This document shows positions 1 to 49,113 of a stretch of DNA of 49,113 bases, one piece after another. Where the stretch lies: NCBI GenBank assembly GCA_018820855.1, contig JAHJNL010000103.1:1-49113 (forward strand), in the 5' to 3' direction. Numbering within the stretch: the first letter of the stretch is position 1; each line of letters opens with the position of its first letter. The notes under the pieces were generated by a model. It was not told the DNA's origin, made no database searches, and saw only the letters and a program-made list of their open reading frames with translations. The stretch comes from Pseudomonadota bacterium. Its GTDB lineage: Bacteria > Desulfobacterota > Desulfobulbia > Desulfobulbales > Desulfocapsaceae. A program made the translations under genes and the position numbers.

Positions 1-2
1 TC

Positions 3-2489
3 TTACCTGGGTTTGCAGCGGGCGGTTGCCTGGGCAATTAAGGGATCGTCCGGCCAATAGTGTTTGGGGTAACGACCGGCCAGTTCTTTTTTTACTTGCG
101 GGTAGGTGTTGCACCAGAAGGAGGCGAGATCGGCGGTGACCTGAACAGGTCGTCTGGCAGGAGAGAGGAGGTGGAGAAGGACGGGAATACGGCCGTTACA
201 GATCTCCGGTGTCTGGGTCTGGCCAAAGAGCTCTTGGAGCCGGACTGCAAGAACAGGAGGATGGCCCGGACTGTACTCAAGCTTGACGTGGGATCCGGAG
301 GCCACAGTGAAGTGTTCCGGAGTCAGTCGGTCCAGTTCCTTTTGCCTGTCCCAGGAGAGAAGGGAGAGGAGAATGGAGTGGAGGTCGAGTTGGTCCAGCT
401 GATTGAGGCGGCGCATTTTCAGGCAGTAGGGGGCGAGCCACTGCAGATCACGCAGCAGTCCGGTATCGCTTAGATCCGGCCAGTTGCCAATCTTCCAGAA
501 GGACAGGGATTCGACACGCGCCTGCAGGATTCTGGCCTTTTTGGACCAAGGCAGGCAACTGGCACCTGTTTTTTGTATTCCCTGCAGGAAGAGGTGAAGC
601 AGTTGGTCGTAGTCAATATCGGTGAGTGGGCTGCTTTCAACAACGGCCTTGCCAAGGTAACTGTTTTGACGGAGGATGATGTGGGAGTCGGTGTCATCCC
701 ATTGCATCTCCTTTTTGCTGGAAAGAAGGTGAGGGTGAAAGGTCTGCAGTTCATCAAGACTGAGAGGAGCGGCCAGATAGACCTTGCCCTCTCCTTGGCC
801 GGCATCAAGATGCGGGAAGATGAGAATCCTGTTGCCTGCCAGGAGGTCTCCAGGCGGCAGGATGGCGCCCCGCCCGCCTGCCATAAGATAACGATCTCTG
901 CTTTTTTCGCGAAGAATTCCAATACGATCAGGGAAGGCGGAGGCCAGCAGTTGTCCGCATTCGTCGGGTCTGATCTTTTCACTGGCAGGGCAACCGAGGA
1001 TTTTTTGCCACTGGGCTGCCTGCCGGGTGATCCGGCGACAGAGGCCCAGATCAAAATTGCCTGCGGAGGCTTTGTTGTCCCGGCTTGTGACAAACCGTAC
1101 CCGTTCGCCAATATCTGTGAAACTGCCTTTTCCTCTGCAGATATCCCGTTCCGAGAGCAAGGCGGCAAGTAGGCAGCCGGTACCCCCAAGTCCCTGTTCT
1201 TTTGCATGCAGAAGCATGTGGCCAAGACGGGGGTGCAGAGGCAGTCTGGCGAGATTGCGACCAGTGTCGGTAATACGTCCCTTTCCGTCCAGCGCAGACA
1301 GGGATTGCAGCAGATTTTTGGCCCTCTGCCAGGCACCATCCGGAGGCAGGGTCAGCCACTGTAACTCATGCGGATCGATTACTCCCCAGAGGGCCAGATC
1401 CAAGACCAGGGCAGAGAGATCGGAGAGGGAGATTTCCGGTGGGGAGAAATCCTGTAAGGAGTGTTCAATATTCTTGTTCCACAGACGATAGCAGATCCCT
1501 GGGCCAAGGCGTCCGGCACGTCCCCGGCGCTGTTCGGCAGAAGCCTTGGATATACGTACTGTTTCCAAACGGTCAAGGCCTGTTGCCGGATCAAACCGGG
1601 GGCGTTTAGCAAAACCGCTGTCCACAACAACGGTGATCCCTTCAATGGTGAGTGAGGTCTCGGCAATGGGGGTGGACAGGATGATACGTCGTAACCCGTC
1701 TGGCGAAGGAGTGATGGCCAGGTCCTGGTCTTGTGCGCTGAGGTTGCCGTAAAGGGGCAGGATAGAACAGCTGGTGCCAGCCTCGGTAAGGAGTTTCTGG
1801 CACGTTTTGATTTCACCGGCTCCAGGGAGAAAGGCAAGGATATCCCCACTGTCCTGCTGCAGGGCGTAGAGGATTGCGCGAACCGTTAGTCTGGCAATGG
1901 AGAAAAAATCGGCAATAGGGTGTACGTAGCAAACCTCTACGGGAAAAGTCCTGCCGTGGGCCTCGATGACCTGGCAGTTATCCATCATTGTGCTCAGCTC
2001 CCTGCAGTCAAGGGTGGCTGACATGACCAGGATTCTTAGGTCCGGGCGCAGGATACAGAGATCGAGGCAGAGGGCAAGACCAAGATCTGCCTGGAGATTA
2101 CGTTCGTGGAACTCATCAAAGATGACCAGGCCGACTCCCTGCAGCTCGGGATCTCTTTGCAGTCTGCGGGTCAGGATTCCTTCGGTGACCACCTCTATTC
2201 TGGTTGCTGCAGAGACCTTGCTGTCCAACCTGGTGCGGTAACCGACCACCTGACCAACGTTTTCACCCTGAAGGAAACTCATTCTTCGAGCTGCGGCCCT
2301 GGCGGCCAGTCGTCTTGGCTCCAGCAGAAGAATGGTCTTGTTTGCCAGCCAGGATTCCTGGAGAAGGGCAGGAGGAACAGCAGTGGTTTTTCCGGATCCC
2401 GGAGGGGCACTGAGAAGGACATGCCCTTTGCCCAGAGATTTGCGCAGCACTGGGAGGACAGTAAGGACAGGAAGATCCGTGTTGATCAT
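3..2489 (-). CDS. hrpB: ATP-dependent RNA helicase HrpB
   Basis: DEAH-box (DExH) helicase of the HrpB family, a cytoplasmic NTP-driven RNA helicase whose physiological substrate is poorly known. The 828 residues match the usual length. Walker A (GSGKT, residues 31-35) is followed by the DEFH box (about 125-128), an SAT motif near 158 and the QRRGRAGR motif VI near 320. The helicase core is followed by the long C-terminal region typical of HrpB. The stop codon lies three bases inside the window edge, so the gene appears complete. Its ATG overlaps the stop of the upstream folA by 4 bases (ATGA), so the two are probably translationally coupled. Identification is firm; the cellular role is not. 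Confidence 0.95.
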   Translation of the reverse strand: MINTDLPVLTVLPVLRKSLGKGHVLLSAPPGSGKTTAVPPALLQESWLANKTILLLEPRRLAARAAARRMSFLQGENVGQVVGYRTRLDSKVSAATRIEVVTEGILTRRLQRDPELQGVGLVIFDEFHERNLQADLGLALCLDLCILRPDLRILVMSATLDCRELSTMMDNCQVIEAHGRTFPVEVCYVHPIADFFSIARLTVRAILYALQQDSGDILAFLPGAGEIKTCQKLLTEAGTSCSILPLYGNLSAQDQDLAITPSPDGLRRIILSTPIAETSLTIEGITVVVDSGFAKRPRFDPATGLDRLETVRISKASAEQRRGRAGRLGPGICYRLWNKNIEHSLQDFSPPEISLSDLSALVLDLALWGVIDPHELQWLTLPPDGAWQRAKNLLQSLSALDGKGRITDTGRNLARLPLHPRLGHMLLHAKEQGLGGTGCLLAALLSERDICRGKGSFTDIGERVRFVTSRDNKASAGNFDLGLCRRITRQAAQWQKILGCPASEKIRPDECGQLLASAFPDRIGILREKSRDRYLMAGGRGAILPPGDLLAGNRILIFPHLDAGQGEGKVYLAAPLSLDELQTFHPHLLSSKKEMQWDDTDSHIILRQNSYLGKAVVESSPLTDIDYDQLLHLFLQGIQKTGASCLPWSKKARILQARVESLSFWKIGNWPDLSDTGLLRDLQWLAPYCLKMRRLNQLDQLDLHSILLSLLSWDRQKELDRLTPEHFTVASGSHVKLEYSPGHPPVLAVRLQELFGQTQTPEICNGRIPVLLHLLSPARRPVQVTADLASFWCNTYPQVKKELAGRYPKHYWPDDPLIAQATARCKPR

Positions 2490-2968
2490 CCTCTGTCCTT
2501 ACGCTTATAAATAAAAAGCGTGTAAGGATGTGCCCGACCGATTCGTTTCTCCGCAACCTGATGGAAGAGTGTTTCGGGGATAGCTGGAAAAAAGGTATCG
2601 CCTTCATAGTCCTCATCCAGTACAGAGAGAAGAATCGTGTCAGCTGCAGTCATTGAGTCCTGGTAGATGGCTCTGCCTCCAATGACAAAGACCTTTTCCT
2701 GTCCCTGGCAGCACTGTATGGCCTCTGTGAAATTCCCGGCTGTTGTGCATCCGGGGAAGTGCAGGTCTGTGTCTCTGGTAAGTACCACATTGAAACGTCC
2801 CGGTAAGGCCTTCCCCATTGATTCAAATGTCTTCCTGCCCATGATCACGGCATGTCCCATGGTGGTTGTTTTGAAATGATGCATTTCCTCAGGAATATGC
2901 CAGGGTATGGCGTTATTGCGACCGATGACTCTGTTGCGACCCATAGCGGCTATGAGAATGATTTCCAT
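2486..2968 (-). CDS. folA: Dihydrofolate reductase
   Basis: Reduces dihydrofolate to tetrahydrofolate with NADPH, supplying one-carbon carriers for thymidylate, purine and methionine synthesis in the cytoplasm. The 160-residue protein is of standard DHFR length and starts with the family pattern IAAMGRNRVIG, followed by a PWHIPEE substrate-site segment (carboxylate Glu) and the GRKTFESMGK NADPH-binding segment, then the FVIGG turn. A GGAG element precedes the ATG at a reasonable distance. It is the first gene of a two-gene minus-strand unit with hrpB, which it overlaps by 4 bases. Confidence 0.96.
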   Translation of the reverse strand: MEIILIAAMGRNRVIGRNNAIPWHIPEEMHHFKTTTMGHAVIMGRKTFESMGKALPGRFNVVLTRDTDLHFPGCTTAGNFTEAIQCCQGQEKVFVIGGRAIYQDSMTAADTILLSVLDEDYEGDTFFPAIPETLFHQVAEKRIGRAHPYTLFIYKRKDRG

Positions 2969-3164
2969 TGTGAAACTCCGGCAGCTGCTTCCGCGAAAAA
3001 TGTAAAAAAATAGGGAGAATCGTTGTTTTTTCTGTATTTTTTCTACCCTTATGTACTACACTTTGCCATTATACCTGTTTTGCGTCATTTTTGTCTGGGA
3101 AAAGGTTCGTCTGCTTCCTGTTTCGTAAGAGAAGGAAAAAGATTAAGATATCTGGAGGTTGTGA

Positions 3165-4784
3165 ATGAAGATAGATTGTCCCCATTGCGGAGTGCATGGT
3201 TCGATAGATGATTCTCTGGCCGGGAAAAAGCTGCGATGTCCGAAATGCAGCAAGGTTTTCCTGATTGCTGAGGAGCTTTTTCCCGAATCGGATGATGCTG
3301 GATTGATGCGTCAGGAAATACTCCATGATGATGAACCACAGGGCTCTGTAACCGGGGAGGAGAAGGATTCGGCTGAGTTGCAGGAGGTTGCTGAAAAAGA
3401 TGAAGGTGGAGACGCGGAAGAGGATACTGCTGTTGCAGAGACTGCAGCCGATGATGATTTAAATCAACAGGTCTGCTCGGATTGCGGGCAGTCTTTTGCT
3501 CCTGATTTTCTCGAGGAGGTCGACTCCAGGCTCTACTGTGCCCTCTGTAAGCCAGAATCTGAGGAAGAAGAGATTGAACCTCAGAAAGAAGAGGAAACAG
3601 TTGAGATCGCCGAAGAGGAGGACCTTGCTGAGGAAAATCCTGAACTTGAAACCTGTTCAGGCTGCGGGGAATCACTTCATCCTGAATTTTTGGAACGCGT
3701 TGGCTCTAAACACTATTGTGCCCTCTGTCTTCCTGAAGATGCGGGGAATGAAGAGAGTGACAGTGAATCCTGGGCAAGAGAGGCCGATATTGACCAAGAT
3801 GAAGAGGCAGCGGCAGCTGAAACAGATCTTGTTGATACCCTGCTGAGTGAGGAGGGTGAAATTGGTGGGGCTGAATATCTCAAGGAGGTCTGCTCGGTCT
3901 GCGGAGAGAGTTTTCATCCTGATTTTCTTCAGGAGGTTGATTCCAGGCTTTACTGCGGGGTCTGCCAACCTGAGGTGATAGAAGTACAGTCAGATGCTGA
4001 GGGTGAGGGGACAGGTACCGCTGCTGAGGTCATGGCGGCAGCTGAGACGGACGTGGAAGAGGAAGAGCAGCGTGATGTCCCTGATTTTACTATCGGTGAT
4101 GTTCTGAAAGAGGCGTGGCAGAAGACCAAAGGGGCAAAAGGCGCCACCTGGGCTGGTATGGCTGTCATGTATTTTGTTCTTTTCGGGCTTGTCTTTGGTG
4201 CGCCTTTCGCGTTGCAAGGGCTGGTCGTTGATTCCGATCCGACTGTGGCAATAGGTATAAACGCCGGATTGCAACTGGTCACTACCTGTCTCTCCGTTAT
4301 TTTTACCGCCGGTATCATGTTGATTGGAGTCAGACGGGCCGCTGAGCAGAGAGTGAGCTGGAAAATGGTTTTTGCCGGATTTTCAAAAGCCCTTTCCATA
4401 ACCATGGCCCTTATTCTGCAAAGTCTTCTTGTCCTTATCGGCTTTTGTCTCCTTATCCTTCCAGGTATTTATCTGTCTGTTGGCTATGCCTTGACCTTAC
4501 CTCTGATCCTGGAGAAAGGACTTGGCCCTTGGCAGGCCCTTGAGGCGTCGCGCAAGGCTATCCATAAAAAATGGTGGACGGTCTTCGGTTTATATCTGGT
4601 GATGGGCTTGATTTATCTTGTCTCCGCAATTCCTCTGGGTCTGGGACTGATCTGGACAGTACCCATGTTCTTTGTGGGTCTTGGTGTTCTTTACCGGCTC
4701 TTCTTTGGCTCTGCTCATCTAGTGGAAGAAGAGATCATCGAAGAGGAGTCTGCTGAGGCGGAGCAGGAAGCAGCATCTGAATAA
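3165..4784 (+). CDS. Membrane protein with MJ0042 zinc ribbon and three LIM-like zinc repeats
   Basis: Function unknown. Residues 1-40 form an MJ0042-type zinc ribbon (CPHC at 5-8, CPKC at 25-28). Then come three copies of a 28-residue CX2CX17CX2C module, at about 103-131, 163-191 and 241-270, nearly identical in sequence (pattern F-x-P-[DE]-F-L, then YC-x-[LV]-C-x-PE). They are joined by long Glu/Asp-rich linkers. The last 215 residues hold about five hydrophobic segments and resemble DUF975/BPSS1780-type membrane proteins (LPGIYLSVGYALTLPLILE). A GGAGG element sits just before the ATG. The cytoplasmic zinc array probably mediates protein contacts; that is inference. The repeats look like a recent internal duplication. 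Confidence 0.85.
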   Translation: MKIDCPHCGVHGSIDDSLAGKKLRCPKCSKVFLIAEELFPESDDAGLMRQEILHDDEPQGSVTGEEKDSAELQEVAEKDEGGDAEEDTAVAETAADDDLNQQVCSDCGQSFAPDFLEEVDSRLYCALCKPESEEEEIEPQKEEETVEIAEEEDLAEENPELETCSGCGESLHPEFLERVGSKHYCALCLPEDAGNEESDSESWAREADIDQDEEAAAAETDLVDTLLSEEGEIGGAEYLKEVCSVCGESFHPDFLQEVDSRLYCGVCQPEVIEVQSDAEGEGTGTAAEVMAAAETDVEEEEQRDVPDFTIGDVLKEAWQKTKGAKGATWAGMAVMYFVLFGLVFGAPFALQGLVVDSDPTVAIGINAGLQLVTTCLSVIFTAGIMLIGVRRAAEQRVSWKMVFAGFSKALSITMALILQSLLVLIGFCLLILPGIYLSVGYALTLPLILEKGLGPWQALEASRKAIHKKWWTVFGLYLVMGLIYLVSAIPLGLGLIWTVPMFFVGLGVLYRLFFGSAHLVEEEIIEEESAEAEQEAASE

Positions 4785-4824
4785 GGCCGGGAGGTATAGG
4801 CTGTTAGTCGGATTGTTTTGCATG

Positions 4825-4879
4825 TCGAATGTCGAAGAGAGAGTTTTGCAGCGTAGAAGAAAAAAACTTCGACGTTCGA
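4825..4879. repeat. Inverted repeat, 13-base arms, 29-base loop
   Basis: Arms TCGAATGTCGAAG (4825-4837) and CTTCGACGTTCGA (4867-4879) pair fully with one G-T wobble. They lie between the zinc-repeat protein and the EamA gene. A U-rich but interrupted stretch follows, so this may act as a weak terminator; it also resembles the TTCGA-rich intergenic repeats seen in many environmental genomes. Confidence 0.6.
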
Positions 4880-4949
4880 TATTTTCTGTTTGATATTCTT
4901 CAGTTTGATTTAAAGTTATTTTCCTTTGGAAGGAAAGAGGCATAACAAG

Positions 4950-5858
4950 GTGCGACGATTACGTTTTTCTACGGTCCACCTCCTCATGTTCCTCTGTGCC
5001 GTGCTGGTATCGGCTTCCTTTCCTGTAGGGGCGGCTATAAGTCATGATCTGGACCCATCAGTGCTGACTCTCGTTCGTTTTTTTTCAGCCAGTATCCTTT
5101 TTGCACCCATTATCTGGTATCGTCACGGTCTTGCTGTTTCCTTTCCTGCCCTGGCCCGGTACTCCCTGATCTCCGCTGCCCTGGTGATCTTTTTCTGGTG
5201 TATGTTTTTTTCCCTCCGTTACACCACAGCTCTTAATACCAGTGCCATCTTTACTCTGGTCCCCTCTCTCTCCGGGCTCTATGCCATGGTTCTGAACCGG
5301 GAACGATTGGGCAGGGCTCGCCTGATCGCGCTGTTTCTTGGATTGATAGGAGCCTTGTGGATTATTTTCAGAGGCGATATTAACCAGCTGACAAGCCTGG
5401 CTTGGAATCGGGGTGATCTGGTTTTTTTCATCGGTTGTCTGTTCATGGGCTTCTATACCCCCTTGATTCGTCTCCTTCATCGGGGTGAGCCTATGGCGCT
5501 TATGGCTTTCTGGATTATGGTTACCGGAACCTTATGGCTTCTGCTTCTGGCCGGTCCCAAGCTCGTCTATGTCTCCTGGACCGATGTCTCAACAAAGGTC
5601 TGGCTTGGAATTGGTTATCTTGCCGTCTTTTCCACCATCGTTTCTTTTTTCCTTACCCAATACGGTATCCTCTTTCTGGGCCCAACCAGGGTCATGGCGT
5701 ATTCCTATCTCTACCCGGCACTGGTTCTCATACTGGATCTGCTTTGCGGTGGACCTTTGCCGGAACTGAAGATTCTACCCGGTATTGTCATTGTTCTTTC
5801 AGCTATGATTGTTGTCCAGCAGATGGCCGGAGGCCTTTCGAAAGAAGATCCGCGGTGA
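4950..5858 (+). CDS. EamA-family (drug/metabolite superfamily) transporter
   Basis: Inner-membrane transporter of the DMT superfamily with two EamA repeats and about ten hydrophobic segments over roughly 300 residues. Substrate unknown; relatives export amino acids or metabolites. Family signs are the LTLVRFFSA segment after helix 1, the ALNTSAIFTLVPSLSGLYA segment and ERLG at the end of the first repeat, and FLGPTRVMAYSYLYP in the second. The GTG at 4950 is preferred because GGAAAGAGG ends 9 bases upstream; an in-frame TTG at 4926 lacks such a site. No partner gene is evident: the next gene has its own promoter. Confidence 0.88.
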   Translation: MRRLRFSTVHLLMFLCAVLVSASFPVGAAISHDLDPSVLTLVRFFSASILFAPIIWYRHGLAVSFPALARYSLISAALVIFFWCMFFSLRYTTALNTSAIFTLVPSLSGLYAMVLNRERLGRARLIALFLGLIGALWIIFRGDINQLTSLAWNRGDLVFFIGCLFMGFYTPLIRLLHRGEPMALMAFWIMVTGTLWLLLLAGPKLVYVSWTDVSTKVWLGIGYLAVFSTIVSFFLTQYGILFLGPTRVMAYSYLYPALVLILDLLCGGPLPELKILPGIVIVLSAMIVVQQMAGGLSKEDPR

Positions 5859-5894
5859 TGTTCAGCAGCAATGTCTCCGTCGTGCAGGATGTAA

Positions 5895-5924
5895 TTGGTT
5901 GAAGACACAGGGGAAATATATAAT
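5895..5924 (+). promoter_or_regulatory. Sigma70-type promoter for the chemoreceptor gene
   Basis: TTGGTT (5895-5900), an 18-base spacer and TATAAT (5919-5924), about 97 bases upstream of the chemoreceptor start. The -10 box is perfect and the -35 box is fair. Confidence 0.5.
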
Positions 5925-6020
5925 AATAATTTTTTCTTTCAATTTTCTCTTCTCAACACATATACTGAACAGATCTGATGAACTGAAACGCACATTGAAT
6001 GGGAAAATTTTGGAGGAACC

Positions 6021-8165
6021 ATGCTGAGCAGACTCTTACCGCAAACAGTAAAGGCCAGACTGATGACCCTGATCGGGCTCTCTTTCTGTCTGCTGATTGC
6101 GGCCATTGTTATATCCACGGCCATTGAACGAAAGAAGACCTTTCTGCAGGCCGAAGAACTGAAACTAATGGCCAAGTATAATGGGGTGGAAAAGGCCTTT
6201 GAAGACAAGGCCCAGGCAGCCACGGCCATGGCTCTGGTGGTTGCTGCCATGCCCGATGTGCAGAACGCCTTTGGCCTTCGCAATCGGCAACAGCTAAGCG
6301 ATTTGACCTTGCCCTTTTTTGAAAAGGAGAAGGAACGTCTTTCTCTGGCCCAGTTTCAGTTCCATCTCCCGCCCGCCACCTCTTTTCTCAGACTCCACAA
6401 ACCTGAAAAATTCGGTGATGATCTCTCCTCCATTCGTCATACCGTGGTCCAGGTAAATGCGAGTAAAGAGACGATTTCCGGTATTGAAAAGGGACGTGCC
6501 GGTCTCGGTATCAGGGGAGTGGTGCCGGTTTATCTGAAAGGGAACCACACAGGGTCAGTGGAGTTTGGTATTAAACTTGATGATAACTTACTCATGCCCT
6601 TGAAAGAGGTGATGGGGGTGGATATCTCTGTAGTGATCCCGGATGGCGATGGCTTCAAGTATCTGGCCAAAACCCATTCTCTTACTATTCCTGAAAAGAG
6701 TTTTCCTTGGCTGAGACAGGTGATGGCAGAGGAGAAAATACAATTCAAGCAGGTCCATAAGAACGGGAAGGATTTGATGACGGCCTTTGGCCCTTTGAAG
6801 GATTACAGTGGTGCAACTATCGGGGTGCTGGCCATTCCCACAGATATTACAGGTACCATGGCGGCTATCCGGGCTAATCTCTACAAAATGGTCGGGGCCG
6901 GGCTGGTCGTGCTCATCATTACTCTGGCAGCTCTTTATCTCTTGATGGATTTTCTCATTAACAAACCCATGAAGGAGTTGGTGGAGAAGTTTCAACAGGC
7001 AGGCCAAGGTGATCTGACGGCGACTATGGAGAGTAAAAACCTCCATTCTGCCAATTGTTCAGATATCATGCAATGCGGAAACTCAGAGTGTTCCAGCTAT
7101 GGCAAAAGCACCAAATGTTGGGAGCAGAGTGGTTCTCTGTCGACCAATGTGGAATGCCCCAAGATACTCAAGGGAGAGTACTCCAGTTGTCGTGAGTGTA
7201 AAATTTATAAGGCTTCTGTGCTTGATGAATTTGCCGAATTGAGCACCACGTTCAACTCTTTTTTAAGTAATGTCAGGCGGTTGATCGTAGACGTCCAGGG
7301 GAGTGTCGAGGAGATGTCCACCTCATCAACTCAACTTTCTACGTTGGCAGAAGGGATGCAGGCTGGTGCTGAATCGGCTGCCGAACGGACCAACGCGGTG
7401 GCTGCAGCAGCAGAAGAGATGAGCGTCAACATGAATTCAGTGGCTGCAGCCAGTGAAGAGGCATCTACCAACGTGAACATGGTGGCCACGGCCACCGAAG
7501 AGATGACGGCAACGATCTCTGAGATCTCTGCCAATACTGCTGAAGCGAGTACTATTGCAACCTCTGCCGTGGCTCAGGCAAAGAGTGCCACCGGAAAGGT
7601 CGATATTTTAGGTAAGGCTGCAAATGAGATCAGTAAGGTGACTGAGGTGATATCTGAAATCTCTGCACAGACCAATCTCCTGGCCCTGAATGCTACTATT
7701 GAGGCAGCTCGTGCGGGTGAAGCCGGTAAGGGCTTTGCCGTAGTCGCCAACGAGATTAAAGAGCTGGCCCGTCAGACATCTGACGCTACTCAGGAGATCA
7801 AGCAGCAGATTGAGGACATCCAAACCTCCACGGGTGAGACTGTTACCGAGATTCGGGAAATCACTGAGGTCATCAACAAGGTGAATGATATCGTGGCCAC
7901 AATTACCAAGGCAGTCGATGAGCAGGCAGCCACCACCGGTGAGATCGGAACCAATGTCATGCAGGCGGCTCAGGGGATTGTAGAGGTCAATGAAAATGTG
8001 GCCCAGACCTCAATGGTGGCTGTAGAGATCGCTGGAGATATCAGCCAGATCAGCTCTGTTACCGAGGAAATGAATAAAAGTTCTCAGCAGGTCAATAACA
8101 GCTCAGGGGATCTGTCCGGAATTGCGGTGAAGATTCAGAAGATGATGAGCCGATTCAAAGTGTAA
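6021..8165 (+). CDS. Methyl-accepting chemotaxis protein with Cys-rich insert
   Basis: Membrane chemoreceptor of 714 residues that would signal to CheA/CheW. An N-terminal membrane helix (about 14-36) and a second (about 286-312) flank a periplasmic sensor of roughly 250 residues, probably Cache-like. A short HAMP-like segment follows, then at about 344-398 an insert with seven cysteines. The insert resembles the CW...C..C modules seen in deltaproteobacterial receptors and kinases and could bind metal or sense redox (inference). The C-terminal half is a canonical signalling hairpin with its tip near 545-580 ([20 protein letters not shown]). A GGAGG site precedes the ATG, and a strong terminator follows. 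No che genes lie nearby. Confidence 0.93.
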
Positions 8166-8540
8166 GTTATCAGATGACACCATGTTGTTTTTCTTGTCTG
8201 CCCTGTTGCCCTGTTTTGGGAAACAGGGCAGTTTTTTTGTATTTCAGGAATGTTGTTAAAAGGAGCTGCAGGGCCTGGGAGAAGTTGTTTTCCTGACATG
8301 TTCATCCCGGAACTGTTCAGTCTTGTCCAGAGAACAAATAGAGTATGATCTTTCCGGAATAGATTGCTTTTTTGCTATACTGAACCTATCTATATACAAT
8401 ATGGATCTGCTACTGAGTCAGGTTGTGAGAACAAGACAGGTGTTTTGCCCGCACTGCTGACCTGGCTTGGCTTCAGGAGCAGGAGCTTGGCAGCCATGGT
8501 AAAAGAATGATCAGGGATGTGACCTCCTGACGCTCTCACT
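8166..8540. other. Gene-free stretch with terminator and possible long leader
   Basis: After the terminator at 8208-8238 no coding sequence is visible. An extended -10 element (TG at 8373, TATACT at 8376-8381) is the only promoter-like signal, with no good -35. If used, it would give the PP-loop gene a leader of about 150 bases. Several G/C-rich complementary segments lie in that leader, but I recognise no known riboswitch. Confidence 0.4.
8208..8238 (+). terminator. Rho-independent terminator of the chemoreceptor gene
   Basis: Perfect 9-bp stem GCCCTGTTT / AAACAGGGC with a TGGG loop, followed by AG and seven T, 43 bases after the stop codon. Confidence 0.92.
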
Positions 8541-9374
8541 ATGGCTGCTGAACTTACAAATATCAGCAAACAGCACCCGGGAAAACTCATTATGGAAAAA
8601 CAAGATCTGGCGATTCTCTACTCCGGTGGCCCTAACTCGCTGGCTCTCTATGCATTGGCCATGGCAGGCCATCACCCCGAAATCTCCCGTCCCCATACCA
8701 TTCACCTCCTGCATATGCTCAATGGTATGGGAAGGTTTCATTCCTTTCCCCAGGCTCGTTATCAGCTCGTTCAGGGGCTTCTTGAAAGACAGTTACCCCG
8801 GCCTGATGATGCCCCGGAAACAAATTGTCTGGAACTGGATATGGGACGTCTGTTTCAGGGGTTGTGGCTGAACAGGTATGAAGAGCTAATGCCCCGGTTC
8901 GGTGGCAAAAATCTTGTCTGCGTGGCCTGTAACCTCGGAATGTATGCCAAAGGTGTACTCTACTGCATCAATCACCATGTCCCCCAGTTGCTGGCCGGTC
9001 ATGCCTCCAGTTCAACCTGTTGTCCGAAACAGGCCGACGTCTTTATGGAGCGCATTGCCGCCTTTTCCACGTTATTCGGAATTACCACTAAGTTTCCTCT
9101 TTATGGCGCGACCGAGGATGGGCATACTGTGCGCCATCTTTTGGAAGAATTCGGATTGCCCTCCACAGGCGGCGGAGAGCGTAACTGTCTCTTGGGCCAG
9201 ACCCTGACCTCGGCAGGAGAGAAGGAGGTCGGTGACTATCTGGATACGATGATTCCTCTGGTTGTTGATTACATGGAGCATACGTTGGCGGGCAGGATTC
9301 AGGATGCTGCAGCCTGTTTTTCTCCCGGCACTTGTGAGATTCTACCGCCAAAAGAGATGGCGGACCGGAAGTGA
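8541..9374 (+). CDS. PP-loop ATP-pyrophosphatase-like protein, Cys-rich
   Basis: Probable adenylating enzyme of the PP-loop (N-type ATP pyrophosphatase) superfamily, which includes tRNA thiolases, QueC and ExsB-like proteins; the specific substrate is unknown. The P-loop is SGGPNS (about 28-33) where the family usually has SGGxDS, so Asp is replaced by Asn. Cysteines are clustered: CVAC near 127-130, a CC pair near 161 (SSTCCPKQAD) and GGGERNC further on, suggesting a metal site or thiol chemistry. The start is uncertain: an ATG at 8592 (MEKQDLAILYSGG) is as plausible and fits the domain edge better; neither has a strong ribosome site. It precedes the SelD-associated flavoprotein by 117 bases, so a link to sulfur or selenium transfer is possible. 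Confidence 0.75.
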   Translation: MAAELTNISKQHPGKLIMEKQDLAILYSGGPNSLALYALAMAGHHPEISRPHTIHLLHMLNGMGRFHSFPQARYQLVQGLLERQLPRPDDAPETNCLELDMGRLFQGLWLNRYEELMPRFGGKNLVCVACNLGMYAKGVLYCINHHVPQLLAGHASSSTCCPKQADVFMERIAAFSTLFGITTKFPLYGATEDGHTVRHLLEEFGLPSTGGGERNCLLGQTLTSAGEKEVGDYLDTMIPLVVDYMEHTLAGRIQDAAACFSPGTCEILPPKEMADRK

Positions 9375-9491
9375 GAAAGAGAACAACGAAAGATTGGCTA
9401 GTGCATGTCGAGTTGTGACGGTTTTTTTTCCGCTGCCTTTCGCTATGCGATTTTTTTTTAACATGACAATGATTTTGTAAAGAGAGCTGCT

Positions 9492-10592
9492 ATGGGAAAA
9501 CATCTTGTTCTGGCAGGCGGCGGTCATGCCCATATGGTCACCATGGCCAACATTCATATGATTCGCGCTCTGGGCCATCAAGTGACAGTAATTGGCCCTT
9601 CCGATTACCATTACTATTCCGGAATGGGGCCGGGAATGCTCGGAAGTGGGTATGAACCGGATGACATTCGCTTTGCCACCAGGAAAAAAGTGGAAGAGCA
9701 GGGAGGGGTCTTTGTCCTTGATTCCATTGTGGGGGTAGATCCTGTTGCCCGTGAACTGCGTCTGAAGTCAGGTAAGGCGGTGAATTATGATGTGGTCTCC
9801 TTCAATACCGGCAGTCATGTGGATATCCCGGCAATAGAGGGGAGCCGGGAACGGATTTATACAGTCAAACCCATTGAGCGTCTGTATCAGGCTCGGACTG
9901 AGATTGAGTCTCTGGCCCAAAAACAATCGGTCACCGTTGCTGTTGTCGGTGGCGGACCGGCAGGTGCTGAGGCTGCTGGGAATGTCGCCCAGCTTCTGAC
10001 TCAAACTCTTTTTCCCTCAAAAGTGCTCCTTTTTGCCGGACGTTCGCTGCTGGCTCGGTTTCCCAAGGGTGTTCGTGAGAAGACTCGGAGCCTCCTGGAA
10101 AAAAACGGAGTTTCCATTCAGGAGCAGGGGCATCTCATTGCTATCAAAGATAATTGTTTGTCTTTTGATTCCGGTCCTGAGGTGGCTGCTGATTTTGTCA
10201 TTCTGGCCACTGGGGTTCACCCCTCACCGTTTTTCCGGGAGGCAGGTCTGCAGACCGGTCCGGATGGAGGATTGCTTGTGAACCGCTTTTTGCAGCATCC
10301 TGATTATCCAGAGATATTCGGCGGTGGAGACTGTATCTGGTTCAAGGATCAACCTCTGGATAAGGTGGGCGTCTATGCCGTCCGGGAAAATCCGGTCCTT
10401 TTTCACAATCTCAAGGCCTTTCTCCAGGGCGAATCCCTGCAGGCCTTTGATCCTGGCGGGGATTATCTGCTCATCTTTAATCTCGGCAACAGGCAGGGAG
10501 TTCTGCGCAAGAAATGGTTCCAAATCACCGGGGAGGTTGCCTTCAGGATAAAAGATTGGATTGACAGAAAATTTATGAGAGATTTTCAGTAG
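9492..10592 (+). CDS. FAD/NAD(P)-dependent oxidoreductase, SelD-associated family
   Basis: Pyridine nucleotide-disulfide oxidoreductase-type flavoprotein of 366 residues. It resembles NDH-2-like proteins of the family found as the N-terminal half of SelD (selenide, water dikinase) fusions. Visible features: FAD-binding GGGHAH (9-14), the characteristic YYSGMGPGMLG segment, a second dinucleotide motif VVGGGPAGAEAAGN (about 149-162) and a C-terminal GGGDC FAD contact near 276. It stands alone here, without the SelD domain. An AAAGAGAG site precedes the ATG. Only 35 bases separate it from the selenoprotein gene, so the two are probably co-transcribed. A role in supplying reductant for selenium or sulfur metabolism is inference from family and neighbours. 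Confidence 0.85.
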   Translation: MGKHLVLAGGGHAHMVTMANIHMIRALGHQVTVIGPSDYHYYSGMGPGMLGSGYEPDDIRFATRKKVEEQGGVFVLDSIVGVDPVARELRLKSGKAVNYDVVSFNTGSHVDIPAIEGSRERIYTVKPIERLYQARTEIESLAQKQSVTVAVVGGGPAGAEAAGNVAQLLTQTLFPSKVLLFAGRSLLARFPKGVREKTRSLLEKNGVSIQEQGHLIAIKDNCLSFDSGPEVAADFVILATGVHPSPFFREAGLQTGPDGGLLVNRFLQHPDYPEIFGGGDCIWFKDQPLDKVGVYAVRENPVLFHNLKAFLQGESLQAFDPGGDYLLIFNLGNRQGVLRKKWFQITGEVAFRIKDWIDRKFMRDFQ

Positions 10593-10627
10593 CAGGATGG
10601 AAAGTTAACGATAAAGGAGAGAACGAA

Positions 10628-10966
10628 ATGATGGTTGATTGGGCATATTTTCGCAAGGGTTGAACTTCATGTACAAAGGCCCAGGAGGCTCTTGGGCGGG
10701 CAGAGGTGGGGATTGTCGAGGTTGTTGACGCACGCAACAATGTAATGAAAGCCGAAGAGGCCTGGAAGCTTTTTCAGGATGGAGACAGCATACATGTGGG
10801 TAAGGGAAAGAAGACCGTGGTCTTTACCCCGGGTCCTGCTTCTCAAGAAGAAATCCTGAAAGACAGCCTTGGGCGTACCGGTAATCTGCGGGCTCCAACC
10901 CTTCGCGTCGGTAAGGTCTTTTATGTCGGATATAATGATGAGATGTATAAGGAGTTAATGGGATGA
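10628..10966 (+). CDS. ArsC-like thioredoxin-fold selenoprotein (Sec at codon 12, UxxC)
   Basis: Reading from the ATG at 10628 through the TGA at 10661-10663 gives a 112-residue protein that begins MMVDWAYFRKGUTSCTKAQ and ends at the TGA of 10964-10966. The redox motif is U12-T-S-C15 in the position of the CxxC of thioredoxin/ArsC-fold proteins, after a beta strand and before a helix; a cis-Pro segment (RAPTLRVG) follows near residue 92. The family matches what databases call ArsC family (seleno)protein. Support for Sec: AAGGAG 8 bases before the ATG, coding sequence continuous on both sides of the TGA, a SECIS-like hairpin just downstream, and a 4-base overlap (ATGA) with the next gene. Ordinary ORF callers would start only after the TGA, at GTG 10706. 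No selA, selB or selC lies in the window, so Sec use by this organism is inferred. Confidence 0.88.
10679..10697 (+). promoter_or_regulatory. Bacterial SECIS-like hairpin
   Basis: GCCCAGG / CTTGGGC forms a 7-bp stem (one G-T wobble) with a 5-base loop AGGCT. It starts 15 bases after the in-frame TGA, and the loop GG lies about 24 bases after it. Bacterial SECIS elements are a short stem with G in a 3-14 base apical loop, about 16-37 bases from UGA, so position and loop both fit. Confidence 0.8.
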
Positions 10967-11775
10967 ATTGGAAAAGCTTGTTTACACCAGGGGCCAATAT
11001 GAGCCCGGATGAGGCCAGGGCCTTTATGGCAGAACATAGACTCGACGAGTATCAGCTCCTGGATGTGCGGCAGTTGAAGGAGTATGAAAAAGGCCATATC
11101 CCCGGAGCGATACTTGTTCCTGTAAAGGAGCTGACAGAGCGAATGGGTGAGCTGGACAGGGTGAAACCGACCCTTGTGTACTGCCACTCGGGAGTGCGCA
11201 GTAAGGCAGCTGCACAGCTCCTGCAGGCAGAGGGTTTTGCCAACATCTACAATATGAGTGGTGGCATTATCGCTTATCAGGGAGGGAAGGTCGCTGGCGA
11301 TGAAAGTCAGGGCATGGAATACTTTGTCGGCAAAAACTTCCCCGATGTCTTTCAGATGAGCTATGCCATGGAAGAGGGTTTGAAGCAGCTCTATCTTGCC
11401 TTGGAAGATCTGGTCGAAGATGACACGGCCAAGGTACTTCTTGCACGACTGGCAAAGTTTGAGGAAGGGCATAAGGCCATGCTCAGGTCCAGATTTCCTG
11501 ATAACGCAGTTGATGAGGTGACTGACAGTGAACTGCTGGAAGGCGGCTTTGAGCGGCAGCAGATCCTGGATCACTACCGTGATCAGATCACACAGCTGGA
11601 AGATATTATTCAGCTGGCAATGATGCTCGAGCTTCAGGCGTTGGATTTATACAGTCGTCTCAGTCGAACAAGCGAAGATGCGGAGAGCAAGGTGTTTTTC
11701 GAATCTATGGCCAAAGAGGAGAAGCTGCATTTGAAGTATTTGAGTGATGAGTACGATAATCTCCTGGCTGTGTAG
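10963..11775 (+). CDS. Rhodanese domain fused to ferritin-like (rubrerythrin-type) domain
   Basis: Two-domain cytoplasmic protein of 270 residues. Residues about 20-110 are a single rhodanese domain with intact active-site loop CHSGVRS (Cys near 74), able to form a persulfide. Residues about 125-268 are a four-helix ferritin-like domain with two E-E-x(2)-H-type motifs (FEEGHK and KEEKLH) plus Glu in the partner helices (AMEEG, MLELQ), consistent with a diiron site. No rubredoxin domain is present. The start overlaps the selenoprotein stop by 4 bases, indicating translational coupling. A joint role in sulfur or selenium transfer or peroxide defence is likely but not shown. A hairpin lies downstream. 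Confidence 0.9.
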   Translation: MNWKSLFTPGANMSPDEARAFMAEHRLDEYQLLDVRQLKEYEKGHIPGAILVPVKELTERMGELDRVKPTLVYCHSGVRSKAAAQLLQAEGFANIYNMSGGIIAYQGGKVAGDESQGMEYFVGKNFPDVFQMSYAMEEGLKQLYLALEDLVEDDTAKVLLARLAKFEEGHKAMLRSRFPDNAVDEVTDSELLEGGFERQQILDHYRDQITQLEDIIQLAMMLELQALDLYSRLSRTSEDAESKVFFESMAKEEKLHLKYLSDEYDNLLAV

Positions 11776-11818
11776 GGGCACTTCGCTTGTGTCAGCTTTT
11801 GCTGGTCAATATCGTCGC

Positions 11819-11847
11819 GCAGGAGCAGGCTGCAAGCCTTCTCCTGC
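11819..11847. terminator. Hairpin between convergent genes, terminator-like
   Basis: GCAGGAG / CTCCTGC outer stem (7 bp), one mismatch, AGGCT / AGCCT inner stem (5 bp) and GCA loop, 43 bases after the rhodanese-ferritin stop. There is no U tract, so intrinsic termination is uncertain. Confidence 0.5.
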
Positions 11848-11912
11848 AAACAGAGGGTATCTCTTGTTCACTTTCAATTCTTCACTGAGACCAGGTTGAA
11901 TACGGGCTCTAC

Positions 11913-12956
11913 TTATTCGTTCCAGGAAAAAAGATAGGCGGCGAGCAGCAGGCAGAGGATGGTAACCAGGGTCATGATGAAACATTCACTGCTCACCTCG
12001 CTAAGGCTGGCACCGTCGTTCATGATCTTTCTCGCGGCAGTAAGGAGATGGGTGAGGGGAAAAAAACTGGCCAGTTTCTGTAGCCAGCTTGGGGCACCCT
12101 CCATGGAAAACCAGACCTCTGAGAGAAACATCATGGGCCAGGTGATGAAGTTCAGGATGCCGGAGGCAAATTCCTCGCTGGTGCCGCGGGCGGCCAGGAC
12201 CAGTCCCATGGCGCAGAGGCTGAGGCCGCCAAGAAAGAAGACAAAGGCAAGCGCTGCATAACTTCCCAATACCTGGAAGTGAAAGATCAGATCAGATCCA
12301 AGCCAGACCACGGCCAGGGTGAACATGAGGAGAAAGATGCGGGAAAACATCTGGGCACTTAGATACTCTAAGGCGGTGAGCGGGGTGGCTTTGAGTCGTT
12401 TCAGTGTCCCGTTTTTTCGATAACGCACCACCACATACCCTACCCCCCAGAGGGCAGAAAACATCATGTTCATCGCCAGGATTCCGGGAAAGAGCCAGTC
12501 AATATAGCGGACCTGCAGTCCCTGAACGACCTGCTTTTCTGCCCGGATTTCATTTTTTTCAAATGAGGCGAGGAACAGCTGTTCGACAATGTAGCCTTTA
12601 GGGGAAGAATCGTTGATCCAGTAGGCATGAGTGGGGGAGTTGCGATCTATCAGAATGTCGATTTTCTGGTGACGTAATTTTCCCTCGCCTGATCGGAGAT
12701 CGGCGAAGGGAATAAATTCGAGATATCTGCCATTCTGAAATGCGTCAGGAACACTGCTTTTCAAAAAGAATTCATCTCCAGCTTCGACTGGAAAGAGACC
12801 CACCTTGAAATCCTGGTATTCACGGCCGCCAAAGATGAAGCCGAATCCCAGGATAATGAGAAACGGAAACGCAAAGTTCCAGCCAAAGGCGGCTCTGTCC
12901 CGGAAAAATTCGTAGTTCCTGGCCGTAAACATGGCCCACATCCGTGAAAAGTTCAT
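11913..12956 (-). CDS. ABC-2 type transporter permease
   Basis: Inner-membrane permease of an ABC exporter, 347 residues. It has one N-terminal hydrophobic segment (about 25-43), a large extracytoplasmic loop of some 130 residues, and five hydrophobic segments in the C-terminal half, the layout of ABC2_membrane_3/YhhJ-like permeases. The segment GVGYVVVRYRKNGTLKRLKATPL is typical of the family, as is the AARGTSEEFASG... region. The ATPase gene lies 72 bases upstream on the same strand, and both form one exporter. The substrate is unknown; relatives export drugs, polymers or copper-related ligands. Confidence 0.9.
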   Translation of the reverse strand: MNFSRMWAMFTARNYEFFRDRAAFGWNFAFPFLIILGFGFIFGGREYQDFKVGLFPVEAGDEFFLKSSVPDAFQNGRYLEFIPFADLRSGEGKLRHQKIDILIDRNSPTHAYWINDSSPKGYIVEQLFLASFEKNEIRAEKQVVQGLQVRYIDWLFPGILAMNMMFSALWGVGYVVVRYRKNGTLKRLKATPLTALEYLSAQMFSRIFLLMFTLAVVWLGSDLIFHFQVLGSYAALAFVFFLGGLSLCAMGLVLAARGTSEEFASGILNFITWPMMFLSEVWFSMEGAPSWLQKLASFFPLTHLLTAARKIMNDGASLSEVSSECFIMTLVTILCLLLAAYLFSWNE

Positions 12957-13028
12957 TACTTTGATCCTTTTTAATTGCCAATCACAGGGGAATGCAGCCA
13001 GAAATGCTCTACCTGTGGACGCATACCT

Positions 13029-13913
13029 TTAGTCTCTGAGTTGCTTGCCGGTAAGATGGATGAAGACATCTTCCAGATTTGGCGTGTGTACCGACATCCC
13101 TGAGAGATCTACGTCTAGATTGAGCAGGGTGTTCAATCCCTCATGAATTTGAGTTATTTCCAAGATGATCTGACCATCCTTTTGTTTCCAGGAAAATGGC
13201 AGGCGGTCCAGGTCCAACCTGAAAGCGCTCTCGGGGAGTATAAAGGCAGCTCCTTGGCAATAGGTTTGGATCAGCTGTTTCGGGCTGTCCCAGGCAATAA
13301 CACGTCCCTGGTCCATGATGGCGACCTCGTCGCAGAGGTATTCAGCCTCTTCCATGGAATGGGTGGTGAGAATGATGGTTTTGCCTTCCTCCTTGATGCG
13401 CAGGACGATCTCCCACAAGTTCCTTCGTGATTGGGGGTCAAGGCCAGTGGACGGTTCATCGAGAAAGACCAGCCTGGGTTTGTTGATCAGGGCCAGAGCA
13501 AGCATTAAGCGCTGCAGCTGACCGCCGGAAAGTTTGTCATTACGTCTTTTGAGCAGCGATCCGAGTTCGCAGCGTTGGATGAGCAGATTGAGATCTTCCG
13601 GCTCCCGGAATAGTTTATGAAAGGTTTGCAGGGTTTCTTCGACCGAGAGGAAGTTAAGGAGAGAAGTGTGCTGGAATTGGATGCCGATTTCTTCTCGAAA
13701 AGAATTTGTGCGGGGATGGCCCTGGTAAAGGATTTCTCCTTCATTAGGCTGGATAATATCCTCTGCCATTTCCATGGTTGTGGTCTTCCCTGCACCGTTG
13801 GGGCCAAGAAGTCCGAGGCAGACACCTTCTTTGACGCTGAAGGAAACATCGGCTACGGCTTCGGTCTGCCGATAGAGTTTTCTCAGATGACTGACTTCGA
13901 GTATGGGGTCCAT
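13029..13913 (-). CDS. ABC transporter ATP-binding protein
   Basis: Nucleotide-binding subunit of the ABC-2 exporter encoded just downstream. About 294 residues from the chosen start, with Walker A GPNGAGKTT (about 37-45), signature LSGGQLQRL, Walker B LVFLDEPSTGLDP and switch His (TTHSMEE). The C-terminal 70 residues match the DrrA-type extension (NLEDVFIHLTGKQLRD). I start at the ATG of 13913 (MDPILEVSHL), where family similarity begins; the frame is open to an ATG at 13994, but those 27 residues look non-coding. Divergent from the PerR-like gene. Confidence 0.9.
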   Translation of the reverse strand: MDPILEVSHLRKLYRQTEAVADVSFSVKEGVCLGLLGPNGAGKTTTMEMAEDIIQPNEGEILYQGHPRTNSFREEIGIQFQHTSLLNFLSVEETLQTFHKLFREPEDLNLLIQRCELGSLLKRRNDKLSGGQLQRLMLALALINKPRLVFLDEPSTGLDPQSRRNLWEIVLRIKEEGKTIILTTHSMEEAEYLCDEVAIMDQGRVIAWDSPKQLIQTYCQGAAFILPESAFRLDLDRLPFSWKQKDGQIILEITQIHEGLNTLLNLDVDLSGMSVHTPNLEDVFIHLTGKQLRD

Positions 13914-14260
13914 GTTTTCTCTGTGATGGATAATGAAGTATTTGCTGCGTACAGAAGAGAATAATACATCTTTGTCTTTATACCAATGGATCATTGCTCA
14001 GTAATAAATACTGAACACTTATTTTGAATGGCGAAGCGTTTCCTCTGTGAGTTGTTTTGTGATCTCTGTCAGAGAATAAAACAGATAACGCTCTTTGGCG
14101 AGTGTGTGTATCTTGCCGGAATAATATAGATAGCAACGGAATATATTTCTAATGGAGATATTGTGATTCTTTGTTGAAAGACCAATGGATGTGGGGAAAA
14201 ATTATTGACATGCAAACAGTTATCACTTACACTTGGAAATTATTATCGCAAGGAGGAGTT
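13914..14260. other. Divergent intergenic region of ABC exporter and PerR-like gene
   Basis: No gene seen. It holds the promoter of the regulator gene at 14205-14233 and A/T-rich stretches, including TAATATAG at 14122-14129. That half matches the palindrome found upstream of the desulfoferrodoxin and ROO genes. Confidence 0.5.
14205..14233 (+). promoter_or_regulatory. Sigma70 promoter of the PerR-like regulator
   Basis: Perfect TTGACA (14205-14210), 17-base spacer and TACACT (14228-14233). The start site would fall near 14240, about 20 bases before the ATG at 14261. The A/T-rich segment just downstream (14234-14248) matches 9 of 14 defined positions of the PerR box TTATAATNATTATAA, so autoregulation is possible. 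Confidence 0.75.
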
Positions 14261-14923
14261 ATGCAACTACGAATGACAAACCAGCGTGAGATGATCCTTC
14301 GGGAACTGAATAAGAGTAAGGGGCATCTCACTGCTGATGAACTATATGAGCGCGTGAGAAAAAGTATGCCCAGAATTAGTCTGGCAACAGTGTACAGGAA
14401 TCTGGAGATTCTGTCCGAGGCCGGTATTGTTCGTAAGCTGGAGATCAGTGGAAGGCAAAAGCGGTTCGATAGTGAGATTGAAGAACATGACCACATTTAT
14501 TGTGTTCAGTGTCATCACATAGAAAATCTGCTGATAGACAAGAGCAGAATGAAGGTGCCGACGCCGGATAGCGTGAAAGGCTATACCATCACAGGGTGCA
14601 GGTTGGAAGTGACCGGACTTTGCCCCGAATGTCAGCAAAAACTATCAAAGACAAAAAAGAAAACAACAAGCCAAAAAGGAGACAACATTATGGGTTGCGG
14701 ATGCAAGAAAGACAGTCTGACCGACGAGCAGAAACAGGTTCTCGAAGCAATGGCCAAGTGTGACGGACCGTGTGCTTCCAAGGATATTGCCTCAGCCACG
14801 GGTCTTGAGGCCAAAGAGGTGAGCTGTCGCATTACGGCTCTGAAGAAAAAAGGGTATGTAGACAGCCCTGTCAGGTGTAAATATGCAATCACCAGTGAAG
14901 GAAAAACTGCCATAAAGTCCTGA
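14261..14923 (+). CDS. PerR-like Fur-family regulator fused to a Cys-rich winged-helix domain
   Basis: Residues 1-140 form a Fur-family repressor: a winged helix with ISLATVYRNLEIL, then a metal-binding domain. Compared with Bacillus PerR it keeps His37 (GHLTADELY), Asp85 (RFD), His91/His93 (HDH) and both zinc CxxC pairs (CVQC, CPEC); the position of Asp104 is Glu/Asn-shifted. Peroxide sensing is therefore likely but not certain. After a Lys/Thr-rich linker, residues 144-220 form a second small helix-turn-helix domain that starts MGCGCKK and has six Cys. The ATG at 14261 follows AGGAGG and lies just downstream of a good promoter; a TTG at 14171 upstream of that promoter is rejected. Heads the oxygen-defence gene series. 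Confidence 0.85.
   Translation: MQLRMTNQREMILRELNKSKGHLTADELYERVRKSMPRISLATVYRNLEILSEAGIVRKLEISGRQKRFDSEIEEHDHIYCVQCHHIENLLIDKSRMKVPTPDSVKGYTITGCRLEVTGLCPECQQKLSKTKKKTTSQKGDNIMGCGCKKDSLTDEQKQVLEAMAKCDGPCASKDIASATGLEAKEVSCRITALKKKGYVDSPVRCKYAITSEGKTAIKS
14674..14692 (+). promoter_or_regulatory. Internal ribosome binding site inside the PerR-like gene
   Basis: AAAAGGAG (14674-14681), 8 bases, then an in-frame ATG at 14690. Initiation here would give a separate 77-residue winged-helix protein ending at 14923. The linker before it reads like translated spacer, so this may be a second gene fused in frame to the first. Confidence 0.65.
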
Positions 14924-14988
14924 CCAAAAAAAGAAGATGATTGTGCCGTAGTAGAAATCTGAAGAGACCACATCTCAAAAAAAAATAT

Positions 14989-15018
14989 CAGGCCTGCAGC
15001 CATTTTCAGGCCTGTTTT
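14989..15018. terminator. Terminator after the PerR-like gene
   Basis: Two copies of the self-complementary octamer CAGGCCTG (14989-14996, 15007-15014) pair across a 10-base loop and are followed by TTTT. In the other direction the stem is followed by a longer T-rich run, so it may work both ways. Confidence 0.6.
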
Positions 15019-15060
15019 GAGTTGCTGCCAAAGAACTGGTAGCTTTCTTCGCTTGAAGCA

Positions 15061-15075
15061 TTAATATCATAATAA
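15061..15075 (+). promoter_or_regulatory. Candidate PerR box upstream of peroxiredoxin
   Basis: TTAATATCATAATAA is a 7-1-7 inverted repeat with one mismatched pair, 35 bases upstream of the peroxiredoxin ATG. It matches 11 of 14 defined positions of the Bacillus PerR box TTATAATNATTATAA. The PerR-like gene is next door. Confidence 0.5.
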
Positions 15076-15110
15076 AATAAACATCAAAGACCCAATACTG
15101 GAGATTGAGT

Positions 15111-15707
15111 ATGAAACCGCTTGTAACTAATGAAGCGCCTGATTTTACAGCAACTGCAGTTATGCCTGACAATAGTTTTAACGAGCAGTTCAGGCTATCA
15201 GATATGCGCGGCCAGTATGTGCTGCTTTTTTTCTATCCTCTCGATTTTACGTTTGTCTGTCCGTCTGAGATCCTTGCCTTTAATAAGGCCGTTGACCAGT
15301 TTAAGAAAAAGAACTGTAATGTGGTCGGGATTTCCATTGATTCCCACTTCAGTCATCTGGCCTGGAAAAATACCCCGGTGGAGAAGGGGGGAATAGGCAA
15401 TATCCAGTTTCCGCTGGTGGCTGATCTGGATAAATCCATTTCCGAAAATTATGGAGTGCTTCTGGATGCTGGAATTGCTCTCCGTGGTCTTTATCTCATC
15501 GATAAGGAAGGAGTTATTCGTCACCAGGTGGTCAATGATCTTCCCTTGGGCAGGAATGTGACAGAGGCGTTACGTATGCTTGATGCCCTTCAGTTTACAG
15601 AAGAGTTCGGGGATGTTTGCCCGGCTAACTGGAACAGGGGCGATGATGCGATGCAGCCAACGGCAGAAGGCGTGGCAAAATACCTTTCCGAACACGCAAA
15701 GGATTGA
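15111..15707 (+). CDS. Peroxiredoxin (AhpC/TSA, typical 2-Cys type)
   Basis: Thiol peroxidase that reduces hydrogen peroxide and organic peroxides in the cytoplasm. From the ATG at 15111 it has 198 residues. The peroxidatic Cys is C50 in FYPLDFTFVCPSE and the resolving Cys is near 169 in GDVCPANW, as in typical 2-Cys enzymes. The C-terminal part (ALQFTEEFGDVCPANWNRG) is standard. A TTG at 15105 extends the frame by two codons, but GGAG is best spaced for the ATG. A PerR-box-like palindrome lies just upstream. The reductant is not encoded here; rubredoxin or a thioredoxin could serve. Confidence 0.95.
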   Translation: MKPLVTNEAPDFTATAVMPDNSFNEQFRLSDMRGQYVLLFFYPLDFTFVCPSEILAFNKAVDQFKKKNCNVVGISIDSHFSHLAWKNTPVEKGGIGNIQFPLVADLDKSISENYGVLLDAGIALRGLYLIDKEGVIRHQVVNDLPLGRNVTEALRMLDALQFTEEFGDVCPANWNRGDDAMQPTAEGVAKYLSEHAKD

Positions 15708-15720
15708 TAGTATAGTACTA
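15708..15720 (+). promoter_or_regulatory. Palindrome TAGTATAGTACTA upstream of desulfoferrodoxin
   Basis: A 5-3-5 palindrome directly after the peroxiredoxin stop, 151 bases before the desulfoferrodoxin gene. It matches the palindrome on the ROO promoter (17390-17402) in 11 of 13 bases, the differences being symmetrical. It also contains TATAGT, usable as a -10 box, but without a good -35. Confidence 0.4.
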
Positions 15721-15871
15721 GCTGTCACAATTCGGCATCTCTTTTCTGCAGTTCAGTGGGGAGTCGAGACTGGAGGGTGGCGGTTAAAAAAAGGCAAAAA
15801 CCGGATGCTGTCTGTATGTGGGACAACACGACTGTTTTGCCTCTCACGTTATCTAAGATGGAGGTGTAGAA

Positions 15872-16246
15872 ATGGCGGAAAAACTTGGAATTTATAAGTG
15901 CAACATCTGTGGAAATATTGTGGAAGTGCTGCATGCCGGCGGTGGTGATCTGAGCTGTTGTGGTGCGGAAATGGTTTATCTCAGCGAAAATACCGTGGAT
16001 GCCGCAAAGGAAAAACACGTCCCAGTGATAGAGAAGGTGGATGGGGGATATAAAGTTAGCGTAGGGAGCGTTGCCCATCCCATGACTGATGAACATTATA
16101 TTGAGTGGATAGAACTCATTGCTGGTGATACCTGCTACAGGCAGTTTCTTAATCCAGGAGATACGCCGGAGGCATTTTTCCCGGTATCGGCTGATTCAGT
16201 AATCGCACGGGAACATTGTAATCTGCATGGGGTTTGGAAGGCCTGA
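15872..16246 (+). CDS. dfx: Desulfoferrodoxin (superoxide reductase, two-iron type)
   Basis: Reduces superoxide to hydrogen peroxide without making oxygen, using electrons from rubredoxin. The 124 residues are full length for the two-centre class. The N-terminal desulforedoxin domain has C10, C13, C29 and C30. The catalytic Fe(His)4Cys site has H49, H69, H75, C116 and H119, with the E47-K48 pair of the reaction loop, all at the standard numbering. GGAGG lies before the ATG. It sits in the oxygen-defence block, with its probable electron donor (tandem rubredoxin) 94 bases downstream. Confidence 0.97.
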
Positions 16247-16340
16247 GAAGAGCCGAAGAAAAATGCATGAGGCTGTCCCCTGCTCTTCAAGTTTGGGGCG
16301 GTTTTGTTACAGGTGCATCACGGATGTGAGGAGTGGTGAT

Positions 16341-16751
16341 ATGTCGTTACCTGAGGAAATGTACCAGTGCCAGACAGTCAACTGCGGGTATATCTATAAC
16401 CCGGATAAGGGCGACCGAAAGGGCAAGATCAAACCGGGGGTACAGTTCAAGGATCTTCCCGATGATTGGAGGTGTCCTGTCTGCGGGGCAAGCAAAAATG
16501 CCTTCCGACCATTGGCCGGGCCAGGTTCCGTTCATGCCGAACACAGTACTAATGCGAAAAAAACTGAAACAGAAGGAGCAGCGGCTGATATGAAAAAGTA
16601 TAGATGTGATATCTGTGGTTATGTGTATGATCCCGCGGTGGGAGATGATGCGGCAGGAATTGCGGCAGGGACAGCTTTTGAGGACCTTCCCGATGACTGG
16701 GAGTGTCCGGTCTGCGGTGCAAGTAAGGATGATTTCTCTGAAGTAGAGTAA
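16341..16751 (+). CDS. Tandem rubredoxin, first domain with CX4C loop
   Basis: Electron carrier of 136 residues with two rubredoxin domains. Domain 1 (about 7-55) has C-x4-C (CQTVNC) then CPVC; the four-residue loop is known from a minority of rubredoxins such as Desulfovibrio Rd2. Domain 2 (84-136) is a canonical rubredoxin (CDIC, CPVC). They are joined by a 28-residue polar linker. The start at 16341 is where similarity begins; the frame is open to 16227, but that part looks non-coding. Likely donor to desulfoferrodoxin and to the ROO flavoprotein encoded 680 bases downstream. Confidence 0.93.
16573..16592 (+). promoter_or_regulatory. Internal ribosome binding site inside the tandem rubredoxin
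   Basis: AAGGAG (16573-16578), 11 bases, then an in-frame ATG at 16590. Initiation here would make a 53-residue protein, exactly a normal single rubredoxin with the usual [11 protein letters not shown] start. Confidence 0.45.
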
Positions 16752-16757
16752 GCAGAT

Positions 16758-16798
16758 CTGCAGGGGTTGTCTTTTGATAACCCCTGCACTGGGCAATT
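16758..16798 (+). terminator. Terminator-like hairpin after the rubredoxin gene
   Basis: GCAGGGGTT / AACCCCTGC (16760-16768, 16779-16787) forms a 9-bp stem that can extend by two pairs. No T run follows directly. Confidence 0.55.
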
Positions 16799-16904
16799 TT
16801 CAGAATCAGAGCAAGGCAGTATAAAAATGATTTTGACCATTGATGGGTAACGCCCGAGTATGTCATCATGTTCTTGAATATTTTTAAAAAATAGGTATAT
16901 AAAG

Positions 16905-17252
16905 ATGAAAAGGATTCTGCTTGTGGCATTTCAGGGGCAACCCATGTGCTTTATCCATGTCCTGCTTAATGGCCTGGAAATGAAGGCAGCTGGACACGAG
17001 TGTAAAATTATTATTGAGGGTGAGGCCACAGCCTTGATTCCTGAAATCTGTAAAACCGGGCATTTTCTCTATGGTCTGTTTGAGCAGACCAGGAACGCCG
17101 GCTTGATTGAAGGGGTCTGCCGGGCCTGCTCTCTGAAGATGCAGGTTATTGAACATATTGAAAAACAAGGCCTTCCTCTGCTGGATGACATGTCGGGTCA
17201 TCCGGGGATGGCGAAATTTATTGAACAGGGTTTTGAAATTATCAATTTTTAG
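16905..17252 (+). CDS. DsrE/DsrF-like family protein
   Basis: Small cytoplasmic protein of 115 residues with the DsrE-like fold pattern: an N-terminal strand (RILLVAFQG), a helix, then KIIIEGEATALIP. It has Cys in PMCFIHVLL, at GHECKI, in PEIC and in VCRACSLKM; the last pair sits where sulfur-relay DsrE/TusD-like proteins carry their active Cys. Exact role unknown; relatives bind persulfide or act in sulfur transfer. It lies between rubredoxin and ROO, with gaps of over 150 bases on both sides, so it may be separately transcribed. Confidence 0.75.
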   Translation: MKRILLVAFQGQPMCFIHVLLNGLEMKAAGHECKIIIEGEATALIPEICKTGHFLYGLFEQTRNAGLIEGVCRACSLKMQVIEHIEKQGLPLLDDMSGHPGMAKFIEQGFEIINF

Positions 17253-17368
17253 TAACGGTTCAATCGTAGCCCATCTGCATCCATTTGATTAAGCTCTTAT
17301 AGACGAATTGAAGATTTACCAAGCTGATCATATGAGTCAGGGCACTGTTGCACAGGTACAATCCGATA

Positions 17369-17402
17369 TTGCAACTAATTTGTATTTATTAATATAGTAT
17401 TA
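17369..17402 (+). promoter_or_regulatory. ROO promoter with overlapping palindrome
   Basis: TTGCAA (17369-17374), 18-base spacer, TATAGT (17393-17398). The 5-3-5 palindrome TAATATAGTATTA (17390-17402) covers the -10 box, an arrangement suited to repression. Confidence 0.55.
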
Positions 17403-17430
17403 TTTTTTAATTCAGCAGGAGGACAGAACC

Positions 17431-18627
17431 ATGAATCCCGTCAAACTTACGGAAAATATATACTGGGTTGGTGCTGTGGACTGGGACGTTCGTGATTTTC
17501 ATGGATATTCTACGAATCGGGGAACAACTTATAATGCCTTTCTTATCATGGATGAGAAGATCACCCTGATTGATACGGTCAAAATATCAAAGAAAAGCGA
17601 TATGCTTGCCAGGATCAAAGAGATCGTTGATCCTGAAAAGATTGATTACATCGTGGTCAATCATGTGGAGATGGATCACTCCGGAAGCCTGCCGGATATG
17701 GTTGAGTTGATCAAGCCGGAAAAAATCATCTGCTCGAAGATGGGAGAAAAGGCACTGCGTCAGCATTTTCACCATGATGATTGGCCATACGCCATTGCCA
17801 CGCCGGGTGAGGATATCAGTCTTGGAGCTAAGACCCTTTCCTTCCTTGAGACGCGAATGCTGCACTGGCCGGATTCCATGTTTACCTATGTCAAGGAAGA
17901 CAAGATTCTCTTCTCTTCCGATGCCTTTGGTGAGCATCTCGGAACCAGTGAACGTTTTGACGACGAGGTGGATCAGGCCATCCTCATGGAGGAATTGACT
18001 AAATACTACGCCAATATCCTGACGCTTTATTCACCACTGGTAAAAAAACTGATCGCCAAGGTGCAGGAGATGAATTTGGAGCTCAAGATGATTGCTCCTG
18101 ATCATGGTGTGATCTGGCGTTCTAACCCGGGTATGGCTTTGCAGGCATATGATAAGTGGAGTCAGGGGAAAGGGGATGGCAATGCTCTTATTATCTATGA
18201 TACCATGTGGCATTCTACCGAGATGATGGCTAAGGAGGTCGGTGCCGGTCTGCAGGATGAAGGGATTTCCTACAAGCTGCTTAACCTGCGTTACAATCAT
18301 CGCAGTGATGTCATGCGTGAGGTCCTCAATGCCAGTGCTATTGTCCTGGGCTGTTCGACATTGAATAATGGCCTGTTGCCGCGAATGGCAGGATTTCTTA
18401 TGTATATGCGGGGGCTCAGACCCACAAATAAGATCGGTGCTGCCTTTGGTTCTTTCGGCTGGTCTGGAGAAGCAGTGAAGCTGCTGAACGAGGCCATGAC
18501 TGATATGAAGTTTGATATCGTTGATGACGGACTCAAGGTTAAATATGTCCCGGAAGAGGGCGACCTCGGTCAGTGCATAGAACTTGGGCGTAAGGTAGGC
18601 CAGGCCCTGAAGGCAAAAAAAATCTAA
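17431..18627 (+). CDS. FprA-family A-type flavoprotein (rubredoxin:oxygen oxidoreductase)
   Basis: Diiron flavoprotein of 398 residues that reduces oxygen to water, or nitric oxide to nitrous oxide, in anaerobes. The N-terminal beta-lactamase-like domain has the diiron motif H-x-E-x-D-H (NHVEMDHSG), a further Asp/Glu ligand region (SDAFGEH) and His in APDHGVIWR. The C-terminal flavodoxin domain begins near 250 (ALIIYDTMWHSTEMMA) and has FGSFGWSGEA. It lacks a rubredoxin domain, as in Desulfovibrio ROO, so the tandem rubredoxin nearby is the probable donor. AGGAGGA precedes the ATG. Its own promoter carries a palindrome shared with the desulfoferrodoxin gene. Confidence 0.95.
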   Translation: MNPVKLTENIYWVGAVDWDVRDFHGYSTNRGTTYNAFLIMDEKITLIDTVKISKKSDMLARIKEIVDPEKIDYIVVNHVEMDHSGSLPDMVELIKPEKIICSKMGEKALRQHFHHDDWPYAIATPGEDISLGAKTLSFLETRMLHWPDSMFTYVKEDKILFSSDAFGEHLGTSERFDDEVDQAILMEELTKYYANILTLYSPLVKKLIAKVQEMNLELKMIAPDHGVIWRSNPGMALQAYDKWSQGKGDGNALIIYDTMWHSTEMMAKEVGAGLQDEGISYKLLNLRYNHRSDVMREVLNASAIVLGCSTLNNGLLPRMAGFLMYMRGLRPTNKIGAAFGSFGWSGEAVKLLNEAMTDMKFDIVDDGLKVKYVPEEGDLGQCIELGRKVGQALKAKKI

Positions 18628-18652
18628 CTATTCATCAGCACTTCGCCTGTTA

Positions 18653-18700
18653 ACGATTAGGTTACTCAGCGTATTTATGTATGCTGAGTAACCTGATCGT
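18653..18700. repeat. Long inverted repeat, 22-bp stem with 4-base loop
   Basis: Bases 18653-18674 pair with 18679-18700 throughout, with three G-T wobbles; the core is AGGTTACTCAGC / GCTGAGTAACCT and the loop is TTAT. It lies 26 bases after the ROO stop. No T run follows in either direction, so it is more than a simple intrinsic terminator; it may protect the ROO mRNA end or bind a dimeric protein. Confidence 0.75.
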
Positions 18701-18797
18701 CAATATCTGAAGCACTGCTGAACAGCTGTATTTCTGGCTGTTGTGAGGTTTGTTGTGGTGAATCTGTATAGTTAACAAAAATCTTCTTAAATCAGGA

Positions 18798-19127
18798 GTG
18801 GAAATGAAAATTCATATAGATAAAAATGTGGTGGAATTTCTGCCGGAAAATGAGCAGGAAACCGCGTCCATGGAAACCCTGTGGCGGGTGGTTGTTGACT
18901 GTGCAGCTGACAACAAGCGGATGACAGCCATTGGCGAGTATATCCCATCCAAGCAGAATCTTGCCCGCTTTCATATTGAAGGGGTAGCGGGAAGGACTGT
19001 GTTTACTGAGGACAAGGCTGTGGAAGAGTGTACTGTGATCTGCACAACTTGTAACAAGTATATGCAGCTCAAGGGGGGGGATCCTATTCCTCTGTGCTGC
19101 GGTCGTCCCATGGAAACAGCTGACTGA
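18798..19127 (+). CDS. Small protein with C-terminal desulforedoxin-like FeS4 motif
   Basis: Unrecognised family as a whole. Residues 1-75 are a compact alpha/beta region without clear motifs. Residues 78-106 contain C82-x2-C85-x14-C100-C101-G-R-P-M, closely matching the C-x2-C-x15-CCG-x-x-M iron site of desulforedoxin and the N-terminal domain of desulfoferrodoxin. A rubredoxin-like Fe(Cys)4 centre is thus probable; zinc is possible. The only ATG with a reasonable site is at 18804 or 18798 (TCAGGAGTGGAAATG: GGAG favours the ATG at 18804, two codons in). Last gene of the oxygen-defence series and followed by a strong terminator, so an electron-transfer or oxidative-stress role is inferred from context. 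Confidence 0.75.
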   Translation: MEMKIHIDKNVVEFLPENEQETASMETLWRVVVDCAADNKRMTAIGEYIPSKQNLARFHIEGVAGRTVFTEDKAVEECTVICTTCNKYMQLKGGDPIPLCCGRPMETAD

Positions 19128-19168
19128 TACCTGGGTGAACTCTCAGCCCACCGAGGGTGCGTCGGATT

Positions 19169-19207
19169 AAAAAAAAAAGCGGAGGGGGGTTCCCTCCGCT
19201 TTTTTTT
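19169..19207. terminator. Bidirectional rho-independent terminator
   Basis: GCGGAGGG (19179-19186) and CCCTCCGC (19192-19199) around a GGGTT loop, flanked by a run of A on the left and T on the right. It ends the plus-strand desulforedoxin-like gene and the minus-strand aconitase. Confidence 0.95.
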
Positions 19208-19234
19208 GTCCAGTTGTTGAGCAGCTTTTACTCG

Positions 19235-21502
19235 TTATCCTCTGAGGAAGTTCAGGGCAGATCCTGCCTTGAACCAGTCTATCTGCTCTTTGTTCAAGGA
19301 GTGTTTTAACTCTACTTCCGAGACAGAACCGTCCTGGTGCCTGAAGCGTGCAGTGATGGAGGAGCCGGGACCAATTCGCGCTACTCCGACGAGATCTACT
19401 GTATCACCTTCCTGCACCTGTTCGTATCCGGCCGGATCAGCGAAGGTGAGGGGCAGGACACCCTGTTTTTTCAGGTTGGTTTCGTGGATACGGGCGAACG
19501 AGCGGGTGATGACAGCCTTTCCCCCCATGTGGCGGGGACTCATGGCCGCGTGTTCTCGTGATGAACCTTCACCGTAGTTGGAGTCTCCGACCACCACCCA
19601 GCTTTCTCCGGCAGCAGTATAGGCCCTGGCAATCTCATTGTAGGGCTGTGTTGCGCCGGTGAGCTGGTTTTTGGCGCTGCCTGCTTCATCGCTGAATGCG
19701 TTTACCGCACCGCTGAACATATTGTTGGAGATGTTATCTAAATGCCCTCTGAAACGGAGCCAAGGGCCAGCTGGGGAGATGTGATCCGTGGTACATTTTC
19801 CTTTTGCTTTAAGGAGAAGGCGCAGTCCGGTGAAGTCTTTTCCGTCCCAGGGAGAAAAGGGCGTGAGTAAAGCCAGCCGTTCAGAGTCGGCGGAAACCTT
19901 GACTGTCACGCTGCTGTGGTCGCTGATTGGGGCCAGGAAGCCGGTCTCGTCTCGCACCAGTCCCTGAGATGGGACCTCGTCCACTTTGCCAGGAGGAGTG
20001 AGGGTGAAAGAAGTGCCGTCTGCCGCCTGATACTCGGCGGTAAATGGATTGGTGTCAAAGCTGCCTGTCATGGCGTATGCCAGGCAGGTCTCGGGGCTGC
20101 CGATAAAACCACTGGTCCCGGAGTTGCCGTCATTCCGCTTCGGGAAGTTTCGGTTATAAGAAGTAACGATAGAATTGCGAAACCCTTGTTCTATGCCTTC
20201 ACGTTTCCATTGACCGATACAGGGTCCACAGGCATTGGCCAGGACCGTAGCGCCAATGGCTTCAAGTTTTTTCAGTTGTCCGTCCCGTTCAATGGTTGCC
20301 CGGACCTGTTCCGATCCTGGAGTGATGAGCATGGGGATTTTTAATTTCGCACCCTTGGCCGCAATCTGCTCAGCCATGGCGGCAATACGACCCATATCCT
20401 CATAGGAGGAGTTGGTACAGGAGCCGACAAGGGCATAGGTAACATTGCTCGGATGATCGCCCTCTTTCACATAGGTGGCCATGTCGGCAACCGTGGACGC
20501 CCGGTCAGGTGAATGGGGGCCGACAAGGTGTGGTTCCAGAGTGGAAAGATCGATTTCAATGACCTGGTCAAAATACTGTTCCGGGTGAGCCAAAACCTCG
20601 TCATCAGCTTTCAGCAGATGCGCAAATTTGTCGGCCACTGCCGCTGATTCCCCCCGATTACAGGATTTGAGGTAGGCTGCCATATGGGTGTCGTATGGAA
20701 AGGTGGAGGTGGTGGCCCCAAGTTCCGCGCCCATATTGCAGATAGTGGCTTTTCCTGTACAGGAAATGGTGGCTGCCCCCGGCCCGAAATATTCAAAGAC
20801 GCGGTTGGTGCCGCCGGAACAGGTCAGCATTCCCAGAATTTTAAGGATGACATCCTTAGGCGCAGCCCAGCCCTGAAGTTCGCCGGTGAGACGAACACCG
20901 GTGAACTTTGGATGCAGGACTTCCCAGGGCATTCCAACCATGACATCTACTGCATCGGCACCGCCTACTCCTGAGGCAAAGCCTCCGATGCCCCCGGCGT
21001 TGGGGGTGTGGGAGTCAGTGCCCAGCATCATTACGCCAGGAAAGGCATACTGTTCGATGACAACCTGGTGGATAATGCCTGCTCCCGGCATCCAACAGCC
21101 GAAACCATAGCGTTGAGAAGCAGAGGAGAGGAAGTCATACACCTCTTTGTTCTCCGTACGGGCGATTTTGAGATCGCTGTCGGCACCCTTCTGGGCTCGA
21201 ATGAGATGGTCACAGTGGACGCTAACCGGCACTGCTGCTTCATCTTTTTCTGCAAGCATGAACTGGAGGATTGCCATCTGGGCTGTGGCGTCCTGCAGGG
21301 CAATGCGATCCGGCCTGGTCTTGATATAGGAACTGCCTGCAATAAGTTCTGCTTCGGCAGCATTATCCAGGTGTCCGTACAGGATTTTTTCACCGAAAGT
21401 CAGAGGACGGCCCAGTCGTTTTCGGACGATTGCAATGTTTGCCTCCATCTTCTGATAAGTCGCTTCTATGAAAGCGGGGGTGGAATCAACCGATGTGTTC
21501 AT
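19235..21502 (-). CDS. acn: Aconitate hydratase (mitochondrial-type)
   Basis: Interconverts citrate and isocitrate with a [4Fe-4S] cluster; cytoplasmic, TCA cycle. The 755 residues and the N-terminal segment (RLGRPLTFGEKILYGHLD) match the mitochondrial-type aconitase, distinct from AcnA and AcnB. Cluster ligands are visible as SCTNSSYED and ACGPCIGQW. The swivel domain has DSNYGEGSSREHAA near the C terminus. GGAGAC precedes the ATG. It is transcribed alone, ending at the bidirectional terminator. As an oxygen-labile dehydratase it is a typical victim of superoxide, though its placement next to the defence block may be chance. Confidence 0.97.
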   Translation of the reverse strand: MNTSVDSTPAFIEATYQKMEANIAIVRKRLGRPLTFGEKILYGHLDNAAEAELIAGSSYIKTRPDRIALQDATAQMAILQFMLAEKDEAAVPVSVHCDHLIRAQKGADSDLKIARTENKEVYDFLSSASQRYGFGCWMPGAGIIHQVVIEQYAFPGVMMLGTDSHTPNAGGIGGFASGVGGADAVDVMVGMPWEVLHPKFTGVRLTGELQGWAAPKDVILKILGMLTCSGGTNRVFEYFGPGAATISCTGKATICNMGAELGATTSTFPYDTHMAAYLKSCNRGESAAVADKFAHLLKADDEVLAHPEQYFDQVIEIDLSTLEPHLVGPHSPDRASTVADMATYVKEGDHPSNVTYALVGSCTNSSYEDMGRIAAMAEQIAAKGAKLKIPMLITPGSEQVRATIERDGQLKKLEAIGATVLANACGPCIGQWKREGIEQGFRNSIVTSYNRNFPKRNDGNSGTSGFIGSPETCLAYAMTGSFDTNPFTAEYQAADGTSFTLTPPGKVDEVPSQGLVRDETGFLAPISDHSSVTVKVSADSERLALLTPFSPWDGKDFTGLRLLLKAKGKCTTDHISPAGPWLRFRGHLDNISNNMFSGAVNAFSDEAGSAKNQLTGATQPYNEIARAYTAAGESWVVVGDSNYGEGSSREHAAMSPRHMGGKAVITRSFARIHETNLKKQGVLPLTFADPAGYEQVQEGDTVDLVGVARIGPGSSITARFRHQDGSVSEVELKHSLNKEQIDWFKAGSALNFLRG

Positions 21503-21626
21503 ATTGTCTCCGTGTAAATTGCTATCTAATTGCTTTTAATGTGAAAAATATGACATGTTTCCGCGGGCAGTTTTTCTGGACAGGCCAAACTCCTTGTTTG
21601 TCTGTTGCAGTTTCCTGCGCATGAGA

Positions 21627-21959
21627 TTACGAGCGGATCATTTCCTGTTCCAGCATAGTGTCAATAAAATTGAGTACATGCTGGCGCTGCTCTGGGGTGG
21701 CATGGGCAATGCAATCGCAGTGGAGATGGGCATTGCTACGCACCAGCAGCTCAAAGCGGACCGCATCCCTTTCCACTTCGACCCCGAAATAAAAGGGGCT
21801 GCAGCTCTCATGTTCTTTTTGGGTCTTGGTGAGAATTTCTGGTGGCAGAACGATCCAGTAGAGACCGATCATGGGACCGGTCTTGAGGTTGCGTTTCAGG
21901 TAGGAGTCTATATTGTCCCGCTCCATGGGGGACAGATCATCAACGACAAATTGGCGCAT
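21627..21959 (-). CDS. Conserved hypothetical protein, 110 residues
   Basis: I do not recognise the family. The protein is soluble and acidic, with no signal peptide or membrane segment. It has a mixed alpha/beta pattern (MIGLYWIVLPPEIL, then FYFGVEVERDAVRFELLVRS), a CDC motif (HLHCDCIAH) followed by a C-terminal helix. The codon use and length look like a real gene. It lies between aconitase (gap 124) and the PIN-PhoH gene (gap 105), all on the minus strand, with a long hairpin on its upstream side. Confidence 0.7.
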   Translation of the reverse strand: MRQFVVDDLSPMERDNIDSYLKRNLKTGPMIGLYWIVLPPEILTKTQKEHESCSPFYFGVEVERDAVRFELLVRSNAHLHCDCIAHATPEQRQHVLNFIDTMLEQEMIRS

Positions 21960-21986
21960 AATATTGTTTCTAGGCTGTTAGGCTGA

Positions 21987-22053
21987 GGGCTGAAGACTGA
22001 AGAAAAAGGTGAAAGCTGTTTTGGTGGTCCTCTTTTTCTTCAGTCTTCGGCCT
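21987..22053. repeat. Long inverted repeat, 22-bp arms, 23-base loop
   Basis: Bases 21987-22008 pair with 22032-22053 with two wobbles; core GAAGACTGAAGAAAAAG against CTTTTTCTTCAGTCTTC. It sits 11 bases after the PIN-PhoH stop, so it may end that transcript or be a dispersed intergenic repeat. Confidence 0.7.
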
Positions 22054-22064
22054 ATAAACCTATT

Positions 22065-23381
22065 TTATAAAAAGTCTGCAGCAATGGCAGAGAGAGGGCT
22101 TCTTTCACTTTTACTCAGGGTAACATGACCATATATACCATGTCCTTTCAATCTTTCAACTGTATAGGAGAGGCCATTGGAAGAGGAATCCAGATAAGGG
22201 TTGTCGATCTGCTGCGGATCTCCGGTAAAGACCATCTTGGTTTTCTCTCCGGCCCTGGAGATAATGGTTTTAACTTCGTGGGGGGTCAGGTTCTGAGCCT
22301 CATCAATAATAACATACTGGCGTGGAATCGAACGTCCGCGGATATAGGTGAGTGCCTCGAGTTCTACCAGTTGGTCTTTCATCAGTTTATTGACCTTTTG
22401 CTGGACACTGCCCTCGTCTTCGTCTCTCCCATTGTGACGCATGAGAAAGGTCAGGTTGTCAAATATGGGCTGCATCCAGAGGCTTAGTTTTTCGTCTTTA
22501 GTTCCAGGCAGATAGCCGATGTCCTTGCCCATGGGGATAACCGGACGGGAGACCAGCAGTTTTTCATAACTCTCACGGTGGAGCACGCATTCGAGACCGG
22601 CGGCAAGGGCCAGCAGGGTTTTTCCGGTTCCTGCCTGGCCGATAAGGGTGACCAGGTTGATCTCGGGATCGAGGAGGAGCTCCAGGGCCATCCGTTGTTC
22701 TTTGGATCGGGAATGGATGCTCCAGGCATGTTCATATTGGGTGTTGAGGTGGCTCAGGCTGTTGGGGCCTGTGGCTCGGCCAATACCCGAATGTTTGGGA
22801 TTGGTCTCGTCCTGAAGCAGGACAAACTCGTTGTGGATAAAGTCAAAGCCCTCGGTCTCAAGTGTTTCTTCCTGATGAAAACGGTCAACCACCTCTGTGG
22901 GCACCGAGACCTGCTGCCAACCGGTATAGAGTTCATCAAAGTTGCACTTCTGTTTTTCGAAATCCATAACATCAATACCCAGGGCATCGGCCTTGAGCCG
23001 GGCATTGATGTCCTTGGAGACAAAGATCACGGTTTCGCCTTCTTGGTGCAGGCTGTTGGCTACTGCCAGGATGCGATTGTCCGGGACGTTCATATCAAGA
23101 AGAGCACCGGGCATATCCTTTTTTTCTACGGTAATCTTGAGAATACCGCCGTTTTCCATGGTTACCCCATCCTTCAGGGTCCCTGAGCTGCGGAGTTGAT
23201 CCAATTGCCGGATGGCGTGGCGGGCATTCCGCCCAAGCTCATCATTGTGCCGTTTGAAGTTGTCCAGTTCTTCGATAACGGTCATGGGCAGGATGACGTA
23301 GTTGTCGGCAAAGGAAGTCAGGGATTCTGCGTTGTGCAGCAGGACGTTGGTATCAAGGACAAAGTATTTTCGTTTGCTCAT
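22065..23381 (-). CDS. PIN domain-PhoH family ATPase
   Basis: Two-domain protein of 438 residues of the PhoH2/YlaK type. The N-terminal PIN nuclease-like domain (about 1-150) begins FVLDTNVLLHNAESL with conserved Asp residues (D10, later DNRILAVA and SKDINAR). The C-terminal PhoH domain has Walker A GQAGTGKT (about 250-257) and Walker B YVIIDEAQN (about 360), then FTGDPQQID. Relatives couple RNA helicase and ribonuclease activity, so RNA turnover is the likely role. The arrangement is standard and complete; both active sites look intact. Upstream on the same strand lies the M24 peptidase gene. Confidence 0.93.
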   Translation of the reverse strand: MSKRKYFVLDTNVLLHNAESLTSFADNYVILPMTVIEELDNFKRHNDELGRNARHAIRQLDQLRSSGTLKDGVTMENGGILKITVEKKDMPGALLDMNVPDNRILAVANSLHQEGETVIFVSKDINARLKADALGIDVMDFEKQKCNFDELYTGWQQVSVPTEVVDRFHQEETLETEGFDFIHNEFVLLQDETNPKHSGIGRATGPNSLSHLNTQYEHAWSIHSRSKEQRMALELLLDPEINLVTLIGQAGTGKTLLALAAGLECVLHRESYEKLLVSRPVIPMGKDIGYLPGTKDEKLSLWMQPIFDNLTFLMRHNGRDEDEGSVQQKVNKLMKDQLVELEALTYIRGRSIPRQYVIIDEAQNLTPHEVKTIISRAGEKTKMVFTGDPQQIDNPYLDSSSNGLSYTVERLKGHGIYGHVTLSKSERSPLSAIAADFL

Positions 23382-23463
23382 GGTGAGAGAGTGGGGGGAA
23401 GTGGTTACGTATCGTACCTATCAGTATCTATGGTAAAATATCTAGTAAGTTGTCGGGGAATTA

Positions 23464-24564
23464 TTAGATGTCAAGCCAGGTTGTATCATTATTCAGGATT
23501 TCACACCCATCCTCACGGACAACAGCCATGTTTTCCAGGCGTACCCCTCCCCAGTCAGGGAGGTAGATACCCGGTTCGATGGTGACAATCATCCCGGCCT
23601 GTAGGTGCTTGCGGTCGCGTGATGAAAGTCGTGGTCCTTCATGTACGGCAAGACCCACTCCGTGGCCCAGGGCGTGCCCAAAATACTGACCGTAGCCGGC
23701 GTCGGAGATGATGCTGCGGGCTACCTTGTCCACTGCGGCAGCACTGACTCCGGCCCGGATTTTGTTGGTGGCAGCCTGCTGGGCCTTGCGTACAAGACGG
23801 TGGATCTCCAGGTATCTGCTATCACTTTTGCCGGGTACAAAGGTACGGGTCATGTCGGAACAGTAGCCGTCAAGGATCAGTCCCATGTCGATCATCAAAG
23901 GTTGATTTTCTTCAATGGTGACCGGGCCAGGCACGGCATGGGGTAGAGCGCTGCGTCTGCCGGTGGCGACAATGGTATCGAAACTAGGGGATTCGGCTCC
24001 AAGCCTGCGCATGGTGGATTCAAGGGCAAGGGCAATGTCGATCTCTGTCTGGCCTGGAACAATGGTCTGATAGGTTTGTTGAAAGACCTGTTCGTTAAGC
24101 AAAACAGAACGGCGCAGCTTGTCAATTTCCTCTTCGCTCTTGATCAGCCGCATCTCCTCTACCATGCCATTGACAGGCAAAAGGGTGATTCCGATTTTGT
24201 CTGCCATGGCCTGCATCTTACCTGCCGCCGAGTGCAACGTGTAATGGCTTTCAAAGGCCAGACAGGAGATGGCAAGATCTGGCAACAGTCCCGTGAGAAG
24301 GGTGAGCAAGCCCTTGGGGTAAAGCATGATCTCAATGTCTTTGGCTTCCCGTTCGGCCTGGATATGGAAGCGAAAATCAGTGAGGAGAAGAGGGGGGCGG
24401 CGTGCGAGGATGAGCAGAACACCAGAGCTTTCACCGATATCGTGGTCTGCTGGAGTGTAACCACTCAGATAGCGTCGATTGTGCGGCTGGGTTACGAGCA
24501 AAGCATCAATTTTCATCCTGCGCAGTTTTGCCTGTATCTTTTCTATGCGTTTGCAATGGCACAT
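23464..24564 (-). CDS. M24-family Xaa-Pro aminopeptidase-like protein
   Basis: Cytoplasmic metallopeptidase of 366 residues in the Xaa-Pro aminopeptidase group. The N-terminal creatinase-like domain (LLVTQPHNRRYLSGYT) is followed by the pita-bread catalytic domain with metal ligands: two Asp (IDMGLILDGYCSDMTRTF), His (GHALGHGVGLAVHE), Glu (VTIEPGIYLP) and Glu (VRLENMAVV). It should remove N-terminal residues before Pro from peptides. Its ATG shares one base with the stop of the upstream 195-residue gene (TGATG), so the two are translationally coupled. Confidence 0.93.
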   Translation of the reverse strand: MCHCKRIEKIQAKLRRMKIDALLVTQPHNRRYLSGYTPADHDIGESSGVLLILARRPPLLLTDFRFHIQAEREAKDIEIMLYPKGLLTLLTGLLPDLAISCLAFESHYTLHSAAGKMQAMADKIGITLLPVNGMVEEMRLIKSEEEIDKLRRSVLLNEQVFQQTYQTIVPGQTEIDIALALESTMRRLGAESPSFDTIVATGRRSALPHAVPGPVTIEENQPLMIDMGLILDGYCSDMTRTFVPGKSDSRYLEIHRLVRKAQQAATNKIRAGVSAAAVDKVARSIISDAGYGQYFGHALGHGVGLAVHEGPRLSSRDRKHLQAGMIVTIEPGIYLPDWGGVRLENMAVVREDGCEILNNDTTWLDI

Positions 24565-25151
24565 CAGGAAAATCGCTGCTGCAGTATCTCTTTGCGCTGG
24601 TCAAGGGCCTGGGTGTATTGAGCGTTAAGGTCGGTCTTGGCTCGTGCCCATTCTTCGCGGAACTGGGGGTGCAGGGTTGGGTCTATGGCGGTCTGATCTG
24701 TCGAAATTCCCTGTTGCTGGAGCTTTTGGGCGAGCTGAGTCCGCATGGCATCTTCGAGCTGCTGTTTGATCTCTGCTTTGTGCTGTGAGTACTGCTCCAG
24801 GATTTGTTTCAGTTCTGCACACACCTCGGTTACTTCATTTGTAGGATCGGCAAGGTCAAGGAGCCCGGCAATGGCTGTGAGGCTACCTGGCATGAGGCTT
24901 TCATCGCGGGGGAGAATGATATTGCGAATCAATGCCTTGACCATTCCTTTGCGTACTGCCATCTGCTCAGACGGTGCTTCCTGCTGCAACAGCTCTGCCA
25001 GTCGTCCCGATGTCTTCCCACCAAGAAATTCGGCAACCAGACGCATGCCCTTCTGTTCGATTTCCTGGTCGGCCGGTATATCTTCTGCCCGGGCAGCCAT
25101 CCGTGCCGCCCGTTCCATAACCATATCAAGTGTACTTCGTATCTCAGCCAT
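24564..25151 (-). CDS. Conserved hypothetical protein, 195 residues, helical
   Basis: I do not recognise the function. The sequence is almost entirely helical, rich in Gln, Glu, Ala and Leu, with no membrane segment or signal peptide. Residues 120-195 look like a coiled coil (KQILEQYSQHKAEIKQQLEDA and later QYTQALDQRKEILQQRF). The N-terminal part has no recognisable catalytic motif. Weak AGGT site before the ATG. Its stop overlaps the start of the M24 peptidase gene by one base, so the pair forms an operon. Confidence 0.75.
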   Translation of the reverse strand: MAEIRSTLDMVMERAARMAARAEDIPADQEIEQKGMRLVAEFLGGKTSGRLAELLQQEAPSEQMAVRKGMVKALIRNIILPRDESLMPGSLTAIAGLLDLADPTNEVTEVCAELKQILEQYSQHKAEIKQQLEDAMRTQLAQKLQQQGISTDQTAIDPTLHPQFREEWARAKTDLNAQYTQALDQRKEILQQRFS

Positions 25152-25769
25152 ATGTTTACCTGTTCAAAAAAAGAAGAAAGAAAATCTGATGATCAATATC
25201 TGTACCATAGGGGTGGCGATTCTTCATTGAAAACTTCTCTGGACAGCTTGTCTTTTGTCAATTTTTCTTTTGTGCCAAGGTTTAGGTAGAGCTTCCTTTT
25301 AGAAGTTGTATGGTTGCGAGTAGGATTGTTCCTCTTCTTAATATTTGTCGTCAGCAAGATTGGATACTATTTCATTGAAAAATGACACTTTCAAGTCTAG
25401 TCAAGTCAAGTCGAACCACTCACTCAATACCAGTAGGTTGAAAACAGAATGTCCTGATGAAAACATCGGGTTCATGTTAAGGAAGATGCTGTAACTTTAT
25501 GCCTCCGATATTCTATCTTTTTTGATTCCGGTATGAATTCTCATTAATATGAGAAGCGTTCCAGTTCCGGACCCATAGCTTTGTTGTCATGGCATGTTAC
25601 CATGGCATTGCTCTTTTGCCAAAGCAAACAAATTAGAAACTTGAGCTTGAAGCTTACCGAGCTAATATGCTATAGTTCCCATTATTAATGGTCATAGCAG
25701 GCAGGGGAAATTCCGGTTATTAGTCTGCAGGCGTTGATTCTCAATAGCCATCCAATGGAGGTTGCCAAG
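25152..25769. other. Gene-free stretch at the left edge of a likely island
   Basis: About 620 bases without a convincing gene. It holds an inverted repeat TTCTCAT-TAAT-ATGAGAA (25538-25555), short TCAAG direct repeats near 25390-25420 and two ATGGCAT copies near 25590-25610. No tRNA or attachment site is recognisable. Confidence 0.5.
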
Positions 25770-26249
25770 ATGAACAGATGTGGTGGAATTTTTATGGGCA
25801 AAATAATATTTGTCATTGTTGGCGGCATGGTGGCCACGTTCACCGTTGGCGCAGCGGTCAACGCCGCGCAGCTAGCCGATGTTGTTACCGGACCCGGCTC
25901 TGTCGAGTGGGTGCCGATCAATACAGCTGGCGAGGGATATTACACGCTTTCTGTTTCCACTCCCGACGGAACGTTGATCAAAAATTCCTTCGCTACAAAC
26001 GAAATTCCTGTGTACTCGGGTACCGTGGCGGAGCCTTTTGTCGATGGCAATTATGCTTATGAATTAGTCTTGAATCCAGTGCCTCGGGCTGCGGCCAGAC
26101 AGATCAAAGGTGCGATACCGGATGAGAATGGTCGGCCCCGCGATGCCTATTCGAGATCTGCCTCTGTTGTAAATTCCAAGCCTCCTACTCAAACCGGGTC
26201 TTTCACGGTGGTAGATGGCAATGTGATTGATCCCAACACCAAAGAATAA
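25770..26249 (+). CDS. Small secreted protein, tail-fibre cassette partner
   Basis: Exported protein of 159 residues, function unknown. The N terminus has a hydrophobic segment (about 10-30, IIFVIVGGMVATFTVGAAV) ending in AAQLA, a likely signal peptide. The mature part is polar, with a beta-rich region (GEGYYTLSVSTPDGTLI) and a conserved-looking end (QTGSFTVVDGNVIDP). Proteins ending in this way often sit upstream of fibre-like secreted proteins, as here (gap 68 bases), so the two likely work together. The start is placed at 25770 because GGAGG precedes it; the frame is open to 25734. Confidence 0.75.
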   Translation: MNRCGGIFMGKIIFVIVGGMVATFTVGAAVNAAQLADVVTGPGSVEWVPINTAGEGYYTLSVSTPDGTLIKNSFATNEIPVYSGTVAEPFVDGNYAYELVLNPVPRAAARQIKGAIPDENGRPRDAYSRSASVVNSKPPTQTGSFTVVDGNVIDPNTKE

Positions 26250-26317
26250 GCTGGCAACTGTCTCATCGGCTTGATCACATAAACTGAATATCAAAGAATA
26301 ATCCAGGGGTGCCATAA

Positions 26318-27430
26318 ATGAAGAAGATTCGAATCAGTATCAGCATGATTGCACTGGCTTTCGCCTCCGGCGCAGCCCATGCAGATGTCCTGCACTACGA
26401 TGACGTTATTATCACCGGTAGTGAGTGTGTTGGATTTGACTGCATAAACGGAGAAAGTTTTGGGTATTCAACGATAAAACTCAAGGAAAACAACCTTCAG
26501 TTTATGTTTGAAGATACCAGCGCTGGCACTTTTCCTACCAGGGACTGGAAAATTCAGACAAACGATACGACCTCAGGAGGTGCTTCCTATTTCACAATTT
26601 GGGATGTTGATGCTGGAAGAAGACCGTTTACCATTGAGGCCGGTGCACCAGCACACTCCCTGTACGTTGAAGATTATGGACGAGTCGGTCTTGGTACGTC
26701 CATACCCTATGTGGAACTTCACATAAAGGATGGCGATACCCCGACTGTGCGCCTGGATCAAGACGGCTCCAGCGGCTGGGCGGCCCAGAGCTGGGACATA
26801 GCCGGAAATGAGACCAACTTTTTTATCCGGGATGTTACTAATGGTTCCAAATTGCCATTTCGTATTCAACCCGGTACACCGTCCAGTACCTTGAGTCTCA
26901 GATCCGATGGGAGGGTGGGAATCGGAACATGGAGTCCCAGTGCCACCCTTGACATTGAAACGAGTGGGCAGGTCACCATGGAGATGAAAGATACATCCGG
27001 TGAGGCCTGGGATTTTGTTGTAGACTCCACTGGTACCAATGAAGGTTTTTCTATTACCCGGGTCGGCAGTGGTTCTCGTGAGTTTCGTATCGCTAACAAC
27101 GGTAACGTCTACGTAAAAGGAGCTCAGGTACATCCCGACTACGTATTTGAGCCTAATTATAAACTGATACCGTTATCTGATCTGGCGGAGTATGTAACGC
27201 GTGAAAAGCGGTTGCCGGATATGCCGTCAGCCGCAGCAGTTCAGAAAAATGGAGTTAATCTGTCCTCGATGCCGCAGCAGTTGCTCAAAAAGGTTGAAGA
27301 GCTTACCCTGTACACTCTTGATCAGGAGCGTGCCATAAAAGACCAGCAAGGGATTATCGAAGAACTTCGTCTGCGTCTGGCAGCGTTGGAGCAAGATCGT
27401 CAGCCACGTCCAACCGCTGCATCTAATTGA
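26318..27430 (+). CDS. Secreted fibre-like protein with GxGIGT repeats and C-terminal coiled coil
   Basis: Signal peptide (1-22, cleavage after AHA). The main part contains repeats seen in tail-fibre and adhesin-like proteins: GRVGLGTSIPYVELHI (about 124-139) and GRVGIGTWSPSATLDI (about 204-219), alternating with SWDI/NFFIRD beta segments. The C-terminal 90 residues (DYVFEPNYKLIPLSDLAEYV) have the YxF-EPxYKLxPL...LPxxPS pattern, then a helical coiled coil (LLKKVEELTLYTLDQERAI). This ending resembles trimerising domains of S74-like fibres, but without visible peptidase catalytic residues. Surface exposure or secretion is likely; the target is unknown. Confidence 0.82.
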   Translation: MKKIRISISMIALAFASGAAHADVLHYDDVIITGSECVGFDCINGESFGYSTIKLKENNLQFMFEDTSAGTFPTRDWKIQTNDTTSGGASYFTIWDVDAGRRPFTIEAGAPAHSLYVEDYGRVGLGTSIPYVELHIKDGDTPTVRLDQDGSSGWAAQSWDIAGNETNFFIRDVTNGSKLPFRIQPGTPSSTLSLRSDGRVGIGTWSPSATLDIETSGQVTMEMKDTSGEAWDFVVDSTGTNEGFSITRVGSGSREFRIANNGNVYVKGAQVHPDYVFEPNYKLIPLSDLAEYVTREKRLPDMPSAAAVQKNGVNLSSMPQQLLKKVEELTLYTLDQERAIKDQQGIIEELRLRLAALEQDRQPRPTAASN

Positions 27431-27443
27431 TGATGTAACCTTA

Positions 27444-27477
27444 AACCCGTGCTGGCACAACAATGCCAGCACGGGTT
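27444..27477. terminator. 14-bp hairpin between convergent genes
   Basis: AACCCGTGCTGGCA and its exact complement around a CAACAA loop, 13 bases after the fibre gene stop. No T run follows, so efficiency is uncertain. Confidence 0.65.
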
Positions 27478-27538
27478 ATGCCCCTTACTGAACCGTAGAG
27501 GGGCGACCGTATAGTCGCTGCAGATTTCTAGTATGGAA

Positions 27539-28453
27539 TTATTTCCTCTTACGGAACAGAATTTCCCATCCTCCCATCATATTCCAGAAATAATCTCTGG
27601 GATGTGCTCTGAATCGGTTTTCCAAGTGAGCCGGAAATTTTAATGTATGCGCCACGCAGCTTCGCAGCCATTCTTTTCCAGAAAAACCGGAGGCCACCAT
27701 GGATGGTTGGGACACTAAAATATCCAATGGGTACGAATATCTTTCAGCCACTCGGTTCCAGAAGGAAGGACCAATGTCGTGGACGTGCATAGGATATTTA
27801 AGAGGATATCGTCGAAAGAGCTTTTTCAGCGGTGACACAAACGGAGTTCGAACATAGAGCGTTCCTTCTTTAGCCAACAGGTCAAACAGCTCTTGAATCA
27901 ATTGGTGTGCCTCGGGTACGTGTTCGATGATGGCGCTGGCCAAAATGATGTCGAATTCCTGATTCTTGACTGCTGTTAATCTGGTTTCGGAACGAAACGT
28001 AAAGAAGTTGTTCTCTTCACTCTTTTCCTGGTTGAAGTCAACCAGAGTTATTTCAAAGTTTGTTTTCGGATAGATTTGTCGTAATCTTTTCACCAAAACT
28101 TTGGCCAATGTACCATCTCCTCCTCCGAAATCGAGTAGTGTCAGCGTCGGTTTCAAGTTTTCGGGTAGAAGTTGAGCAATATGCCTGCTAAGCCCATCTG
28201 GACGGCCGACCGTTACTTTTGTTTGGCTTTCGTTGTAATAGTCCCGGTAATAAGACTCCAGAAACTGTTCCGTTGGCATCATAGAGGCAGAATAAGCTTT
28301 ACACTCATTGCAGAAGAGCCATTGGATTAAAGGGTTTTGCTGGATAGTAAAGATAGGATCTCGTTTTGTCTTGGAAAGGCAGAGCGGACAAAAAGAGGTT
28401 GCGTCGATTAAATCAGTCAGAGTGAGCTGTATCTTTGTTCTGCGTTTGGTCAT
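27539..28453 (-). CDS. Zinc-ribbon class I SAM-dependent methyltransferase
   Basis: Methyltransferase of 304 residues. An N-terminal zinc ribbon (CPLC and CNEC) is followed by a Methyltransf_23-type Rossmann domain with motif I LLDFGGGDGTLAKVL and IEHVPEAHQLIQEL. This layout is common in methyltransferases of cell-surface or sugar-modification clusters, so glycan or surface modification is plausible; the substrate is unknown. It lies alone inside the gene-poor island, convergent with the fibre gene, which may link it to surface functions. Confidence 0.85.
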   Translation of the reverse strand: MTKRRTKIQLTLTDLIDATSFCPLCLSKTKRDPIFTIQQNPLIQWLFCNECKAYSASMMPTEQFLESYYRDYYNESQTKVTVGRPDGLSRHIAQLLPENLKPTLTLLDFGGGDGTLAKVLVKRLRQIYPKTNFEITLVDFNQEKSEENNFFTFRSETRLTAVKNQEFDIILASAIIEHVPEAHQLIQELFDLLAKEGTLYVRTPFVSPLKKLFRRYPLKYPMHVHDIGPSFWNRVAERYSYPLDILVSQPSMVASGFSGKEWLRSCVAHTLKFPAHLENRFRAHPRDYFWNMMGGWEILFRKRK

Positions 28454-28843
28454 GATTTTTAATAATCGACCTGTAATGTCGATGTGACAATGAGTGGATA
28501 GTAGGCTAATGGTTTTTGCCAGGAAAAGCTCTTCTCGTCAATATGCATGTACCTGCCAAGTCAATACCATGCCGCATAGTGTCAACCGACATTGACACGG
28601 TTAAAATCGATGCGTGTGAAAAAAAACGAGAAAGGCCCAAATGTAAATCGACTCCGGTCAGCAAGAATATCATCAGATGTCGCGAGTGATTGCGTCTTGT
28701 TGGGGCTTGATTGCACTGCTTCGTATGTTAAGCCATAGTTCTTTGTTCAAGACAATATGAATGGGAATTTGATAACCCATAGTTGCAGTAAAGCAGTATT
28801 GGGTCTTCATTGAAACTACAACGTAAGGGTTGATAGGGAACAC
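28454..28843. other. Gene-free stretch with operator-like palindrome
   Basis: No gene seen in 390 bases. GTGTCAA (28579-28585) and TTGACAC (28592-28598) form a perfect 7-bp inverted repeat with a 6-base spacer, about 126 bases upstream of the methyltransferase start, suitable for a dimeric regulator. No attachment site or tRNA recognised. Confidence 0.45.
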
Positions 28844-30199
28844 TCAATACTTTCTTACCAATCTGGCCCCGAAGAAGCCGTCAATTTCCGGACCGGGCAG
28901 AGGGGCAAAACAGCCTTTTTTGATGAGAGCGCGGGCTGCTGGAGGCAGGTGTTCAGTGCAGTCTTCAAGGGAAAAGTTTTCATTGGCAGCCAGAAAGTAT
29001 TTGATGACTTCCTGGTTTTCTTCTTCTTCCAGAGAGCAGGTGGCATAGACAAGTATTCCTTGGGGACGGAGAAGCGGGGCTGCTGTCTGCAGGAGATCGA
29101 GTTGGGTCTGTTGGTAGCCGGGCAGATCTTCCGGTCTCCTGTTCCAGCGGATGTCAGGGTGGCGTCCGGTAACGCCGGTGCCGGAACAGGGGGCATCCAC
29201 AAGAATTCCGTGAAAGCGTGTGCGGCAGTCGGCACTGAAATCCTGGAGGCTGCCGGGGAAAAGGTGAATTCGTTGTTCAGCATGCAGCCTGGCCATGTTT
29301 TCTCGAAATTTTCCCTGTCGCTCTTTTTCCGGTTCAACGGCTGTTACTCTGGCCTGGACAGGTTGGCAAAGCTGATGGATGACACTGGTCTTGCCGCCCA
29401 TGCCGGCACAGCCGTCTAGATATGCCCCTTGCGGCGTCATGGGGCCAAGGAGTCCGGCCAGGAGTTGAGCGCCCTGGTCCTGAATCTGAAAAGCCCCTTC
29501 CGGATATCCAGGTAGCCTGCTTACCCTGCCGTGATAGTTGTCGAGGATCAGGGCGTCTTCACTGTATTTCCCTTTTCGTGCCGAAATCCCGGCATTGACC
29601 AGTGTCTTGAGCAGTTCGTCGCGTTCAGTGATACACCTGTTGGCCTGCAGGGTCAGGGGAGGTTGCGCATTGTTTTGTCGGCAGATACTGATTGTTTCCT
29701 CAAGACCGAAGCGCTTTTCCCAGCGTTTAGTCAACCACTGGGGGTGATTGAGGATTGGTTGTGCGGAGCCTTCAAGCAGTGCTTGCAATTCATCCCGCTT
29801 GCGGATGGAATTTCTCAGTACTCCGTTGACAAATCCCTGTAGTTGTTTGGGAAGGTGCGCTGCCTGCAAGGCCTTGACCGACTCGTTGACGGCAGCGGAT
29901 TCGGGAATCCTATCCAGAAAGAAAATTTGATAGAGTCCAACAGTCAGGGCCTCATGGACAAAGGGTTTGAGCTTTGTGAGAGGCTGCGTGCAGAGATTTT
30001 GCAGGATGAAATCCAGCGATTGCCGCAGGCGGAGTATGCCGTTGATGATGTTGGTTGCCAGCTGGCGATCATCATCACTGAGATTGTATCGGGAGATCAG
30101 CCCGGTGAAGATTCCATTCACCGGTTTTCGACTCTTTTGCAATTGGCACAGGGTTTCTATGGCAACAAAACGAGCGGTTTTGGCAGGCACGGTAGGCAA
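28844..30199 (-). CDS. rsmB: 16S rRNA (cytosine(967)-C(5))-methyltransferase RsmB
   Basis: Methylates C967 of 16S rRNA. 451 residues: an N-terminal NusB-like RNA-binding domain (about 1-140) and a SAM-dependent catalytic domain with DGCAGMGGKT as motif I. Both catalytic cysteines are present, in DAPCSGTGV and YATCSLEEEEN. Start MPTVPAKTARFVAIETL is normal for the family. The gene follows the response regulator by 11 bases on the same strand and is therefore probably co-transcribed with it. Confidence 0.95.
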   Translation of the reverse strand: MPTVPAKTARFVAIETLCQLQKSRKPVNGIFTGLISRYNLSDDDRQLATNIINGILRLRQSLDFILQNLCTQPLTKLKPFVHEALTVGLYQIFFLDRIPESAAVNESVKALQAAHLPKQLQGFVNGVLRNSIRKRDELQALLEGSAQPILNHPQWLTKRWEKRFGLEETISICRQNNAQPPLTLQANRCITERDELLKTLVNAGISARKGKYSEDALILDNYHGRVSRLPGYPEGAFQIQDQGAQLLAGLLGPMTPQGAYLDGCAGMGGKTSVIHQLCQPVQARVTAVEPEKERQGKFRENMARLHAEQRIHLFPGSLQDFSADCRTRFHGILVDAPCSGTGVTGRHPDIRWNRRPEDLPGYQQTQLDLLQTAAPLLRPQGILVYATCSLEEEENQEVIKYFLAANENFSLEDCTEHLPPAARALIKKGCFAPLPGPEIDGFFGARLVRKY

Positions 30200-30210
30200 G
30201 AGGGCAGGAT

Positions 30211-30591
30211 TCAGGAAGTTGTAAGGTTATCAATGGCAGCGATGAGCTCTTCCACTGGTGATCCCTTGGAGATCAGGGGGGACTCACCTTCTCCTTGGCC
30301 CAGATTTTTTGCTTCCTCGGGAGTGACCATTCCGGAAAGATAGAGAATGGGAATAGCTGATGTGCTGGGTTCCGCAGCCAACGCGGATCCGATTTCAACG
30401 CCATGGATGCCGGGCATGTTGATGTCGAGAATGGCAAGATCAGGGAGTTCCCGGCGAATGATGGACAAGGCTTCGTCGCTACGGGTGGTGTAAGTGACGT
30501 CGATCCGTCCTGTATCTTCAAGCTGCATTTTCAGCAGTTCACAGGCATCCTGGTCGTCGTCGATTAGTACAATGCGGGTTTGCTGGCCCAT
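30211..30591 (-). CDS. Single-domain response regulator
   Basis: Stand-alone receiver of 126 residues without output domain. Acidic pocket DDDQD near the N terminus, phosphorylatable Asp in LAILDINMPG, Ser in YLSGMV and Lys in SPLISKGSP complete the set. An optimal AAAGGAGGT site precedes the ATG. It lies 92 bases downstream of the hybrid histidine kinase on the same strand, so the kinase phosphorelay is the probable phosphoryl source. Confidence 0.9.
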   Translation of the reverse strand: MGQQTRIVLIDDDQDACELLKMQLEDTGRIDVTYTTRSDEALSIIRRELPDLAILDINMPGIHGVEIGSALAAEPSTSAIPILYLSGMVTPEEAKNLGQGEGESPLISKGSPVEELIAAIDNLTTS

Positions 30592-30683
30592 GGTTAGACC
30601 TCCTTTTGGTCAGGGTGAAGTCGGATTGTATCTTTCTATCAATATGTTATTGAAAATGGAAGGAACAAATGGAAAAGAAAAAA

Positions 30684-32621
30684 TTATGCGTTGTTACTCT
30701 TTTTCGTTTGCGGGACTACGTATTCGATTTCCACTGTCTCCAGATAGGTTTTGATTCTTGAGATAAGTTGTTGTGCCAGCTCCACGTCGGAGTTCCTGGC
30801 GGCCTGTTCGAGTTCGAGGCAGGTGTCTCCAAGTTCTTTAAATCCATACATCCAGGAGGTCCCCTTAACGGTGTGGGCCTGTTTCTGCAACTCTTTCAGG
30901 TTTTCGCTCTTAATGCTTTGCAGCATGCGTACTGCATCCTCCCGCTTGTGTTGCAGGAAACGGGGGATCAGTTTTTTGAGTTTTTTGTCGAGGGTAATCT
31001 TTGTATTCCCATCTGTTGGCGGGGGCGAAGAGATGGACTCGGCATATTCCTCATTATCCCTGTTGTCTTTTTGGAGTATGAGATGCTTGGAAATGGTTTG
31101 CAGCAAGGTGTTTTTGCGTACTGGTTTGGTCAGGTAGTCACTGCAGCCGGAATCCATACATTTCTTGCGAAAGCGAACAAAAGCATGGGCGGTGAGGGCA
31201 ATAATAGGAGTGGCTTGCAGGCCCTGGTCATGTTCCCATTCCCTGAGGCGCCTGGTTGCCTCGTAACCGTCCATAATCGGCATCTCGATATCCATAAAAA
31301 TAAGATCATATGGTGAGTTGCGAAAGGCATCGACTGCTTCCTGGCCGTTGCTGGCAGTATCTATGGTGAAAGGGGTGTTGCGCAGATAGAGGCAAAGGAG
31401 ATTGCGATTATCCTCGTTGTCATCCACTAGAAGAATACGAGCGGGACTCAGGATCTCGCAGCTGGGCGGAGGAGCTGGTTCTGCAGGGCCAGGCAGAGGA
31501 AAACTGGTTGCCGGTTTGAAACGGCTGGTGAAGAAAAAAACTGATCCCTTCTTGGGAATGCTTTCCAGCCAGATACTTCCACCCATGATTCTTACCAGCT
31601 TCTGACAGATGGTGAGTCCCAGTCCGGTGCCTCCGTATTTCCTGGTCGTCAGGGAGTCGGCCTGGGTAAAGCTTTCAAAAATGAGCTGTTGCTTGTCTTT
31701 CGGGATACCTATGCCGTTGTCTTTGATGGAGAAGAGGAGTGTGCTCAAGGAGTTGCTCTTAACAGCGATTTCAACTGCACCGTTTTCCGTAAATTTGACG
31801 GCATTACCCACCAGATTAATCAGTATCTGACGAAGGCGAGTAGGATCGCTGCTGATAGCGTGGGGGACATCGGAATGGATATGGATGGAGATGTGACTTT
31901 TCTGTTCTGCTGCTCGAACCGAGAGGATGGAAACCACAGAGTTCAGGAGTGTAGGGAGATGAAAATCAATGGATTCTAACTCTGTCTGGCCTGCCTCAAT
32001 CTTGGAGAGGTCTAAAATATCATTAATGATCTCGAGCAGGCTTTCTCCGGCGGAACGAAATATACTGACGTAGTTGTGTTGTTCAACGGTAAGGGGGGTC
32101 TCAGCCAGTACCTCAGCCATACCGATGATGGAATTGAGTGGAGTTCGGATTTCATGACTCATGGAGGCCAGGAATTCACTCTTGGAACGGCTGGCCTCCT
32201 CGGAGAGTCTGGTTAGACGTTTATTCTCCAGGAGCATGTCATAGAGATGGATATGGTTGCGGACCCGAGCCAGAAGTTCCTGCCGGTTAAAGGGTTTGAC
32301 GATATAGTCGTGTCCTCCGGCATTGAAACCTTCGACGATATGTGCTTTGCGTGAGAGCGAGGTGAGAAAGATTACAGGGATATCGGAGAAATCCTCATCT
32401 TGTTTCAATTGGCGGCAGAGGGAAAAACCATCCATGTCTGGCATCATCACATCCAGAAGGATGATGTCTGGGGACTGTGTTCGAATCAGCTCCAGGGCCT
32501 CTTCTGCGCTGCTTGCCGCAATAACAGTGTAATTAACTCCCTGGAGAGTGGTTCGCAGTAGATTCAGGTTGACCTGATTGTCATCAACAATGAGAACAGT
32601 ATGGGAGGGAGAGATTAACAT
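30684..32621 (-). CDS. Hybrid histidine kinase (REC-HisKA-HATPase-REC-Hpt)
   Basis: Cytoplasmic multistep phosphorelay kinase of 645 residues, no membrane segment. Order: receiver 1 (Asp near 57, LLDVMMPD), a short coiled coil, dimerisation domain with phospho-His in SMSHEIRTPLN (about 155), ATPase domain (N box, GIGIPKDK, GTGLGL), receiver 2 (LIFMDIEMPIMDG), and a C-terminal Hpt domain with AHTVKGTS (His near 590). The N-terminal receiver suggests input from another kinase instead of a direct ligand. Downstream target is probably the single-domain regulator that follows. Pathway unknown. Confidence 0.93.
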   Translation of the reverse strand: MLISPSHTVLIVDDNQVNLNLLRTTLQGVNYTVIAASSAEEALELIRTQSPDIILLDVMMPDMDGFSLCRQLKQDEDFSDIPVIFLTSLSRKAHIVEGFNAGGHDYIVKPFNRQELLARVRNHIHLYDMLLENKRLTRLSEEASRSKSEFLASMSHEIRTPLNSIIGMAEVLAETPLTVEQHNYVSIFRSAGESLLEIINDILDLSKIEAGQTELESIDFHLPTLLNSVVSILSVRAAEQKSHISIHIHSDVPHAISSDPTRLRQILINLVGNAVKFTENGAVEIAVKSNSLSTLLFSIKDNGIGIPKDKQQLIFESFTQADSLTTRKYGGTGLGLTICQKLVRIMGGSIWLESIPKKGSVFFFTSRFKPATSFPLPGPAEPAPPPSCEILSPARILLVDDNEDNRNLLCLYLRNTPFTIDTASNGQEAVDAFRNSPYDLIFMDIEMPIMDGYEATRRLREWEHDQGLQATPIIALTAHAFVRFRKKCMDSGCSDYLTKPVRKNTLLQTISKHLILQKDNRDNEEYAESISSPPPTDGNTKITLDKKLKKLIPRFLQHKREDAVRMLQSIKSENLKELQKQAHTVKGTSWMYGFKELGDTCLELEQAARNSDVELAQQLISRIKTYLETVEIEYVVPQTKKSNNA

Positions 32622-32826
32622 GATTGAATTTTATCATAAAACCTCTAAAAAGCACTTAAAAAGAGAAAGAGCTATAGGCTGTATCCTCGTCGAGCCGCGC
32701 TTTTTTAATCTATTAATAGACATTCTTGGGGGCGATTGGTAAGATCTTTTGTAATAAACTGGTTTTTGTAATTAGGTGATGTTTCGTAACCTATCGATAT
32801 TTTTAATCTTAACGGGAGTATGGTAA

Positions 32827-33846
32827 ATGAGAAAGATTACTTGGTCCATTGTGGCTGTAGTTGTGGCTCTTTTCATCTCTGCCGGGATTGCACAGGCATC
32901 TACCAAAGATGAGGTGCAAAAACGCGGGTATCTCCAGTGTGGGGTTTCCACTGGTCTTCCAGGGTTTTCCAACCCGGATGAGAAAGGACACTGGACCGGT
33001 CTTGATGTTGATGTCTGTAAGGCAATTGCCGCAGCAACCTTAGGTGATGCGACCAAGATAAAATATGTTCCTCTGAATGCCAAAGAGCGTTTTACCGCCC
33101 TGCAGTCCGGTGAAATTGATGCCCTGGTACGTGGTACCACCTGGACCCTTACCCGTGACTCTTCCCTTGGCCTGAATTTTACCGGCGTTAACTACTATGA
33201 CGGACAGGGATTCCTGGTCTCCAAAAAAATGGGTGTCAAATCTGCCCTGGAACTTGATGGGGCCGCCGTTTGTATTCAGGGCGGAACCACTACCGAGCTG
33301 AATTTGGCCGACTATTTCAAAGAAAATAAAATGGAGTATAAGCCCGTTGTTTTTGATACCCATGATGCCACGGCCAAGGCCTTTGATAATGGCCGTTGTG
33401 ACGTCCTTACCTCTGATCAATCTCAGCTTTACGGACTGCGTACCCATCTGACCAAACCTGAAGATGCTGTTGTTCTTCCAGAGGTTATTTCCAAAGAACC
33501 CCTGGGACCCGTTGTACGTCAGGGTGATGATGCCTGGTTTAATATAGTCAAGTGGACTCTCAATGCCATGATTGAGGCCGAAGAGATGGGTGTGACCCAG
33601 GCCAATGTCGATGAGATGAAGAACAGCAATAATCCCGGAGTCCGCAGACTGCTCGGTCTGGATGGTATCGGCGGTAAGGGCCTGGGCCTGAACGACGACT
33701 GGGCCTATCAGATCATTAAACAGGTTGGTAACTATGGTGAGGCCTTTGAACGCAATGTCGGAATGAGTTCTCCTTTGAAGATCGAGCGCGGCTTGAACGC
33801 ACTCTGGAGCAAGGGCGGCATTATGTATGCCCCGCCTCTCCGCTAG
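32827..33846 (+). CDS. aapJ: General L-amino acid ABC transporter, substrate-binding protein
   Basis: Periplasmic solute-binding protein of 339 residues, family 3, AapJ/BztA type, binding amino acids broadly. Signal peptide at 1-24 (ending AQAS). The mature start (KDEVQKRGYLQCGVSTGLPGF) and GHWTGLDVDVCKAIAAATLGD are typical, as is LNFTGVNYYDGQGFLV. A GGGAG site precedes the ATG. A strong hairpin follows, so it should be more highly expressed than the permeases 263 bases downstream. Confidence 0.94.
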   Translation: MRKITWSIVAVVVALFISAGIAQASTKDEVQKRGYLQCGVSTGLPGFSNPDEKGHWTGLDVDVCKAIAAATLGDATKIKYVPLNAKERFTALQSGEIDALVRGTTWTLTRDSSLGLNFTGVNYYDGQGFLVSKKMGVKSALELDGAAVCIQGGTTTELNLADYFKENKMEYKPVVFDTHDATAKAFDNGRCDVLTSDQSQLYGLRTHLTKPEDAVVLPEVISKEPLGPVVRQGDDAWFNIVKWTLNAMIEAEEMGVTQANVDEMKNSNNPGVRRLLGLDGIGGKGLGLNDDWAYQIIKQVGNYGEAFERNVGMSSPLKIERGLNALWSKGGIMYAPPLR

Positions 33847-33861
33847 TTCAGCTCTAAGCTG

Positions 33862-33897
33862 AAAAAGGGACGTTTTCTCAGGAAAGCGTCCCTTTTT
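33862..33897 (+). terminator. Strong terminator/attenuator after the binding-protein gene
   Basis: A 16-bp stem with TCAG loop: AAAAAGGGACG (33862-33872) against CGTCCCTTTTT (33887-33897), continued inside by TTTTC / GAAAG with one wobble. It lies between aapJ and aapQ and would leave excess binding-protein mRNA. Confidence 0.9.
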
Positions 33898-34109
33898 CAT
33901 TTTGTAATATGCTTCATCGGGGATCCCGCTGATTTTGTCCAACTATCGTCCTGCTAGAGTTTGACAGTGACACAGAGCCCCCGGATAAGTGGCGCATAAC
34001 GAAGGCTTTGCCAGCCCTGTACATCTATGGCCCGCTATGTGAACGGGATTAATTGGGTGAAAGTGGGTGCTGGTGAACTCTTAAGTTCATTTCTTGTTTC
34101 TTTACTGCT

Positions 34110-35279
34110 ATGTCCAATATAAAAAAACAGTTCTGGTGGAATAATAGCCAGCATCGGGCCCTGTTTTTTCAGGTCTTGCTGGTGGCCATGCTCGTCGGCT
34201 TTTTTTGGTTTATCGGAAGTAACACCCTGACAAATCTGAACAACAGGGGGATTTCAACAGGTTTTGGCTTTCTCTCTCAGGTGTCGGGCTTTGGGATTAT
34301 TCAGCACCTGGTCCCCTTTGACGAAACGTACACCTTCGGTCGCACCTTTTTGGTCGGTCTCCTCAATACCCTGATTGTGTCAGCCGTTGGTGTGGTCTTT
34401 GCCACTATTATCGGCGTTGTTGTCGGCATAGCCCGCTTGTCTAATAACTGGCTGATTGCCAAACTGGCTACAGTCTATATCGAAATTTTTCGCAATATTC
34501 CACTCCTCCTCCAGATGTTTTTCTGGTATTTTGCCGTGCTTCGAACTTTGCCTGCACCTAAACAGAGTTGGTCGGCAGGTGATGTGGTTTTCTTGAATAT
34601 CAGAGGGCTCTATCTTCCCGAACCGGTATTCGGTCCGCACTTTAATTATGTGTTCTGGTGTATTGGCCTGGCCATTGTTGCGACCTTGTTCATTAGCCGC
34701 TGGGCCAAACGGCGTCAGGATCTGACCGGAAAACAGTTTAAGACAAAGACCGTGGGGATGGGCCTGATCATTGGTCTGCCGGCAATTGTATTTTTTCTTG
34801 TTGATGCTTCTTTGAGCTGGAATATGCCGGCCCTGAAAGGATTCAACTTCCAAGGTGGGATCACAGTTATCCCAGAGTTTACGGCTCTGGCCACCGCCCT
34901 TTCCATATATACCGGTGCTTTTATCGCCGAAGTGGTACGCTCAGGGATCCTGTCTGTCAATTCAGGACAGACTGAGGCGGCCTCGTCACTGGGATTGCAC
35001 AAGAGCCGGGTCTTGAAACTGGTCGTCATTCCTCAGGCCATGCGAGTTATTATTCCACAGTTGACCAGTCAGTACCTGAATCTTGTGAAAAACTCGTCTC
35101 TGGCAACGGCCATCGGTTATCCTGACCTAGTGGCGGTCTTTGCCGGGACAACTCTGAATCAGACAGGGCAGGCCATTGAGGTTATTGCCATGACTATGGG
35201 AGTCTATCTCTTTATTAGTTTGTTGATTTCCGGATTTATGAACTGGTATAATAAGAAGATGCTGCTGGTGGAGAGGTGA
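34110..35279 (+). CDS. aapQ: General L-amino acid ABC transporter, permease 1
   Basis: Inner-membrane permease of 389 residues, AapQ/BztB type, about eight hydrophobic segments. The EAA loop SGQTEAASSLGLHKSR with the following LVVIPQAMRVIIPQL is typical. Early helix segment FLVGLLNTLIVSAVGVVFATIIG matches the HisM-type family. No good ribosome site precedes the ATG, which may be intended low initiation. The next permease starts 4 bases after its stop. Confidence 0.93.
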   Translation: MSNIKKQFWWNNSQHRALFFQVLLVAMLVGFFWFIGSNTLTNLNNRGISTGFGFLSQVSGFGIIQHLVPFDETYTFGRTFLVGLLNTLIVSAVGVVFATIIGVVVGIARLSNNWLIAKLATVYIEIFRNIPLLLQMFFWYFAVLRTLPAPKQSWSAGDVVFLNIRGLYLPEPVFGPHFNYVFWCIGLAIVATLFISRWAKRRQDLTGKQFKTKTVGMGLIIGLPAIVFFLVDASLSWNMPALKGFNFQGGITVIPEFTALATALSIYTGAFIAEVVRSGILSVNSGQTEAASSLGLHKSRVLKLVVIPQAMRVIIPQLTSQYLNLVKNSSLATAIGYPDLVAVFAGTTLNQTGQAIEVIAMTMGVYLFISLLISGFMNWYNKKMLLVER

Positions 35280-35283
35280 TAGA

Positions 35284-36387
35284 ATGGCTGTATATATAAC
35301 AACCCCAAGTCCGGCATTGCCACCGCCGTCCACTTCCGTGGGAGTGCTGGGCTGGATGCGCAAGAATTTGTTTTCTTCCTTTGCTAACTCCATCCTCACC
35401 CTTATCGGCGTTTATCTGCTCTTCCTGATTATTCCACCGACAATTAACTGGGCCCTGTTTCAGGCAGACTGGGTGGGGACCTCGCGAGAGGCCTGTTCCG
35501 GTGAGGGGGCCTGCTGGGTCTTTGTCACGGTTCGTTTTCAGCAGTTTATGTTTGGATTTTATCCGCCCTCGGAATACTGGAGGGTCGTGGTGGCCTTTTC
35601 TCTGGTGGGTTTTCTCATAGCATGGCTGCTCATTGAGGAGACTCCGAAAAAGGGACTGGTCGGGATATTTACCATTTTCTGTTATCCGGTAATTGCCTAT
35701 CTCCTCTTTTACGGTGGGGCCTTGGGTCTTCCGGTGGTTGAGACCCATAAGTGGGGTGGCCTGATGCTGACCCTGATCCTGGCCACCATCGGTATGTTCT
35801 GTGCCCTGCCTATAGGTATTGTCCTGGCCTTGGGACGACGTTCTACCATGCCCATTGCCAAGTCTCTTTCCGTGGTGTTTATTGAATTCTGGCGAGGTGT
35901 GCCGCTTATCACCGTACTGTTTATGTCTTCGGTGATGCTCCCTATCTTCATGCCGGAAGAGCTGCAGATTGATAAATTGTTGCGGGCCCTGATCGGCATA
36001 GTCTTTTTTCAGTCCGCCTATATGGCAGAAGTGGTGCGTGGTGGTCTGCAGGCAATACCCAAGGGCCAGTATGAGGCGGCAGAGGCTCTGGGACTCTCCT
36101 ACTGGAAGTGCACATTTTTTATTATTCTGCCCCAAGCTCTGAAGCTGGTTATCCCTGGGATTGTTAATACCTTTATCGCCCTTTTCAAGGATACAACTCT
36201 GGTCTTGATTATTGGTCTCTTTGATCTGCTGGCCGTTGTGCAATCAGCCTTTGCCGATGCCAAGTGGATTGGTTATTCTGTGGAGGGGTATGTCTTTGTG
36301 GCCGGCATTTACTGGATCTCCTGTTTCTCCATGTCTCGTTATTCGCAATATCTGGAGAGGAAATTACACACTGGCCATGCCCGATAA
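35284..36387 (+). CDS. aapM: General L-amino acid ABC transporter, permease 2
   Basis: Second permease, 367 residues, AapM/BztC type. It has the EAA loop KGQYEAAEALGLSYWK, followed by FIILPQALKLVIPGI, and the WGGLMLTLILATIG segment before the conserved core. The long middle loop (about 60-90, with GTSREACSGEGACWV) is characteristic of the type. The start is 4 bases after the stop of aapQ and follows GGAGAGG, so the two are coupled. Confidence 0.93.
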   Translation: MAVYITTPSPALPPPSTSVGVLGWMRKNLFSSFANSILTLIGVYLLFLIIPPTINWALFQADWVGTSREACSGEGACWVFVTVRFQQFMFGFYPPSEYWRVVVAFSLVGFLIAWLLIEETPKKGLVGIFTIFCYPVIAYLLFYGGALGLPVVETHKWGGLMLTLILATIGMFCALPIGIVLALGRRSTMPIAKSLSVVFIEFWRGVPLITVLFMSSVMLPIFMPEELQIDKLLRALIGIVFFQSAYMAEVVRGGLQAIPKGQYEAAEALGLSYWKCTFFIILPQALKLVIPGIVNTFIALFKDTTLVLIIGLFDLLAVVQSAFADAKWIGYSVEGYVFVAGIYWISCFSMSRYSQYLERKLHTGHAR

Positions 36388-36452
36388 CGCAGAAGTCTTG
36401 ATAGACTTCTGCGACGGCAAAAAACAATAACATTTGCTTTAATGGACAAGTT

Positions 36453-37217
36453 ATGACAGAAACACAGACGCAACAGAAGGTCTTGGATGAAGTGATGGTG
36501 GAGTTGCGTGATGTTAACAAGTGGTACGGTGATTTTCACGTATTGAAAAACATCAACCTCAAGGTGTATAAAGGTGAACGAATTATTATCTGCGGTCCGT
36601 CAGGCTGTGGAAAGTCTACTCTGATTCGTTGCATGAACCGTCTGGAAGAGCATCAGAAGGGAGAAATTATTGTATCCGGAATTACCCTTGATGATGATCT
36701 TAAACACATAGATCGGGTACGTCGTGATATCGGTATGGTCTTTCAGCAGTTCAATCTTTTTCCTCACCTCACGGTTATGGAGAACTGCTGTCTGGCACCG
36801 ATATGGGTGCAGAAAAAATCGCGCAAGGAGGCTGAGGCCACAGCAATTCGCTATCTTGAGAGGGTGCAGATCGCAGACCAGGCCAAAAAATTTCCCGGTC
36901 AACTCTCAGGTGGTCAGCAGCAGCGAGTGGCCATTGCCAGAAGCCTGTGTATGAATCCTTCCATCATGCTCTTTGATGAGCCGACCTCTGCCCTAGATCC
37001 GGAGATGATCAAAGAGGTGTTGGATGTTATGGTCGATCTGGCTCACGAGGGTATGACCATGCTTTGTGTCACCCATGAGATGGGCTTTGCCAAGACTGTT
37101 GCTAACCGTGTGCTGTTCATGGATGCCGGAGAGATTATCGAGGAAAATGAGCCAAATGAATTTTTCGATAATCCCCAGTCGGATAGAACCAAACTCTTTT
37201 TGAGCCAGATTCTTTAA
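36453..37217 (+). CDS. aapP: General L-amino acid ABC transporter, ATP-binding protein
   Basis: ATPase subunit of 254 residues, GlnQ/AapP type, which energises the importer of the three preceding genes. Walker [10 protein letters not shown], signature [10 protein letters not shown], Walker [16 protein letters not shown] and switch His in VTHEMGF. C-terminal [18 protein letters not shown] is typical of the polar amino-acid group. It ends the aap operon. Confidence 0.95.
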
Positions 37218-37288
37218 GAAGAGTCAGTAGAGGGAAGTAAGAATTAAGCAAATAGCATTTCGACTCCTGAATACCTGATAAGAAAAAG

Positions 37289-38011
37289 ATGGCAACAATA
37301 CACTGGCTGCAGCATGTCCCCTTTGAAGGACTGGGTTCTATGGAGGAGTGGTTGGCGGAACAGGGATATGACCTCTTCTGTACTCGCCTTTGGGCAGGAG
37401 ACCTTTTTCCACCCTTGGATTCCTTTGCAGGGTTGATCGTTATGGGTGGTCCCATGGGGGTTTTTGATCATGATGAGTACCCCTGGCTGTACCGGGAAAA
37501 GGTCTACTTGCGCACAGTTATCGATCGCGGAATACCGATTCTCGGTATCTGTCTGGGCGCTCAGCTCCTCGCAGATGTTTTGGGAGCGGAGGTTCGGGCA
37601 AATCCGGAAAAAGAGATCGGCTGGTTCCCTGTGGTCCGAACGCCGGATGTCCCCGTGTCTCTGGCTTCTGTTCTGCCCAAGGAGTTTACCGTTTTTCATT
37701 GGCATGGCGATACCTTTGCGCTTCCTGCAGATGCAGTTCGTCTTTATACAAGCAAGGCCTGCGCTAATCAGGCATTTTTGTATAAGGATCATGTTCTGGG
37801 GCTGCAGTTTCATTTGGAAACCACTCGGGGCAGTGCTGCAGGACTTATTGACAATTGTCGCCAGGAGCTGGTGTCAGCGCCCTGGATTCAGAGTGAAGCG
37901 GAGATGCTGAATTGTGGGAACAGATTTGGTGAGATTAACAAGTATATGCAGCAAATACTCAAACAGTTCTTCTCCCTGAGAGGGAGAGAGGAAGCCGAAG
38001 GAGGTCTGTGA
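37289..38011 (+). CDS. Type 1 glutamine amidotransferase-like protein
   Basis: GATase1-domain protein of 240 residues, resembling GMP synthase-like glutamine amidotransferases. Nucleophile Cys lies near 88 in ILGICLGAQLLAD and the His-x-Glu pair in LQFHLETT near 173, so the triad is intact. The substrate is unknown; such proteins can hydrolyse gamma-glutamyl amides. Next to an amino-acid importer it may act on imported gamma-glutamyl compounds (inference). Stop overlaps the start of the next gene by 4 bases (ATGA). Confidence 0.9.
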   Translation: MATIHWLQHVPFEGLGSMEEWLAEQGYDLFCTRLWAGDLFPPLDSFAGLIVMGGPMGVFDHDEYPWLYREKVYLRTVIDRGIPILGICLGAQLLADVLGAEVRANPEKEIGWFPVVRTPDVPVSLASVLPKEFTVFHWHGDTFALPADAVRLYTSKACANQAFLYKDHVLGLQFHLETTRGSAAGLIDNCRQELVSAPWIQSEAEMLNCGNRFGEINKYMQQILKQFFSLRGREEAEGGL

Positions 38012-38355
38012 TGAAAAAGAAAATTTTGGCGTTGACTATGCTGTTGGGATTAACCTGTGCTGTTGCAGCTATTCAGGCAGAAGAAGAGAAGATTCTTCCC
38101 GAGGAGCCTGGAAAGTGGGAAAAGGCAGGCCAGGAGATCGAGGATGCTGCTCATGCTGTGGGGGACGCCACTACCGACTCCTCAAAAAAGGTTTGGAATA
38201 CAACCAAGGACGAGTCGGTCGGAGCATGGGATACCACCAAGAAGAAGAGTAAAGAGTTGTGGGAAGAGGGCAAGGCCAAGCTTCATGAGGTCACTGCCCC
38301 GGAGACAGACACTCCGGAGTCGGTTGCTCCGGAGTCGGTTGCTCCGGAAAACTGA
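38008..38355 (+). CDS. Small secreted helical protein with Pro/Glu tandem-repeat tail
   Basis: Function unknown, 115 residues. Signal peptide at about 1-23 (ending IQA). The mature part has an amphipathic region with a repeated W-x-x-T/E-K spacing (KVWNTTKDES, GAWDTTKKKS, ELWEEGKAKL), reminiscent of apolipoprotein/LEA-like or YtxH-like helices. The tail carries the tandem repeat ESVAP. It overlaps the amidotransferase gene by 4 bases and is followed by a very strong terminator, so the pair forms a unit. Confidence 0.75.
   Translation: MMKKKILALTMLLGLTCAVAAIQAEEEKILPEEPGKWEKAGQEIEDAAHAVGDATTDSSKKVWNTTKDESVGAWDTTKKKSKELWEEGKAKLHEVTAPETDTPESVAPESVAPEN
38312..38348 (+). repeat. 15-base tandem repeat encoding ESVAP units
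   Basis: Two exact copies of CTCCGGAGTCGGTTG (38312-38326, 38327-38341) and a partial third. Likely slippage-prone coding repeat in the tail of the small secreted protein. Confidence 0.85.
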
Positions 38356-38370
38356 TCAGTAATTAACTGT

Positions 38371-38430
38371 CCACCTGAGTAAAAAAAAGCCGGACGTTTT
38401 TGACGTCCGGCTTTTTTTTTACTCAGGTGG
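38371..38430. terminator. Large bidirectional terminator
   Basis: A 60-base palindrome: outer CCACCTGAGT / ACTCAGGTGG, then A8 against T9, then GCCGGACGT / ACGTCCGGC with a TTTTG loop. It separates the small secreted protein gene (plus) from the GGGtGRT gene (minus). Confidence 0.95.
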
Positions 38431-38459
38431 TAGCTTCAGCTCCTCAGCTGATTTCTCAA

Positions 38460-39455
38460 TCAGCTGGCCTGCTCCAGAGCAACTGCCACGGATACCGAGG
38501 CACCAACCATAGGATTGTTGCCCATGCCGATGAGGCCCATCATCTCCACATGGGCGGGAACGGAAGAGGATCCGGCAAACTGGGCATCGGAGTGCATGCG
38601 ACCCATGGTGTCAGTCATGCCGTAAGAGGCAGGACCTGCTCCCATGTTGTCCGGATGCAGTGTACGCCCGGTACCGCCGCCTGAGGCCACGGAAAAGTAA
38701 CGTTTCCCCTGGATATTACATTCTTTTTTGTATGTTCCGGCCACAGGGTGCTGGAAGCGGGTGGGGTTGGTAGAGTTGCCGGTTATGGAAACATCCACGC
38801 CCTCCAGGTGATTGATGGCCACCCCCTCGCGCACATCATCAGCCCCATAACAGCGTACAGCGCCACGGTCTCCTGTTGAATATGGGGTCTCTTTGACCAC
38901 TGACAGTGTGGAGCTGGCATAGTCGAACTTGGTTTCCACATGGGTAAAACCGTTGATACGGGAAATGATGTGAGCTGCATCCTTGCCCAGGCCGTTGAGG
39001 ATAACCCGCAGCGGTTCAGTTCTGACCCGGTTGGCAGATTTGGCAATACCGATGGCGCCCTCTGCCGCAGCAAAGGACTCGTGACCGGCTATGAAGGCAA
39101 AACATTTGGTTTCTTCACGCAGGAGCATGGAGGCCAGGTTGCCATGACCGATGCCTACCTGGCGATGGTCTGCCACCGAGCCGGGAATACAAAAGGCCTG
39201 CAGGCCTTCACCGAGGGTGGCGGCGATATCCACGGCCTTGGTCTCTCCCTTCTTGATAGCAATGGCAGCTCCCAGAGTATAGGCCCAGCAGGCATTTTCA
39301 AAACAGATGGGCTGGATTTCCCTGACTATTTTAGCAACATCCACACCATAGGTTTCACAGACTTCTTTGGCCTCTTCAAGGCTCTTCATGCCGTATTTTT
39401 CTAAAACAGGGGTGATCTGGTTGATCCGTCTGTCGTAACTTTCAAACAGTGCCAT
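38460..39455 (-). CDS. GGGtGRT protein
   Basis: Member of the uncharacterised family named after its motif, here SGGGTGRTLHPD, near residue 255. The 331 residues have the usual length and the Gly-rich C-terminal end (GLIGMGNNPMVGASVSVA). No signal peptide or membrane segment. In other anaerobes the family is encoded beside a NifU-like scaffold, as here: the NifU-like gene lies 11 bases upstream on the same strand. AAGGAG precedes the ATG. A role with iron-sulfur clusters is inferred from this partnership only. Confidence 0.92.
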   Translation of the reverse strand: MALFESYDRRINQITPVLEKYGMKSLEEAKEVCETYGVDVAKIVREIQPICFENACWAYTLGAAIAIKKGETKAVDIAATLGEGLQAFCIPGSVADHRQVGIGHGNLASMLLREETKCFAFIAGHESFAAAEGAIGIAKSANRVRTEPLRVILNGLGKDAAHIISRINGFTHVETKFDYASSTLSVVKETPYSTGDRGAVRCYGADDVREGVAINHLEGVDVSITGNSTNPTRFQHPVAGTYKKECNIQGKRYFSVASGGGTGRTLHPDNMGAGPASYGMTDTMGRMHSDAQFAGSSSVPAHVEMMGLIGMGNNPMVGASVSVAVALEQAS

Positions 39456-39466
39456 GATGTCTCTCC

Positions 39467-40159
39467 TTATTCCTTTCGCGGATCAATGGTTTTAACGGCC
39501 TCTGCAAAGCGGCCGTATGTGCCGGTGGCAGCTTCCAGGGCCTTGTTGGCATCGTCACCTTTCCTGATGGCATCCATCATTCGGCCAAGATGGACAAATT
39601 TATAACCAATGATTTCATCGTTTGCATCAAGGGCCAGTTCCAGAACATAGCCTTCAGTGACCTCCAGGTAGCGGGGGCCTTTGAGCTTTGTTCCGTAGGT
39701 GGTAGCGGTTACGGAGCGCAAACCCTTGCCGAGATCTTCCATGCCTGCTCCTATCGGGAGGCCGCCTTCGGAAAAGGCAGATTGACTGCGACCGTAAACG
39801 ATCTGCAGGAAGAGCTCACGCATGGCAGTATTAATGGCATCACAGACCAGGTCGGTATTCAGGGCTTCAAGGATGGTCTTGCCAGGCATGATCTCAGAGG
39901 CCATGGCCGCGGAGTGGGTCATACCGGTACAGCCGATGGTTTCAATAAGTGCCTCTTCAATAATCCCGTCTTTGATGTTCAAAGTCAGTTTGCAGGCCCC
40001 CTGATGAGGGGCACACCAACCCACGCCATGAGTCAGACCGCTGATATCTTTTATTTCCTTTGCCTGAGTCCATTTCCCTTCCTGAGGAATAGGTGAGGGC
40101 CCATGATTGGTCCCCTGGGCAAGGGAGCACATTCCTTTTACTTCAGAAGAGTATTCCAT
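39467..40159 (-). CDS. NifU/IscU-like iron-sulfur scaffold protein
   Basis: Protein of 230 residues with an IscU/NifU N-like domain: Cys in GVGWCAPHQGACKLTL, in ETIGCTGMTHSAA and in TDLVCDAINTAM are the candidate cluster ligands. The C-terminal half is specific to the GGGtGRT-associated scaffold subgroup. AAAGGAAA precedes the ATG. Acts in the cytoplasm, presumably handing clusters to a partner together with the GGGtGRT protein encoded immediately downstream. Confidence 0.9.
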   Translation of the reverse strand: MEYSSEVKGMCSLAQGTNHGPSPIPQEGKWTQAKEIKDISGLTHGVGWCAPHQGACKLTLNIKDGIIEEALIETIGCTGMTHSAAMASEIMPGKTILEALNTDLVCDAINTAMRELFLQIVYGRSQSAFSEGGLPIGAGMEDLGKGLRSVTATTYGTKLKGPRYLEVTEGYVLELALDANDEIIGYKFVHLGRMMDAIRKGDDANKALEAATGTYGRFAEAVKTIDPRKE

Positions 40160-40537
40160 AAGAGTTTCCTTTGGTTAGATTCTTACTTGGATATTCTAAG
40201 AATTTGTCTCTCGGTTAATAAGAGCTTGAGAGTGTAAATGTATTGTCTTCCACCTGGAATTGTATGTCAATCTAGGGGACATTGAGGAAAAAACACAATA
40301 AAAGAAAAAGTCAAAAGGGGAAAGGGAAAACATTCCCTGGCCAAAGAATTGTGTGGAATGGTAAGGATGGCCTCCTTGAATTCTTGTCCGCTTGCAGTGT
40401 AAGGATAGACCAATGGTTCAGATAAACAATTGCTGTACTTGCATAGGAATGATGAGGAGATAGTAGTGGATCACCGATAGGCTAAAAACAAGAGCATAGC
40501 CTGACGCTTTATGCGTGTTTTGCAAAACCCTCGATTC
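40160..40537. other. Gene-free stretch upstream of the scaffold gene
   Basis: No gene seen in 378 bases. It contains the inverted repeat TTCTTA / TAAGAA (40180-40202), 21 bases upstream of the scaffold start, an A-rich part near 40290-40330 with a small GGGAA / TTCCC hairpin, and the palindrome GTTTTGCAAAAC at 40517-40528. The first could be an operator; none is a recognised site. Confidence 0.4.
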
Positions 40538-41338
40538 TCAGTATGAAAGTGGGCGGTAATGGCTGAGCTCATTGAGGGCTTTTTGCATTGGCTCATGGTG
40601 GGTACCTGCCCAGTATATCTGCCTGCATGCGCTGCAGCGCAGGAAGGTGTGATAATATTTGCGTGTCAGTGGCTCAAGTTGGTCAAGGATATCCAGTTTT
40701 TGTACCGGAGCCAGGATGCCGTTGCAGCGCATGCAGCGGCTGAAGGGACGGATTGCATGAGACAGATCATAGAAGTGGATGACTTCGGCTAGTTGCTTGA
40801 TTGGCAGCGTTTCCCGAACGAAATGGCCGAATTCTATTTTTTTCCACTTGAGGAGCTGAATATCTCTGCTGAGCAGGATACACTGACTTTTTTCCGCTAT
40901 TTCTGCCAGTTGCGGGTCATGCCACTGCGGGTCGTAGAGTGTGTCAAAACCGGCCATCCGTAATTTTCCGGCAAGTTTTCCCACGTTGGCGTCTACCAGG
41001 AAGCGGATTGCATCAAGAGGTTTTGGTCGGAGCGGGCAGGAGTTCAGGACATTAACGGGTGGCTGAGAGGGAAAGATTTCCACAGCACTCTCTTCCTCAA
41101 TGATATGAGCAAAGGACACAGTCTGTCCATTGATCTTGATGGAACCGACTTCAGTGTGCGGTACGCCAAAGGATTCAATGAGATCTTTTATGGAAGTGCG
41201 GCGATTCAGCGCAGGCGTGACCAGGCCATTGCTGCGCCTGACTCTTTGTATGAGTGTGGTCAGCCAGCCGTGAAAATGGAGAGTAACCGGGGAGATGTTC
41301 ACGGGTGTCGCCACTTCTTGTCTGTAGCAGAGGGGCAT
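40538..41338 (-). CDS. Mut7-C RNAse domain protein with ubiquitin-like N terminus
   Basis: Protein of 266 residues. Residues about 15-95 match the Mut7-C ubiquitin-like (beta-grasp) domain, ending in VEIFPSQPP. Residues about 110-260 form the Mut7-C PIN-like nuclease domain with Asp in FLVDANVGKLAGKLRMAGFD and LLSRDIQLL, and a zinc ribbon (CMRC, CSAC). Predicted RNase; target unknown. CAGGAG lies before the ATG. It follows the methyltransferase gene at 41397 on the same strand. Confidence 0.88.
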   Translation of the reverse strand: MPLCYRQEVATPVNISPVTLHFHGWLTTLIQRVRRSNGLVTPALNRRTSIKDLIESFGVPHTEVGSIKINGQTVSFAHIIEEESAVEIFPSQPPVNVLNSCPLRPKPLDAIRFLVDANVGKLAGKLRMAGFDTLYDPQWHDPQLAEIAEKSQCILLSRDIQLLKWKKIEFGHFVRETLPIKQLAEVIHFYDLSHAIRPFSRCMRCNGILAPVQKLDILDQLEPLTRKYYHTFLRCSACRQIYWAGTHHEPMQKALNELSHYRPLSY

Positions 41339-41396
41339 GATCTCCTGAAGCAGAGCCGGAAAGAGCTAGGCAATGAAAAGAAAAGGATCTCTCAGT

Positions 41397-42014
41397 TCAG
41401 GCCTTATGGCCGGTAAGGAGAAAGACCGGATACTTTCTGTCTTCCTCTTCGCCTTTGGTCATGATGTGGATGATTTCACTTTTGACATCGATCAGGCCGG
41501 CAGCCGTGAGGAGAGCAGCGAGTTGCTCCCTGTCGAAACCGTGGTGATGGACGCCTGTTACTGATGAGTCATGGAAGGAACCGTCTTCCTGAGCAAGGTC
41601 GGCCAGCGCAAGATATCCGCCTTGCTTGAGGAGTTCTGCAAAGCGTAGCAGCAAGGTATCGGATTCCTGGATGTGGTGTAAGGTCATGGCACAGAAGATC
41701 AGATCGTGTCTCTTGCTGTAGTCATCGATCAAGAGGTCACAACGTAAGGGCCGAACGTTGCTGATTCCCTGATCTCGTATCTTTTCCTGCAGGACATCGA
41801 GCATGCCCTGCGAGGTGTCAATGCAAGTCAGGTGGCCAAGTGCAGGAGCCAGAGCAAGGCCAACCAGGCCGGTGCCGCAGCCATACTCCAGGGCATCCAT
41901 ATCAGCTGACAGAGGCAGCCTGGCAATAGCTGTACTGATCTTTGCGGCCAGTTGAACCCTGCGCTGTTTTTTGTCCCAGTCCGTTGCTGCCTTGTCAAAA
42001 TGTCCGGTTGTCAT
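41397..42014 (-). CDS. Class I SAM-dependent methyltransferase
   Basis: Methyltransferase of 205 residues with motif I ALEYGCGTGLVGLALA and a DLIFCAMTLHHI segment. It resembles UbiE/small-molecule methyltransferases, of the Methyltransf_25 group. The substrate cannot be read from sequence. No extra domains, no membrane segments. It lies between the Mut7-C gene and the M16C peptidase gene, with gaps of about 60 bases. Confidence 0.9.
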   Translation of the reverse strand: MTTGHFDKAATDWDKKQRRVQLAAKISTAIARLPLSADMDALEYGCGTGLVGLALAPALGHLTCIDTSQGMLDVLQEKIRDQGISNVRPLRCDLLIDDYSKRHDLIFCAMTLHHIQESDTLLLRFAELLKQGGYLALADLAQEDGSFHDSSVTGVHHHGFDREQLAALLTAAGLIDVKSEIIHIMTKGEEEDRKYPVFLLTGHKA

Positions 42015-42078
42015 CGTCTTGTTTCCCTATGAAATTCTTACGTTCGCTATTCAGCCGTTAGTCCATTCACCTTGTGCT

Positions 42079-44997
42079 TTACAGTTCTTCGACCACATCA
42101 AAGAGATCGCTGTCTGCTTCAATTTTGCTCCGGTTGCCGATAATCACTCGGTGGCTGTCAGATAGCATCTGTTCAAAGGCTGGAGCGTAAGAGCGTAGGT
42201 CATTCACCGAGGTACCGATTATTTCACTTATCCGTTGCTGCTTGTATTCCGCTGTAATGCCGCTTAGATATTCGTTGCGAGCTGTCAGTCCTTTGCTCGC
42301 CGGGCCGTGCAGAGGCGTGAAATTGCCGTAAGTACCTATTACCAGCTGTTGTAACACCTCGTCGGGGATGTCCAGCCCGTTGATGATTGCCGGCATGGCC
42401 AGGTAGCTGTCATAGGTTTTTCGTACTTGGGGATCACGGTAGCTGATGACGGCAAAATTGCCGCTTATATGGCTGAACTGGATAAAACAGCCGTAAGCAC
42501 CGCCCATCTGCCGTACTGTATTCCAGAGATAGTCGCGGGAGAGGTAGGTCTTGAGTACTTCAAAATGACCATTATATCCTTCACCGTCAGGCAAGAGCCT
42601 ACCGCTTTGCACTGCGTAAACGACTTCGGCTGAGGTGATCAGAGCTTCGTGCCGGGGGAGTTCGGGCATGACAAAGTCTTGTCTCTGTAAAACCTTGTTC
42701 GGAAGGGCAGTAATCAGAGCTCCGCAAAGTCCTTTAAAGGAACTGAGTTCCTGCTCATCAGCTGTAATGGAGAGGAGCAGGTTGTTGCGATTGAAAATGA
42801 TTTGTGCCATTTCCTGCAAGCCCTCAAGAAAGTCTTCTTCTTGGTCCTGATAGTTCTGAGCCAGTTCTTTGGTACTGCGATAGGCGGTCACGCCGGAGAT
42901 GAGCTCATTCATGGCACCCGCTTTGCTCAGATGGGCAAAAGCCAGGGAAGTGGCAAGGCTGTAGCCCTCACTCTGGGCTTCATGTTCGGTCCAGGCAAAC
43001 TCCCGCGCTACAATTTCACGGATGTGGACACGGTCTTTCAGAGAAAGAGTGGAAAACACCTCGATCAGCAGGTGCATAGCCCGCCCCTGATATTCGGGCA
43101 GACATTTCATCTGGAACCAGAGGATGGGGAGGAAGCTGCCGTGTCCGCCTTTTTTGACATGACAATGGAAGTTGTGGGAAAAACCACCTGTGCAGGTGCT
43201 CACTTCCCGGGCAAAGTGCATGTAATCCATCTTTTCGGTACCGATCTCGGTGACGATGGTGCCAAAGAGGTCGAGCCAGGGAAGAAACTTGGAAGGCAGG
43301 CAGGAGATGTCAAAGCCGATATCGATAAACGAGATATGATCGGTCGGCAATTCGCTTGTTAACAGTTCACAGCCCTCTACCTCAGTGGCCTGTACCTGAT
43401 GCACATCGATATCCGGGGTGAGATCATCAAGGTTGAGCTGTGGGAGCAGGGAGAGCGTTTCCACAGTGTTCGGTTTCTGTTGATCCGCCATGAGTTCCAA
43501 GGTCCGCTCGATCATCTTGTCTTGTCCCGATTGGTCAAGGCTCTTGGCATACTCCTGGAGTCGCGCGGCCTCACGGGCCTGTCCCTCGCCCTGTTTCCCG
43601 GGATCAGGTTTCAGGGTGACAACTACGGTTGCCGGGTTATTCAGCAGATATTTATCGATCAGCTTTTCAAAATAGTTCTCGTTTAAGGCCTTGTGACGAA
43701 TAGTGACCAGAAGTTCGTCGATCTGCAGAGAATCATAGGGATCAGTACCATATTTAAAGGCGGGCATGGCCTTGCCGATGAGGGAGAGTCCGCGCTGAGC
43801 TTTGCAGCCTTCCTCCCGGACATCGAATTCGTATTTGTTCAGTTCCGAGAGGATCAGGTCGTGACCCAGACCATTGGAGACCATTTCAGAAAGGGTCTGC
43901 TTATAGAGAGAGAGGAAATCATCACGTTTTTCAGGATCACTGCCCACCAGATAGGTGGCCATCAGGGTTTTGAAACTTGAGGAGGAGAGGTAAAAGCCAC
44001 CGAAATCTTTACACAGACCGTTGGAGATGATGGTGTTTTTAAGCGGTGATGCATCGGAATTGTAGAGGATATTGGCAATGATCTGAAAGGCGGCGTTTTC
44101 CTCGCGATTCAGTACTGTAGTGACACTGGTACCGACGGCGTGGAAGGTCTTGCCGGCAGTGTTGGAGGATTCCACGCCGTAACTGTCTTCGATGAAGGTT
44201 ATCTCTTTGATGTCGGTGCCGGATATAACTTCCATACGCTCTCCTCGTTGCGGAAAGCGGGAGAGGAAATTGTCCTGCAGGTAGCGCAGTTCTTCTTCGA
44301 GTGGGGCATCGCCATAAACAAAAAAAGTAGCGTTGGAAGGATGGTAATGGGTCTTGTGAAAGGCACAGAATTCTTCATAGCTGAGATCGGGAATGTTCTG
44401 CGGATCTCCTCCCGACTCATGGGCATAGGTGGAGCCGGGCATGAGTCCGCCAAAGATATGGTGAAAGATCAGACGGATAGGGTCTGAAAAGGCACCTTTC
44501 ATCTCGTTGTAGACCACACCCTGATACTGGAGGGGCGTATCCGGACCTTCCTGATGATAGTGCCAGCCTTCCTGCTCAAAGGTTGACCGGGCCAGGAGCG
44601 GATTGAGCACCACATCCATATACACATCCATGATGCTGAAATACTCTTTCAGATTCCTCGTGGCAAAGGGGTAATAGGTGATATCCGAGCCGGTCATGGC
44701 GTTAAGAAAGGTCATGAGTCCGCCCTTGTTGATTTCGCCGAAGACGTCTTTTACCGGGTATTTCTCCGAGCCCATGAGCACAGAGTGTTCAAGGATATGG
44801 GCAACCCCTGTGGAATCGGTGGGGATGGTGTTAAAGGCCGCAGAAAAGGTTTTGTTGCCATCGTCATTTTTGATTGCCAGCAGTGGACAGGCAAGGGTGT
44901 CGTGTTCAAAAAGATAGACATCGGCTTTGATTTCAGAAACGAATTGGTGCTGTTTCAGGGTGAATCCAGAGTAAGAAGTGCCGGGAGTAAAAGTCAT
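42079..44997 (-). CDS. M16C zinc metallopeptidase (presequence protease-like)
   Basis: Insulinase-superfamily peptidase of 972 residues, M16C/PreP type, made of two homologous halves. The inverted zinc motif H67-I-L-E70-H71 is followed by the distal Glu region; TFLNAMTGSDITYYPFATRN is typical. The C-terminal half ends with the family's Arg/Tyr region (KTYDSYLAMPAIINGLDIPDE). No signal peptide, so it acts inside the cell, degrading short peptides. The stop and start fit the family length; no ribosome site stands out before the ATG. Confidence 0.94.
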   Translation of the reverse strand: MTFTPGTSYSGFTLKQHQFVSEIKADVYLFEHDTLACPLLAIKNDDGNKTFSAAFNTIPTDSTGVAHILEHSVLMGSEKYPVKDVFGEINKGGLMTFLNAMTGSDITYYPFATRNLKEYFSIMDVYMDVVLNPLLARSTFEQEGWHYHQEGPDTPLQYQGVVYNEMKGAFSDPIRLIFHHIFGGLMPGSTYAHESGGDPQNIPDLSYEEFCAFHKTHYHPSNATFFVYGDAPLEEELRYLQDNFLSRFPQRGERMEVISGTDIKEITFIEDSYGVESSNTAGKTFHAVGTSVTTVLNREENAAFQIIANILYNSDASPLKNTIISNGLCKDFGGFYLSSSSFKTLMATYLVGSDPEKRDDFLSLYKQTLSEMVSNGLGHDLILSELNKYEFDVREEGCKAQRGLSLIGKAMPAFKYGTDPYDSLQIDELLVTIRHKALNENYFEKLIDKYLLNNPATVVVTLKPDPGKQGEGQAREAARLQEYAKSLDQSGQDKMIERTLELMADQQKPNTVETLSLLPQLNLDDLTPDIDVHQVQATEVEGCELLTSELPTDHISFIDIGFDISCLPSKFLPWLDLFGTIVTEIGTEKMDYMHFAREVSTCTGGFSHNFHCHVKKGGHGSFLPILWFQMKCLPEYQGRAMHLLIEVFSTLSLKDRVHIREIVAREFAWTEHEAQSEGYSLATSLAFAHLSKAGAMNELISGVTAYRSTKELAQNYQDQEEDFLEGLQEMAQIIFNRNNLLLSITADEQELSSFKGLCGALITALPNKVLQRQDFVMPELPRHEALITSAEVVYAVQSGRLLPDGEGYNGHFEVLKTYLSRDYLWNTVRQMGGAYGCFIQFSHISGNFAVISYRDPQVRKTYDSYLAMPAIINGLDIPDEVLQQLVIGTYGNFTPLHGPASKGLTARNEYLSGITAEYKQQRISEIIGTSVNDLRSYAPAFEQMLSDSHRVIIGNRSKIEADSDLFDVVEEL

Positions 44998-45014
44998 AAT
45001 AGTAGTCTGCTCAG

Positions 45015-45464
45015 TTAAAAATGTTTACTGGAGTCAAGGAGAAGGGTTACTGGTCCGTCGTTGACAAGATTTACAGCCATATGAGCCTGAAATTTACCAC
45101 AGGCAGCTGTGACGTTCCTTTTCTTCACCTCATTGATGAATTGCTGGTACAGGGCATCAGCCTTATCTGGAGGGGCAGCTGTTGAATAGCCAGGTCTTCG
45201 CCCTTTACGACAATCGCCATAGAGGGTGAACTGTGAAACAATAAGCATGGCACCGCCTGTGTCGAGCAGGGAAAGGTTCATTTTTTCTGCTTCGTCTTCA
45301 AAGATGCGCAGATGGATGATTTTGTCGACCAGCCATTTGACTTCATTTTCTCCGTCATCCCTATGGACACCAAGCAGGACAAGAAGGCCAGGGCCGATTT
45401 TTCCGGTGATTTCCGTGTTCACAGTGACTGAGGCCTCGCTGACCCGTTGAACAACTGCACGCAT
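45015..45464 (-). CDS. dtd: D-aminoacyl-tRNA deacylase
   Basis: Removes D-amino acids (and glycine from tRNA-Ala) from tRNA, a proofreading step. The 149 residues match DTD closely: start [15 protein letters not shown], active-site [16 protein letters not shown] and the C-terminal [11 protein letters not shown] carrying the GP motif that excludes L-amino acids. Ends 17 bases before the M16C gene start on the same strand, so co-transcription is probable. Confidence 0.96.
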
Positions 45465-45583
45465 ACTTTATTCCTGAAAGAAAACAGATGATCTTTAGTT
45501 ATTCAGGGAGGATACACCGGACATGAACAAATCTCAAACAGTAAATAGGAAGAGAAGTAATGCAAAAGAAAAGATAAAGGATT

Positions 45584-46783
45584 TCAAGAGCAGTTGTCTG
45601 CCCAGGTGATGGCTTCGAGATAAAAGGAGGCGATCCTGCCTTCGTCGATTTCAGCGGACTGCCTCCGCTGTTCCAGAATGTCCCATTCGCCCTGCTCGTA
45701 CAGTTCTATGAATTCCAGAGCAGAAAAGAGTTCTCCCCGGCGTTTTGTCAGTGCTTTTTTCAGGTTGTCGCTGACCGGAAAATTTTTCATAAGTATCTCC
45801 ATTGAGTTATCCAGCATGGCGTCAATGAGGGAAAAGAGACCGAGCATGAAGTAGATATCCTTGTCCTTGCCCAGTTCAATGGCCAGCAAAGAAAGGAATC
45901 GGGCCCTGATCACTGAAGCACGGAAGAGTTCGTGTGGTTTGTCCTGACACAGTTGGGCCACGGCAATGACGGTCACAAAAATACGAAACTCGTTGATACC
46001 CAGAAAGGCTATGGCCTGGCGAACCGAGTGCAGTTCGGCAACCCGGAAAAAGGCTGCAGAGTTGATGTAGTTGAGGAGTTTGAAACTCATTGCCACATCG
46101 TGGGAGAGGATAGCTTCCAGCTCGTCCATGGAGCAGTCTTCGCAAAACACTTCCATCAGCAAATGAAGAACGTTTTGTTTCATGGGTGAGATGTCTTTGT
46201 TCTGCATCATCTCGGGTCTGGAAAAGAAATATCCCTGGAAATAACGGAAGCCAAGGGACTTGGCGTGGTTGAATTCCTTGTAGGTTTCGATCTTTTCTGC
46301 AAGCAGGAAGCAGCCATAGTCTTTAGCCAATTGGCCGATTTTTCTTATCTCTTCCTCGCTGCTTTGCTGGAAATCGACTTTAATAATGGTGGCCTCTTGC
46401 AAGAGGGGGACGAATTCTTCACGCCAGCTGAAATCGTCAAGGGCGAGATCGTAATGTTGCCTGCGAAGTTCTTGCATGGCTTCGATAACCGCCGGACTGG
46501 GCGAGATGTTTTCCAAGAGCTCGATCACAACGGTTTTGGCAGAAAACATATGGGCCGTACCCTGCAGGAGCAGTTCCTCGGTAAAGTTGACAAAGGCCTT
46601 TTTGCCGCCGGTGACTTCTTCAATTCCTACGGTAAAAAAGGTGGAGGAGAGGATTTTGGCGGTGGCACTGTCTCCGTCTATTTCCGGAAAGATATTGGTG
46701 GGATCTGCTCGAAACAGGAGTTCATAGCCATAGATATCAAGCTTTCGGTCAAATATGGGCTGTCTGGCGAGAAATGTATCCAT
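45584..46783 (-). CDS. EAL-HDOD domain signalling protein, degenerate EAL
   Basis: Protein of 399 residues from the chosen start. The N-terminal EAL-like domain (about 1-190) begins FLARQPIFDRKLDIYGYELLFR, where the catalytic Glu-Ala-Leu is replaced (ELL), so it likely does not hydrolyse cyclic di-GMP but may bind it or a protein. The C-terminal HDOD domain (about 200-380) has SFKLLNYINSAAFF and RQAIAFLG, as in CdgR/YuxH-type proteins. Start MDTFLARQPIF is chosen because the family begins there; the frame continues upstream to 46918 without similarity. Lacks a clear ribosome site. Confidence 0.88.
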   Translation of the reverse strand: MDTFLARQPIFDRKLDIYGYELLFRADPTNIFPEIDGDSATAKILSSTFFTVGIEEVTGGKKAFVNFTEELLLQGTAHMFSAKTVVIELLENISPSPAVIEAMQELRRQHYDLALDDFSWREEFVPLLQEATIIKVDFQQSSEEEIRKIGQLAKDYGCFLLAEKIETYKEFNHAKSLGFRYFQGYFFSRPEMMQNKDISPMKQNVLHLLMEVFCEDCSMDELEAILSHDVAMSFKLLNYINSAAFFRVAELHSVRQAIAFLGINEFRIFVTVIAVAQLCQDKPHELFRASVIRARFLSLLAIELGKDKDIYFMLGLFSLIDAMLDNSMEILMKNFPVSDNLKKALTKRRGELFSALEFIELYEQGEWDILEQRRQSAEIDEGRIASFYLEAITWADNCS

Positions 46784-47051
46784 CAAAGGAGAGAAAGGTT
46801 GTATTAAACCCACATTTCTCAAGAGATAGTTTTGTGAGAACGGCAGGATTAAGAATGGCAATGTCCTCAAAGCTACCTTTGAGAGGTGATAATAATTTTT
46901 ATTGTATCGGAAAAACAAGCCAAAAAGAAAGGGATTTCTGCATATCTTGCAGGACGCAGGAATTGACCTTGTTGGGGAAAGGGATATCCTGAGCTAAACA
47001 GGGGATGTTTTTCCGGCTTAACGCCAACGGCTTGCCTTGAACGCTTCGCTT

Positions 47052-47909
47052 CTATAGGGACGTTGATGAGTTGAACGTGTCACAGGTCTGCATGTCACCG
47101 CTGTCGAATCCTTGCCGGAACCATTTGACTCGTTGGCTGGAACTGCCGTGGGTGAAAGAGTCGGGGACGACATAGCCCCTGCCTTGTTTCTGCAGCCGGT
47201 CGTCCCCGATCATTGCCGCGGCATGGAGGGCTTCTTTCGTATCGCCAGGTTCAAGGATATTTTGCATTTTATCGGCATGGTGTGCCCAGACACCGGCTAA
47301 GCAGTCTGCCTGCAGTTCAAGGCGGACAGAGAGCTTGTTATAGGCAACTTTTGACAGCGTTTGTCTTTTGGCATGTACCTGGTCGCTGATACCGGTGAGC
47401 TTCTGAATATGGTGTCCGATCTCGTGGGCCACAACGTAGGCCTGGGCAAAATCTCCGGGGGCATCCAGCCTGTTTCTTAACTCTTGAAAAAAACTGAGAT
47501 CAATATAGACCTGCTGATCAGCCGGACAGTAAAAAGGCCCCGTTGCTGCCTGCGCATACCCACAGGCGGATTCCACCTCACCTGTAAAGAGGACCAGTTC
47601 TGGTTGTTGATATGTCTGACCGTATTCCTTGAAAATTGCCCCCCAGGTATCTTCAGTGTTGGCCAGTACCACAGAGACAAAATCAGCCTGCTCGTTTTCT
47701 GATTCCGTAGGCGTGTAGGCACTGTTTTCATGGGAGGTTCCATTGAGAAGGTCTCCCTGCTGCAGGATAAAGGAAGGGTCGATGCCAAAGTACATGGCGA
47801 TGAGGGCGACCACAAGAATTCCGATGCCGCCGCCTTTGGTCTTGCCTGAAAGTCGTATCCCGCGTTTGTCGAGAATGTTGAAACTTCTCCGTCCATCTTT
47901 CCATCGCAT
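47052..47909 (-). CDS. Neutral zinc metallopeptidase, YpfJ family
   Basis: Membrane-anchored metallopeptidase-like protein of 285 residues. An N-terminal cytoplasmic tail (WKDGRRS) precedes one membrane helix (about 27-45), then the catalytic domain with zinc motif HEIGHHIQ (about 165-172) and the QADCLAGVW segment supplying further ligands. ACGYAQAATGPFYCPADQQVYID is the family signature and C-terminal FTHGSSSQRVKWFRQGF is typical. Role unknown. The gene lies between the EAL-HDOD and the beta-barrel genes, all minus strand. Confidence 0.93.
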   Translation of the reverse strand: MRWKDGRRSFNILDKRGIRLSGKTKGGGIGILVVALIAMYFGIDPSFILQQGDLLNGTSHENSAYTPTESENEQADFVSVVLANTEDTWGAIFKEYGQTYQQPELVLFTGEVESACGYAQAATGPFYCPADQQVYIDLSFFQELRNRLDAPGDFAQAYVVAHEIGHHIQKLTGISDQVHAKRQTLSKVAYNKLSVRLELQADCLAGVWAHHADKMQNILEPGDTKEALHAAAMIGDDRLQKQGRGYVVPDSFTHGSSSQRVKWFRQGFDSGDMQTCDTFNSSTSL

Positions 47910-48022
47910 AATGAACTGCTCTCCCGGTGGGTTTTATATTCTCAGCAAGGTTCAGCTGCTACTTGCACTGTTACTGTTCAGGAATATATGGAGAATGACT
48001 CTGTCTGCTCGGGATATTCCAG

Positions 48023-49075
48023 TTAAAAGGCAAAAATATTGTCGAATTGCTCTCTGTTTGTCGTATATCCGAAATCGGCCTCCAGTTTGAAGATGATACC
48101 GGGAGTGAAGTCGCGGTCATATTCTTTGGGGAAGGCAACCTGGGGGGCGATTTCAAATACCAGCCAGTCGCGATAAAAACGTTGACGGTAACGCAGGCGG
48201 AAGACTGTATCCGTCATCTGGTAACTGGGGCTGGTCTGGAAGTAATTGCCAATATCATAGAGGATGGCTCTGTCTGCTTTGAGGACCTGAAAGAGTGAAA
48301 AAATAACTGCATGGGGCAGTCCATTGTATTCTTCTTCCCAGTTGGCTTCAAGGGTGGTTCTGAAGAGCAGCCTGTCCGAGACCTGTCTTTCGATGTCATA
48401 CTGATTCCTTGATTCCCAGCCATCGTCGGTATAATAACGCAGGCGGCTGGTAAATCTTCCCTGCCAGGAACTGTAGTCAAATAATCGGCGGTAACGCATG
48501 CCGGCATAGGCATAGTTGAGAGAGAGACCTGCGGTGGTGGAGATGTTCATCTTTTCCGTCTCGCGCAAAAAGTAACGGAAGGCACCCGTCAGGTTGGATT
48601 CATCATCACGACTGCTCAGGGCATTGGCACTGCGATCCACATCAAAATCTTCGTCGTCATTCGCTGAAATCAAAAGGTTCAGGCGACCTTCTGTATGAGG
48701 AAGATGCAGCCTCAGGCTCACTCTCGGTTTAAACTCAAAACTGCCATCCCGCTCAATCCCGGCACTGAGTTTCAGTTTTGCCCTGGTCCTGTTTTCTTCA
48801 GCTATATATCGAGTGTCATCGAAGAAGGAGTCGAGCCAGGTTGCTGCTGTGAGGAGTTTTTCTGAGACCTGCTCATGGGTTTCATCAACGGTGGCCTCAG
48901 TTTTCTGGGACAGGAGAGGGATGTCATCTTTGTTGCCCTGGATGACCTCTTCCGCTTTGTTTCTGTCAACGATGTCAAACTCTGCACGAGCAGTGGCCTG
49001 GGTAAAAAAGAGCAGGAGAACTGTTATGACGGAAACTAATGGGGTGTGTCGGTAGTCGTTGTCGGTGTGGATCAT
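48023..49075 (-). CDS. Probable outer-membrane beta-barrel protein
   Basis: Exported protein of 350 residues. The N terminus has a hydrophobic signal segment (about 12-32, VISVITVLLLFFTQATARAE). An acidic helical part follows, then alternating aromatic-rich strands (SLNYAYAGMRYRRLFDYS, RFTSRLRYYTDDGWESRN, FRLRYRQRFYRDWLVF), ending in aromatic residue Phe (NIFAF), typical for outer-membrane barrels. Specific role unknown. The ATG at 49075 follows AGGAGG by 8 bases; the TTG at 49081 is too close to that site. The right edge of the window follows. Confidence 0.8.
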   Translation of the reverse strand: MIHTDNDYRHTPLVSVITVLLLFFTQATARAEFDIVDRNKAEEVIQGNKDDIPLLSQKTEATVDETHEQVSEKLLTAATWLDSFFDDTRYIAEENRTRAKLKLSAGIERDGSFEFKPRVSLRLHLPHTEGRLNLLISANDDEDFDVDRSANALSSRDDESNLTGAFRYFLRETEKMNISTTAGLSLNYAYAGMRYRRLFDYSSWQGRFTSRLRYYTDDGWESRNQYDIERQVSDRLLFRTTLEANWEEEYNGLPHAVIFSLFQVLKADRAILYDIGNYFQTSPSYQMTDTVFRLRYRQRFYRDWLVFEIAPQVAFPKEYDRDFTPGIIFKLEADFGYTTNREQFDNIFAF

Positions 49076-49113
49076 TCTCAAGGCCTCCTCTGTAACCTGT
49101 TGATGGGGTAAAA

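What the first reader, a model, noticed from the sequence alone, without database searches (positions are those of the whole stretch)
10628..10966. Selenoprotein gene with in-frame TGA in a UxxC motif
Reading through TGA 10661-10663 joins MMVDWAYFRKG to TSCTKAQ and gives a complete ArsC/thioredoxin-fold protein with U12-T-S-C15. There is an ideal ribosome site at the ATG and a 4-base overlap with the next gene. A pipeline without Sec awareness would annotate only a truncated ORF from 10706 or none.
Basis: partly seen in the sequence, partly recalled or inferred. Interest (0 to 1): 0.85.

Follow-up and report, generated by a model that had tools for sequence, protein, structure and literature searches.

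The report
Known selenium-containing ArsC-like redox protein
A small bacterial gene that looks broken by a stop codon is in fact intact: the stop codon is read as the selenium amino acid selenocysteine, giving a redox protein of a family that is already catalogued.

Summary
Window 10628-10966 (+) is one gene whose in-frame TGA (10661-10663) encodes Sec12 of a UxxC motif. The read-through protein passes NCBIfam NF041106 "ArsC family (seleno)protein" (121.9 bits, cut-off 85). The genome carries tRNA-Sec, SelB, SelA and SelD. The column is Sec in 54 of 54 above-cut-off loci read, and 77 Sec to 3 Cys in the 80 best named-genome loci. A hairpin with a GGC loop 23 nt after the UGA fits the bacterial SECIS model; over 78 Sec genes such hairpins beat synonymous-codon shuffles, and 0 of 3 Cys genes meet the model. 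The Cys genes form one clade, yet their genomes keep tRNA-Sec and SelB. The predicted fold is ArsC/Spx-like. The family is already in print (NF041106, UxxC, in a 2026 review), so this is a new member of a known kind. Less ordinary is an operon in 12 of 16 loci of this genus: flavin oxidoreductase, selenoprotein, rhodanese-rubrerythrin fusion. Partners differ in other groups, so substrate and pathway stay inferred; arsenate reduction is not supported.

The parts
10628..10966 (+). Selenoprotein gene of the NF041106 family (ArsC-related), 112 residues with Sec12, stop TGA 10964-10966 included
10661..10663 (+). In-frame TGA, Sec codon 12 of the UxxC motif
   Evidence: same column TGA in 54 of 54 loci read, 77 TGA and 3 TGC/TGT in 80
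10679..10697 (+). Candidate bacterial SECIS hairpin: 8-bp stem (10679-10686 with 10690-10697), loop GGC 10687-10689, 23 nt after the UGA
10613..10619 (+). Shine-Dalgarno-like AAAGGAG, 8 nt before the ATG at 10628
   Evidence: read directly
9492..10592 (+). Upstream gene: FAD/pyridine-nucleotide oxidoreductase (Pyr_redox_2; TIGR03169 274.3 bits, below its cut-off of 310)
   Evidence: kept upstream in 12 of 16 same-genus loci
10963..11775 (+). Downstream gene overlapping by ATGA: rhodanese domain fused to a rubrerythrin domain
   Evidence: rhodanese part downstream in 14 of 16 same-genus loci, rubrerythrin part in 13 of 16

Best explanation
The gene makes a small cytoplasmic thiol/selenol oxidoreductase of the NF041106 ArsC-related family. 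UGA 12 is decoded as selenocysteine by SelB and tRNA-Sec with the help of a SECIS hairpin just downstream, inside the coding region. Shown by computation: gene, family, Sec column, machinery, hairpin under selection. Inferred: Sec12 is the attacking selenolate and Cys15 the resolving thiol, in an ArsC/Spx/glutaredoxin-like fold, forming a selenenylsulfide in turnover. In this genus it probably works with its two operon partners, a flavin oxidoreductase and a rhodanese-rubrerythrin fusion, as a redox relay that handles persulfides or peroxide; this last step is a guess from gene order only.
For: NF041106 121.9 bits against a cut-off of 85. tRNA-Sec, SelB, SelA, SelD in the genome. Sec in 54 of 54 loci read; 77 Sec and 3 Cys of 80. 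W5, Y7, R9, Sec/Cys12, S14, Cys15, A35, G60, G82, G85, L87, R88, A89, P90, G101, Y107 invariant in 39 sequences. Hairpin energies -5.8 against -1.9 in synonymous shuffles over 78 Sec genes; 0 of 3 Cys genes meet the model; slid-register controls far lower. AlphaFold2 pLDDT 95; best solved relatives by sequence profile and by fold are Spx. Operon in the genus, with peroxiredoxin, desulfoferrodoxin and a Fur/PerR-type regulator a few kb downstream.
Against: No experiment shows Sec in the protein. Taken alone the window hairpin is not exceptional (z -1.08 and -1.66 against dinucleotide shuffles). Of the 78 Sec genes, 2 have no hairpin by my model and 19 others are matched by 11% or more of their shuffles. 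One Cys gene (L084) still forms 6 of 7 pairs in register A, so loss of the hairpin in Cys genes is not complete. One Sec relative, L051, has UASS, without the second Cys. The operon partners are limited to close relatives; elsewhere the neighbours are others, which weakens any pathway drawn from them. Structural matches are modest (best TM-score 0.56, rmsd 8.0).
Confidence: 0.93

Rival explanations
1. Pseudogene or sequencing error: TGA is a real or false nonsense codon and the two halves are relics.
For: A stop codon early in the frame; a Sec-unaware ORF caller gives only a fragment from 10706.
Against: The same TGA in 54 of 54 loci read and 77 of 80, with intact frame and conserved protein on both sides, Cys in the remaining 3, and Sec machinery in the genome.
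Confidence: 0.01
2. UGA is read as something other than Sec (tryptophan, cysteine by near-cognate read-through, or another recoding).
For: No direct chemical identification.
Against: The alternative residue in homologues is Cys, the motif is a UxxC/CxxC redox motif, a SECIS-like hairpin lies at the right spacing and is favoured over synonymous shuffles, and tRNA-Sec, SelA, SelB and SelD are present. The frame itself ends with TGA at 10964-10966, so TGA is not generally sense.
Confidence: 0.03
3. It is a true arsenate reductase of the glutaredoxin-dependent ArsC type.
For: NCBIfam and reviews use 'ArsC' or 'arsenate reductase-like' in the name.
Against: Pfam ArsC 13.2 bits against a gathering score of 24; no match to that Pfam model in the own genome at E 0.001; the closest solved relatives are Spx, ahead of ArsC/YffB; no arsenic gene seen among the neighbours whose families I searched (most neighbours were not searched).
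Confidence: 0.06
4. It is an Spx-like redox sensor that binds RNA polymerase, with the UxxC as its switch, rather than an enzyme.
For: Spx chains are the best profile and fold matches (E 1.3e-4, E 1.2e-4), and Spx senses oxidation by a CxxC at this place (recalled).
Against: Only about 20% identity and TM-score about 0.55; residues that Spx uses to bind the polymerase were not tested; a Sec switch would be unusual for a regulator (recalled).
Confidence: 0.08

Closest known systems
NCBIfam NF041106 ArsC_rel_Se_1, 'ArsC family (seleno)protein'; listed as 'Arsenate reductase-like protein, NF041106, UxxC' in PMC13188914
   Same: Full-length match over the curated cut-off, UxxC motif, one Sec, same size.
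   Different: Nothing that defines the family; the window only adds a member and a clade-specific operon.
ArsC-like / distant ArsC homolog selenoproteins of Desulfotalea psychrophila and Desulfuromonas acetoxidans (PMC1794560, 2006)
   Same: Same kind of host and same label.
   Different: Whether those two are NF041106 members was not tested here.
Arsenate reductase 2 (cd03032, UxxC) of the Global Ocean Sampling selenoproteome (PMC2398784, 2008)
   Same: UxxC ArsC-like; the 2026 review gives this paper as the source of the NF041106 entry.
   Different: Marine metagenome fragments; no gene context seen in the passages that I read.
Spx (for example PDB 1z3e) and ArsC/YffB proteins
   Same: Same overall fold and position of the redox motif by profile and Foldseek.
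   Different: Cys instead of Sec, low identity, TM-score about 0.5-0.56.

Membership tests
NF041106 ArsC-related (seleno)protein | Score over the curated cut-off (85 bits) across the whole model | tested here: met
   121.9 bits as protein, 114.2 bits in the six-frame genome search, positions 1-107 of 107
NF041106 ArsC-related (seleno)protein | UxxC (or CxxC) redox motif near the N-terminus | tested here: met
   U12-T-S-C15; column shared by relatives
Bacterial selenoprotein | In-frame UGA at a position that is Sec or Cys in homologues | tested here: met
   54 of 54 Sec; 77 Sec and 3 Cys of 80
Bacterial selenoprotein | SelA, SelB, SelC (tRNA-Sec) and SelD in the genome | tested here: met
Bacterial selenoprotein | bSECIS hairpin: loop 3-9 nt, stem 4-16 bp, G in the first two loop positions, 16-37 nt from the UGA, MFE at or below -7.5 kcal/mol (model as in PMC13188914) | tested here: met
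   Window: 8 bp, loop GGC, 23 nt, about -11.7 by a simple stacking sum, -19.1 for the 50-nt stretch. Alone it is only mildly better than dinucleotide shuffles
Bacterial selenoprotein | Selenium in the purified protein | not testable with these tools
   needs 75Se labelling or mass spectrometry
Pfam PF03960 ArsC | Gathering score 24 bits | tested here: not met
   13.2 bits; no genome match at E 0.001
Arsenate reductase (function) | Arsenate reduction | not testable with these tools
   assay needed
Spx transcription factor | Over the cut-off of the Spx model (NF002459, 123 bits) | tested here: not met
   12.7 bits

The most novel reading that the evidence does not exclude
In this genus the selenoprotein is the middle gene of a selenium-gated operon. 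The rhodanese-rubrerythrin start codon overlaps the selenoprotein stop (ATGA in 15 of 16 loci printed), so ribosomes that end at UGA 12 for lack of selenium would reach the third gene less often. The output of a persulfide/peroxide-handling relay (flavin oxidoreductase, Sec protein, rhodanese-rubrerythrin) would thus follow selenium supply. Against: the downstream gene has its own Shine-Dalgarno-like AAGGAG 8 nt before its ATG, so coupling may be weak.
Probability: 0.1. Interest if true: 0.5.

Novelty: new member of a known kind. Interest (0 to 1): 0.2.

Why it matters
It confirms by several independent lines that a gene which a plain ORF caller would truncate is a selenoprotein, and gives a tidy natural control: one clade changed Sec to Cys while keeping the Sec machinery, and its genes no longer meet the SECIS model. 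For function, the family is named after arsenate reductase but nothing here supports that activity; the rhodanese-rubrerythrin operon of this genus gives a concrete, testable substrate idea (persulfide or peroxide). The selenoprotein itself is not a surprise to a specialist.

Tried and rejected
Rejected: pseudogene or sequencing error (same TGA across relatives); general reassignment of TGA (the frame ends in TGA, and relatives have Cys); true ArsC membership by Pfam; a plasmid-borne gene (tblastn against 72,556 plasmid records, no match at E 0.001); an Rfam-described RNA at the site (one sub-threshold match of 8.5 bits against a gathering score of 70, chance).

A fixed functional partner across the family was sought and not found. 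Of 80 named loci, 77 have a neighbour called on the 3' side; the commonest are an aminotransferase-class protein (20 loci; representative PF00155, followed in 13 loci by a cluster whose representative is BioG, so probably bioF-bioG) and the rhodanese-rubrerythrin protein (16 by ORF clustering, 17 by tblastn), then a Mg-chelatase-like protein (9 loci); 5 loci have a ferritin-like protein on the 5' side. My ORF calls in these loci are mechanical and only one representative of each of four clusters was searched in Pfam.

Limits: the 80 named loci are the best 80 of 545 confirmed relatives, so Cys forms among the more distant ones may be under-counted, and they overlap with the 54 loci from the genome search. 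Of the 38 above-cut-off rows (G022, G024, G025, G026, G030) were never read; they are flagged '1 TGA' but its position was not checked. Related sequences are not independent, so the Wilcoxon p (2.7e-14) overstates the case. Registers A, B and C were picked after seeing the folds.

Papers: passages only were seen of PMC13188914 (plus part 2 of its reference list), PMC1794560, PMC9312934 and PMC2398784. Haft and Tolstoy 2025 on selenoprotein neighbourhoods (PMC12013261) is not held; it may already describe this context, so I do not claim that the operon is new to print. Searches for the operon or for Sec-dependent coupling listed nothing that I recognised as describing it.

Full report
Observation. 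The gene runs from ATG 10628 to TGA 10964-10966 on the + strand, with TGA at 10661-10663 in frame. A ribosome-binding-like AAAGGAG lies 8 nt before the ATG and the stop overlaps the next start as ATGA. Without read-through only a GTG-started fragment from 10706 is listed in this frame.

Family. The read-through protein matches NCBIfam NF041106 (ArsC family (seleno)protein) over the whole model with 121.9 bits, cut-off 85. It does not reach Pfam's ArsC model (13.2 bits against 24), and the own genome has no match to that model at E 0.001. In the own genome NF041106 hits once, here, with one TGA inside.

Machinery. The genome (4.8 Mb, 106 contigs, completeness 100) has a tRNA-Sec of 73.4 bits (gathering score 47), SelB at 367.7 bits (cut-off 242.25), SelA at 609.5 bits (cut-off 267.9) and SelD at 366.6 bits (cut-off 125). 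The SelD hit itself has one TGA inside.

Relatives. Among 56 near genomes 39 have a match and 38 are over the cut-off; among 395 genomes drawn from the phylum 36 match and 28 are over the cut-off. I read 54 distinct above-cut-off loci from these two searches: 54 of 54 have TGA in the column of Sec12. In genome contigs 545 candidate stretches were confirmed and the best 80 kept; of these 77 have TGA and 3 have TGC or TGT (L084, L087, L111). In a tree of 84 rows the three Cys rows form one group (support 99/81), next to a Sec row on a weaker fork (84/74), inside a larger set of Sec rows. Six genomes were searched for tRNA-Sec and SelB, including those of all three Cys loci: 6 of 6 have both over the cut-offs; two further handles were not held. 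So the change to Cys did not follow loss of the Sec machinery.

SECIS. After the UGA the window can form an 8-bp hairpin with loop GGC at 23 nt, which fits the bacterial model quoted in PMC13188914 (passage seen). Against dinucleotide shuffles the window alone is only mildly stable (z -1.08, 26 of 200 shuffles as good, for 66 nt; z -1.66, 19 of 200, for 46 nt). The stronger test keeps the protein and codon usage: over 78 Sec genes (77 and the window) the best model hairpin averages -5.8 kcal/mol against -1.9 in synonymous-codon shuffles, 42 of 78 lie in the best 5% of their shuffles and 57 of 78 in the best 10%; 2 of 78 have none; the window lies at 3%. 0 of 3 Cys genes have a hairpin that meets the model, though L084 still pairs 6 of 7 positions in one register; its loop there lacks the leading G (read). 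Sliding the 3' side by one to three bases cuts the number of genes with 6 of 7 pairs from 33 to at most 3 (register A), from 23 to at most 8 (B) and from 33 to at most 10 (C). In the 27 genes best described by register A every loop begins with G followed by G or U.

Fold. AlphaFold2 on an alignment of 39 sequences gives pLDDT 95 and pTM 0.88. A profile of that alignment finds Spx chains first (E 1.3e-4) and YffB/ArsC proteins at 0.007-0.008; Foldseek gives Spx first (E 1.2e-4, TM-score 0.56, rmsd 8.0). The Sec sits at the first position of the CxxC of this fold and P90 in the invariant LRAP would be the usual cis-proline beside it (the last point is recalled, not tested).

Context. Upstream lies a flavin oxidoreductase (9492-10592) and downstream a rhodanese-rubrerythrin fusion (10963-11775). 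Of 16 same-genus loci (own included), 12 have the oxidoreductase upstream on the same strand, 14 the rhodanese part and 13 the rubrerythrin part downstream; over all 54 loci the numbers are 13, 17 and 16. In the 80 named loci the fusion protein follows in 17 and the oxidoreductase precedes within about 100 nt in 6. Elsewhere the next gene differs: a probable bioF (20 of 80) or a Mg-chelatase-like gene (9 of 80), with a ferritin-like gene before it in 5. A Fur/PerR-type regulator, a peroxiredoxin and a desulfoferrodoxin lie at 14171-16246. Nearest named rows on the tree are labelled Desulfocapsa and Desulfobulbaceae.

Reading. The gene is a genuine selenoprotein gene by every computational test available. 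The enzyme's substrate is not known; gene order and fold suggest thiol, persulfide or peroxide redox work, and the arsenate name is not supported by what I tested.

Known or new. The 2026 review PMC13188914 lists 'Arsenate reductase-like protein, NF041106, UxxC' and cites the 2008 ocean survey for it; that survey lists 'Arsenate reductase 2, cd03032, UxxC'; a 2006 paper lists ArsC-like selenoproteins in two deltaproteobacteria. The finding is a new member of a known kind. I could not see Haft and Tolstoy 2025, so I make no claim about the novelty of the operon.

Noticed in passing
L077:1486-1803 and L076 near 1498 (phylum genomes G120 and G360): A second, diverged ArsC-like group with TGA at the first position of the CxxC (UTTC). 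L077 scores 71.9 bits to TIGR01617 (Spx/MgsR family, cut-off 75.05) and only 38.6 to NF041106 (cut-off 85); three more weak hits over much of the model carry one TGA.
   Followed up: partly
window 8541-9374: 277-aa protein with an SGGPNS stretch that resembles a PP-loop (by eye) and many cysteines; no Pfam match at E 0.01 and no NCBIfam match at E 1e-5.
   Followed up: partly
window 14171-16246: Fur/PerR-type regulator (best models below cut-off), peroxiredoxin (below cut-off) and desulfoferrodoxin (TIGR00320 over cut-off): an oxidative-stress group a few kb downstream.
   Followed up: partly
G000:C91:9507-10448 (L019): The genome's own SelD carries one in-frame TGA, so it is probably a selenoprotein too.
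   Followed up: no
L051: Relative with UASS in place of UxxC: Sec without the resolving cysteine.
   Followed up: no
window 9492-10592: The upstream oxidoreductase is close to TIGR03169 'Nterm_to_SelD' (274.3 bits, cut-off 310), a family that is, by its name, found fused to the selenium-donor enzyme SelD; here it stands beside a selenoprotein gene instead.
   Followed up: no
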